In this document: positions 1-42,567 of the stretch, piece after piece
Numbering within the stretch: the first letter of the stretch is position 1
Layout: each line of letters starts with the position of its first letter
DNA from: Cyanobacteria bacterium SW_9_44_58
Lineage (GTDB): Bacteria; Cyanobacteriota; Cyanobacteriia; Cyanobacteriales; Rubidibacteraceae
NCBI GenBank assembly: GCA_003021905.1
Contig: PXPI01000083.1
Span: 1-42,567 of the forward strand
Direction: 5' to 3'
Length of the DNA stretch: 42,567 bases
Made by a program: the position numbers and the translations under genes
Notes under the pieces: model-generated
The model's database searches: none
The model's input: the letters and a program-made list of their open reading frames with translations, nothing else
Told to the model about the DNA's origin: nothing

Positions 1-81
1 GCGATTACAGAGGCAATGCTAAAAGTAACTAATCAAGATATTCGGAATTGGTTTACTCACTGTTGTTACTGTACCTTATGA
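1..81 (+). mobile_element. 3' tail of an IS630-like transposase (cut by window edge)
   Basis: Frame 1 is open from the first base to a TGA at 79-81. It ends in DIRNWFTHCCYCTL, which resembles the C-terminal signature (W-F-x-H-C-x-Y-C) I associate with cyanobacterial IS630-type transposases. The comEC reading frame picks up immediately downstream. The element end is probably just before a TA dinucleotide near 95-98, since IS630/Tc1 elements insert at TA. The other end and most of the transposase lie outside the window, so the family call rests on 26 residues. Confidence 0.55.
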
Positions 82-85
82 ATTC

Positions 86-1315
86 GAGAATTGCTATATT
101 GCTACTATTTTGTTATTAATTAATCCGGTTTGGATTATTGATGTTGGATTTCAGTATAGCTTTTTAGCAACATTGGGATTAATTGTTACACTTCCTATAC
201 TATTAAAAAAATGGGATAGTTTACCGCCAACAGTTGCTTCCGTAATTACTGTTCCAATTGCAGTTTTACCTTGGATCTTTCCATTACAGTTATTTCATTT
301 TGGTACAGTTGCTACTTATGGTATTATTATTAATATTTTGGCAACACCTTTTGCTATTTTAATCATTATTGGAGGAATCTTTAGTGGATTAGCAGGATTG
401 ATTATTTCCTCCTTAGGTGAAACGATCGCGCTATTGCTATCTTATCTAACTCAAATATTAATCAGCTTAGTTTCTGGTTTAAATAAGCTTCCAGGCAGTT
501 ATTTATTTTTTGGAAAACTTACCCTATGGCAATTAATTAGTATTTACAGTTTAATTATATTTGTTTGGCAATTTTCAAAAGGAAAACAATATTGGAAACT
601 TGTCTTATTTTGCGCAATCGCGCTTATTATTATTCCGATTACTTATAAACAATTAACACTTAGACAAATTACAGTATTTGCAACCAAGGAAACTAGTGTT
701 ATTTTAATTCAAAATCGGGGTCAAGTAACATTAATTAATTGCGGTACACAAGATACAATTCGCTATACAATTTTGCCGTTTTTACAACAAGAAGGAATTT
801 CCAAACTTGATAACGCGATCGCGCTTAAATCAGATAATGAATGGGATTATTTACATACAAAAGCCCCCATTAAAACCTTGTTCTATTTACCCAAACTAGA
901 CAGAATAATTAACGATTTTCCAGATTTAGAATCAGTCTCTAAACAACGAATTTCTTCTGATCTTACTTTTATTCAAAATCAAAGTTTAACTATTAAACAA
1001 AGTCATCCTTTTTTATTAACCATTAATATTAGTAATAAACAATGGGGAATTCTCAATTATCCAACTCAAATTTTACCAAGTATTCCTTCAGAGTTGAGAG
1101 AAATTGATATTTTATTATGGTCTGGAAAAGAAATTAGCCGAAGTTGGCTAGCACAATTAAATATCGAAAGCGCGATCGCGGTTACCAATAAAATTTCTAA
1201 TGATTTAAAACAACAAATAAATCAAAATCAGGTCAATCTTTATATTACAGGAAAAGATGGCGCCATTGAATGGACACCAGCTGGAGGATTAGAAGCGAGG
1301 TTTAACAAATTCTAA
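86..1315 (+). pseudogene. comEC: ComEC/Rec2 DNA uptake channel, 5'-truncated C-terminal part
   Basis: ComEC forms the inner-membrane channel that imports single-stranded DNA during natural transformation. The visible part starts at about TILLLINPVWIIDVGFQYSF, the late transmembrane Competence region. Hydrophobic helices continue to about residue 170, followed by a soluble domain like the metallo-beta-lactamase-fold tail of ComEC, without the HxHxDH metal motif. Cyanobacterial ComEC is usually around 700-800 residues; only about 400 remain. A stop lies in frame at 26-28 and the upstream sequence is transposase-like, so the front half was displaced by an insertion. A TTG at 110 could restart translation, but I expect a non-functional channel. 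The end overlaps convergent dusA by 27 bases. The DNA is more AT-rich than its neighbours. Confidence 0.75.
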
Positions 1316-2320
1316 TGCCTGTTCCACCACTTCTGCCCCTACATGGGAACAAGATCCTTTCTCTGTCAGATATCGACGCCATGCTTTTGCCCCTGGCTGT
1401 CCATTAAATAAATGTAGCAAATGACGGGTAATGCTATTTAATTTAAGGCCAGAATTTACCCAAAAATCAATATAAGGCAACATCGCTGTAACGACTTCTT
1501 TCATGGTAGGAGGTGTCGCTTTTTCCCCATAAATATCTTGATCGACACTCGCGAATAAATAGGGATTATCATAGGCAGCGCGCCCAATCATGACAGCATC
1601 CACATGAGATAAATGTTCCTTAATTTCAGGAAGGGTTTTAATCCCGCCATTAATTTCAATAAATAAATGGGAAAACTCTTGCTTGAGATGATAAATGTCT
1701 TGGTAGCGTAGGGGGGGAACATTCCGATTTTCTTTAGGACTTAATCCCTGCAACCAAGCTTTACGGGCATGAATGGTAAAACGCTGACAACCAGCATTGG
1801 AGACAACCCGAACAAATTCAGCCATGTCTTCATAGCGATCGCGATCATCAATACCAATGCGATGCTTAACGGTAACCGGCAAATCGACTGCAGTTTGCAT
1901 GGCTTCCACCACTTTTGCGACAGTTTCCGGTTCTGCCATTAGACAGGCGCCAAAATTGCCGCTTTTAACGCGATCGCTGGGACAACCAATGTTGAGGTTA
2001 ATTTCATCATATCCCCAATCGGCAGCAATGCGAGCACATTCGGCAGCTTGTTCAGGATCGTCGCCCCCAATCTGTAAGGCAAGCGGATGTTCTTCTGGAG
2101 AGAACCCCAATAATTTTTCGCGATCGCCGTTAATAATAGCTGGAATCGTAATCATTTCCGTATAAAGCAATGTTTTACGTGTAATTTGACGCATAAAATA
2201 ACGAAAATGGCGATCGGTACGATCCATCATAGGGGCAATACTCAAAGGATTCCCCATCTTAGTAGAAAAGGCTGGGGAAGAAACGGCATCAGCGAGAGTT
2301 ACTTGATTGGAAACAGCCAT
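1289..2320 (-). CDS. dusA: tRNA-dihydrouridine synthase DusA
   Basis: Flavoenzyme that reduces uridine to dihydrouridine in the D loop of tRNA (positions 20/20a for DusA). The 343-residue protein carries the FMN-binding start of the barrel (SIAPMMDRTDRH, about residues 27-38) and NIGCPSDRVKSGNFGACLM with the presumed catalytic Cys in GCPS. Further on are VKHRIGIDDRD and the phosphate-binding INGGIKT and MIGRAAYDNP segments. The spacing and the DRTDRHFR signature fit DusA better than DusB or DusC. The ATG at 2320 is used, though Met22 (MGNPLSIAPMMD) lies closer to where many homologues start. It converges on and overlaps the comEC remnant. Confidence 0.93.
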   Translation of the reverse strand: MAVSNQVTLADAVSSPAFSTKMGNPLSIAPMMDRTDRHFRYFMRQITRKTLLYTEMITIPAIINGDREKLLGFSPEEHPLALQIGGDDPEQAAECARIAADWGYDEINLNIGCPSDRVKSGNFGACLMAEPETVAKVVEAMQTAVDLPVTVKHRIGIDDRDRYEDMAEFVRVVSNAGCQRFTIHARKAWLQGLSPKENRNVPPLRYQDIYHLKQEFSHLFIEINGGIKTLPEIKEHLSHVDAVMIGRAAYDNPYLFASVDQDIYGEKATPPTMKEVVTAMLPYIDFWVNSGLKLNSITRHLLHLFNGQPGAKAWRRYLTEKGSCSHVGAEVVEQALEFVKPRF

Positions 2321-2569
2321 AACTAAAATGAATTGCTTGAAGTAGATTCGCAGTAACGATCTTTATTTTGAACAGGAAACGTTTTAATCAAAATAACTAA
2401 TCAACATTCTCGATTTTCATGGATAAAATAGACAAGGAATCATCAGGAAGTAAAAAAGTTATACCAATTCTCAAAAGTGGCTAGAGAGATACTGCATCAC
2501 ACATCTCTACAAACTGGGGTTAAGTTTCCAGTGACTTTTGATAAACGGTATTAAGAATCAATCATCAAT

Positions 2570-2950
2570 ATGTCAGAAATTGAAAATTTAAAACCCGTTA
2601 ACAAAGAAGACGTCGTTCCCTATAATCCCTATTATCCAGGGGCGAAAAGAAGTTGGCTACCATTAGCCCTTAGCCTTTATCGACAAGGAAGATTGGAAGG
2701 ACAACGGCCAATTGAAGGGGGAAAAGCGATTCCCTTTATTTCAACTTGGACCGTTTCCTCGTTGCCATTGGAACAAACTCGTTGCCGATTGCAATTTGAT
2801 GGCAGTGCCGAACTCAGTTACGAAGTTGTCCTAAAAAATGAGGACTTTATTGGGTATCTCATCGACTTAATTAGAACTTACCAAAAAGAAGGCGTGGTTG
2901 ATTTTCCCAAGGAATTTTATCGTCAGTTACTGAAAGTTTCAGTAAGTTAA
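2570..2950 (+). CDS. ebsA: Probable type IV pilus biogenesis protein EbsA
   Basis: A 126-residue soluble protein of a family restricted to cyanobacteria. Diagnostic stretches are VVPYNPYYPGAKRSWLPLAL, RLEGQRPIEGGKAIPF, TRCRLQFDGSAELSYE and DFPKEFYRQLL. From memory this pattern matches EbsA, an accessory factor for type IV pilus assembly and biofilm self-suppression described in Synechococcus elongatus. I see no signal peptide or membrane segment, consistent with a cytoplasmic partner of the pilus motor. The coding assignment is firm; the name is from recall and could be wrong. The gene ends 3 bases before the convergent thrS stop. The ATG has no clear Shine-Dalgarno sequence. Confidence 0.6.
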   Translation: MSEIENLKPVNKEDVVPYNPYYPGAKRSWLPLALSLYRQGRLEGQRPIEGGKAIPFISTWTVSSLPLEQTRCRLQFDGSAELSYEVVLKNEDFIGYLIDLIRTYQKEGVVDFPKEFYRQLLKVSVS

Positions 2951-2953
2951 ACG

Positions 2954-4783
2954 CTAAAACTCTTCATAAGACGCGATCGCGCTTTCCAATTTTTGGATGG
3001 CTTCTCCCACATCCATATTGCCTAATTCACCGGAAGCCCGAGTCCGCACACTGAGACTATTTCCTTGGACTTCTTTGGCCCCAACAATAGCCATTACAGG
3101 AACTTTTTGCTTTTCAGCGTTGCGAATCAGTTTGCCTAAGCGTTCCCCACTCATATCAGCTTTAGCCCGAATACCAGCTTGTTGCATTTGATTGGCCACC
3201 TGCTGAACAAAGTCATACTGATCTTGACTCACTGGCAACAAACGGACTTGTTCAGGGGCTAACCATAAGGGAAAATCACCTGCATACTCTTCAATTAAAA
3301 TGCCAATTAAGCGTTCTAGAGAACCAAATGGAGCCCGGTGAATCATGACCGGACGTTTTCTGGTGCCATCTTCGGCCATATAGGTTAAATCAAACCGTTC
3401 CGGCAGATTATAATCCACCTGTACTGTTCCCAATTGCCATTCTCGTTCCAAGACATCTTGGAAAATAAAATCGAGTTTCGGACCATAAAAGGCAGCTTCG
3501 CCAATGCCTTCAAAATAGTCCATTTCTAATTTTTGCACAGCCCGGCGAATGGCATTTTCGGATTTATTCCAAGCTTGTTCGGATCCAATATATTTATCCG
3601 ATTCGGGATCTCGAAAACTCAATCGCGCCTTAAAGTTTTTCAGATGAAGACTCTGGAACACTGATAGAATCAGATCCACGACACTGAGGAATTCATCATC
3701 CAATTGTTCGGGAGTGACAAACAAGTGAGAATCATCAACGGTAAATCCTCTGACGCGAGTGAGTCCCCCTAATTCGCCAGACTGTTCATAGCGATAAACC
3801 GTTCCAAATTCCGCCAAACGAATGGGTAAATCCCGATAGGAGTGAAGTTCGTTTTTATAAATTTGGATGTGGAAAGGACAATTCATGGGCTTGAGAACAA
3901 ACCCTTGTTCCTCAGCAGCGGCTTGTTCATTTTCCGCCATTAGGGGAAACATATCTTCCCGATAGTTCTGCCAATGCCCTGAAGTTTTAAATAAATCCAC
4001 TCTCCCAATATGAGGCGTAACAACAGGAGAATAGCCTCGTTTCAATTGTTGATCCTTGAGAAAATCCTCTAAAAGCGTGCGCAACGTGGTTCCTTTCGGA
4101 GTCCAAAGGGGCAATCCCGGACCAACTGGATCGGTAAAGGTAAATAATCCCAATTCCTTGCCAAGACGACGATGATCCCGTCTCAGGGCTTCTTCCTTGC
4201 GCCGCTTATATTCTGCTAGTTGTTCCGGCGTTTCCCAAGCTGTTCCATAAATCCGTTGCAGTTGGGGATTATTTTCATCCCCTCGCCAGTAAGCCCCCGC
4301 CACACTTTCTACTTCAATTGCTTTGGGGTTTAATTCTCCTGTGCTTTCTACGTGAGGACCGGCACACAAATCCCACCATTGTTCTCCTAAATGATAAATA
4401 CTGATGGGGCCCCCTTCAATATCATCGAGAATTTCTAGTTTATAGGGTTCTTGGAGTTCTTCAATCCGTCGTTTGGCTTCTTTTCGGCTAACCTCTTCCC
4501 GAATGAGGGGCAATTTTTGTTTAATAATTTTCACCATCTCTTTTTTGATGGCCTTTAAGTCTTCTTCAGTAAAGGGTTCCGGTTTATCAAAGTCGTAGTA
4601 GAATCCGTTTTCCGTCCAGGGGCCAATAGTGACGTGTGCTTCGGGAAAAAGACGCTGCACCGCCATTGCCATGACATGAGATGCTGTATGGCGAATACGC
4701 TTCAGTTTTTCCGATTCACTGGTTTTTGGCAGTTTAATCGGTTCGGATTTTTCCTGTGCTACGGGAGATTCTACACTAGACAT
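2954..4783 (-). CDS. thrS: Threonyl-tRNA synthetase
   Basis: Charges tRNA-Thr with threonine and clears mischarged serine. The 609-residue protein begins directly with the editing (second additional) domain: HTASHVMAMAVQ gives the HxxxH motif near residue 35, and DLCAGPHVESTG and YWRGDENNPQLQRIYGTAW follow. The class II core shows KPMNCPFHIQIYKN (zinc Cys), RYEQSGELGGLTRVRGF (motif 2), DDSH, and MIHRAPFGSLERLIGILIEE (motif 3), then the anticodon-binding domain (LLPVSQDQYDFV, RAKADMSGERLGKLIRNAEK). The N-terminal TGS domain of E. coli ThrRS (642 residues) is absent, which I believe is usual in cyanobacteria. A short palindrome lies about 30 bases upstream of the start. Confidence 0.96.
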   Translation of the reverse strand: MSSVESPVAQEKSEPIKLPKTSESEKLKRIRHTASHVMAMAVQRLFPEAHVTIGPWTENGFYYDFDKPEPFTEEDLKAIKKEMVKIIKQKLPLIREEVSRKEAKRRIEELQEPYKLEILDDIEGGPISIYHLGEQWWDLCAGPHVESTGELNPKAIEVESVAGAYWRGDENNPQLQRIYGTAWETPEQLAEYKRRKEEALRRDHRRLGKELGLFTFTDPVGPGLPLWTPKGTTLRTLLEDFLKDQQLKRGYSPVVTPHIGRVDLFKTSGHWQNYREDMFPLMAENEQAAAEEQGFVLKPMNCPFHIQIYKNELHSYRDLPIRLAEFGTVYRYEQSGELGGLTRVRGFTVDDSHLFVTPEQLDDEFLSVVDLILSVFQSLHLKNFKARLSFRDPESDKYIGSEQAWNKSENAIRRAVQKLEMDYFEGIGEAAFYGPKLDFIFQDVLEREWQLGTVQVDYNLPERFDLTYMAEDGTRKRPVMIHRAPFGSLERLIGILIEEYAGDFPLWLAPEQVRLLPVSQDQYDFVQQVANQMQQAGIRAKADMSGERLGKLIRNAEKQKVPVMAIVGAKEVQGNSLSVRTRASGELGNMDVGEAIQKLESAIASYEEF

Positions 4784-4806
4784 TGCGGTTTTGGTTTTAG
4801 TTTACT

Positions 4807-4819
4807 GTAACGACGTTAC
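4807..4819. promoter_or_regulatory. 13-base palindrome upstream of thrS
   Basis: GTAACG-A-CGTTAC is a perfect 6+1+6 inverted repeat placed 24-36 bases before the thrS start codon, within the likely promoter or 5' leader. It could be an operator half-site pair. No regulator is known to me for this sequence. The surrounding gap (4784-5046) otherwise shows no convincing gene. Confidence 0.3.
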
Positions 4820-5046
4820 TGTTTTGGCAGAATGAAAGCTTTTCCTTTGACTGCTGAAAAAGCATAGACAAAAGAGAGTAGCGGTTACATTTTAGCTTAT
4901 GGCAAGGGAAAAATTAACTTGCTATTCTTATCAGGACTATTTTTTTTATTTGGGATTGAATTTTTTAACAAAGCTTTGGCTGGGCGAATAAGCGTTATCC
5001 TTTCAGCAGACGTGGTGGCGTATTTTGTCGGCCAATTGAATCGGTA

Positions 5047-6105
5047 CTAATCTTGAAAGAACTGTAATAAAATCTCTTTGTGCATTAGGGCGCGATCGCG
5101 CTGAGATTGAATCTGATCTAGGCTCAATCCTTGACCATTAGCATAATGATTTAACCATGCTTTGCTAATCGCGTTCGAATCTTCCGGAATTTCAGAAACG
5201 TCCCACCCTGGCATTTCCAACTCTGTCATTAATTGTGTAATTTTGGGATCATAGCTAATGGCAAAACAGCGACATTCTTCCCCAGCAGCCATAATTAAAC
5301 TGTGGTAGCGCATCCCAATTGCCATTTCTACACCTCGAAATAACGTTTTTAGGCGACTCGGAAATTCATCCTGAATCATCGCTTTGGGATCAGGCAATTG
5401 ATTGGCAATTTCTTGTGCTAATAATTGATCTTGCGGTTGAAAGGGAACGAGTAAAATACAAGTTTCTGTTGCTTTTTGAAAGGAAATCAGGGCATTGGTA
5501 ATAGCTTGAATTTTATTGCGAGTAAATTGCTTATGGTGACGTAGGGTAACGGCAACTCTAGGGGCAGGCAATTCCCATAAATGGGGAAATGTTTCGCTTT
5601 CTAATGCCCAGACGGGATCCGGTGCCAATAGGGGAGATAATCCCCACTGATTTAATAATTCTGCAGAAGCGCGATCGCGCACACTAATCCCCTCGCATCC
5701 CAACAAAGCTTTCCGGGTTAACCACTTAGAAAACGGCAAACGTAACGGCCCCACCCCTTGTGCCCAAGCTAACGTTTTTAGCCCTCGTTGTTGCGCAAGC
5801 GCCATTAACCCGCCATAATAAATCGGATTGCGGAAACTCGTGGCATCTTGCATTAAACTGCCGCCGCCCCAAATAAAATAGTCGGCTTGCTGAAGGACTT
5901 TTAAAAGGGAAAATGCTGACCGATTGGGAAATGCTGGTACCTGCAACGTTTCCTTAGTTTGTTGAGGGGTTGCCGATAGAACCAACGGTTGTACCTTTGG
6001 TGGCAACATTTGCAATAAACTCAACAAAAGCGCATCGTCTCCAACGTTATTTTGGCCATAATAACCGCAGAGAACAGCTTTTTTTGAAACTGACGTTTGT
6101 TGCAT
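5047..6105 (-). CDS. csaB: Polysaccharide pyruvyl transferase CsaB
   Basis: Transfers pyruvate ketals to cell-surface polysaccharide, in other bacteria providing the anchor for S-layer (SLH-domain) proteins. Family marks are LCGYYGQNNVGDDALLLSLL near the start (NVGDD), FIWGGGSLMQDATS (about residue 80), WAQGVGPL, VSVRDRAS-type SVRDRASAELL, and GMRYHSLIMAAG near the C-terminal third. The ATG at 6105 (MQQTSVSKK) is preferred over an upstream in-frame TTG at 6120. No signal peptide or membrane helix is seen, so it acts in the cytoplasm. It is divergent from the methyltransferase at 6167, with a short shared promoter gap. About 352 residues, normal for the family. Confidence 0.88.
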   Translation of the reverse strand: MQQTSVSKKAVLCGYYGQNNVGDDALLLSLLQMLPPKVQPLVLSATPQQTKETLQVPAFPNRSAFSLLKVLQQADYFIWGGGSLMQDATSFRNPIYYGGLMALAQQRGLKTLAWAQGVGPLRLPFSKWLTRKALLGCEGISVRDRASAELLNQWGLSPLLAPDPVWALESETFPHLWELPAPRVAVTLRHHKQFTRNKIQAITNALISFQKATETCILLVPFQPQDQLLAQEIANQLPDPKAMIQDEFPSRLKTLFRGVEMAIGMRYHSLIMAAGEECRCFAISYDPKITQLMTELEMPGWDVSEIPEDSNAISKAWLNHYANGQGLSLDQIQSQRDRALMHKEILLQFFQD

Positions 6106-6166
6106 TTGAACGCTTCCCAATTCAAGTGAACGTTAAAATTTATTAAAATAGTCTAGTCAAGCCACA

Positions 6167-7045
6167 ATGAGATCTATGCATGGACAAACTGACACTCTCT
6201 GGGACAAATTTTTAGAACCCATTGTTGGCAATTTGATTGATCAAGAAAAACTAAAACAATTCAAAGATAGCGTCAATTGGGAACAAGAGCGCGATCGTAT
6301 TGCCGACCCTAACCTAGAATATCCCAATTATTACCAATCACAAAACTTTCACGGGGTTAAGAATGGGTATCTTAATCCGGATGTGGCCGTCACTTATGAT
6401 GCCATTACGGCGTATGCTGTTCCACCCCATGAAACTTGGGTAAGAGAAGATGCCATTAAGATGGTTTCAGGAGAGCCGAAACGGATTTTAGATTTAGGCT
6501 GCGGCACGGGATCAACAACCGTTTTACTTCAAAAAACCTTTCCCAATGCCCAAATTATCGGGTTAGACTTATCCCCCTATATGTTGTTCATGGCCCAGCA
6601 AAAAGCCCAAGAGAAACAGCTTTCCATTCAATGGCGCCATGGCAAAGCAGAAGATACAGGATTAGCGGGAGAATCCTTTGATTTAGTTACGGCATCGCTT
6701 CTTTTCCATGAAACACCAGTGGATATCAGCAAAGCGATTCTGAGAGAGTCTTTTCGATTGCTCAAAGGCGGGGGCCAGTTTTTGCTTTTCGATGGCAATC
6801 AGGAAACTTTGCGCTTTGCCGAGTGGTTGACTAAGATTTTTGAAGAACCTTATATCCAAGACTATGTTCAAGGCAATGTTAATGCTTGGCTAGACAATAC
6901 CGGGTTTGTTGAAATCGAAACCCATACCATTTGGGGATTGCATCAAGCGAGTCTCGGTAGAAAACCGCAACCGGTTTCCACTCCCAATGCGTCTGTCACA
7001 GTAGAAGAAAATAGCGAAGACATGCCAGCAGCGGCACCTGCTTAA
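6167..7045 (+). CDS. Class I SAM-dependent methyltransferase
   Basis: A 292-residue protein with a central Rossmann-type SAM-binding domain. RILDLGCGTGSTTVLLQ (about residues 107-123) is motif I, IIGLDLSPYMLFMAQQKA binds the ribose end, and FDLVTASLLFHETP and LLKGGGQFLLFDG are the later motifs. The N-terminal 100 residues are unlike UbiE/COQ5 and look specific to cyanobacterial homologues; the C-terminal tail is Ala/Pro rich. The substrate cannot be read from sequence. The downstream HAD gene starts 2 bases after the stop, so the two are probably co-transcribed, followed by a tRNA. Met4 is an alternative start. Confidence 0.85.
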   Translation: MRSMHGQTDTLWDKFLEPIVGNLIDQEKLKQFKDSVNWEQERDRIADPNLEYPNYYQSQNFHGVKNGYLNPDVAVTYDAITAYAVPPHETWVREDAIKMVSGEPKRILDLGCGTGSTTVLLQKTFPNAQIIGLDLSPYMLFMAQQKAQEKQLSIQWRHGKAEDTGLAGESFDLVTASLLFHETPVDISKAILRESFRLLKGGGQFLLFDGNQETLRFAEWLTKIFEEPYIQDYVQGNVNAWLDNTGFVEIETHTIWGLHQASLGRKPQPVSTPNASVTVEENSEDMPAAAPA

Positions 7046-7047
7046 AC

Positions 7048-7761
7048 ATGAGTTTAAAAGCGGTATTATTTGATTTTAACGGGGTAATTATTAACGACGA
7101 ACCCATCCATAAAGCATTAATTGAAGAAATTTTATTAGGAGAAAATCTGCGTCCTAATGCCCAAGAACATAACGATGTTTGTTTAGGGCGTAGCGATCGC
7201 GCTTGTTTAGAAACCATTCTCTCCCGACGAGGGCGGGTTGTTACCAAAGAATATTTGGATAAACTACTCGCCAAAAAAGCCGATATGTATCGTAAAAGGC
7301 TGGAGAATGAAGAAACGTTCCCCATTTATGTTGGAATTGAAAACTTTATTCAGGAATTATGGTCAGCCGGTTTAATTTTAGGGTTAGTAACTGGTGCTCG
7401 CCGACATGATGTTGAATATATCTTAGAGCGCCTTAAAATTCGAGAAGCCTTTGTCGCGATCGTGACTAGCGATGACATTCAAAACAGTAAACCTGATCCC
7501 GAATGTTACTTAACGGCTGTTGAACAATTGAACCAACACTATCCAGATTTGAATTTAACCCCAGAACGATGTTTAGCCATTGAAGATACGCCAAGCGGCA
7601 TTGAAGCGGCCAAACAGGCTCAAATGCAAGTGGTTGGGGTTGCCAATACCTATCCCTTGCATATGTTGCAACGACAAGCCAATTGGACAGTGGACTATCT
7701 CCAAGAATTAGAACTGGAACGGGTGAAGCAAGCGTTTTCAGATGTTAAGATGAGTAACTGA
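7048..7761 (+). CDS. HAD superfamily hydrolase, beta-phosphoglucomutase-like
   Basis: A 237-residue haloacid dehalogenase-type phosphatase of subfamily IA. Motif I reads LFDFNGVIINDEPIH (residues 7-21), motif II GLVTGARR, motif III SKPDPECYLTAVEQL and motif IV CLAIEDTPSGIEAAKQA. The cap domain lies between motifs I and II. In motif I the second acidic residue of the usual DxD is Asn (D9-x-N11), so the general acid/base of typical phosphatases is altered; the same FNG form is, as I recall, common in this cyanobacterial clade. The substrate is unknown. It lies 2 bases after the methyltransferase and 3 bases before tRNA-Ala. Confidence 0.85.
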   Translation: MSLKAVLFDFNGVIINDEPIHKALIEEILLGENLRPNAQEHNDVCLGRSDRACLETILSRRGRVVTKEYLDKLLAKKADMYRKRLENEETFPIYVGIENFIQELWSAGLILGLVTGARRHDVEYILERLKIREAFVAIVTSDDIQNSKPDPECYLTAVEQLNQHYPDLNLTPERCLAIEDTPSGIEAAKQAQMQVVGVANTYPLHMLQRQANWTVDYLQELELERVKQAFSDVKMSN

Positions 7762-7764
7762 TAC

Positions 7765-7837
7765 GGGGAATTAGCTCAGTTGGTAGAGCGCTGCGATCGC
7801 ACCGCAGAGGTCAGGGGTTCGAGTCCCCTATTCTCCA
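7765..7837 (+). tRNA. tRNA-Ala (anticodon CGC)
   Basis: A 73-base cloverleaf folds fully: acceptor GGGGAAT/ATTCTCC, D arm GCTC-AGTTGGTA-GAGC, anticodon stem CTGCG/CGCAG with loop ATCGCAC, variable AGGTC, and T arm AGGGG-TTCGAGT-CCCCT. The anticodon CGC (7798-7800) reads GCG alanine codons. The acceptor contains the G3:U70 wobble pair that is the alanine identity element, and the discriminator is A. CCA is not encoded. A HIP1 octamer covers 7793-7800, including the anticodon. The tRNA begins 3 bases after the HAD gene stop. Confidence 0.95.
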
Positions 7838-8298
7838 CTTATGTTGTTGTACATTCACACATTATTTGTCGCTTGCCAGGGAGGACCCTCATTACTCGAA
7901 AAAAAGGAAATTCCCGCTTTAGTTGCAGAAGCTGGAAAGCTGCAAGAACTGAATCCAGGTACTTCCCGCGACTTTTTCCCCTCAGCAAGTCTTTTTCCAA
8001 CTGCTCCGGTCATACTTTGCGTGATCTTTTTACAGAACAAGCCATAAGTGTTCGTTCTTGGGCGGCGCGGTTGCATTCTTTTGCTAACTTGGTATTCAGA
8101 TTTGGAATTTCGGGCGTATTATTCCCATTACTCATAACGTTAGTTTTGAAACAGACGTTGGAAATTTATTCCTGACTTATTCCCGAACCGCTGTACATAT
8201 AACTATCTCCAATCATAGGGCTTAACCCTCACTTCCGCCCAGTTTCTCAAATTCCTACCTTTAAGATAGAACGGTAAAGGAAAACTTGAGAAGAAATC
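7838..8298. other. Degraded intergenic stretch between tRNA-Ala and the DUF3598 gene
   Basis: About 460 bases with no intact gene. Apart from the DUF202-like remnant on the minus strand, the sequence gives only short frames without family signatures. On the minus strand below the remnant, a frame reading KKITQS followed by MTGAVGKRLAEGKKS may continue the same broken gene. The DUF3598 promoter must lie in the last 100 bases, but I see no convincing -35/-10 pair. Confidence 0.5.
8010..8135 (-). pseudogene. DUF202 (YidH-like) membrane protein, broken remnant
   Basis: The ATG at 8135 opens a 41-codon frame containing PEIPNLNTKLAKECNRAAQE followed by RTLMA. That is the hallmark N-terminus of DUF202 membrane proteins, whose family form is close to NxLAKERNRAAAERTLMAW followed by IRTSLSLIGFGFG. 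Directly after LMA the match stops, and a TGA follows at 8010-8012. A neighbouring frame resumes with KKITQS, similar to the family's post-helix DKIxQ segment. The simplest reading is loss of the first transmembrane helix codons with a frame change, leaving a dead gene. What is seen: the signature and the break. The rest is inference from family memory. Confidence 0.6.
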
Positions 8299-9137
8299 AT
8301 GACCCAACAGTGGAATAATTTACTGACTCATCAGGGAGTATGGGAGGGATCGTTTACTCGTCTATCGCCACAAGGAGAAATTCTAGAGGATACTCCACTC
8401 CTAGCGTTGTTTCTTTGCAAGCATTAAATGAACAACAAACTGTTCGCCAAACGATTGAAAAATTTTCAGCCTTCAGTAATGAACAGATGAGTCAAGAGAC
8501 AATAGCGTATCAGAGCTTGAACCGCAATACTCTCATTTTTGAAAATGGGGCATTTTCAGTGGGTTCCGGCCAATTTGCACCTTTTACTGAATTTGGGGCA
8601 GAATTGGGGTTTATTGAGCGCGATCGGCGTTTGCGATTGGTTCCGCTTTACAATCAAGACAGTGAACTTGAAACAATTACCCTCATTCGAGAATCCCGTC
8701 AGGGAATAATGACGCCATCTTCTCCTCCCGTGAGCATAGAGCAATTATTAGGAGAATGGTACGGAAAAGCAATTACGTTATATCCCGACTTAAGCCCCTG
8801 TCAGACTTATGCAACTCAACTCAATATTGAGCGAGAGGGAAATATTCTCAACCAAACTCTGAAAACGCAAACATGGGAATTCACCTCTTCTGCCAAAATT
8901 GACAATAATTGTCTCGTTTTTGAACAAGGCGCCCATACAGTACAAGTTTTATTATTGCCCGGCGGGGCTTCTTGTACTGCTCCCCGACAGATCAAAAATC
9001 GCCAGCCATTTTTCCTAGAAGCCGGATGGTTAATTGATGCCAACCGCCGTCAACGCTTAATGCGTCGCTACGATGAACGGGGAACTTGGGTGAGTTTAAC
9101 GTTGATTGTCGAGGAAAAAACGGATAATATTAAGTAA
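8299..9137 (+). pseudogene. DUF3598 family protein, frameshifted by a 5-base duplication
   Basis: The ATG at 8299 begins MTQQWNNLLTHQGVWEGSFT..., the expected N-terminus of DUF3598 proteins (lipocalin-like, cyanobacterial), but runs into a stop about 43 codons later. The rest of the protein (SVVSLQALNEQQTVRQTIEK onward, to 9137) continues in another frame. The join is at ACTCC-ACTCC (8392-8401). Removing one copy restores EDTPSVVSLQALN and a single frame of 277 residues. The C-terminal part has the usual two barrel-like halves (GQFAPFTEFGAELGFIE; SCTAPRQIKNRQPFFLEAGW). A downstream ATG at 8340 would give only an N-terminally deleted product. It is either a real mutation, a slippage switch or a sequencing error. 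Confidence 0.8.
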
Positions 9138-9157
9138 TATTACAAATATGCCATTAT

Positions 9158-9171
9158 GCTGTTGTAACAGC
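9158..9171. promoter_or_regulatory. Inverted repeat flanking the -35 box of the RHH gene
   Basis: GCTGTT-GT-AACAGC is a perfect 6+2+6 palindrome ending at the base just before the TTGACA box. It is a candidate binding site for a dimeric regulator, possibly the ribbon-helix-helix protein encoded downstream. Confidence 0.4.
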
Positions 9172-9200
9172 TTGACAGTATTAGAAAATATCGCTAAAGT
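9172..9200 (+). promoter_or_regulatory. Sigma70-type promoter for the RHH-ycf46 genes
   Basis: TTGACA (9172-9177) is a perfect -35 box, separated by exactly 17 bases from TAAAGT (9195-9200), a 4/6 match to the -10 consensus. The predicted transcript would start near 9207, about 20 bases before the start codon. Confidence 0.6.
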
Positions 9201-9210
9201 AAGAAACTAA

Positions 9211-9220
9211 TACCCGGGTA
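9211..9220. promoter_or_regulatory. Palindrome TACCCGGGTA, putative operator
   Basis: A perfect 10-base palindrome sits between the predicted transcription start and the ATG of the ribbon-helix-helix gene. CopG/MetJ-type proteins commonly bind short palindromes overlapping their own promoters, so autoregulation is a reasonable guess. Confidence 0.4.
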
Positions 9221-9228
9221 AAACCAAA

Positions 9229-9594
9229 ATGAATGATATGTCAGATAAGCAAAAAGTTACGCTTTATCTCCCACCAGATGTTCACCGTCAATTAAAGATC
9301 CAAGCCGCTACCGGCGGTGAATCGATGTCAGGCTTGGTTGAACAAGCAGTAGTGTTTTATCTCAATCACTCGGATGTGGTTGAAGAAACACAACAACAAA
9401 GACAAGGACAAACCTATCGTCTTTACGAGTGCCCACAATGCGAAAGTTCATTAAGGATCGAGAATGGCGAGCTAACTGCTCTCCAGGCTCAATCATCAGT
9501 TAACACGGAAGAACTTGCCACCGAACAAGTGAGTCAACAGGTCAATGCCGACCGCTCCGACTCCCAAGATCAGGAACAATTAGTTCCCTGCTAA
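9229..9594 (+). CDS. Ribbon-helix-helix (CopG-like) protein with a CxxC segment
   Basis: A 121-residue protein. Residues 8-50 (KVTLYLPPDVHRQLKIQA then SMSGLVEQAVVFYL) have the strand-helix-helix pattern of the ribbon-helix-helix DNA-binding fold. A Gln-rich linker leads to LYECPQCESSLRI with Cys68 and Cys71, one half of a zinc-ribbon-like knuckle; the only other Cys is the C-terminal residue. The tail is Gln/Ser/Thr/Glu rich and probably disordered. The sequence gives a start choice of 9229 or Met4 at 9238. It stands directly upstream of ycf46 with a good promoter and two palindromes, so it may regulate itself and the ATPase. No toxin partner is present. Confidence 0.75.
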   Translation: MNDMSDKQKVTLYLPPDVHRQLKIQAATGGESMSGLVEQAVVFYLNHSDVVEETQQQRQGQTYRLYECPQCESSLRIENGELTALQAQSSVNTEELATEQVSQQVNADRSDSQDQEQLVPC

Positions 9595-9659
9595 GTAAAC
9601 CCTAAACCGAGATGGTTGCTCATCAAGGCTAGGACTGCACTAAGGATAAGGTGAAAGCC

Positions 9660-11168
9660 ATGCGCGAAGAGCTCAGTGTTTTAATTAAAGCTCAATATCC
9701 TCTCATTTATCTCGTTACTCCAGAGGAGGAGCGAGCTGAGCAAGCAATTGCCGATATTGTGGACGAAGCAAACTCCCGGTCTGTCTATGTTTGGACAGTA
9801 ACCCATGGCATTAGGGAGTATGGAAACTCAGAGCAGACGCCTCAGCGCAACACAGTCTCGCCAGAGGCAGCTATCGAATGGGTAGTCCGGCAAAAAGAAG
9901 CAGGGATCTATATCTTCAAAGATTTACATCCGTTTATCGATTCTCCTGCAACAACGCGATGGCTAAGGGATGCAATTGCGAGTTTCAAGGGGACAGACAA
10001 AATTATCATTGTCATGTCGCCGGTGCAGCAAGTTCCCGTGGAACTGGAAAAAGAAGTGGTGGTTCTCGACTATCCCTTACCGACTTTAGCGGAATTAGAT
10101 GAGGTTCTAACTAAGCAGTTGGAAAAAACAAACCAACGTCATATTAACCCCAATATCCGAGAAAAACTGTTAAAAGCAACTCTCGGTTTAACCCGCGACG
10201 AAGCTGAAAAAGTATTCCGTAAAGTGTATGTTACCTCTGGGCGTTTTTCTGAAGCAGAGGTAGGTGTGGTTCTCTCAGAGAAGAAACAGCTGATTCGTCG
10301 CAATGGGATTCTAGAATTTCTAGAAGAAGACACCACTATTGATCATATTGGGGGCTTAGGAGAACTGAAAAAATGGTTAAGGTCACGCTCAGAAGCCTTT
10401 ACCGAAAAAGCTAGAGAATATGGTCTTCCTCAACCCAAAGGAATGTTAATTTTAGGGGTTCCTGGTTGTGGAAAATCCTTAACGGCGAAAACAACTGCCC
10501 GTTTGTGGGGACTGCCGCTGTTAAGGCTGGATATGGGCCGCATTTATGACGGTTCGACCGTTGGCCGGTCGGAAGCTAACTTACGCAATGCACTCAAAAC
10601 TGCCGAGTCAGTTTCCCCTGCTATTTTGTTTATTGATGAATTGGATAAAGCGTTCTCTGGCAGTGCCGGTTCGTCAGACTCAGATGGGGGAACCTCAAGT
10701 CGGATTTTTGGGTCCTTCCTGACCTGGATGCAAGAAAAAGAATCTCCCGTATTTGTGATGGCAACTGCCAATCGAGTTGAACGTTTGCCAGGGGAATTCC
10801 TACGGAAAGGACGGTTTGATGAAATCTTTTTCGTGGATTTACCCAATACACAAGAGCGGGGAGATATCTTCCGCATCCACCTCCAACGGCGCCGTTCCGA
10901 TATTTCTCGCTTCGATATCGAACAATTGGCAAAATTATCAGAAGGTTTTTCCGGGGCAGAGATTGAGGAAGCATTAATCGCTGCAATGTATGATGCTTTC
11001 GCTCAAGATCGAGAGTTTACGCAACTTGATATTATTGCGGCTCTCAAGTCAACTCTCCCTCTGTCCCAAACGATGACAGAGCAGGTCAACGCACTACGGG
11101 AATGGGCGCACCAGCGCGCAAGACCTGCATCATCCTCCATCGCGGAATATCAGCGATTGGAGTTCTAA
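9660..11168 (+). CDS. ycf46: AAA+ ATPase Ycf46
   Basis: A 502-residue AAA family ATPase conserved in cyanobacteria and some plastids (Ycf46). The N-terminal half (MREELSVLIKAQYPLIYLVT...) is family-specific. The ATPase core has Walker A GVPGCGKSLTAKT (about residues 265-277), Walker B ILFIDELDKAFSG and sensor 1 VMATANRVERLP. The arginine-finger region is GEFLRKGRFDEIFFVDLP, and the lid contains LSEGFSGAEIEEALIAAMYD. A Synechocystis homologue has been linked to adaptation to low inorganic carbon; the biochemical role is unsettled. I start at the ATG at 9660, preceded by AAGGTG, rather than the GTG at 9651. Two hairpins follow the stop. Confidence 0.92.
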   Translation: MREELSVLIKAQYPLIYLVTPEEERAEQAIADIVDEANSRSVYVWTVTHGIREYGNSEQTPQRNTVSPEAAIEWVVRQKEAGIYIFKDLHPFIDSPATTRWLRDAIASFKGTDKIIIVMSPVQQVPVELEKEVVVLDYPLPTLAELDEVLTKQLEKTNQRHINPNIREKLLKATLGLTRDEAEKVFRKVYVTSGRFSEAEVGVVLSEKKQLIRRNGILEFLEEDTTIDHIGGLGELKKWLRSRSEAFTEKAREYGLPQPKGMLILGVPGCGKSLTAKTTARLWGLPLLRLDMGRIYDGSTVGRSEANLRNALKTAESVSPAILFIDELDKAFSGSAGSSDSDGGTSSRIFGSFLTWMQEKESPVFVMATANRVERLPGEFLRKGRFDEIFFVDLPNTQERGDIFRIHLQRRRSDISRFDIEQLAKLSEGFSGAEIEEALIAAMYDAFAQDREFTQLDIIAALKSTLPLSQTMTEQVNALREWAHQRARPASSSIAEYQRLEF

Positions 11169-11178
11169 CAGACTTTCT

Positions 11179-11220
11179 CTCCTGGCAGCAACAGGAGGAA
11201 AGGCTAGCAACTCTGCTAGC
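11179..11220 (+). terminator. Tandem stem-loops after ycf46
   Basis: CTCCTG-N7-CAGGAG (11179-11197) and GCTAGCA-ACTC-TGCTAGC (11203-11220) are two perfect stems just after the ycf46 stop. Neither is followed by a strong U-run, so they may be weak termination or RNA-protection elements. Further on, GATCGTA (11236-11242) and TACGATC (11259-11265) form another inverted repeat upstream of ycf35. Confidence 0.4.
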
Positions 11221-11322
11221 AGTTCAAATCAAATAGATCGTAAACTATCTTAACGTAGTACGATCGCGTGTGTCAAAACCGCTTAAACTCAACTGTCTCT
11301 ATCTATTTAGGAGGAAATTACT

Positions 11323-11673
11323 ATGTCTCACTTTAGCACTCTCCGTACCAAAATCAGCGATGCCGAAGTTCTCAAATCTTCCTTAAGCGACCTGGGTCTC
11401 AATGTAAAAACCAATGCCGATGTGCGCGGTTACAATGGTCAGCGCCTCCGTGCTGACATCGTTGCAGAACTCGAAGGAGAATACGATTTAGGTTGGTCCA
11501 AAAACAGCGACGGCACCTATGATCTCATCGCTGATCTCTGGGGCGTTGCTAAAAAGCACAATCAAACCGAGTTGATCAACTCGATCAACCAAAAATATGC
11601 AGTTAACAAAACCCTATCTGAAGCTAAGCAACGCGGCTTAGAAAATGCCAACGTTCAGTTAGTGGTTCAATAG
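11323..11673 (+). CDS. ycf35: DUF1257 protein, Ycf35
   Basis: A 116-residue protein of the DUF1257 family (plastid Ycf35). Marks are MSHFSTLRTKISDAEVLKSS at the N-terminus, RGYNGQRLRADIVAE in the middle, GWSKNSDGTYDLIADLWG, and the helix NSINQKYAVNKTLSEAKQRG. It is soluble and of unknown function, universally kept in cyanobacteria and several algal plastids. The start has a strong Shine-Dalgarno AGGAGG. It sits after ycf46 with a 154-base gap and ends before a strong terminator, so it is likely its own short transcript. Expression is probably high given the ribosome site and codon choice. Confidence 0.92.
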   Translation: MSHFSTLRTKISDAEVLKSSLSDLGLNVKTNADVRGYNGQRLRADIVAELEGEYDLGWSKNSDGTYDLIADLWGVAKKHNQTELINSINQKYAVNKTLSEAKQRGLENANVQLVVQ

Positions 11674-11738
11674 GATTCTCTTAACTTAGGATAGGCGTTC
11701 GGTAAGAACGTCTCTACCAAGCGTTCCCAAGCTACAAC

Positions 11739-11770
11739 GGGTTAACCATTTTGGTTGACCCTTTTTTTTT
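11739..11770 (+). terminator. Rho-independent terminator of ycf35
   Basis: GGGTTAACCA-TTT-TGGTTGACCC forms a 10-base-pair stem with one G:U pair, followed directly by nine T residues. The T-run ends at 11770 and the cobK ATG begins at 11771. Confidence 0.9.
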
Positions 11771-12535
11771 ATGAAACAGATTTGGTTAATTGGCGGAACC
11801 AGCGAAAGTACCCTCATTGCCGAAAAATTACTGGCGCAGGGAAAGCATTGCCTAGTGACAGTAACTACCCAAGCCGCGATCGCGCTTTACCCAGAGTCTG
11901 ATTTGATTACGGTGAAAGTTGGGAAACTGTCGCCCACAGCCATGGCAGAGTTGATCCAAAATGAGGGGATTGGGAAAATTATCGATGCCTCTCATCCCTA
12001 CGCTAGAGAAATTTCCGAGAGCGCGATCGCGCTGTCACAACAATTCGATCTGCCCTATCTGCGCTACGAACGTCCTGGGATTGCTCAGCCAGATCATAAA
12101 CACCTGATTGAATTAGATAGTTTCGATACACTGGTTCAAGGCACTTATTTGCATCAACAGCGCGTTCTCCTTACCGTGGGCTACAAAGCCCTTCCTTACT
12201 TTCAACCTTGGCACCAGCAAGCTGTTTTATTTGCTCGTATTTTACCCACAATGGCGTCTCTGGAAAATGCTTTTGCTGCCGGATTTTCTCACAAACAATT
12301 GATTGCTCTGCGTCCACCGGTTAGTTACGAATTAGAAAAAGCCCTGTGTCAACAGTGGAACATTTCTTTAATTGTCAGCAAAGCATCCGGTCAAGCTGGG
12401 GGAGAAGACACGAAACAAGCAGTTGCCCAAGCCCTAAACATTCCATTAATTGTCATTGGCCGGCCTCAGGTTGCCTACCCCAAAAAAACTAGTAAACTAG
12501 AAGATGTAGTGAACTTTTGTCATCAAAATGGCTGA
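11771..12535 (+). CDS. cobK: Precorrin-6A reductase CobK/CbiJ
   Basis: NAD(P)H-dependent reduction of the precorrin-6 macrocycle in cobalamin synthesis. The 254-residue protein has the family N-terminus IWLIGGTSESTLIAEKLL (nucleotide-binding GGT), then IIDASHPYAREISESA, LPYLRYERPG, VLLTVGYKAL, LIALRPPVSYELEKAL, VSKASGQAGGEDTKQ and PLIVIGRP. Length is normal. The ATG follows directly on the T-run of the ycf35 terminator, with no room for a conventional Shine-Dalgarno outside the hairpin. The next gene overlaps its last 8 bases. No cobalamin riboswitch is visible upstream. Confidence 0.9.
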   Translation: MKQIWLIGGTSESTLIAEKLLAQGKHCLVTVTTQAAIALYPESDLITVKVGKLSPTAMAELIQNEGIGKIIDASHPYAREISESAIALSQQFDLPYLRYERPGIAQPDHKHLIELDSFDTLVQGTYLHQQRVLLTVGYKALPYFQPWHQQAVLFARILPTMASLENAFAAGFSHKQLIALRPPVSYELEKALCQQWNISLIVSKASGQAGGEDTKQAVAQALNIPLIVIGRPQVAYPKKTSKLEDVVNFCHQNG

Positions 12536-12818
12536 CCCATTGACTGCTCAAATCAGCGATCGGATTTGCCAACACATGAACCAAGATCATAGTGACGCTG
12601 TTTTGCTTTATGCCCAAACTTTTGGCAATACCCCCCAAGCTGAGTCAGCGACCTTAAATTCCGTGGATAGCGAAGGGATGAACCTTTCGGCAACTGTTGA
12701 AGGAAATCAAGTTCCGTTGCGCATCACCTTTAACCATTCCCTTCGAGATTCGGAAGATGCCCATTATACGCTCATTGATATGCTCAAACAAGCTAAAACG
12801 ATCATTAATAATGACTAA
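12528..12818 (+). CDS. DUF2470 domain protein
   Basis: A 96-residue protein matching DUF2470, the small domain also found at the C-terminus of HugZ-type haem-degrading proteins and pyridoxamine-phosphate-oxidase-like proteins. It contains RICQHMNQDHSDAVLLYA (the HMNxDH signature), ATLNSVDSEGMNLSA, and a C-terminal helix DMLKQAKTI. The ATG lies inside the end of cobK (8-base overlap), implying translational coupling and a possible tie to tetrapyrrole metabolism; that link is inference. The protein stands alone, with no split-barrel domain. It converges on the DUF4912 gene with a 16-base gap. Confidence 0.82.
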   Translation: MADPLTAQISDRICQHMNQDHSDAVLLYAQTFGNTPQAESATLNSVDSEGMNLSATVEGNQVPLRITFNHSLRDSEDAHYTLIDMLKQAKTIINND

Positions 12819-12834
12819 GGAATGAGGGTCAAAA

Positions 12835-14046
12835 CTAGTTCCAGACGGTTTCTGCCGTTACCTTGTGATGATGGGCAGCATCGGAATGCTTGGTTAACTT
12901 CATTTGTAGGGAAAAAATTTGTTTTCCATCCCAGGAGTAGGCGGCCATCGGGTATTCAATGACCCCCTTGTGGAGAGGAACTTGACAACAAAATGTTCCA
13001 TCGGCATCAGTTTGAACCTGCTGTTGCCCAACAATTACCGTTGCTTGGGGTTCCGTGGAACCGGAAATCATAACTTGCGTATCTCCCACTAGGGTTAATT
13101 CTGGGGCAATCTCTTGCCAGATATCCGTCCCCTGACTAAGGGTTTCCCCTGGTGAAGCTTGGCGACCTCCTGCACCAGAGGGAAAAACATCATAATTGGT
13201 TGAGGAAGTCGGCGGCATGGAACCATAAAAGGAACCGGCTAGCCGCTCCCCCTCCAAGGGATCGGACATTTCAAAAATTTCCTCGTAAATGGGCTCGTTA
13301 TATTCTGCGGAACGTCGCCTCTTTTGTTCAGAATTTCTCGGTTCTGGTAAAGTGATTTCTTCTTCGGGAAGACTCGCTAACTGTTCTTCCCAATTTAGTT
13401 CAATAAAGTGATCCTCGATCCAATCCGACGGATAAACTGGCGGTGTATGGACAGCTTCCGAACGGGCTAACATTAACCAGGTGCCGTCAGCACAGCGGTA
13501 GCCAATTTCACAAAGATAATCGCGATCGCTGATGGGAAGGGGAACATACCATTCTCTGGCAAGTTCATCAATTAAATATTCTTTGACCCGGTGCGGGGTT
13601 TGAGTATCCAAATTTACCTCAGTGACATCATAGAGACGCAACAACAGTTGTTGGCCCCCCTGACGGCGCAATTCCTCTTTATGTTCATTGGGCACATCCC
13701 AGTAAACATAACTCCATTCGGGATCGCGAGGCATCATGACAATCCGGCTTTTCCCATAACCTCCTGTCAAATCAGGCAATCCTTCATCCACAAGCGCCAA
13801 CTCATCATCCTCACTCATGGAGCTTTCGCCGGTCCCCAATTCAAATTTGGTCGCCTCCATCGTTTCTTGAGTCTCTAAGGTAACCGCTGGCGAACCTGAT
13901 TGTTGAGTTTGCCTTTCAATATTGAGAATTGCTTCCAGCAACTGAGATTTTCGCATTCGACTGTAACGGAAGATATTATACTCGCTGGCTACCTTCCGTA
14001 GTTGGCGCAATGTCATTTCTTCTAGAGGGGGACGTGCTTTTGCCAT
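12835..14046 (-). CDS. DUF4912 protein with Rho-N/SAP-like N-terminus
   Basis: A 403-residue multidomain protein. Residues 1-45 (EEMTLRQLRKVASEYNIFRY, SRMRKSQLLEAI) match the Rho N-terminal/SAP-like helix-turn-helix used in nucleic-acid binding. Residues about 100-225 are DUF4912 (RIVMMPRDPEWSYVYWDVP, LLRLYDVT, CEIGYRCADGTWLMLARS). An acidic, Ser/Glu/Arg-rich linker follows, then a C-terminal domain (about 310-390, SGSTEPQATVIVGQQQVQTD, DGTFCCQVPL) resembling an Ig-like or CBM-like sandwich. It is cytoplasmic with no signal peptide. The function is unknown; nucleic-acid binding is suggested only by the N-terminus. The start ATG at 14046 is unambiguous. Confidence 0.85.
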   Translation of the reverse strand: MAKARPPLEEMTLRQLRKVASEYNIFRYSRMRKSQLLEAILNIERQTQQSGSPAVTLETQETMEATKFELGTGESSMSEDDELALVDEGLPDLTGGYGKSRIVMMPRDPEWSYVYWDVPNEHKEELRRQGGQQLLLRLYDVTEVNLDTQTPHRVKEYLIDELAREWYVPLPISDRDYLCEIGYRCADGTWLMLARSEAVHTPPVYPSDWIEDHFIELNWEEQLASLPEEEITLPEPRNSEQKRRRSAEYNEPIYEEIFEMSDPLEGERLAGSFYGSMPPTSSTNYDVFPSGAGGRQASPGETLSQGTDIWQEIAPELTLVGDTQVMISGSTEPQATVIVGQQQVQTDADGTFCCQVPLHKGVIEYPMAAYSWDGKQIFSLQMKLTKHSDAAHHHKVTAETVWN

Positions 14047-14237
14047 GGGGTTTGAGTTTCAAATTCAGGACGACAAGACCAGGGATCACCATATTTATAG
14101 TTTTAGCAAATTAGAACTGGCCAAGGTCAAGGGGAGCCTCTACAAGTTTTCGGTCATTCACGAGTTCATCCCCACTATGGGGATCATTTTGTCACAAATC
14201 CATAACATTAGCGATTCCAAAATTTCAATTAACCCAT

Positions 14238-14269
14238 AAAAAAGTTGGGCTTCCTTGCGTCCACCCAAC
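14238..14269 (-). terminator. Rho-independent terminator of the aminotransferase gene
   Basis: Read on the minus strand, GTTGGG and CCCAAC pair across a 14-base loop and are followed by TTTTTT. It begins about 20 bases after the stop at 14291. Confidence 0.8.
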
Positions 14270-14290
14270 GGATAAGCAACGATGTCTTAT

Positions 14291-15445
14291 TTAAGACTCG
14301 GCAAAAACGCGAGTAGCCGCCGCAACTCCTGCGCCGGGGGTCATGGTTTCATGGCCAAGTTCTCGCAAGACTTCTTCTAAAGCACTAATCACTGTTAATA
14401 CATCCCGTTCACTGACAAAGCCCAAGTGACCAATGCGGAAAATCTTGCCTTTGAGTTGATTTTGTCCCCCAGCTAAGGAAATATCAAATTGCTTTTTCAT
14501 CACAGAACGCACTTTTTCTGCTTCCACCGTCGTTGGGGCAACTGCGGTTACGGCCCGACTGGCAGCGTCATTCCCGGCTAATAAGGGCAATCCCAACGCT
14601 TGTACTGCTTCCCGAGTGGCTTTGGTGTTGCGTTCATGACGAGCAAAGATATTTTCCAAGCCCTCTTCTCGCATCATGTTTAGGGCAACTTTTAAGCCAT
14701 ACATGAGATTAATGGGTGGGGTATAGGGGGTGCTATTTTTAGCCGTTGAATTCCGATAAGCGCCGAGGTCAAAGTAGAATTTCGGCAATTTAGCGGTTTC
14801 GTAAGCTTGCCATGCTTTTTCGCTTACGGCAATAAACCCTAAACCCGGGGGAATCATATAGCCTTTCTGAGAACCGGAGGCCACCACATCTAATCCCCAA
14901 TCGTCGATGGGAAGATTCACAGCACCAAGACTGGTGACAGCATCAACGATAATTAATGCTTCGCCATGATTTTTAACGTGGCGATTAATGGTTTCTAAGT
15001 CGTTGAGGATGCCGGTGGACGTTTCAGAATGGGTAATAATAACAGCTTTGATTTCTTTATTGGTATCGGCTTCCAATTTTTCACGGAACACTTTCGGATC
15101 AAGAGGTTCTCCCCATGCGGCGTTGATACGTTCCGTTTGTAAGCCAAAAGCGTCGCTCATATCAGCCCAGCGTTCTGCAAATTTCCCATTGCATCCCACG
15201 AGAACGCGATCGCCGGGACTTAGAAAATTGATAATGCCGGCTTCCATTGCCCCAGTGCCGCTGGCAGTGACGGTTAAAACATCTTGTTGCGTCTGATGCA
15301 ACCATTTTAAGTTTTCGTTGATCTCGCCGATAATTTCGCTAAATTCGGGGCTGCGATGACCTATGGGATGTTGGGCTTGGGCGAGCAGAACTTTTTCCGG
15401 AACCGGCGTCGGTCCAGGAATCATTAGCAGATTTTTGTTTTCCAT
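14291..15445 (-). CDS. Alanine-glyoxylate/serine-pyruvate aminotransferase (class V)
   Basis: A 384-residue PLP enzyme of the class V aminotransferases, expected to transaminate glyoxylate to glycine in photorespiration, and often mislabelled as a soluble hydrogenase 42-kDa subunit in cyanobacteria. Marks are LLMIPGPTPVPEKVL at the start, IGHRSPEFSEI, LTVTASGTGAMEAGI, DAVTSLGAVNLPID (PLP-binding Asp) and SGSQKGYMIPPG with the Schiff-base Lys. The C-terminal FRIGHLGFVSERD also fits. I start at the ATG at 15445 because GGAGA lies 5-9 bases before it; an upstream TTG at 15478 lacks such support. A clear terminator follows, so it is a single-gene unit. Confidence 0.92.
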   Translation of the reverse strand: MENKNLLMIPGPTPVPEKVLLAQAQHPIGHRSPEFSEIIGEINENLKWLHQTQQDVLTVTASGTGAMEAGIINFLSPGDRVLVGCNGKFAERWADMSDAFGLQTERINAAWGEPLDPKVFREKLEADTNKEIKAVIITHSETSTGILNDLETINRHVKNHGEALIIVDAVTSLGAVNLPIDDWGLDVVASGSQKGYMIPPGLGFIAVSEKAWQAYETAKLPKFYFDLGAYRNSTAKNSTPYTPPINLMYGLKVALNMMREEGLENIFARHERNTKATREAVQALGLPLLAGNDAASRAVTAVAPTTVEAEKVRSVMKKQFDISLAGGQNQLKGKIFRIGHLGFVSERDVLTVISALEEVLRELGHETMTPGAGVAAATRVFAES

Positions 15446-15518
15446 AGGGTCTCCTTGATCTCTATCAATAGGTGCCAATCCTCCCTTCCCTGACCAGTTT
15501 CAGTTTTTAGTGTCTTGA

Positions 15519-15561
15519 GTTAGAGAGAGCGCCTTCTTAAACGAAAGGCGGCAACTCTAAC
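15519..15561. repeat. Two-tier palindromic element, copy 1
   Basis: GTTAGAG (15519-15525) pairs with CTCTAAC (15555-15561), and inside it CGCCTT (15530-15535) pairs with AAGGCG (15545-15550) around the loop CTTAAACGA. CGTTGG follows. The same architecture recurs next door and at 27683-27727. Confidence 0.65.
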
Positions 15562-15565
15562 CGTT

Positions 15566-15610
15566 GGTTGCAGATTAGGTTTTCTTAAACAAAAGGCCCC
15601 TCTTGCAACC
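15566..15610. repeat. Two-tier palindromic element, copy 2 (degenerate)
   Basis: GGTTGCA (15566-15572) pairs with TGCAACC (15604-15610); between them TTCTTAAAC-AAAAGGC repeats the loop of copy 1 and CGTTGG follows again. The outer stem differs in sequence from copy 1 yet still pairs, while the inner stem is largely lost. Confidence 0.55.
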
Positions 15611-15695
15611 GTTGGTCAAAACGCGATCAAGATATTCGGTTGGAGTTAGCGTGTTATATTATCTCACCTTATCGACAAATGTTGCAGGGTTGCCG

Positions 15696-15962
15696 TTAAG
15701 AGTGAGGAGAAGAAAATTCATCGGGATTATTGTTGTTCGGCGCAGGATTCAATGACCAACGGTATTCGATGGGATAATTCGTTTGATTGCATATGGATTC
15801 AATATGTTTTTGCTGAGCTTGGGCTTTGCGCAAGGTAACGATGAGTTGCTGCGTTTGCTGACGTAAATTGGGGTTTTGGTCAGTTGCAGTGATGGTTTGT
15901 CGTTCTAATAGTTGTAACAGCAACTCGTAATGGATATGAGAAGGGAGAGGTAACGGTAGCAT
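15696..15962 (-). CDS. Small cyanobacterial protein, probable DUF5340
   Basis: An 88-residue protein starting MLPLPLPSHIHYELLLQLLE and continuing RQTQQLIVTLRKAQAQQKHI and YPIEYRWSLNP. From recall this matches DUF5340, a short helical family seen only in cyanobacteria. The first two thirds are predicted helical and amphipathic (Gln/Leu rich, coiled-coil-like), and the tail is Asn/Pro rich and probably disordered. There is no signal peptide, membrane helix or catalytic motif. It lies between two minus-strand metabolic genes with separate gaps. Function unknown; the family label is moderate. Confidence 0.65.
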   Translation of the reverse strand: MLPLPLPSHIHYELLLQLLERQTITATDQNPNLRQQTQQLIVTLRKAQAQQKHIESICNQTNYPIEYRWSLNPAPNNNNPDEFSSPHS

Positions 15963-16013
15963 AACCAGATTTAGCAGTAGGCGAACAAATCAATGATCCA
16001 AACAGGGGGATTT

Positions 16014-16901
16014 TTATCCATTATATAGGGACGCGATCGCGCTGGCTGGATCGCTGTGAACTAATAATGATTCGCCAATTAAGACGGCATCGGCACCTGC
16101 TTGTTGGACAATTTTTAAATTTTCGGGGGTATGCAATCCGGATTCGCTCACAATTGTGATGTTTTTGGCTTGCAATTGTTCCCGACGTTGATTAATGAGA
16201 TGTGCTGTGGTTTGCAAATCTACCGAAAAGTCTTCTAAGTTGCGATTATTAATGCCGATGAGGCTAATGCCATCAACGGCAAGGGCGCGATCGAGTTCTT
16301 CTAACGTATGCACTTCCACCAGAGGCGTTATGCCCAAGCTATTAATAATTTTCATAAAATAGTTTAAGTCTTGATCACTCAAAATCGCAGCAATGAGTAA
16401 AATGGCATCTGCCCCTATCAACCGGGCTTGATAAATTTGGTAAGGATAAATAATAAATTCCTTGCACAATACCGGTAAATCAACAGCTTCTCTGGCTAAT
16501 CCTAAGTTCTCAAAGCTGCCCTCAAAAAAAGCGGCATCCGTTAACACTGATAAACAGCTTGCCCCAGCTTCTTGATAAGTTTTTGCCAACGCAACCGGAT
16601 CAAAATCGTCTCGAATTACCCCTTTACTCGGGGAAGCTTTTTTAATTTCGGCAATGAGGGCAGGATGACGTTTTTCCTGTTGCAATGCTGTTAAGAAATC
16701 TCTTGCTGGCGGGGCATTTTCCCGCACTTGTTTTCCTAACTTGAGAAAGGGCAATTTTTCCCGTTCCCGATCCACTTCCTTCTCTTTTTGCCAGACAATT
16801 TTTTCTAAAATGTTCTGGGGTTCATCATCGGGAAAGGCAACTTGGTACTGAACAGTATTGACATTAACGGCTGGATTGGGAGGTCGTCTTCTAATTTTCA
16901 T
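16014..16901 (-). CDS. trpC: Indole-3-glycerol phosphate synthase
   Basis: Catalyses ring closure of CdRP to indole-3-glycerol phosphate in tryptophan synthesis. The 295-residue TIM barrel shows [20 protein letters not shown] (catalytic Lys in [10 protein letters not shown], about residue 85), [33 protein letters not shown] (catalytic Lys), ALLIAAIL-type [46 protein letters not shown] and [12 protein letters not shown] 40-residue N-terminal extension ([20 protein letters not shown]) is usual in cyanobacterial TrpC. It lies downstream of lpdA but is separated from it by a strong terminator, so it is probably transcribed on its own. Confidence 0.95.
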
Positions 16902-16961
16902 TACAGATTCTCAAATTGCTAAAGTTACAGCAACTGGATTGCCTTGCTTATATAACAAAGC

Positions 16962-16993
16962 AAAAATGGGGATAGAAGAGTCTATGCCCCATT
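16962..16993 (-). terminator. Terminator between lpdA and trpC
   Basis: On the minus strand AATGGGG pairs with CCCCATT and, continuing inward past one bulged base, ATAGA pairs with TCTAT around a 4-base loop. Five T residues follow. It begins 11 bases after the lpdA stop. Confidence 0.85.
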
Positions 16994-17003
16994 CTAAAAA
17001 TAC

Positions 17004-18434
17004 TTAAGCCTTAACTTCCGCGCGTTTGAAGGCTTCATCCAGTACTTCCGAGAGGGTGGGGTGAGTATGAACATTAAACGCTAAATCTTGTACCGGTTGC
17101 CCAGACGCGATCGCGTTGGCAGCTTCTTGAATTAAATCAGAGGCATGCATGCCAATAATATGCGCCCCTAATAATTCTCCGGTATCTTCACGATAAATTA
17201 CTTTTGCCAGGCCATCGCTTTCCCCTTCGGCTAAGGCTTTAGAATTCGCTCTAAAATAAGTCCGAACGGATTTGATCTTGAATCCTTCTTCTTGGGCTAA
17301 CTCTTTGGCGGCGTCTTCTGTTAACCCCACATAGCTAATTTCAGGATGAGTAAACGCTGCTGCAGGAATGGCGCGATAATTCACCACATGGTCATCGCCG
17401 CAGATATTTTCTACCGCAGAGATGCCTTGCGCCGAAGCAGTGTGGGCTAACATCATTTTGCCTGTGGCATCGCCAATGGCCCATAAATTGGGGACCGGTT
17501 CACCATTGGCTAACACTTGCAAATGGTCGTTAGTGGGAATATAACCGCGACGGTCTGTTTCAACGCCAATATTATCCAAGCCGATATTTTTCGTTGCTGG
17601 AATCCGCCCAGTTGCCACCAAGGCAGCATCCACTTCCAACACTTCTGTTACTTCTTTGGTGTTGGCATCTGCTAGTTCAATCACCACTGGCGACCCTGGA
17701 GTTACACTTTTTGCCATAACCCCCACATGGGTTTCAATATCGCGAGGTTTGATTAAAACCCGTTCCGCCATCTTGGCAATATCGCGATCGAAGCCGGGCA
17801 TGAGATTATCTAAGGCTTCAATCATGCTAATTTCTGAACCGAGGGCGGAATAAATATCCGAAAATTCCAAGCCGATGTAACCGCTTCCGATAATGGCAAT
17901 CCAATCAGGAATCCAGCTTAATTTGAGGGCATCATCGCTGGTATAGACAGTTTTCCCATCGATTTGAATGCCAGGGGGGACAAACGGCGCTGAACCAGGA
18001 GAAAGAATAATATCGCGTCCGGTAATCGTCTTTTCCCCTTCCTCGCTGAGAACGCTAACTTTTTGCGGGGCAACAATTTTTCCCCAGCCATTGATAGTAT
18101 CGACTTTCAGGCGATCAAGGCTATTGCTCATATCGCCTCGGATTTTTTCCGCTAGGCTTTGGGCATGATTGGCAATTGTGGCGCGATCGAAATTGACGTT
18201 GCCCACCTGAATTCCTAAATCGTTTAAGTGATCGGCGTTTTGGAGTTCTCTTACCCGTCCTGAGGCAGCGAGTAGGGCTTTCGAGGGAACGCAGCCCCGA
18301 TTAACACAAGTTCCCCCCATTTCTTTGGCTTCAATGATAGCTGTTTTTAATCCCCGTTTGACAGCATGAAGGGCTGCGCCATGTCCACCGACACCTGCAC
18401 CAACGATGATGAGATCATAATCGAATTCCGCCAC
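17004..18434 (-). CDS. lpdA: Dihydrolipoyl dehydrogenase (E3)
   Basis: FAD-dependent E3 subunit of the pyruvate dehydrogenase complex and the glycine cleavage system; it reoxidises dihydrolipoamide with NAD. The 476-residue protein has [20 protein letters not shown] (FAD), [17 protein letters not shown] (redox disulfide), [20 protein letters not shown] (NAD), [32 protein letters not shown], and the C-terminal [14 protein letters not shown] with the catalytic His-Glu pair. The start is a GTG preceded by GGAGGAAG at good spacing. Gene order lpdA-trpC recurs in other cyanobacteria as I recall, though a terminator separates them here. Confidence 0.95.
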
Positions 18435-18499
18435 TGCGTCTTCCTCCTTCTTTATCTTGCTAGTCGAATTCTTATCTTAACGGATTATGATCCCATCCC

Positions 18500-18541
18500 A
18501 AAGCAGCGATAGCGGTCGTTAATCCCAACCGCTAATGCTTT
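18500..18541. terminator. Two-tier stem-loop after aconitase
   Basis: AAAGCA (18500-18505) pairs with TGCTTT (18536-18541), and AGCGGT (18511-18516) pairs with ACCGCT (18528-18533). It lies just past the acnA stop. On the acnA strand no U-run follows, so termination is uncertain; the layout resembles the two-tier repeats elsewhere in the window. Confidence 0.4.
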
Positions 18542-18547
18542 GTTGTT

Positions 18548-21214
18548 TTAACTTTCCAACATCCCATACAGAACATAATGCAAAATCCCATCGGCCTCCA
18601 TATATTCCAACTCATCAGCGGTATCAATCCGCAAGGTTAGATCAGCGGCAATCGTCTTGCCATCCTCGCGGGTGAATTGACCCTGCACAGCCATCTGAGG
18701 CGTAATTCCCCGCTTCAGTCCAGTAATGCTGACCTGTTCCTTGCCAGTCAAACCTAGGGACTCAGCAGAGTTTCCTTCAGTAAATTGCAACGGCAGAACC
18801 CCCATGCCCACTAAATTAGCGCGATGGATCCGTTCAAAACTGGCGGCGATTACGGCTCGGACGCCAAGGAGTCGCGTGCCCTTAGCAGCCCAGTCGCGGG
18901 AGGAACCAGTGCCGTATTCCTTACCTGCGATGACCACTAGCGGTATTCCCTCATCGATGTAGCGCATAGCGGCATCATAAACGGACAACACTTCGCCAGA
19001 GGGGATGTGACGCGTCCAGCCCCCTGTTCTATCTGGCGTCATTTTGTTTTGAATGCGGATATTGCCAAAGGTACCGCGCATCATCACTTCATGATTGCCC
19101 CGGCGCGATCCAAAGGAGTTGAATTGCTCTTTGGGCACCCCATTTGCCTTCAAATATTGTCCGGCTGGCATATCTTCGGGAATCGCCCCCGCTGGTGAAA
19201 TATGGTCGGTGGTAATACTATCCCCCAGCAGTGCCAAAATGCGAGCATTGTCAATATTGCCGGGAGCACCTGGTTTTTCCGCAGGCATATTGTCGAAATA
19301 GGGGGGATGCTGGATATAGGTAGAGTTTTCATCCCAGGGATAGGTCAAGCTGCCAGCCACATCAAAGCTGTTCCATTCCGCATCGCCGGTAAACACATCA
19401 CTATATCGCTTCTGGAACATCTCCGGTGTAATCGAGTCTCGAATTAAATTTTGAATATCGTGTTGGCTAGGCCAGATTTCGCGCAAATAGACGGGATTGC
19501 CCTGCTTATCCCATCCCAGGGGCTCGTTATGCAAATCGGTGCGGACTGTTCCAGCCAAGGCATAGGCCACTACTAGCATAGGCGAGGCTAGATAATTGGA
19601 TTTGACTTGCGGATGAATTCGTCCCTCAAAATTGCGATTCCCGGATAACACACCTGCCACGTTGAGATCCTGGACATCAATGGCATTGGCAATTGGTTCA
19701 TACAGGGGGCCTGAATTGCCAATACAGGTGGTGCAACCGTAGCCAACCAAGTTAAACCCAAGCGCATCCAGATCCTCCTGCAAGTTGGCCTGTTCCAGAT
19801 AATCGCTAACAACTTGCGATCCTGGGGCAAGTGAGGTTTTCACCCAAGGCTTGGCAGTGAGTCCACGGTGACGCGCATTGCGTGCCAGCAATCCTGCCCC
19901 TAGCATAACCGCCGGGTTGGAAGTATTGGTACAGCTTGTGATCGCGGCAATTACCACATCCCCATCGCTAAGAGAATAGTTTTCTCCTGCCACTGGCTGT
20001 TGGCGCAGGGTTTCGATGCCGGAAGTTTCGGTGTAGTTGCCGGGAACCTTGTCCAGAGTCACGCGATCTTGCGGGCGCTTCGGTCCGGCCAGGGAGGGGC
20101 TCACCTTACTCAAATCCAGTTCCAGATAATGGCTGAATACTGGTTCTACCGTGCCTTCGCCAGCCCACAAGCCTTGACGTTTCGCATAATCTTCCACGAG
20201 TGCGATTTGGTCAGCATCGCGTCCTGTAAAGCGCAGGTAGTTTAAAGTTTCCTCATCAATGGGGAAGAAACCGCAAGTTGCGCCATATTCAGGAGACATA
20301 TTGGCAATAGTGGCGCGATCGGCCAAGGTTAGGTTTTTCAGCCCATCCCCATAGAATTCGACAAATTTCCCGACAACGCCAAATTCCCGCAAAATCTGAG
20401 TAACAGTCAGCACTAAATCAGTGGCAGTAGCCCCTTCGGGGAGAGCGCCAGTTAGCTTAAACCCAACCACTTCCGGAAGCTTCATGGAATAGGGCTGGCC
20501 AAGCATAGCCGCTTCGGCCTCAATTCCCCCAACTCCCCAACCGAGAATCGCTAGTCCGTTGATCATGGTAGTGTGGGAATCAGTACCGACCAAGGTATCG
20601 GGATAGGCCCAAGTTTCCCCATTCTCCGTTGTTTCTGTCCAAACCACCTGCCCGAGATATTCGAGATTGACCTGATGGCAAATTCCTGTGCCAGGGGGAA
20701 CAACACGGAAATTATTGAATGCTTCTTGTCCCCAGCGCAGGAAACGGTAACGCTCGCGGTTACGCTCAAATTCCGTTTTAACATTGGTGTCGAAGGCACT
20801 GGCAGCAGCATAGGCATCAACCATCACCGAATGGTCAATGACCAAATCTACCGGGCGCAACGGATTGATTTGCTTTGGGTTGCCGCCTAGATCCACCATG
20901 GCATCACGCATAGCTGCTAAATCGACAATCGCTGGCACACCGGTAAAATCCTGCATCAGTACTCGGGCCGGACGATAGGCAATGTCTTGATCAACACGAC
21001 GCTTTTCCAGCCAAGTTTTAAAAGCATAAATATTATCATCTGTAACTGATTCGCCATCATAATGGCGCAGTAAATTTTCCAGCAATACTTTCAGCGTCCG
21101 TGGCAAGCGTGAAATATCTCCCAATCCCTGTTCGGCAGCCTTATCCAGGCTGGTGTAGCGATATTTGATGCCGTTATGGGTAAAAGTTGCGGTGGTGAAA
21201 GCAAATGCGGACAT
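18548..21214 (-). CDS. acnA: Aconitate hydratase, AcnA/IRP type
   Basis: Converts citrate to isocitrate in the TCA cycle using a [4Fe-4S] cluster. At 888 residues it has the AcnA/IRP layout: [76 protein letters not shown] (first cluster Cys), [14 protein letters not shown] (two more), and the swivel domain [36 protein letters not shown]. Most cyanobacteria I know carry AcnB instead. The gene is visibly richer in G+C than its neighbours and I find no complete HIP1 octamer in its 2.7 kb, both compatible with acquisition from another bacterial group. It is divergent from the membrane protein gene at 21403. Confidence 0.93.
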
Positions 21215-21340
21215 AATCGGAAATCTATAGAATTCAACTAGCCTAAAAGTGACATGAAGATTCTAACAATTTCTGAGAGTGCAAGAAGGTTATGGGGAAC
21301 TTCCACAATCATCAAGCGCTGTCCCCAGTATAAATGTAAA

Positions 21341-21374
21341 GATATATGTCAATATGTTAATATATCCTTGACAT
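21341..21374. promoter_or_regulatory. Nested inverted repeats in the acnA / 21403 divergent region
   Basis: GATATAT (21341-21347) is mirrored by ATATATC (21360-21366), and overlapping it ATGTCAA (21346-21352) is mirrored by TTGACAT (21368-21374). Both lie in the AT-rich divergent promoter region and could be an operator, or chance in low-complexity sequence. Confidence 0.35.
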
Positions 21375-21402
21375 TGCTTCAGAAAGTTCAGCTTTAACAT
21401 CC

Positions 21403-22092
21403 ATGGCTTTTTTTAACATCACAGAACCAATCATTCGTCGCAAACAAACAGCTCTTGATTTACAAGACCTCTGCGGTTTACTCAAAATTAATATCGAAGT
21501 TGGCAATAATCAGTTATTTTCCCGATTTTATACCAGAATCGATCAAGCACTTCTCTTATGGAGCGGGGTTGCTTTTATCATTTTTACAACAGCACAATTT
21601 TTCCCTGTTAGTTGGATTACACAGGCTTATTTCTGGTCAATTTTGACTCTGATTGCAATTGGGGCTATGATTATTCTTACTCGTTTCTGGACAAAAGTGG
21701 AACAACTTTCCTGGGTAATCTACTTATGGGGAAGTTTAATGCTGTTTAGTTTAACCCTCACGAATCTCGGAATTTTTGGCGGTTGGGGAATTATCTTGAT
21801 GAATCTGTGTTCTTTGTGGCTGGGAAGTTGTGCTGTTGGTTATTTCTTAACTGGGCTAGGCTTAAAATCCCGTCTTTTTATACTTATGGGAGCAATTCAT
21901 TTAGTAACCATTGCTATCCTGCCCATGATTCCAGGTTGGCAGTTTTTAACCACTGGTTTAGTCATTGCTGGCAGTTTGGTCTTATTATCAGAACTGCAAT
22001 GGGATATGCGCGAAGCAATCACCTCACCCGTTTTATCGGAAGCGGAACAGACATTTAATTGGCAACAACGCCAACAGCGGCAAGGGGAATAA
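21403..22092 (+). CDS. Conserved cyanobacterial membrane protein, unknown function
   Basis: A 229-residue protein with about six hydrophobic helices: roughly residues 48-66 (ALLLWSGVAFIIFTTAQFF), 73-92, 102-122, 125-148, 156-174 and 178-196. Both ends are polar, and the C-terminus is Gln/Arg rich (TFNWQQRQQRQGE). The N-terminal soluble stretch RRKQTALDLQDLCGLLKINI precedes the first helix. I see no transport, enzymatic or binding motif and do not recognise the family with confidence. The gene stands alone between divergent acnA and a 457-base gap. Base composition is like its surroundings. Confidence 0.7.
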   Translation: MAFFNITEPIIRRKQTALDLQDLCGLLKINIEVGNNQLFSRFYTRIDQALLLWSGVAFIIFTTAQFFPVSWITQAYFWSILTLIAIGAMIILTRFWTKVEQLSWVIYLWGSLMLFSLTLTNLGIFGGWGIILMNLCSLWLGSCAVGYFLTGLGLKSRLFILMGAIHLVTIAILPMIPGWQFLTTGLVIAGSLVLLSELQWDMREAITSPVLSEAEQTFNWQQRQQRQGE

Positions 22093-22549
22093 AATTGTAC
22101 AAGTTTTCTTGCTAAGCAATTATTCTGAGTTAAATATAAAGTTTTCTGTAGTAAAGGTTACATTATTAACTGAGATTTTTTATCCTAGAAATATAAGAAA
22201 AGTTGAGATGAAGTTAGCTGTCACTATCAGTTGTTTTGCTGTTTGGGCTGAGAATTCTCTTCTGAAGGAGAACGGCGTCAGGAAGAGATAGGATAGCTGA
22301 CTGATGCAATTACACCTTTGAATCCTAAGTTAGGAAAAAAGGAGTTGGATGAGAGTTATGGGTTTGGGGTTTTTGCCGTTTCCCCCAATTTGCAACTTTG
22401 AAGGGAGTGCGAAACCGCTCATCAGAACAGCCTAACAAAGTTGACCTACTTGGGAACAATAAGTTAAACAACGAACTCCCACCAACTCCTCTTATTTCAG
22501 AATTACTCCTTGCCAAAATCCCACTGAGGAGAATTGGCAGGGAGATTTC
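22093..22549. other. Long intergenic stretch with no recognised gene
   Basis: About 457 bases between convergent genes. I see only short frames without family signatures, and an imperfect stem (CCTTGCCAA about 22508 with TTGGCAGG about 22534) just beyond the pterin dehydratase stop. A stretch around 22380-22440 reads on the minus strand as FRTPFKVANWGKRQ, which feels like a recurrent intergenic sequence, but I cannot identify it. Confidence 0.4.
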
Positions 22550-22900
22550 TTATGGAGAAAGCTTCTTAAAAATTCTATCAGTTTTAGTCGCCATAATAAA
22601 GTCATTGCGATGCAATCCTTTAATGGTGTGAGTCCACCATTGAACGGTTACTTTCCCCCACTCTACAATCAAAGTGGGGTGATGTCCTTCTTGTTCCGCT
22701 ATTTCTCCAATCTGCTGGGCTAAATAAAGTGCCTGTTTAAAGTTGGGCAACTTGTAGCTCCGTTCTAAGTAAGGAATTTGATTGTCCCTGACAAGATGCC
22801 AATCCGGAATTTGAGGTTGATACTGAGCAATTTCTTCCTCACTGACAGGAGAAACATTCCCTTGACAGGGAAGGCAAGTTTGTTGCGATAAAGCTTCCAT
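22550..22900 (-). CDS. 4a-hydroxytetrahydrobiopterin dehydratase (PCD)
   Basis: A 116-residue pterin-4a-carbinolamine dehydratase homologue, which regenerates the pterin cofactor of aromatic hydroxylases; in cyanobacteria it may serve pterin recycling more generally. The core signature is EGHHPTLIVEWGKVTVQWW followed by THTIKGLHRNDFIMA, with the catalytic His pair in GHHP and the TH further on. The N-terminus has CLPCQGNVSPVSEEEI and the family Trp in PDWHLV. The ATG at 22900 (MEALSQQ) is preferred over a TTG two codons earlier. It is followed on the same strand by nothing close, and preceded by a small membrane protein gene. Confidence 0.92.
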   Translation of the reverse strand: MEALSQQTCLPCQGNVSPVSEEEIAQYQPQIPDWHLVRDNQIPYLERSYKLPNFKQALYLAQQIGEIAEQEGHHPTLIVEWGKVTVQWWTHTIKGLHRNDFIMATKTDRIFKKLSP

Positions 22901-22931
22901 ATGCAAAGGCTCGCACTGATTTCAACAAAAT

Positions 22932-23126
22932 TTATTTCACCGATCGCGTCAAGGGGGGCGTAGTTTGCAACAACGTATCTAGGGCATTATTGCTGGAATA
23001 GTAGGTAATGATGGTTGGCGGAACTGTCAGGGTTAAAACCGCGATCGCGGTCCCCGCAATACTCGCCCAACTGTAAGTTTTGAGTTGAGAAGACCTGCCA
23101 GGCAAACTACTACTACTAGAATCCAT
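22932..23126 (-). CDS. Small single-pass membrane protein, unknown
   Basis: From the ATG at 23126 it encodes 64 residues (MDSSSSSLPGRSSQLKTYSW...). There is one hydrophobic segment, about residues 20-44 (ASIAGTAIAVLTLTVPPTII), then TYYSSNNALDTLLQTTPPL. A longer form from a GTG at 23195 or an ATG at 23180 is possible, but the extra residues look like untranslated leader. I recall short cyanobacterial proteins with the same helix, but no function. It ends 31 bases before the pterin dehydratase start on the same strand, so it may share a transcript. Confidence 0.55.
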   Translation of the reverse strand: MDSSSSSLPGRSSQLKTYSWASIAGTAIAVLTLTVPPTIITYYSSNNALDTLLQTTPPLTRSVK

Positions 23127-23261
23127 AGAGAAATAATGAGTTAAAGAAACGAACGAAACAACACTGGAGACGCTTTTCATGCAACTAGTCTCCACTTTTT
23201 ATTGTACTTATTTTCCAGCAAGCAATGGTGTGGTAAACAACACTCCTAGCTTTGAAGAAAG

Positions 23262-24227
23262 TTACCGGCTAGAATAAGCCTGCACGGGCTCTTTAATCCA
23301 ACGAATGTAAAGATGTTTAAACAGAGAACGCAAGACGCGTGGGGCGCCAAAGTCGATAGGGTGAAGTTGGTCGGAAAGTTTCCAATTGTTAATCTGGAAA
23401 GAGGTCGGTGTTTCTAGAGGGAACAACATTTCATCCAAATTCGGGCAAAGCCCTTGGCGAATCGAGGCAGCAATGGTGGGAACTTGTTGGGGAGGAACAT
23501 TGAGAATTTCGGTGAGGGCGCGATCGAGGGCAAAGACATTGCCGGAGGCCCCAAGCAATCCCAAACTCCGAGGTTCACCGGCACTGGGGCCGTTGCCTTC
23601 ATGGCCGATAATTCCGTCAATTAGCGTTAAATCCGGCGCGATCGCGTTGGCTGTTTCTACCAGCATATTGCCAAAGCGATTGCTATCTTTCCCAGCTTCC
23701 ATATGCCACCAGGCTTTCATTTTCCCCGGAACACAGCCAAACAAATTTTTAACACCCAATGTCAGCGTCAGTTGACTGTGAGATTTTACCTTGGGTAGAT
23801 TAATTACCGCATCTGCCGACATCGCTTCTTTAGATAGCCGAAGATGATTAAATTCTTCGCTAGCCGTTTGATAGCGTTTCCCCTGAAATTCAACAATGGG
23901 GATTTGCAAAGCCTCTACCATGGGTAAATAGCCATTGGCTTTTGCCACCCCATGGGCGCTGCCAAAGGCCGGACTATCGCCAATAAAAGGGTTGCCCCCG
24001 GCTTCTTTAACAAGTTTGGCAACACAAGCTACTATTTCCGAGCGAGTAATGCATTCTTTCGCGGGGCAAGATCCGGTGAGAAAATTCGGTTTTAATAAAA
24101 CATTGGCCCCTGGTTCAACAAAAGCTTCTATTCCTCCCAGGGGCGACAAGACGTTTTTGATTGATTCTTCTAATTGCGGAGACTGATAGGATTGGGCGGC
24201 AATGAGGCTAACAGAGGGTGAATTCAT
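23262..24227 (-). CDS. DUF362 domain protein
   Basis: A 321-residue protein of the DUF362 family. Marks are VLLKPNFLTGSCPAKECITR (about residues 44-63), GNPFIGDSPAFGSAHGVAK, AVINLPKVKSHSQLTLTLGV, KNLFGCVPGKMKAWWHM and LIDGIIGHEGNGPSAGEPR. Many DUF362 proteins carry a C-terminal ferredoxin-type Fe-S domain; here the C-terminus lacks CxxCxxC clusters, so this is the single-domain form. The activity is not established. It follows the ABC permease gene on the same strand after an 84-base gap holding a hairpin, so it may or may not be in that operon. Confidence 0.85.
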   Translation of the reverse strand: MNSPSVSLIAAQSYQSPQLEESIKNVLSPLGGIEAFVEPGANVLLKPNFLTGSCPAKECITRSEIVACVAKLVKEAGGNPFIGDSPAFGSAHGVAKANGYLPMVEALQIPIVEFQGKRYQTASEEFNHLRLSKEAMSADAVINLPKVKSHSQLTLTLGVKNLFGCVPGKMKAWWHMEAGKDSNRFGNMLVETANAIAPDLTLIDGIIGHEGNGPSAGEPRSLGLLGASGNVFALDRALTEILNVPPQQVPTIAASIRQGLCPNLDEMLFPLETPTSFQINNWKLSDQLHPIDFGAPRVLRSLFKHLYIRWIKEPVQAYSSR

Positions 24228-24266
24228 GGTTTTTTGATGATTGAATTGGTGTCCCGTTGAACAAGG

Positions 24267-24299
24267 GAGAGGGGAAAAATTGCTGAGTTGCCCTCTCCT
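24267..24299. terminator. Stem-loop between ABC permease and DUF362 gene
   Basis: GGAGAGGG (24267-24274) pairs perfectly with CCCTCTCC (24292-24299) across a 17-base loop. No U-run follows on the minus strand, so it could be a weak terminator or mRNA processing element. Confidence 0.4.
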
Positions 24300-24311
24300 C
24301 CAGTTCAGCTG

Positions 24312-25190
24312 TTAAGCAAAACGACGGCGAATGATCGGTTGAATAAGTAATAAAATGACGATATCAAAGGCTAATAACGCCAGTAAGCTAGCACCAAACG
24401 AGAGGTTTAGCCAGGAAGTTTCCAAGACGGTACTGTTGAACGTCCATTCGGGATTAATGTAAATATAGCGAATGGGTTCAATGGCGTAGGTTAAAGGATT
24501 GACGCTGGCAACCGCTTTTAAAAACTCGGCCATGAAGTTTAAGGGGGCTAGGGCAGTGCTGGCAAAAAGCAAGGGAAGATTGGTCACAAAAATTACTGCA
24601 ATGAGTTCCACGTGGCCTGGTAAGGCAAAGGCTAAGCCTAAGCTCAGGGCTGTCACACCCGCCACAATTAAAAAGACAATGAGCGCGATCGCGCCTAACC
24701 CGGCTAAGCTAGGCAATCCGGCGCCAATAAAGGCGCTTAATCCCACAATCGCTGCCGTTTGGATAAAACTGAGGCTAACAATGTAAATCGTAGAGGCAGC
24801 CACAATGGAAAAGCGGGAACTCAACGGGGCAACCAAAAGGCGATTGAGAAAGCCGAACTCGCGATCGAACATCACTGGCAGTCCCGCATTCAATGCCCCG
24901 GAAAAAGCAGTAAACACAATGATGCCAGGGGCAAGAAACTGGCTGTAGCCGATTCCTTCCCCTAACAACCCTTCTGGGGCATACTGGAATAAAGCGCCAA
25001 ATAGAAGCAACCACATCAAGGGTTGAACAATGCCGGCAATCAGTGTGGAAGGGCGGCGTTGTAGCTGAATAAACAGACGTTTGGTTAAAGCGCCGGTTTC
25101 TTGGATAAATTCGCCAACGGGATTGTCAGGGATAGTCTGTTGGCTTTCAATGACAGAATTGGGGGATAAAGGACTCAGACTTTGACTCAT
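24312..25190 (-). CDS. ABC-2 type transporter permease (DrrB-like)
   Basis: A 292-residue membrane subunit with six hydrophobic helices. A cytoplasmic N-terminus (residues 1-45, EFIQETGALTKRLFIQLQRR) is followed by the helix LIAGIVQPLMWLLLFGALFQ, LAPGIIVFTAFSGALNAGLP, the conserved cytoplasmic MFDREFGFLNRLLVAPLSS, and further helices. A C-terminal helix pair contains NPLTYAIEPIRYIY, typical of DrrB/NodJ permeases. It partners the ATPase gene 23 bases upstream on the same strand. Such pairs export lipids, polyketides or drugs; the substrate cannot be deduced. The start ATG is clear, with AGGAGA nearby. Confidence 0.9.
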   Translation of the reverse strand: MSQSLSPLSPNSVIESQQTIPDNPVGEFIQETGALTKRLFIQLQRRPSTLIAGIVQPLMWLLLFGALFQYAPEGLLGEGIGYSQFLAPGIIVFTAFSGALNAGLPVMFDREFGFLNRLLVAPLSSRFSIVAASTIYIVSLSFIQTAAIVGLSAFIGAGLPSLAGLGAIALIVFLIVAGVTALSLGLAFALPGHVELIAVIFVTNLPLLFASTALAPLNFMAEFLKAVASVNPLTYAIEPIRYIYINPEWTFNSTVLETSWLNLSFGASLLALLAFDIVILLLIQPIIRRRFA

Positions 25191-25213
25191 AATGGTGTTC
25201 TCCTAACTCGTTA

Positions 25214-26239
25214 TTAACTCCCTTTCATGGCTTGTTTTTTCTCAGCTTTGAGATCGCGGCTGCCGGCAGCCGCCATTTCCGCATCCATTAAAGTGCGTCC
25301 GGTCGCCGCTAAATACACATCATCGAGACTGGGACGAGACTGGGAAATGCCAAAGGTGGGCAATCCCAACTCAGAAAGGGTCTGTTCAATTGGACCAATG
25401 GGATTGCTTTGCGGTTGTACGACCAAGTTCAGAGAATTGCCCTGGGCAGGGTTAACAATGACTTCTCTGACAAAATCCAAGGTTGAGAGATGGGCTTTCG
25501 CTTTTTCCGCTTCTTCGGCAGGGGTAAATTCACGAATGCGAAGGGTCACGCGATCGCCGCCCAAGCGGTCTTTTAATTCATTGGGCGTCCCGCTGGCAAT
25601 GACTTTGCCTTGATCAATAATGGCCACGCGATCCGCTAGGGCATCCACTTCTTCGAGATAATGGCTGGTAATCAGAACGGTTGTTCCGGCATCTCGCAAT
25701 TTTCGCAAGAAATCCCAGACGACAAAGCGACTTTCAATATCTAACCCAACAGTTGGTTCATCTAATACCAATACCTCCGGTTGGTGAAGCAATCCAGCAG
25801 CGAGATCCAGACGTTTCTTTAATCCCCCGGAATAAGTGCCGGTTTTTTGATCGCCGTAGTCTTCTAAGCCCAATAAGTTCAGAAGTTGGTCAATCCGTTC
25901 CTTAGCTGCTTGCTTGGGCAAATGATATAAACTGGCTTGTAATTGGAGTAATTCTCGTCCGGTAAGAACTTTATCCAACGCCACTTCTTGGGCAACATAT
26001 CCCAGTTTGCGCCGCGCTGCTTTCGGTTGTTCGATACTCGATACCCCACCCACTTCCACACGCCCGCCATCAGGTTTGGTCAATGTACATAAACAGCGGA
26101 TAGTAGTGGTTTTTCCTGCGGCATTGGGGCCTAATAATCCAAAAATTTCGCCGGGTTGAACATCTAAGGTAACGTCTTTAACTGCTACTACCTCACCATA
26201 AGATTTTTGCAAATTTTCAATGGAAACAGCAGGTGTCAT
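25214..26239 (-). CDS. ABC transporter ATP-binding protein (DrrA-like)
   Basis: A 341-residue ATPase. Walker A is GLLGPNAAGKTTTIRCL (about residues 34-50), with an Ala where most have Gly-Ser/Ala; the Q-loop is GYVAQEVAL, the signature TYSGGLKKRLDLAAGLLHQP, Walker B VLVLDEPTVGLD and the switch His is in LITSHYLEEVD. The DrrA-type C-terminal extension (about 230-320, RVTLRIREFTPAEE, LDDVYLAATGRTL) is present. It is the first gene of the two-gene exporter operon with the permease 23 bases downstream, acting at the cytoplasmic face of the membrane. Confidence 0.93.
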   Translation of the reverse strand: MTPAVSIENLQKSYGEVVAVKDVTLDVQPGEIFGLLGPNAAGKTTTIRCLCTLTKPDGGRVEVGGVSSIEQPKAARRKLGYVAQEVALDKVLTGRELLQLQASLYHLPKQAAKERIDQLLNLLGLEDYGDQKTGTYSGGLKKRLDLAAGLLHQPEVLVLDEPTVGLDIESRFVVWDFLRKLRDAGTTVLITSHYLEEVDALADRVAIIDQGKVIASGTPNELKDRLGGDRVTLRIREFTPAEEAEKAKAHLSTLDFVREVIVNPAQGNSLNLVVQPQSNPIGPIEQTLSELGLPTFGISQSRPSLDDVYLAATGRTLMDAEMAAAGSRDLKAEKKQAMKGS

Positions 26240-26520
26240 AAAAGTTGCCTATTATTATTCTATACAAATGTTAAGCTTCTTTGCTTTCATTGTATAAGCA
26301 ATTTCTCGCTGCTGTGAGGCAGAATATTGTTCCGTGATAGCAATACCTGGCGTTGCTGGTTCCCATCCTCGGAAATGATTGCCGTTATATCAAATGGTCA
26401 ATATTTGCTACAGATCTTTTTTGGGAAAGGGGAGACAAGGTGACAAAGAGACAAGGCGAAGGATGCCTCATGTGTCCCATCAATTAATCGATTTCATTTA
26501 GAACCCCTGATCCAAAGATC
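26240..26520. other. Intergenic stretch with a possible gene fragment and short tandem octamers
   Basis: No intact gene. On the minus strand an open frame at 26255-26389 reads FRGWEPATPGIAITEQYSAS then QQREIAYTMKAKK, which has the look of a C-terminal protein tail but no start or known family. At 26431-26454 an 8-base unit NNNGACAA repeats three times (GGAGACAA, GGTGACAA, AGAGACAA). Confidence 0.35.
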
Positions 26521-26554
26521 AAAAAAGGAGCCTCAGTTCAACCCAAAGCTCCTT
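26521..26554 (-). terminator. Terminator of tRNA-Glu
   Basis: On the minus strand AAGGAGC pairs with GCTCCTT across a 16-base loop and runs into further T residues. It starts about 10 bases after the tRNA 3' end. Confidence 0.8.
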
Positions 26555-26563
26555 GCTTTTTAA

Positions 26564-26636
26564 TACCCCCAAGGGAATTCGAATCCCTGTCTCCTCCGTG
26601 AAAGGGAGGTGTCCTAGGCCTCTAGACGATGGGGGC
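26564..26636 (-). tRNA. tRNA-Glu (anticodon TTC)
   Basis: A 73-base cloverleaf on the minus strand: acceptor GCCCCCA/TGGGGGT, D arm GTCT-AGAGGCCTA-GGAC, anticodon stem CCTCC/GGAGG with loop CTTTCAC (anticodon at 26600-26602), T arm AGGGA-TTCGAAT-TCCCT and discriminator A. The first pair is G1:U72, as in plastid tRNA-Glu; this tRNA supplies both translation and tetrapyrrole synthesis through glutamyl-tRNA reductase. CCA is not encoded. A terminator follows directly. Confidence 0.96.
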
Positions 26637-26725
26637 TCAACTTTCAATCCTTTGCTAAGGTAACTTAGGTTTTCGGGACTGTCAACTTTTTTTGAAATCA
26701 ATCTGAATTTTATCTTGATTGAGAG

Positions 26726-27271
26726 TTAGAGGGACCCACGACGCAGTTTTGACAACTGTTTCTGGGCTTTGGGATCTAGAGCGTTCACTAAAAAACGCCC
26801 TTGGGATTTCTGGCGCGATCGCTGCTTGCTTCTGGTTTTACGTTTGGCGAAATTAACGTCATTTTCCAGTTGACGAGCAGAACGCCATTCCGCCCCATAA
26901 CCGGAAACGGTTAATTGTTGCGCCCTGTCCGAGGTAGCTACAATTAGACGTTGCTGCAATTGTTTTCCTTTACGAAAATTATGGGCACAGCATTTTTCAA
27001 TATAGGTATCTGCTGTTTCCCCATAAGCGGTGTAATAAACTGACAGATAGTCAGTCGGGGCTTCATGAAATTTAGGACTCGCTTGTAGGTGGGCATCAAA
27101 TACAATTTGAGTTTGATAGCCCTTACTTGCGGAATAGTTAATCAACGTATCCACAAGTCTATCGCGAGCGGCTTCCAAATCGCGATCGCGCAGGGACTTT
27201 AGCTCGTGCCAAGCCCCGATTATGTTATAACCGTCAACTAAAAGAATCAAGGGAGCATAGGAGAAAGACAT
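26726..27271 (-). CDS. NYN domain (YacP-like) endoribonuclease
   Basis: A 181-residue protein of the YacP/Rae1-type NYN nucleases, which fold like PIN domains. The start LILLVDGYNIIGAWHEL holds the first catalytic Asp (DGYN), followed by RDRDLEAARDRLVDTLINYS, QTQIVFDAHLQ, VYYTAYGETADTYIEK (acidic cluster), LIVATSDRAQQ (ATSD) and SGYGAEWRSARQLENDV. The C-terminus (KRKTRSKQRSRQKSQ) is strongly basic, suited to RNA binding. In Bacillus, Rae1 cleaves mRNA at the ribosome; a similar role is inferred only. A single gene, divergent from rpmB. Confidence 0.87.
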   Translation of the reverse strand: MSFSYAPLILLVDGYNIIGAWHELKSLRDRDLEAARDRLVDTLINYSASKGYQTQIVFDAHLQASPKFHEAPTDYLSVYYTAYGETADTYIEKCCAHNFRKGKQLQQRLIVATSDRAQQLTVSGYGAEWRSARQLENDVNFAKRKTRSKQRSRQKSQGRFLVNALDPKAQKQLSKLRRGSL

Positions 27272-27421
27272 TGTTCTGCATTACATTCATTGCTAGAAGG
27301 ACATATTGATGGGAAATACTCATCGTATATCAACAATGATAATCTGAACGGCATTGAGCTGTCTCTATCTTAGTGGTTGATATGATGGAGGACGGATTGT
27401 TTTTAGAAAAGGAATAGCGCT

Positions 27422-27658
27422 ATGACTCGTCGTTGTCAATTAACAGGAAAGAAAGCAAACAATGCCTTTGCCATTTCTCACTCCCATCGCCGAACCAAAA
27501 AGCTGCAGAACGTCAACTTGCAAACCAAGCGTGTCTGGTGGCCGGAAGGCAATCGTTGGGTAAAACTAACCCTTTCTACAAAAGCCATTAAAACCCTAAA
27601 TAAAAAAGGAGTACAAAAAATGGCCAGCGAAATGGGGATTGACCTTAATAAGGCATAA
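27422..27658 (+). CDS. rpmB: 50S ribosomal protein L28
   Basis: A 78-residue basic ribosomal protein of the large subunit. The family signature is complete: [40 protein letters not shown], and [18 protein letters not shown] near the end. Length is normal. No zinc-ribbon CxxC pair is present. The start lies 6 bases after AAGGAA. It is a single gene, and the stem-rich repeat beginning 25 bases after the stop may serve as its 3' end. Confidence 0.97.
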
Positions 27659-27682
27659 AATCATACATTACCGATGATCAAC

Positions 27683-27727
27683 GGTTAGAACAGGCGCCTT
27701 CCGTCTGTGAAGGCGTAATCTCTAACC
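27683..27727. repeat. Two-tier palindromic element, copy 3
   Basis: GGTTAGA (27683-27689) pairs with TCTAACC (27721-27727), and CGCCTTC (27695-27701) pairs with GAAGGCG (27709-27715). Read on the minus strand it aligns with copy 1 at 15519: TTAGAG, CGCCTT, AAGGCG, TCTAAC, CGTTG in the same order. Confidence 0.65.
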
Positions 27728-27811
27728 TGCTTCTTGTTTTGAAATATTCTGACAAGGGGCGGGTTATTTTAATTATTTAGATTTAACAAACCTTGATCCC
27801 TTTAATATGCC

Positions 27812-29404
27812 ATGGACTTAAACACCATTTTGCGCTTACTGGTAACAATTTCTTGTTTCTCTTTAATTGTGCGAGTGATTGTTTCCCGCAATCATTGGGG
27901 ATGGCTAGGAGTTGCCATAGGAATTTTAGCGGTAATGGGAGTTGCCTTATATTGGATTCCCGAACAAGCTGGAATTATTGGCGGGATTTTATGGTTCATT
28001 TTGATTCTAATTCCGCTAATTGGGCTGCGGCAAGTTAATCGGTTTGTTTACCAAGAGCAGTTTCAAAAAGCGCGAAGACTCGCTTCGATTTTATCCTGGC
28101 TGCATCCGACAGATGGGTGGCGAGAAAAACCTCAATTTTTAAAGGTATTAGAACTAACAAAAAAAGGCGAAATCGAAACCGCAAAAAGACAACTAGCCCC
28201 CTACATTCGCTCATCTCAGCATAGCTTTGATTATACGGCAAAAGCGCTGCAGTTCCGTCTAAAATCCCGTTGGAAAGCGTGTTTGCATTGGCTGCAAACC
28301 GATATTCCCCATGCGTTGCTATGGCAAAATCCGACATTGGTTACTGTTTATTTGCGAGCTTTAGGAGAAATTGGCGATATCAATGGTCTAATTTGGACTG
28401 TGAAATCCCATCAAAGCCAAATTCAACGTTTAGGGGATTCAATTGTTATTAACTTGGCTCGCTTGTATGTGTTTGCTTTTTCAGGACAAGTGCAGGAAGT
28501 ACAAAAACTTTTCACCTCAACGTTAACCATTTATCCCCAAAATGTACAAACGTTTTGGCTGGCAACGGCAGAAATGGCTGCTGGCAATCAGCAAAAAGGT
28601 TATCATTTATTATTAACAATTCAAGAAAAAGATGTTAGTTTAGAGACCGCGATCGCGCAACGAGTTTCCCAACCCATTCCGCAAGCCGATGAAAATTTAA
28701 CCATTGAATCGCAACGAATTCTTCATACAATTAAGCAAGATTTACAACAAGAAATCAACTATGGAAGTGCCATTAGTATTGCACCGACTAAGGCTTATTT
28801 AACATATAGTTTAATGGCGGCTAATCTTCTTGTATTTTTCCTGGAAATGCAACAAGGAGGCACACAAAATTTAGAAACACTTTATCGCTTAGGGGCAGCG
28901 GTTCCTGGGGAGATTTTTTCCGGAGAACCTTGGCGTATTTTAACGGCAAATTTCCTTCACTATGGCTATATTCATATTGGCAGCAATCTTTTAGGCCTAT
29001 GGATACTGGGTCCCTATGTAGAATTTTTTTTAGGCGGGATTCGTTATTTAATCGTTTATTTTGTTAGCGGTATGGGGGCCATTTCGTTATTTGCTGTCTT
29101 TGCCATATTTCTGGGACAAGGAAATGAACTGTTGGTTGGCGCTTCCGCAGCGATTATGGGATTAATGGGGGCAACATTTATGATTTTATGGCGAGGATGG
29201 CGTCAGGAACAATCAAAAATTGCACAAGAACGTTTACAATTAGTTGCTTTAATTATCAGCTTGCAGATCCTATTTGATGTCAGCCTTGCTAAGGTAAGTT
29301 TTTTAGGCCATTTTGCGGGTTTGATTTTCGGTATATTATCGACATTTATTATATTATTAATTAACAAAAATAAAAATAAAATTGAAATAATTAATAATCG
29401 TTAA
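27812..29404 (+). CDS. Rhomboid family intramembrane serine protease
   Basis: A 530-residue membrane protein. Residues 1-80 hold two or three hydrophobic helices, residues 85-320 are a soluble helical region with a TPR-like feel (AKRQLAPYIRSSQHSFDYTA, VQKLFTSTLTIYPQNVQTFW), and residues 325-525 are the rhomboid core. The core has GEPWRILTANFLHYGYIHIG followed by SNLL, GASAAIMGLMGA with the catalytic Ser in GASA, and LGHFAGLIFGILS with the catalytic His. It should cleave membrane-spanning substrates. The long N-terminal extension with repeats is larger than in the classical GlpG type. The UvrD-like gene starts 25 bases later and may be co-transcribed. Confidence 0.88.
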   Translation: MDLNTILRLLVTISCFSLIVRVIVSRNHWGWLGVAIGILAVMGVALYWIPEQAGIIGGILWFILILIPLIGLRQVNRFVYQEQFQKARRLASILSWLHPTDGWREKPQFLKVLELTKKGEIETAKRQLAPYIRSSQHSFDYTAKALQFRLKSRWKACLHWLQTDIPHALLWQNPTLVTVYLRALGEIGDINGLIWTVKSHQSQIQRLGDSIVINLARLYVFAFSGQVQEVQKLFTSTLTIYPQNVQTFWLATAEMAAGNQQKGYHLLLTIQEKDVSLETAIAQRVSQPIPQADENLTIESQRILHTIKQDLQQEINYGSAISIAPTKAYLTYSLMAANLLVFFLEMQQGGTQNLETLYRLGAAVPGEIFSGEPWRILTANFLHYGYIHIGSNLLGLWILGPYVEFFLGGIRYLIVYFVSGMGAISLFAVFAIFLGQGNELLVGASAAIMGLMGATFMILWRGWRQEQSKIAQERLQLVALIISLQILFDVSLAKVSFLGHFAGLIFGILSTFIILLINKNKNKIEIINNR

Positions 29405-29429
29405 AATAGACTTAAAATACGAATAACTA

Positions 29430-31691
29430 ATGACCAATGACAAATTAATTGAACTAAGAAATCGTTTACGAGTCGGACAACAGCCTCTAGCAGATTGGAA
29501 TGGCGGAAAATTAGCTGTTTCTGCTGTTCCTGGCGCCGGCAAGTCAACCGGAATGGCAATTGGTGCCGCGATCGCGATCGTACGACAGTCTCTTAACCCG
29601 AAACGGCAGTTAATTGTCGTTACCTTTACCCGTTCGGCAGCAGCGAGTATTAAAACCAAAATTAGCGGCTACTTAAAAGAATTGGGATATCCTTCAGGGG
29701 GCTTTACGATTCACACGCTACACGGACTCGCCCTGAATATTGCGTCTCGCTATCCCAATTTATCAGGACTCGATCCCGAAACAACGACTTTAGTCAGTCC
29801 CAACCAAAATCATCGTTTAATTAAAGATACTGTTGAACAATGGATTAGCCGTTATCCCCAGTATTACAAAACCCTACTCCAAGGCGTTTCCTTTGATGGA
29901 GAGGAAACAGAACGCTTACGCCGCCAGTCTGTTTTGCAAACGGAAGTATTACCGAAGTTAACCCGAACGGCGGTTCAAGAAGCCAAAAGTTCCGGTTTAT
30001 CGCCAGAAACTTTGTGGGAACTGAGTTGGCAAAGCAAAGACGAATACAATATTTTAGCCATTACTGCCGGATTATATGAAATTTATGGCCATATCGCGCG
30101 ATCGCGCCGTTTAATCGACTACGACGATATGATTTTGGGGGCATTGCGTGTTTTAGAGGTTCCCAGCGTTGCCCAGCAGTTGCAAGAACAAACCTATGGG
30201 GTATTTGAAGACGAAGCCCAAGACTCGACGCCGCTACAAGGAAAACTGTTAGAAATTCTTGCTAGCTGCCCTAACAATTCTGACACCCCACCGAATCTTG
30301 TGCGAGTGGGGGATCCTAACCAAGCGATCAATTCTACCTTTACCCCAGCTGATCCCCTTTATTTCCGGGATTTTTGTGAAACCTGCCAAAGCGAAAACCG
30401 TCTAGCAGAAATGGATCAAGCGGGACGCAGCAGTCCGATTATTATTGAAGTTGCCAACTATTTTCTCCGTTGGGGGAATCAAAATCATCCGCAAGAAGTT
30501 CCTTTTCGGGTACAAGATATCCATACTGTGTCTGCTGATGATCCGCAACCGGATGCCAATCCGCAGCCCACCGGAAAAGGGTTCGAAATTCATACGCCGA
30601 TTGATATTCATCAAACCGTGCAATGGATGGGAAATCGGTTACAAAAGCTGCTCACCGATAATCCCGATCATAATGCTGCAATTTTAGTCCGCAACAACCG
30701 TCAAGGCAACTTTCTTGCCCAGGCTTTAAACGATCTGCAGCACGACCATCATATTCCCGTTTACGAAGTCAGCCAAAGTGAACGTTCCTCTCACATTCCC
30801 ACAGAAATTTTAAGGCTGCTTCAATTTTTGAGTCGTCCCCATTCCCCTGAATACACCAAAGCTACCCTAGAAGTTTTAACCCAACGCAATTTAATTCCCA
30901 AACAAGACTTAAATGCCTTAGCTACCTATCCTGAACAATTTCTTTATCCCAGTCCTTTAGATCTGCCTCAAAGCAAGTCAGTGCAAAAAGCCGGTCACTA
31001 TTGCCGCAGTCTCCTCAAAGCCCGTTTAGAACTTCCCACCTATCAACTGATTTCCTTTCTGGGACTAACCCTTAACTATAGCAGTTCCGAACTGGCAACG
31101 GTTCATAAATTAGCCGGACGTGTGCGTCAAGAGACACAAGGGCGCAGTTCCCTGATGCAAATTATTGAAACCCTCAGTGAAATCGTCAATTCAGAACGAT
31201 TTGAAGGCATTGAAGAAGATAGCGATGACCAATATGTCAAACGCGGGCAAGTCACGATTATTACCATGCACAAAGCCAAAGGCTTGGATTGGGATTATGT
31301 GTTTTTGCCCTTTCTCCACCAAGATAATCTCCCCGGTCAACATCGGGTGCCTACTCCGAGTAAATTTTTAGGGGATTTTACTTTATCGGAAGTCGCGCGA
31401 TCGCAGATTCGCAATGTGGTTCATAGCCAGTATCAACAACAGCCAATCACCTTAACGCAACCCGCTCAAGCCTGGGAAAAAGCTGGAGAACTGCAAACGG
31501 CAGAAGAGTATCGTCTATTTTATGTGGCAATGACTCGGGCAAAGCGCTTACTTTGGTTATCCGCTGCCGAAAATGCCCCGTTTCGCTGGAATCAATTCAA
31601 TCTCAAAGGGGCAAATTCCCTGCAAAAGAAAGATGCGTCTCCATTTCTGCCGGCGCTAGAGAAACAGTTTCCTGAGGCGAGTTCTGGGTAA
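29430..31691 (+). CDS. UvrD/PcrA-like superfamily 1 helicase
   Basis: A 753-residue ATP-dependent 3'-5' helicase. Motif I is AVSAVPGAGKSTGMAIGAAI, Ia VVTFTRSAAASIKTKI, and FTIHTLHGLALNIASRYP follows; motif II is FEDEAQDSTPLQ, III VRVGDPNQAI, V VTIITMHKAKGLDWDYVFLP and VI RLFYVAMTRAKRLLWLS. The Q-motif Gln lies in the N-terminal GQQPLADWNGGK. It is shorter and more divergent than housekeeping UvrD and belongs, as I recall, to a cyanobacterial paralogue group, so a repair role is likely but its partner is unknown. Preceded closely by the rhomboid gene. Confidence 0.88.
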   Translation: MTNDKLIELRNRLRVGQQPLADWNGGKLAVSAVPGAGKSTGMAIGAAIAIVRQSLNPKRQLIVVTFTRSAAASIKTKISGYLKELGYPSGGFTIHTLHGLALNIASRYPNLSGLDPETTTLVSPNQNHRLIKDTVEQWISRYPQYYKTLLQGVSFDGEETERLRRQSVLQTEVLPKLTRTAVQEAKSSGLSPETLWELSWQSKDEYNILAITAGLYEIYGHIARSRRLIDYDDMILGALRVLEVPSVAQQLQEQTYGVFEDEAQDSTPLQGKLLEILASCPNNSDTPPNLVRVGDPNQAINSTFTPADPLYFRDFCETCQSENRLAEMDQAGRSSPIIIEVANYFLRWGNQNHPQEVPFRVQDIHTVSADDPQPDANPQPTGKGFEIHTPIDIHQTVQWMGNRLQKLLTDNPDHNAAILVRNNRQGNFLAQALNDLQHDHHIPVYEVSQSERSSHIPTEILRLLQFLSRPHSPEYTKATLEVLTQRNLIPKQDLNALATYPEQFLYPSPLDLPQSKSVQKAGHYCRSLLKARLELPTYQLISFLGLTLNYSSSELATVHKLAGRVRQETQGRSSLMQIIETLSEIVNSERFEGIEEDSDDQYVKRGQVTIITMHKAKGLDWDYVFLPFLHQDNLPGQHRVPTPSKFLGDFTLSEVARSQIRNVVHSQYQQQPITLTQPAQAWEKAGELQTAEEYRLFYVAMTRAKRLLWLSAAENAPFRWNQFNLKGANSLQKKDASPFLPALEKQFPEASSG

Positions 31692-31750
31692 TTGTTGTCA
31701 GTAACTAAAAGCGCGATCGCGTCAGAGAAAATTCTTAATGCTATGGTCAA

Positions 31751-32353
31751 TTACAAGCTTTCAATAAAATCGCGAATGCCATCCAAAAGCAACTGCGTTG
31801 CAAGGATTACTAAGATCATTCCCATCAAACGCTCTAAAGCGCGTGCTCCGCGTTTACCAATGAAGCTCAGCAAATAAGGTGAAACAATCAACAGAACAGT
31901 TGTTGCTAGCCAAGCTAGGATAAGGGCAATGCTCCACTCCAGAAGCCGTTCCGGTTGATTGGAACTCAGCAGAAGAAGCACGGCTATGGCAGAGGGCCCG
32001 GCAATTAAAGGAACTGCCAAGGGTACAATAAACGGATCTTCAATCTCGGCTTCAGCCTGCGGCGAAGGGGTGGGATTGGGAAAAATCATCCGCAAGGAAA
32101 TTAAAAACAGCAAGATGCCACCCGCGAGATTTAGAGAAGATTGAGTGAGACCGAGGAACATCAGGATTCTATTGCCAGCAAATAGAAAGCCCAGCAATAC
32201 CAATAAGGCGATCAGCAATTCCCGAATCATGACCAACACCCGGCGACTTTTATCGAGATTGGAGAGCACGGCATTGAAAACCGGTGCATTGCCGATGGGA
32301 TCCATAATCAGAAAGATTGTTACGGCAGCTGAGGCAATATCATTCCAGTTCAA
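31751..32353 (-). CDS. MarC family membrane protein
   Basis: A 200-residue protein with six hydrophobic helices typical of MarC (UPF0056). Signatures are TIFLIMDPIGNAPVF near the N-terminus, LAGGILLFLISLRMIF, FIVPLAVPLIAGPSAIAVLL, and the last helix RLMGMILVILATQLLLDGI. The family was once linked to multiple antibiotic resistance, but that link was withdrawn; function is unknown. The start appears to be a TTG at 32353, supported by GAGGAG about 8 bases before it; the next in-frame Met would remove half the first helix. Confidence 0.88.
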   Translation of the reverse strand: MNWNDIASAAVTIFLIMDPIGNAPVFNAVLSNLDKSRRVLVMIRELLIALLVLLGFLFAGNRILMFLGLTQSSLNLAGGILLFLISLRMIFPNPTPSPQAEAEIEDPFIVPLAVPLIAGPSAIAVLLLLSSNQPERLLEWSIALILAWLATTVLLIVSPYLLSFIGKRGARALERLMGMILVILATQLLLDGIRDFIESL

Positions 32354-32426
32354 GGCTTGACTCCTCGACTGACGGTTTTATCTATTTTTTGATTTTAATT
32401 GTAGAAATAGATACTGATACCAATCC

Positions 32427-32567
32427 TCAAAATGGGAGTATCGCGATCGCGCTAACGAGCAACTTCAACAAAATTGCCTGCATCTTATCGCGCCAATGTA
32501 CGATGGGAATGGGATCGCCTTGTTCCTTTCCGGCTAAAGAGGCGGTATTTTCCAGCAACTCTCGCAA
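32427..32567 (-). CDS. Possible small protein or gene tail downstream of tenA
   Basis: An open frame of 46 residues from a TTG (open further to 32582) reads LRELLENTASLAGKEQGDPI, PIVHWRDKMQAILLKLL, VSAIAILPF, with the HIP1 site coding SAIAI. Amino-acid usage looks protein-like, and no strong ribosome site is seen. It could be a short gene, or the C-terminal remainder of a deleted one. The rest of the gap (32354-32614) shows nothing else. Confidence 0.3.
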   Translation of the reverse strand: MRELLENTASLAGKEQGDPIPIVHWRDKMQAILLKLLVSAIAILPF

Positions 32568-32614
32568 CTTTTGGCAGCATAATTAATCAATCAAAAATAA
32601 CCCATGATTTAAGG

Positions 32615-33235
32615 TTAAGTTTGGTACGCCATTTGCCAAAAATCTTTTTCCAACCTGGCAATTTTCACAAAAGCAGATTCTGCTTGATGAGCTGTGTCTT
32701 CATCCACTGCAGAAAGGGCTTGATCCGCTTGTTTTTCCAATTGTTTGACATACTCGGTAAAGTCAGCATTGCCCCAACGTTGCGCAAATTCATTATAAGG
32801 AGCAACCATTTCTCCCGGTTTTTGCCAGGCTTGATTATATGCGAATTCAATTGCCCAAATGACAGTGGCTTGCACAGGATAAGCCATTTCTCCAACTTGC
32901 TGCATATACTCACAATACGCCTGACAGGTTTGCTGTTTGGAGGTATTTAAATCTAGATCGCGCTCTTTGGCTTTGGTTTGAAACCAGTTTAGTTCATCTT
33001 TGATAGCACTGAGGCCTCCCAATAAAACATCAAAATGTTTTACCGGGGCATGAGTTAAAACCGTTGCTAATAAACGGGTAAATTCCACAACAAACAGGTA
33101 ATCTTGAACTAACCAGGTATTGAACTGTTGCGGTTTAATTTGTCCGGATTGACACTCTTTTAGAAAGGGATGAATAATCGCTTGTTCCCAAGTTTCGGTA
33201 TGCCGTTGAATCAGTTGCTGACAAGTAATGCTCAT
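32615..33235 (-). CDS. TenA family protein (thiaminase II-like)
   Basis: A 206-residue all-helical protein of the TenA/thiaminase II superfamily, whose members salvage the pyrimidine part of thiamine. It shows FNTWLVQDYLFVVEFTRLLA (about residues 39-58, with the substrate-binding Asp in QDY), the Glu-containing IKDELNWFQ, VIWAIEFAYNQAW, and YNEFAQRWGNADFTEYVKQL. The Cys of the LPCYW-type active site is not seen at the expected place, which fits the Cys-less TenA_E group rather than TenA_C; this rests on hand alignment. No TPP riboswitch is visible upstream. Start ATG at 33235. Confidence 0.82.
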   Translation of the reverse strand: MSITCQQLIQRHTETWEQAIIHPFLKECQSGQIKPQQFNTWLVQDYLFVVEFTRLLATVLTHAPVKHFDVLLGGLSAIKDELNWFQTKAKERDLDLNTSKQQTCQAYCEYMQQVGEMAYPVQATVIWAIEFAYNQAWQKPGEMVAPYNEFAQRWGNADFTEYVKQLEKQADQALSAVDEDTAHQAESAFVKIARLEKDFWQMAYQT

Positions 33236-33331
33236 TGCTTTGCGAAGCGTAAACGTTATTTCTAGGATAGGAAATCATTGGGGAATACTGATGAGGCAGT
33301 GAAAGGAAAGCGCGATCGCTGACTAACTTTA

Positions 33332-33356
33332 ATAGGCAGTTCTCGCAACTGCCTAT
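33332..33356. repeat. Perfect 10-base-pair stem-loop
   Basis: ATAGGCAGTT-CTCGC-AACTGCCTAT is a perfect inverted repeat with a 5-base loop in the 273-base gap between the ndhO 3' end and the tenA start. No gene reads into it from the left, so it is not an obvious terminator. Confidence 0.6.
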
Positions 33357-33465
33357 ATTTCTATTGGTTGCATTACAAAATTAAATCAATTGAACTCCTT
33401 ATTCCCCAGACCGTATTACCCTCTGAAACTCATCCGAACAGCGGCGATAAAGTTTGCCTGAGTCG

Positions 33466-33500
33466 CTTCAAAAAGCAAAATCCCCTCATATTTGAGGGGA
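33466..33500 (-). terminator. Terminator of ndhO
   Basis: TCCCCTCA (33481-33488) pairs with TGAGGGGA (33493-33500). On the minus strand the stem is followed by TTTTGCTTTTTG. It begins 9 bases after the ndhO stop. Confidence 0.75.
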
Positions 33501-33508
33501 AACGATGA

Positions 33509-33727
33509 TTACTCTGCTAATTCCAATTGGTCAATCCGCAACCAGACCCCTGGAGTTGCGACATAAAACTTGACAAACGCATAATTGCCTTCTGTTTCCA
33601 GAATTTCTCCCTTACTTTCAAATAAATAAGAAGGGAAGCGATTATCACTAGCCATCGCTTCTAAACTATTTTCCAGTTTTTCTCGAACTACGTGTACTAG
33701 CGCACCTTTTTTAACTTTTCCTGCCAT
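33509..33727 (-). CDS. ndhO: NAD(P)H-quinone oxidoreductase subunit O
   Basis: Peripheral, oxygenic-phototroph-specific subunit of the thylakoid NDH-1 complex, which takes part in cyclic electron flow and respiration. From the ATG at 33727 it encodes 72 residues. It has [37 protein letters not shown], and [13 protein letters not shown]. The upstream 12 residues reachable from 33763 are not conserved-looking, so I exclude them. The loop VKFYVATPG is a little shorter than the usual VKFGxVPTPN form. It has its own terminator. Confidence 0.92.
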
Positions 33728-33763
33728 AATTTCTAATAATCTGAAGGAATAACGATTAAACAT

Positions 33764-34112
33764 TGCAACAATTCTTTAACTTATTGTGCCATATTTGTTG
33801 TTAATCAATGGCCAAAGTTAGGATGATTCTATATCGATTGTTTTCAAAAATGTCTAAGTACTAACACTTATTAATCATTAAAGCAGAAACTGACCTTTCT
33901 CCCCTTGCAAAGGAAACTAAAAATTCAATTGTGCTAAAATTAGCTCGCTTTGAGGTTAAGCTTTCCCTGAATCGAAGCAATCAGAGAAAATATTGCACAG
34001 GGATGAGGAAAAAATAATCTCAACAAGATATTATTTTTAGCTGATCATTAAATCTAAGGGATAGACCCCAAGTTCCCTTAACGAGATTTACCGCAGTCGC
34101 TAAGGAGGTTTT
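33764..34112. other. Long leader between ndhO and the mannose-1-P guanylyltransferase gene
   Basis: No gene is seen. It holds the divergent promoters. On the plus side TAAAAT near 33936 is a possible extended -10 (TGTGC before it), TAAGGG (34055-34060) pairs with CCCTTA (34075-34080) in the likely 5' leader, and the strong ribosome site AAGGAGG lies just before the ATG at 34113. Confidence 0.4.
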
Positions 34113-36644
34113 ATGCGTGCAGTGCTGATGGCTGGAGGGTCGGGAACCAGATTACGGCCCCTAACTTGTGATATGCCCAAACCCATGGTACCGGTGCTAA
34201 ACCGTCCCATGGCAGAACACATCATCAATCTACTCAAACGGCACAATATTCGGGAAATTATTGCCACTTTACATTATCTTCCCGATGTCATGAGGGACTA
34301 TTTTGGCGATGGTAGCGAATTCGGCGTCCAAATGAAGTATGCGGTGGAAGAAGAACAACCCCTGGGCACCGCAGGTTGTGTTAAAAATGTCGAAGAATTG
34401 CTGGACGATACATTTTTAGTCATTAGCGGGGACAGCATGACTGACTTTGATCTGTCTTCTGCCATTGAGTTTCATAAACAAAAACAATCAAAAGCAACCC
34501 TTGTCTTAGCCAGAGTTCCCAATCCAGTTGAATTTGGCGTCGTCATTACCGATAAAGATTATCGCATTCAACGCTTTTTAGAAAAACCCTCAAGCAGTGA
34601 AATTTTCTCCGACACTGTTAATACCGGTACTTATATCCTGGAACCGGAAGTTTTAGAGTATTTACCGCAAAATGAAGAATGCGACTTTTCCAAAGATTTA
34701 TTTCCTTTGCTTCTAGAACGTGGGGAACCTATGTATGGCTACGTTGCAGACAATTATTGGTGTGATGTTGGCCATTTAGAAGCTTATCGAAACTCGCAAT
34801 ACGAAGCGCTTCAGGGAAAAGTTGAGATGGAATTCGCCTACCCGGAACAATCCGAGGGCGTATGGGTAGGAGAAAATACCATGATTGATCCTAGTGCCAA
34901 CATTGAACCCCCTGTGATCATTGGAAGCAACTGTCGCATTGGTGCACGGGTAAACATTGAAGCGGGAACTGTCATTGGGGATAACGTCACCATTGGGGCA
35001 GAAGCAGACTTAAAATCGCCGATTATTTGGAATGGGGTTATTATCGGCGAACAGGCACATATCTGGGCTTGTTCCATTTCTCGGGGCGTGAGAGTGGATC
35101 GCGGCGCCCACATTCATGAAGGGGTAACTCTTGGGGCTTTATGTACAGTTGGGGAAGAAGCCCAAATCAGTCAAGGCGTCAGAGTCTGGCCTAGTAAGCA
35201 AATCGAGTCAGGCGCCACCTTAAACATTAACCTGATTTGGGGCAATATGGCGCAACGTAATTTATTCGGACAGCAAGGGGTAACTGGCATTGCCAATATT
35301 GATATTACCCCGGAATTTGCTGTCAAGCTGGGCGCCACTTATGGCTCAACGCTCAAACCCGGTTCCACAGTTAGTATTTCTCGGGATCAACGGAGTGTTT
35401 CCCGAATGGTAACTCGCTCCTTAGTTTCAGGATTAATGTCGGCAGGTGTCAATGTCCAAAACTTAGAAGCAACGGCATTGCCGATTACGCGAACGGTCAT
35501 TCCCACCTTGGGCGTGGCAGGCGGCATTCATGTGCGGTTGCATCACAGCCGCCATGATCATTTACTGATTGAATTTGTTAATGAACAAGGCATTAATATT
35601 TCCAAAGCCAAAGAGAAAAAAATTGAAGGAGCTTACTTTAAAGAAGATTTGCGACGGGTTCAAATTCCCGATATTGGACAAGTTTTCTATCCAAGTCAGA
35701 TATTAGATGTTTATAGTCGCAGTTTCGAAACTTATCTGAATGTAGAGGCAGTTAACAATAGTCGAGCTAAAGTTGTTATTGACTATGCCTATGCTGTTTC
35801 CGGGGCCGTTTTGCCTCGCTTATTAGGTAAATTTGGCTGTGATGCAGTGGTTTTAAATGCCAGTTTGAGTCAAACCGCTTTATCGGGTGAAGAACGAGAA
35901 ACCCTGCTCAATGAACTCGGTCAAGTAGTGGAAGCCCTCAAAGCCAATATGGGCGTACAAGTAGCCGCCAATGGGGAACAGCTGATCCTGGTTGATGAAG
36001 CCGGGTTGCCGATTCGCGGGGAAATCCTAACGGCATTGATGGTAAACATGATGATAACAGCTCATCCTCGCAGTACGGTTGTGGTACCGGTTCATGCCTC
36101 TAGTGCTGTGGAACAAATTGTTCGCCGCCATGATGGTAAAGTGGTTCGTACCAAGGCGAGTCCCACCGCATTGATGGAAGCGGCGCAAGAAGACCCCAAT
36201 GCGGTATTAGGGGGCAGCGGCGAAACCGGCTTTATCTTTCCGCAATTGCATCCAGGGTTTGATGCGATGTTCTGCATTGCTAAATTGATTGAAATGTTGA
36301 CAGTGCAGGAACGTTCCCTTGCTGAAATTCGCACGGAATTGCCTCGGGTTTGCTATAAATCTTATACCATGCGCTGTCCTTGGACAGTGAAAGGTGCTTT
36401 GATGCGCTATATGGTGGAAACTCACCCTGCGGATCAATTGGAATTGGTTGATGGGGTCAAAGTGAAAGATGAACAAAGTGATAATTGGGTGCTGGTGTTG
36501 CCAGATGCTGGTGAACCGCTGGTTCATATTTTTGCCAATGGCAATGATCGCGAGTGGGTTGATAATACCCTGCGCGAATATCGGCAATGGGTACAAAACT
36601 TTATTGATAAGGAACAGGGCGTAGAAGCTGTCAATGCCTCTTAG
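34113..36644 (+). CDS. Mannose-1-phosphate guanylyltransferase fused to a degenerate phosphomannomutase
   Basis: An 843-residue fusion. Residues 1-235 are a nucleotidyltransferase (MRAVLMAGGSGTRLRPLTCD, KPMVPVLNRPM, LVISGDSMTDFD, VNTGTYILEPEVLEYLP), expected to make GDP-mannose or a related sugar nucleotide for polysaccharides. Residues about 250-375 are left-handed beta-helix hexapeptide repeats (VIIGSNCRIGARVNIEAG). Residues 385-835 have the four-domain phosphohexomutase layout but altered active-site loops: the TASHNP phosphoserine loop reads GIHVRLHHSRHDH and the DGDxDR metal loop reads LVDEAGLPIRG. GGSGETGFIFP remains in place of the GExSGH sugar loop. The mutase half may therefore be regulatory or structural. 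Single gene with a strong Shine-Dalgarno. Confidence 0.88.
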   Translation: MRAVLMAGGSGTRLRPLTCDMPKPMVPVLNRPMAEHIINLLKRHNIREIIATLHYLPDVMRDYFGDGSEFGVQMKYAVEEEQPLGTAGCVKNVEELLDDTFLVISGDSMTDFDLSSAIEFHKQKQSKATLVLARVPNPVEFGVVITDKDYRIQRFLEKPSSSEIFSDTVNTGTYILEPEVLEYLPQNEECDFSKDLFPLLLERGEPMYGYVADNYWCDVGHLEAYRNSQYEALQGKVEMEFAYPEQSEGVWVGENTMIDPSANIEPPVIIGSNCRIGARVNIEAGTVIGDNVTIGAEADLKSPIIWNGVIIGEQAHIWACSISRGVRVDRGAHIHEGVTLGALCTVGEEAQISQGVRVWPSKQIESGATLNINLIWGNMAQRNLFGQQGVTGIANIDITPEFAVKLGATYGSTLKPGSTVSISRDQRSVSRMVTRSLVSGLMSAGVNVQNLEATALPITRTVIPTLGVAGGIHVRLHHSRHDHLLIEFVNEQGINISKAKEKKIEGAYFKEDLRRVQIPDIGQVFYPSQILDVYSRSFETYLNVEAVNNSRAKVVIDYAYAVSGAVLPRLLGKFGCDAVVLNASLSQTALSGEERETLLNELGQVVEALKANMGVQVAANGEQLILVDEAGLPIRGEILTALMVNMMITAHPRSTVVVPVHASSAVEQIVRRHDGKVVRTKASPTALMEAAQEDPNAVLGGSGETGFIFPQLHPGFDAMFCIAKLIEMLTVQERSLAEIRTELPRVCYKSYTMRCPWTVKGALMRYMVETHPADQLELVDGVKVKDEQSDNWVLVLPDAGEPLVHIFANGNDREWVDNTLREYRQWVQNFIDKEQGVEAVNAS

Positions 36645-36652
36645 TTCCTTGA

Positions 36653-36681
36653 TTCCCCCTCTTATTGTCCCAGAGGGGGAA
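36653..36681. terminator. Convergent-gene stem-loop
   Basis: TTCCCCCTC (36653-36661) pairs perfectly with GAGGGGGAA (36673-36681) across an 11-base loop, midway between two convergent stops. The T-runs are weak on both sides, so it is probably a shared, imperfect terminator. Confidence 0.6.
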
Positions 36682-36707
36682 ATTAATTCTGTTGCTAAGC
36701 AAATACC

Positions 36708-37178
36708 TCACTGCTGAAAAAATGATTCATCCACTTCATAGCCCAACATTTGACTAAAGGAAATAATCCGGCCATAGCCGGAAATCTGTTCCTGTTGGAA
36801 CCAATCATACAGGACAAACACCTTTCTCATAACAAAAATTTCTAAGGCCTCCGGGTTAAACTTAATGCCCTCAGCGCGACTAAACTGATGGGGAACCAAC
36901 ATGGCGGTATAACGAGCCAATTCCCCGTTGCGCCAGTCCAGAAAGAAAACAAACCAGGGATAAACCGTATCAAGCCGTAAAAACCAAAGGCGAATTTCAG
37001 GAATTTCCGACCATTCGCGGGGATCGCTGGGATCGCGCGGATAATCAAACTCAAACTGAAATTGCTGCTCGTAGTCAGTTAGGTTGTCGCTGCTTAAAAT
37101 TGGGTCCAATTCCGTTTGAACAGGTGATAAATCTAAGCGATCAATGCTATCTTGAGTTAACTTAATGGTTATGGTCAT
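36708..37178 (-). CDS. CRR6-like NDH-1 assembly factor (DUF1817)
   Basis: A 156-residue soluble protein matching DUF1817/chlororespiratory reduction 6. Marks are MTITIKLTQDSIDRLDLSPV at the start, QFEFDYPRDPSDPREWSEIP, EIRLWFLRLDTVYPWFVFF, LDWRNGELARYTAMLVPHQF and RKVFVLYDWFQQE. In plants and cyanobacteria CRR6 helps mature the NdhI-containing arm of NDH-1, a fitting neighbour for ndhO about 3 kb away. It is aromatic-rich, with no signal peptide or membrane helix. It is divergent from the TPR protein gene, with a CCAACGGTTGG palindrome at 37185-37195 in between. Confidence 0.85.
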   Translation of the reverse strand: MTITIKLTQDSIDRLDLSPVQTELDPILSSDNLTDYEQQFQFEFDYPRDPSDPREWSEIPEIRLWFLRLDTVYPWFVFFLDWRNGELARYTAMLVPHQFSRAEGIKFNPEALEIFVMRKVFVLYDWFQQEQISGYGRIISFSQMLGYEVDESFFQQ

Positions 37179-37184
37179 TGTTAT

Positions 37185-37195
37185 CCAACGGTTGG
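37185..37195. promoter_or_regulatory. Palindrome CCAACGGTTGG between crr6 and the TPR gene
   Basis: A perfect 5+1+5 inverted repeat 7 bases upstream of the CRR6 start codon and within the divergent promoter region. The core CAACGGTT also appears beside the two-tier repeats, so it may be part of that family or an operator. Confidence 0.35.
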
Positions 37196-37253
37196 TGTCG
37201 TGAACTACTATATTAGGACAAGACTGCGTACAACACTTAAAGCAAGAGGCGGT

Positions 37254-38129
37254 ATGGAGTTAAAACACAATTGGTTAATTTCGCTATTGGCTTGTGCCGG
37301 CATGTGGAGCATCAATCTGCCGGCATCGGCACAAGCCCTCCTTCCACACACCTTGGAACCCGACTTGGAAAATCTGGAACAGCAAGGATTGAATTTAGCT
37401 CAAGATGCGGCCCAGTTGGTGCGGTTTCAGCAGTATGATGCTGCCTTAGCCCGGGCAAAAGTCGCGACGCAACTTGCACCGGATGCCTATCAACCCTGGT
37501 TTATTTTAGGCAGTTTGCAGGCAAGAAATGAAAACCCGGAACAAGCGATTGCTGCGCTTAAAAAAGCCCGCGACAGAGCGTCCAAAGAGGCTGACGTTCT
37601 ATTTACCTTAGGATCGGCCTATTTCCAGAAAGGAAATTACACCCAGGCAGTTAAGGAAATCAAAGCCGGATTAGACTTAAAGCCGAAATCGCCCGAAGCT
37701 TTGTTTGATCTCGGCAATGCTTATTTCAAACTGAGTGAATACGATCGCGCGATCGCGTCCTATGAAAAAGCCTTGAATCTAGAAGAGGGATTTTGGCCCG
37801 CCATTAATAATATTGGTTTAATTCAATATGAACAGGGAAACGTGGAACAAGCCCTTTCCAAATGGCGAACAGCAGCGGAAATTGCAGATAATGCCACAGA
37901 ACCGCAACTCGCGATCGCGGTGGCCCTTTATCAACAGGGAAAGCAAAGTCAAGCCCTCTCTTTAGGCAAAGCGGCCTTACGCTCAGACAGTCGGTATGCT
38001 AACCTCGAATTCTTAGAAGAAAACCTCTGGGGAGAAACATTGCTCTCAGATACAGCGGAGTTTTTTGCTTCTCCTGTCATGGAAGCAACACTCAGCCGTT
38101 TACAAATCAGCCCACCTGATTCAGAGTAA
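37254..38129 (+). CDS. Secreted or periplasmic TPR repeat protein
   Basis: From the ATG at 37254, 291 residues. The N-terminus MELKHNWLISLLACAGMWSI followed by NLPASAQA is a signal peptide with a likely cleavage after ASA-QA (about residue 27). Then come at least five tetratricopeptide repeats, including APDAYQPWFILGSLQARNEN, EADVLFTLGSAYFQKGNYTQ, SPEALFDLGNAYFKLSEYDR and FWPAINNIGLIQYEQGNVEQ. It should be a protein-protein interaction scaffold outside the cytoplasm. I prefer this start over the GTG at 37200 because AAGAGG precedes it and the signal peptide then starts properly. It lies 33 bases before gyrA on the same strand. Confidence 0.87.
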   Translation: MELKHNWLISLLACAGMWSINLPASAQALLPHTLEPDLENLEQQGLNLAQDAAQLVRFQQYDAALARAKVATQLAPDAYQPWFILGSLQARNENPEQAIAALKKARDRASKEADVLFTLGSAYFQKGNYTQAVKEIKAGLDLKPKSPEALFDLGNAYFKLSEYDRAIASYEKALNLEEGFWPAINNIGLIQYEQGNVEQALSKWRTAAEIADNATEPQLAIAVALYQQGKQSQALSLGKAALRSDSRYANLEFLEENLWGETLLSDTAEFFASPVMEATLSRLQISPPDSE

Positions 38130-38162
38130 AGACAGTCTCTCCAAACGCGGCAGGTACTAGCA

Positions 38163-40631
38163 ATGGCAAAACAATTAAATTTTATCGGCGGTAATCAAAT
38201 CATCCCCACATCTCTCCATACGGAGATGGAACAGTCCTATCTGGAATATGCCATGAGTGTGATTGTGGGACGCGCGCTTCCAGATGTGCGGGATGGCTTA
38301 AAGCCCGTCCATCGACGGATTTTGTATGCCATGCATGAGTTGGGGTTAACTCCGGATCGGCCCTTTCGCAAATGTGCTCGTGTGGTGGGAGATGTGCTTG
38401 GGAAATATCATCCCCATGGCGATCAAGCAGTGTATGATGCCCTGGTGCGCATGGTGCAAGAATTTGCCTCTCGGTATCCTTTGTTAGCGGGCCATGGCAA
38501 TTTTGGCTCTTTGGACAATGATCCCCCCGCTGCCATGCGTTATACGGAAACCCGTCTTGCTCCCCTTGCCACGGATGCCCTCTTAAGCAATATCGGCGAG
38601 GCGACAGTCGATTTTGTGGGAAACTTTGACAATTCCCAACAAGAACCGGTGGTCTTGCCGGCGCAACTGCCATTGCTACTACTCAATGGCTGTTCTGGGA
38701 TTGCTGTGGGGATGGCAACCAATATTCCCCCTCACAATTTAGGGGAAGTGGTGGATGGGTTGATTGCCCTGATTGATAAGCCTGATTTGCCTGATGAAAA
38801 GCTTTGGGAATTGATTCCGGCACCCGATTTTCCCACTGGGGGCGAAATTATTGATCAACAAGGGATTCGAGAAGCCTATCGCACGGGACGAGGGACCATT
38901 CGAGTCCGGGGTGTAGTGAAAGTTGAACATCTCAATCTCGGGAAACGAAAACGCCATCGCCCGGCCTTGGTGGTCACGGAATTTCCCTATCAAGTCAATA
39001 AAGCCACTTGGATCGAAAAAGTCGCAGAACTGGTGAATGCCGGACGCATTGAAGGCATTGCCGATATCCGGGATGAAAGCGATCGCGCTGGGGTGCGCGT
39101 GGTCATTGAACTGAAGCGGGAGGCCACCCCAGATACGGTCTTAGGCCAACTGTATCATCAAACGTCATTGCAATCCAATTTTGGCGCCATTCTGCTGGCA
39201 TTGGTGGATAATACTCCCTGTCAGCTGTCGTTGCGGAATTTATTAGAAAATTTCCTCCGCTTCCGAGAAGAAACCCTCACCCGACAATACTCTCATCAGT
39301 TAGACGTCGCCAGAAAACGCCTCCATGTTGCTGAAGGATTGCTGACTGCCATTAACCATCTCGATACCATTATTGATATCCTCCGCAATGCCTCCGATGG
39401 AAGTACTGCCAAAGCTCAATTGCAGGTACAACTGGATCTCAGCGAAGAACAGGGAGATTCCATTTTAGCCATGCCTATGCGCCGTTTAACAGGATTAGAA
39501 CGGCAAAAGCTAGAAGCCGAAGTGAATGATTTACGAACAGAAATTGCGCAACTGGAAAACTTATTGGAAAATCGCCATGAGTTGCTCAAAGCGCTGAAAA
39601 AAGAACTGCGATCGCTGAAAAAGCGTTATGGCAATGAAAGACGCACCCGTTTGGTTACCGAAACCAATGCCGCTGCGGAAAAGCCGGACCAAGTTGAGAA
39701 AAAGCCTGCTTCTTCAGGCAAAGCGGTAGCGGATACCCCATCGGAGTCGGCGTTAATAGAAATTACCCATCAGGGCAATGTTTATTGGTGTGAACAGCCA
39801 ACAGAGGAAAAAAGCGGCAAAAATAAAGATTTTGTGGTGTTTCGGAGTCAACTCTCCCATCCGCAATCCTTAATCGCCATTACCGATTTCGGAAAAGCCT
39901 ATACTGTCAAATCTGACAGCATTCCGCCGGTGTATCAACAAAAAACCTCCCTAACGAAAGTTTTACAGGGCATTTCCAGTAAAAGTGAAGAAACGCCGAT
40001 TCATTATTGTCGTCTTCCCCAACGGGATGTGGTTCTGCTCAGTGAAAAAGGACGCCTGAAACGGGTGGCGGCATCCGATTTAGCAACAATTGGCAATCGA
40101 GGGTTAAGTTTAATTAAATTAAAAGAGCGCGATCGCGTGGCGGATTCCTGTTTAACCGAACCCGGGGAAGAATTATTGATTGCAACTTCTGGGGGGCGGA
40201 TTTTACGCTTTACCGTAAACGATTGGCAGATTCCGCAAATGAGTCGAACGGCCCAGGGCAATTTAGCGACCCGCTTCCGTCAACAGGAACAGCCTGTGGG
40301 TTGTGTCTCTCTTTCTCCTGAAGACTCCGTTCTCATTATGTCGCAACTGGGATATGCCAAACGCATTCCCGTTAATGCAATCAGACGAGGGAATCGGGGC
40401 AATATTGGCACCCAAGCGTTACAATTTATCAAGAGCCGCGATCGCCTAGCAAGAATGGTAGCTGCCGAACCGGAACATGGGAAGGTGAAGATATTAACCA
40501 ATCAAAAACGAGTCTTATCTCTAAATCTCCAAGAGGTTCCCTTTTGGGGCAAAGATGGGGTCGGCGATTGCGTCGTTAAATTAAAAGCCGAAGAACAAAT
40601 CACGGAACTCATTCCCGGTTTCCAGGGATAA
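38163..40631 (+). CDS. gyrA: DNA gyrase/topoisomerase IV subunit A
   Basis: An 822-residue type IIA topoisomerase A subunit, which cuts and rejoins DNA. The N-terminal breakage-reunion domain has [56 protein letters not shown] and [12 protein letters not shown] with the active-site Tyr. The coiled coil ([20 protein letters not shown]) and the C-terminal beta-pinwheel follow, joined by a charged Lys/Glu/Ala linker (about residues 500-525). The GyrA-box position reads [12 protein letters not shown] rather than QRRGGRG, so wrapping ability, and hence gyrase versus topoisomerase IV identity, is open. Cyanobacteria usually carry two such paralogues. Gln occupies the E. coli Ser83 position. Confidence 0.9.
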
Positions 40632-40635
40632 TTGT

Positions 40636-41013
40636 TCACTGCTGATTTTTATCTTGATAGCCCATGCCATTGGCTTCGGCATACCGTTCCATAAAGCGCA
40701 TAAATCGGTCCCAGTGATCTTGTTGTTCAATGACAAACGAACATTCCACCCGTTGCAATTCATTGCCTTCGGGCCCCCCATAAATAAATCGCAATGAATC
40801 AGGTTCCACTGAAATTTTTCCTTCCGAATCGGTTAAATTAAGTGCCTTGGAAAATTTTTGGCGAAAACTATTAAACCGTTCTAAGGCTTCTAGCTGTTCA
40901 AAAATCATCAGAACATTTTGCACTCCTGTCGATTTTTCGCGGCGTAAACGAACATCGCTTACTTGTTCAGGAATTCCTTCAAAAAACTCAATGGTGGGAA
41001 TTGATGCAGACAT
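40636..41013 (-). CDS. psb28: Photosystem II assembly protein Psb28-2 (Psb28 paralogue)
   Basis: A 125-residue soluble protein of the Psb28 family, which binds assembly intermediates of photosystem II (the CP47-containing RC47 complex) on the cytoplasmic side. The C-terminal family block is clear: FIYGGPEGNELQRVECSFVI, then DHWDRFMRFMERYAEANGMG. The N-terminus IPTIEFFEGIPEQVSDVRLR and the central NSFRQKFSKALNLTDSEGKI are those of the second paralogue rather than Psb28-1. It converges on gyrA with only 4 bases between stops and lies upstream of nothing but its own leader; petM is 140 bases away on the same strand. Confidence 0.88.
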   Translation of the reverse strand: MSASIPTIEFFEGIPEQVSDVRLRREKSTGVQNVLMIFEQLEALERFNSFRQKFSKALNLTDSEGKISVEPDSLRFIYGGPEGNELQRVECSFVIEQQDHWDRFMRFMERYAEANGMGYQDKNQQ

Positions 41014-41153
41014 AACCTATTAACCTTTTAAACGAAAATTAAGAGGGAAAACTGAAAACATAACTCATAATAAAATGAATTGTTTGCCAGTTTTCCCTGA
41101 TTTAATAATCAATAATTCTGCCTTAGTTACAAGTGAAAAGCTTAAGTAAAAAC

Positions 41154-41261
41154 TTACTCGCCATCTTGAATTTTAATTAGTAAAAATCCCCAAGCTAAAC
41201 CAACTAAGGTTAAGGTAAATGATAAAACAGTTCCATTAAAAATTAAGGTATCGCCAGTCAT
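41154..41261 (-). CDS. petM: Cytochrome b6f complex subunit PetM
   Basis: A 35-residue single-helix protein: [20 protein letters not shown], then [15 protein letters not shown]. It matches the small PetM subunit (subunit VII) of the thylakoid cytochrome b6f complex in length, in the one transmembrane helix (about residues 9-29) and in the GLAWGF and K-I/L-Q endings. The start codon is preceded by GGGAGA at 4 bases. A gene this short is easily missed. It is a single gene on the minus strand; psb28-2 lies downstream on the same strand. Confidence 0.85.
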
Positions 41262-41351
41262 AAGTCTCCCTTTTAAATTGATGAATGGTCTTATACAATC
41301 TGCTCTTTATAATGATAGTATAGTTTTGTAGGTTCTGGAAAATACTTGCTT

Positions 41352-41612
41352 ATGCCGCCCCGCTGGCCCCGTCAACCCACTCGCAAAGACCCAGCCTATC
41401 GACGACTGGAAGACCGGATGAATTTTGCTCTCCATGTGGCTGTTTTTGCCCTCATCAATTCCGGTGTGTGGTTTTTCAAAGAACTGAATCACGCTGGCTG
41501 GCAATGGCCGATTTGGCTAACATTAAGCTGGTTAACCGGATTATTGCTACATTTGGTATATATTAGCGCGATTGCGGACTACGGAAACAATCCCAAAAAT
41601 TCTGATGGCTAA
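41352..41612 (+). CDS. 2TM domain protein
   Basis: An 86-residue protein of the 2TM type. A basic N-terminus (MPPRWPRQPTRKDPAYRRLE) precedes two hydrophobic helices: about residues 26-43 (FALHVAVFALINSGVWFF) and 52-72 (WPIWLTLSWLTGLLLHLVYI). It lies in the membrane with a cytoplasmic basic end by the positive-inside rule. The family is found widely as stand-alone proteins or fused to histidine kinases; function unknown. The ATG at 41352 is preferred over a TTG at 41346. Its stop overlaps the start of the next gene (8 bases), implying coupling. Confidence 0.75.
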   Translation: MPPRWPRQPTRKDPAYRRLEDRMNFALHVAVFALINSGVWFFKELNHAGWQWPIWLTLSWLTGLLLHLVYISAIADYGNNPKNSDG

Positions 41613-41913
41613 TTTAAACCCAACCCGAGAAATTGAAGCGCTTGCTGCGGAAATTGGCGATAAAATCTACATTGATGTCGCCAAATGGCATCTCTATCTT
41701 TCTGATGCTCATCTCCACACGACAGTTGCGGAACAAGTTTATCCCTTCCTAGAAAATAAAAGTCTCAGTGAGGGGCAAGTTCAAGATATTCTCAAACAAA
41801 TTTCTGTGAAACTGGGGGGAGGACGCACACAACTTCCGTTATTTGAGTTGCTCCCAGATAATGCACTGCAGGATTTAATGGAAATTTTAGAAGAGTATCA
41901 AAAACAACTTTAA
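41605..41913 (+). CDS. DUF3181 protein
   Basis: A 102-residue soluble helical protein matching the cyanobacterial DUF3181 family. It has NPTREIEALAAEIGDKIYID, VAKWHLYLSDAHLHTTVAEQ, SVKLGGGRTQLPLFELLP and DLMEILEEYQKQL. The ATG overlaps the end of the 2TM protein gene (ATGGCTAA), so the two are translated together. There is no membrane segment or catalytic motif. Function unknown; conserved only in cyanobacteria as far as I recall. The downstream metal-sensor gene starts about 80 bases on and has its own gap. Confidence 0.83.
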   Translation: MANLNPTREIEALAAEIGDKIYIDVAKWHLYLSDAHLHTTVAEQVYPFLENKSLSEGQVQDILKQISVKLGGGRTQLPLFELLPDNALQDLMEILEEYQKQL

Positions 41914-41992
41914 TGTTTTGATTAGCTAATTTTGGGCAACGAGATGTTTATCATTAACAATCCATCAATTGTCCAGTACCTATATTTTGATC

Positions 41993-42400
41993 ATGATGAA
42001 GGCGTCTTCTCAACATCCACAAATTCCTGATTCAAGCAAGGCACCGAGTTGCGACGACTCTCTGGTGCATCTAGAACAGGTACGACAAGTCCAACCAGAA
42101 GTGCTGCCCACAGAAAAAGCCCAGCAGATGGCAGCGTTCTTTAGTGCTTTATCAGATTCTCATCGCCTACAGATTTTATCGGCCTTAGCACAACGAGAGT
42201 TATGTGTTTGCGATTTGGCAGCGGTTGTCAAAATGGGAGAGTCAGCCGTGTCCCATCAATTGCGCGGCCTGCGATCGCAACGTTTAGTGAAATACCGCCG
42301 TCAAGGCCGCAATGTTTACTACAGTCTTGCCGATGACCATATCATGACACTGTATCAAGAAGTGGCGCAACATCTTGATGAAGCGGAGCAATTTTATTAA
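41993..42400 (+). CDS. ArsR/SmtB-family metal-sensing repressor (ZiaR-like)
   Basis: About 135 residues (Met at 41993 or 41996). The winged-helix core reads FFSALSDSHRLQILSALAQR, ELCVCDLAAVVKMGESAVSH, QLRGLRSQRLVKYRRQGRN and VYYSLADDHIMTLYQ. Both metal sites are visible: CVC in helix alpha-3 with an N-terminal Cys/His-containing arm (SCDDSLVHLEQ), and the alpha-5 set D-x-H ... H-x-x-E in DDHIMTLYQEVAQHLDE. That pattern is that of ZiaR/SmtB zinc sensors, which repress efflux or metallothionein genes and release DNA on metal binding. The regulated target is not visible; it would lie past the window edge or elsewhere. No clear 12-2-12 operator is seen upstream. Confidence 0.9.
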   Translation: MMKASSQHPQIPDSSKAPSCDDSLVHLEQVRQVQPEVLPTEKAQQMAAFFSALSDSHRLQILSALAQRELCVCDLAAVVKMGESAVSHQLRGLRSQRLVKYRRQGRNVYYSLADDHIMTLYQEVAQHLDEAEQFY

Positions 42401-42420
42401 TCACTCGTCGCCTAAAATCG

Positions 42421-42567
42421 GTGTAGCGTGAGGAATCGGCATAATTGAATTTTCCTTCTTATCGAAGGTCGCCGCACGCGCCAACGTGCTTTTAGCCGTT
42501 GGATATAAGGCCCGGAGCGGAGGTGAGGATGAGTTGAAGGCTTCGATAGCCTGAAACGAACAAACTG
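42421..42567 (+). ncRNA. Structured sequence at window edge, possible group II intron start
   Basis: No coding frame. The stretch is dense in stems: CCTT-CTTATCG-AAGG near 42453, GCACG-CGCCAA-CGTGC near 42473, an alternative CCAACG...CGTTGG, and GGCT-TCGAT-AGCC near 42539. The end reads CTGAAACGAACAAACTG. Purine-rich unpaired runs (GGAGCGGAGGTGAGGATGAG) and the end sequence remind me of domain I of cyanobacterial group II introns, and GTGTAGCG could be a variant 5' end. The element is cut by the window. Confidence 0.3.

Follow-up and report, generated by a model that had tools for sequence, protein, structure and literature searches.

Three palindromic units in a 42,567-nt contig of Cyanobacteria bacterium SW_9_44_58 (this whole stretch is referred to as the window) are, in our assessment, quite probably copies of a non-autonomous 48-nt mobile DNA element that lies 5' of a GTCA-like site. 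Units 1 and 2 are arranged head to tail. The initial annotation had described both, with their stems, a shared loop (TTCTTAAAC-AAAGGC) and the flank CCGTTGG, and all of these are present in the sequence; its locations were right, its end points were a few bases off, and the 3' tail CGTTG was overlooked. It had also placed a third unit in the opposite orientation, and this one too is a 48-nt copy, on the minus strand (Table 1).

The units and their distribution

The outer stem of unit 2 is GTTGCAG/TTGCAAC, and its left arm, GTTG, replaces the target tetranucleotide of unit 1. An indole-3-glycerol phosphate synthase gene and a class-V aminotransferase gene flank the gap that holds the tandem pair, which is downstream of the former and upstream of the latter. 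Unit 3, whose target-like sequence is ATCA, lies between the gene for ribosomal protein L28 and a rhomboid-family gene. Folding z-scores are -2.35, -1.89 and -4.69 for units 1, 2 and 3, respectively, and -5.41 for the best copy elsewhere in the genome. The window also holds a further cyanobacterial structured element, a match to Rfam CyVA-1 RNA, and HIP1 sites (GCGATCGC) are dense across it and dominate the list of direct repeats.

Table 1. Units of the 48-nt element and surrounding features in the window (CM, covariance model)
Feature	Position	Strand	Description and evidence
Unit 1	15519-15566	+	48 nt; outer stem GTTAGAG/CTCTAAC; imperfect inner stem around CGCCTTC/GAAAGGCG; 3' tail CGTTG; CM match 61.3 bits, E 6.5e-12; fold
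Unit 2	15567-15614	+	48 nt; CM match 63.7 bits, E 1.6e-12
GTCA tetranucleotide	15615-15618	+	Target-like (consensus RGTCAR), at 3' end of tandem pair; base counts, empty sites
Unit 3	27679-27726	-	48 nt; CM match 71.3 bits, E 2.1e-14
Host gap of units 1 and 2	15479-16013	.	Pfam for neighbour genes; synteny and absence in congeners
Class-V aminotransferase gene	14291-15478	-	
Indole-3-glycerol phosphate synthase gene	16014-16901	-	
Ribosomal protein L28 gene	end 27658		
Rhomboid-family gene	27812-29404		Pfam
CyVA-1 RNA match	22218-22296	+	Rfam, 59.9 bits

Standard copies (n = 129) follow the layout GTYRNAG / ATTA / 7-bp inner stem / 7-8 nt loop / CCTG / CTNYRAC / CGTTG, after which comes the target-like tetranucleotide. 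The element is thus a 48-nt two-tier hairpin that ends in an unpaired CGTTG and immediately precedes a GTCA-like site. Its outer stem occurs in twelve perfectly complementary versions, including GTCAGAG/CTCTGAC, GTCAAAG/CTTTGAC, GTCGCAG/CTGCGAC, GTCACAG/CTGTGAC, GTTAGAG/CTCTAAC and GTTAAAG/CTTTAAC.

The initial annotation had taken such compensatory changes as the signature of selection for structure. In larger alignments, both of the own genome and of congeners, covariation is indeed strong. Pairing holds in 88% of cells of the own-genome alignment versus 36-49% in slid controls, percentages that are biased upward since the alignments were fitted to the model, and the initial MAFFT alignment shows the same pattern. 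Two-sided changes were counted in 102 cells, versus 38 in shuffles, and the congener alignment agrees. The step from covariation to selection fared less well. For seven loop sequences the reverse complement is present too; TCCTAAACGGA, for instance, occurs 14 times and its inverse TCCGTTTAGGA 9 times, and GAATTTGATTC and GAATCAAATTC occur 4 times each. Moreover, eight copies have palindromic internal loops (ATTA..TAAT or CAGG..CCTG), as if one arm had been copied onto the other. These loop inversions and arm copies are traces of hairpin template switching, and they give paired changes without selection. Because template switching in a hairpin keeps stems paired, paired changes alone are no proof of RNA selection.

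The initial annotation had suggested a CM search of the genome and its relatives. With a CM built from 22 own-genome copies and a cut-off of E<=0.01, we obtained 55 matches in the 2.94-Mb genome (best E 1.5e-16), a few of which are opposite-strand echoes of the palindrome, for a count of about 50 copies. Earlier, narrower searches of this genome had given two further places (loop pattern) and about 25 clear copies (DNA search). By CM search, congeners hold 3 to 61 copies each; another genus of the family has 24, and a Myxosarcina MAG has 22. Chance is excluded, since in the same search, against 55 own-genome matches, 30 of the 31 genomes belonging to other families of the order had none. Under stricter settings, the element was present in 5 of 388 genomes sampled from the class and in 32 of 389 sampled from the order (11 of 149 genera, in four families). 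Carriers identified by exact pattern include Halothece, Myxosarcina, Hyella, Lyngbya aestuarii, Pleurocapsales and Xenococcaceae records; hosts are mostly salt-loving cyanobacteria, and the spread is patchy. Viral contigs gave no exact pattern match. Rfam 15 gave no match at the window units (gathering threshold) or in five loci (E<=0.1), and we found no account of the 48-nt repeat in the available literature, whether queried by sequence string or by topic. With some 50 dispersed copies, these results support the earlier suggestion of an undescribed cyanobacterial interspersed palindrome.

Insertion sites and empty alleles

The site 3' of the element fits RGTCAR in 69 of the 129 copies; deviations occur at the C in 25 and at the G in 19, and GTCA is not universal. 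Five congeners lack the element in the gaps syntenic to both window sites (synteny plus CM check); synteny is clear there, but the gaps are too diverged to fix the exact base. Elsewhere, filled and empty alleles could be aligned exactly. A copy in genome G005 lies inside an aldehyde/xanthine-dehydrogenase-type (XDH-type) gene (Pfam MoCoBD domains) whose orthologues in G001, G000 and G002 do not carry it, the filled sequence CCTCGGAGTCA[..]GTTGGTCAAAC of G005 standing against the empty CCTCGTAGTCAAAC of G001. A Uma2 gene (also by protein alignment) and a CobW-like gene, the latter named from sequence with no Pfam match, differ from their homologues by exactly 48 nt. At locus L149, an internal gene duplication holds a filled and an empty version together, and the empty copy reads AGTCAAAAC.

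Empty alleles carry a single GTCA, and filled alleles carry GTC(A) on both sides, a junction that tandem units share. Changes in the left GTC, which is within the stem, are matched by changes in the right arm (GTCA/TGAC, GTTA/TAAC, GTCG/CGAC, GTTG/CAAC), whereas most copies keep GTCA as their right-hand tetranucleotide. We therefore read the right GTCA as target and the left GTC as element. In the Uma2 case the right-hand sequence is GTAA, which is consistent with this reading without proving it.

A 109-nt version with one identical extra hairpin in its loop was found at three unrelated loci (L174 999-1107, L175 995-1103 and L176 999-1107). Because the same inserted hairpin is present at all three, this version must itself have been copied as a unit. 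Other repeats adjoin the element at some loci. A sister palindrome, GTCATCCGTACTCC...GGAGCCTGCGGATGACCGTTGG, has the same tail and stands head to tail with the element (L159, about 940-1000; L138; L081). A further repeat (CGGTACACYGGACTTTGAGTCC...) abuts it at two G005 loci with different left flanks (L166 from 1057; L168 from 1056).

Copies inside genes

Genes are strongly avoided as insertion sites, though not absolutely. When a frame was required to run open across the element and for at least 40 codons beyond it on each side, 22 of 173 pooled copies qualified, compared with 413 of 669 nearby control positions; the pooled set includes a few echo-strand picks (e.g. window 15515-15563), which makes for a small count error and under-counts tandems. 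Among forward-oriented intragenic copies, 13 of 16 are in a single, usually stop-free phase. This phase encodes S-x-R-L-R-L-P-K-R-x-A-P-A-x-T-V-G-Q, giving a peptide like SHRLRLPKREAPAVTVG.

Comparison with homologues identified exact 16-codon (48-nt) in-frame insertions in the XDH-type, CobW-like and Uma2 genes. Carrier genes include those for Uma2, a cytochrome P450, an XDH-type subunit, a POTRA-domain protein and a cNMP-binding/AAA protein. The XDH insert lies where the best solved-structure match (5y6q) is shorter, and an AlphaFold model of the Uma2 carrier, at a mean pLDDT of 49.7, was too poor for use. Judging by sequence, one interrupted frame may be the toxin gene, of HicA type, in a toxin-antitoxin pair. 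In-frame insertion into genes and a conserved peptide, by which coding palindromes of the Rickettsia palindromic element kind are recognized, were thus both found. Host proteins may tolerate the inserted peptide.

Mechanism and relation to known repeats

The asymmetric internal loop ATTA/CCTG is kept in 83 of the 129 copies, which span several families and include Halothece, Lyngbya, Hyella and Xenococcaceae records. Its retention suggests that it is needed for something, most simply for a putative recognition step. A mobilizing enzyme acting in trans may recognize the folded single strand through this internal loop and the unpaired CGTTG tail. Such an enzyme would most likely cut and join one DNA strand, and the element would be joined beside GTCA without a long target duplication. 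The left end of the element resembles the target, and a second copy landing there would create a tandem. A length of 48 nt (16 codons) and one stop-free frame would allow some gene insertions to survive as an added peptide; most others would be purged, leaving most copies between genes. Near-identical copies in G005 suggest that the mobilizing enzyme was recently active. Only the anatomy of the element guides our preference for single-strand joining over an RNA route or a double-strand transposase that leaves a short duplication. A bolder proposal, which we hold tentatively and as more doubtful than the element itself, is that this hairpin, which would rank with the smallest transposable units known, depends for its movement in trans to GTCA on a kind of enzyme with which no such repeat has so far been connected, and that its length in whole codons and its single open frame have been shaped for gene entry as a ready-made 16-residue insert.

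Other accounts were weighed against these data. The presence of GTC(A) on either side of filled sites, with a single copy in empty ones, would also suit a MITE-like element whose double-strand (DDE) transposase duplicates a short stretch of target, GTC or GTCA. Yet the left GTC covaries within the stem while the right GTCA is mostly fixed, so they need not both derive from a single target. Apart from a 5-nt tail present on just one side, little of the element lies outside the palindrome, and no related insertion sequence was found beside copies; homology clustering of 707 translated neighbouring frames gave no recurrent transposase there. We consider this account unlikely. Spread through an RNA intermediate, as an SDR-type small dispersed repeat, seems less probable still. 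The Nostoc SDRs of Elhai and colleagues (2008) are said to be cyanobacterial mobile repeats of 21-27 nt with secondary structure, compensatory changes and nesting. Our element is likewise a very small, structured cyanobacterial mobile repeat with compensatory changes and nested or tandem insertions, but its 48-nt unit is about twice the reported SDR length, its hosts are different, and homology clustering reveals neither a reverse transcriptase nor an intron family that recurs near copies. To our knowledge, in-frame gene insertion has not been described for SDRs. Strong covariation and mostly intergenic copies could also be expected of a conserved small RNA or mRNA control hairpin under RNA-structure selection, and the initial annotation had raised a small RNA module. 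The copies, however, are lineage-specific insertions at unrelated loci, in both orientations and some inside open frames. They are not conserved at orthologous places in congeners and have no Rfam match, and loop inversions and arm copying provide a mutational source of covariation. We regard an RNA function of this kind as highly improbable, and the small RNA suggestion is not supported.

The two-tier hairpin, unpaired end and sequence-specific site resemble those of REPs, as would befit a REP/REPIN family mobilized by RAYT or IS200/IS605 TnpA. TnpA-type genes are common in the genus, and RAYT-like genes exist in carriers, although a protein search of eight carriers matched G001 and G026 only. 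No RAYT-like match was obtained in G000 or G005, with about 50-60 copies each, or in G002, G003, G004 and G006. A CM scan of 30 Y1 loci found no credible copy within 1.5 kb of any, G007 and G008 have Y1 genes without the element, and the copies show no GTAG/GGAG or CGTC tag. The RAYT/IS200 link is not supported by the Y1 family search, the CM scan or the RAYT protein search, and mobilization of this kind appears improbable to us. Two RAYT-like proteins (L100 1219-1758, minus strand; L295 1168-1710, plus strand), from a Myxosarcina MAG and G001, are not flanked by the element. Integron attC sites were rejected by inspection: the GTTRRRY-like stem ends point the wrong way, and the copies are not in cassette arrays.

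As a mobile 48-nt hairpin, our preferred reading, the element belongs among the small palindromic mobile repeats, and the family is apparently undescribed. In-frame coding palindromes are best known from Rickettsia. The Rickettsia palindromic elements form in-frame fusions and measure about 150 bp (PMC10969869); two of them, RPE-4 and RPE-6, have been classed as CGTC REPs (PMC3733652). Like these, the cyanobacterial element is a dispersed palindrome that inserts in frame into unrelated genes and adds a conserved peptide. By description it is set apart by its 48 nt, its two stems split by ATTA/CCTG, its GTCA-like site and its host phylum.

REPs are short imperfect palindromes, mostly intergenic and in some cases intragenic, with GTAG types reported in cyanobacteria; CGTC REPs have a CGTC tag, an 8-9 bp stem, a 4-5 nt loop and a CCA-like tail (PMC3733652). 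The element shares with GTAG and CGTC REPs a short imperfect palindrome, a mostly intergenic location and an unpaired motif at one end. Unlike GTAG REPs, 129 aligned 55-nt copies show a 3' foot of CGTTG then GTCA and a 5' foot that is mostly R, with no GTAG/GGAG, and unlike GTAG REP/REPINs, no RAYT gene is flanked by the element. It differs from CGTC REPs in having CGTT rather than CGTC, 7+7 bp stems with internal loops and a 7-8 nt loop. It also forms head-to-tail tandems, which are absent, under-represented or negligible among REPs (PMC3733652). As for IS200/IS605 elements and their RAYT relatives (PMC6006769), its anatomy suggests hairpin recognition and site-specific insertion; in contrast to them, it encodes no enzyme and consists of a single hairpin, and we found no enzyme gene whose ends match it.

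The element also carries a warning for other small repeats, in which paired stem changes can stem from hairpin template switching rather than RNA selection. Its exact empty alleles, defined site and defined unit length make movement and protein effect testable. Set beside the Rickettsia elements, it represents an independent and apparently recent case of a coding palindrome, in free-living cyanobacteria.
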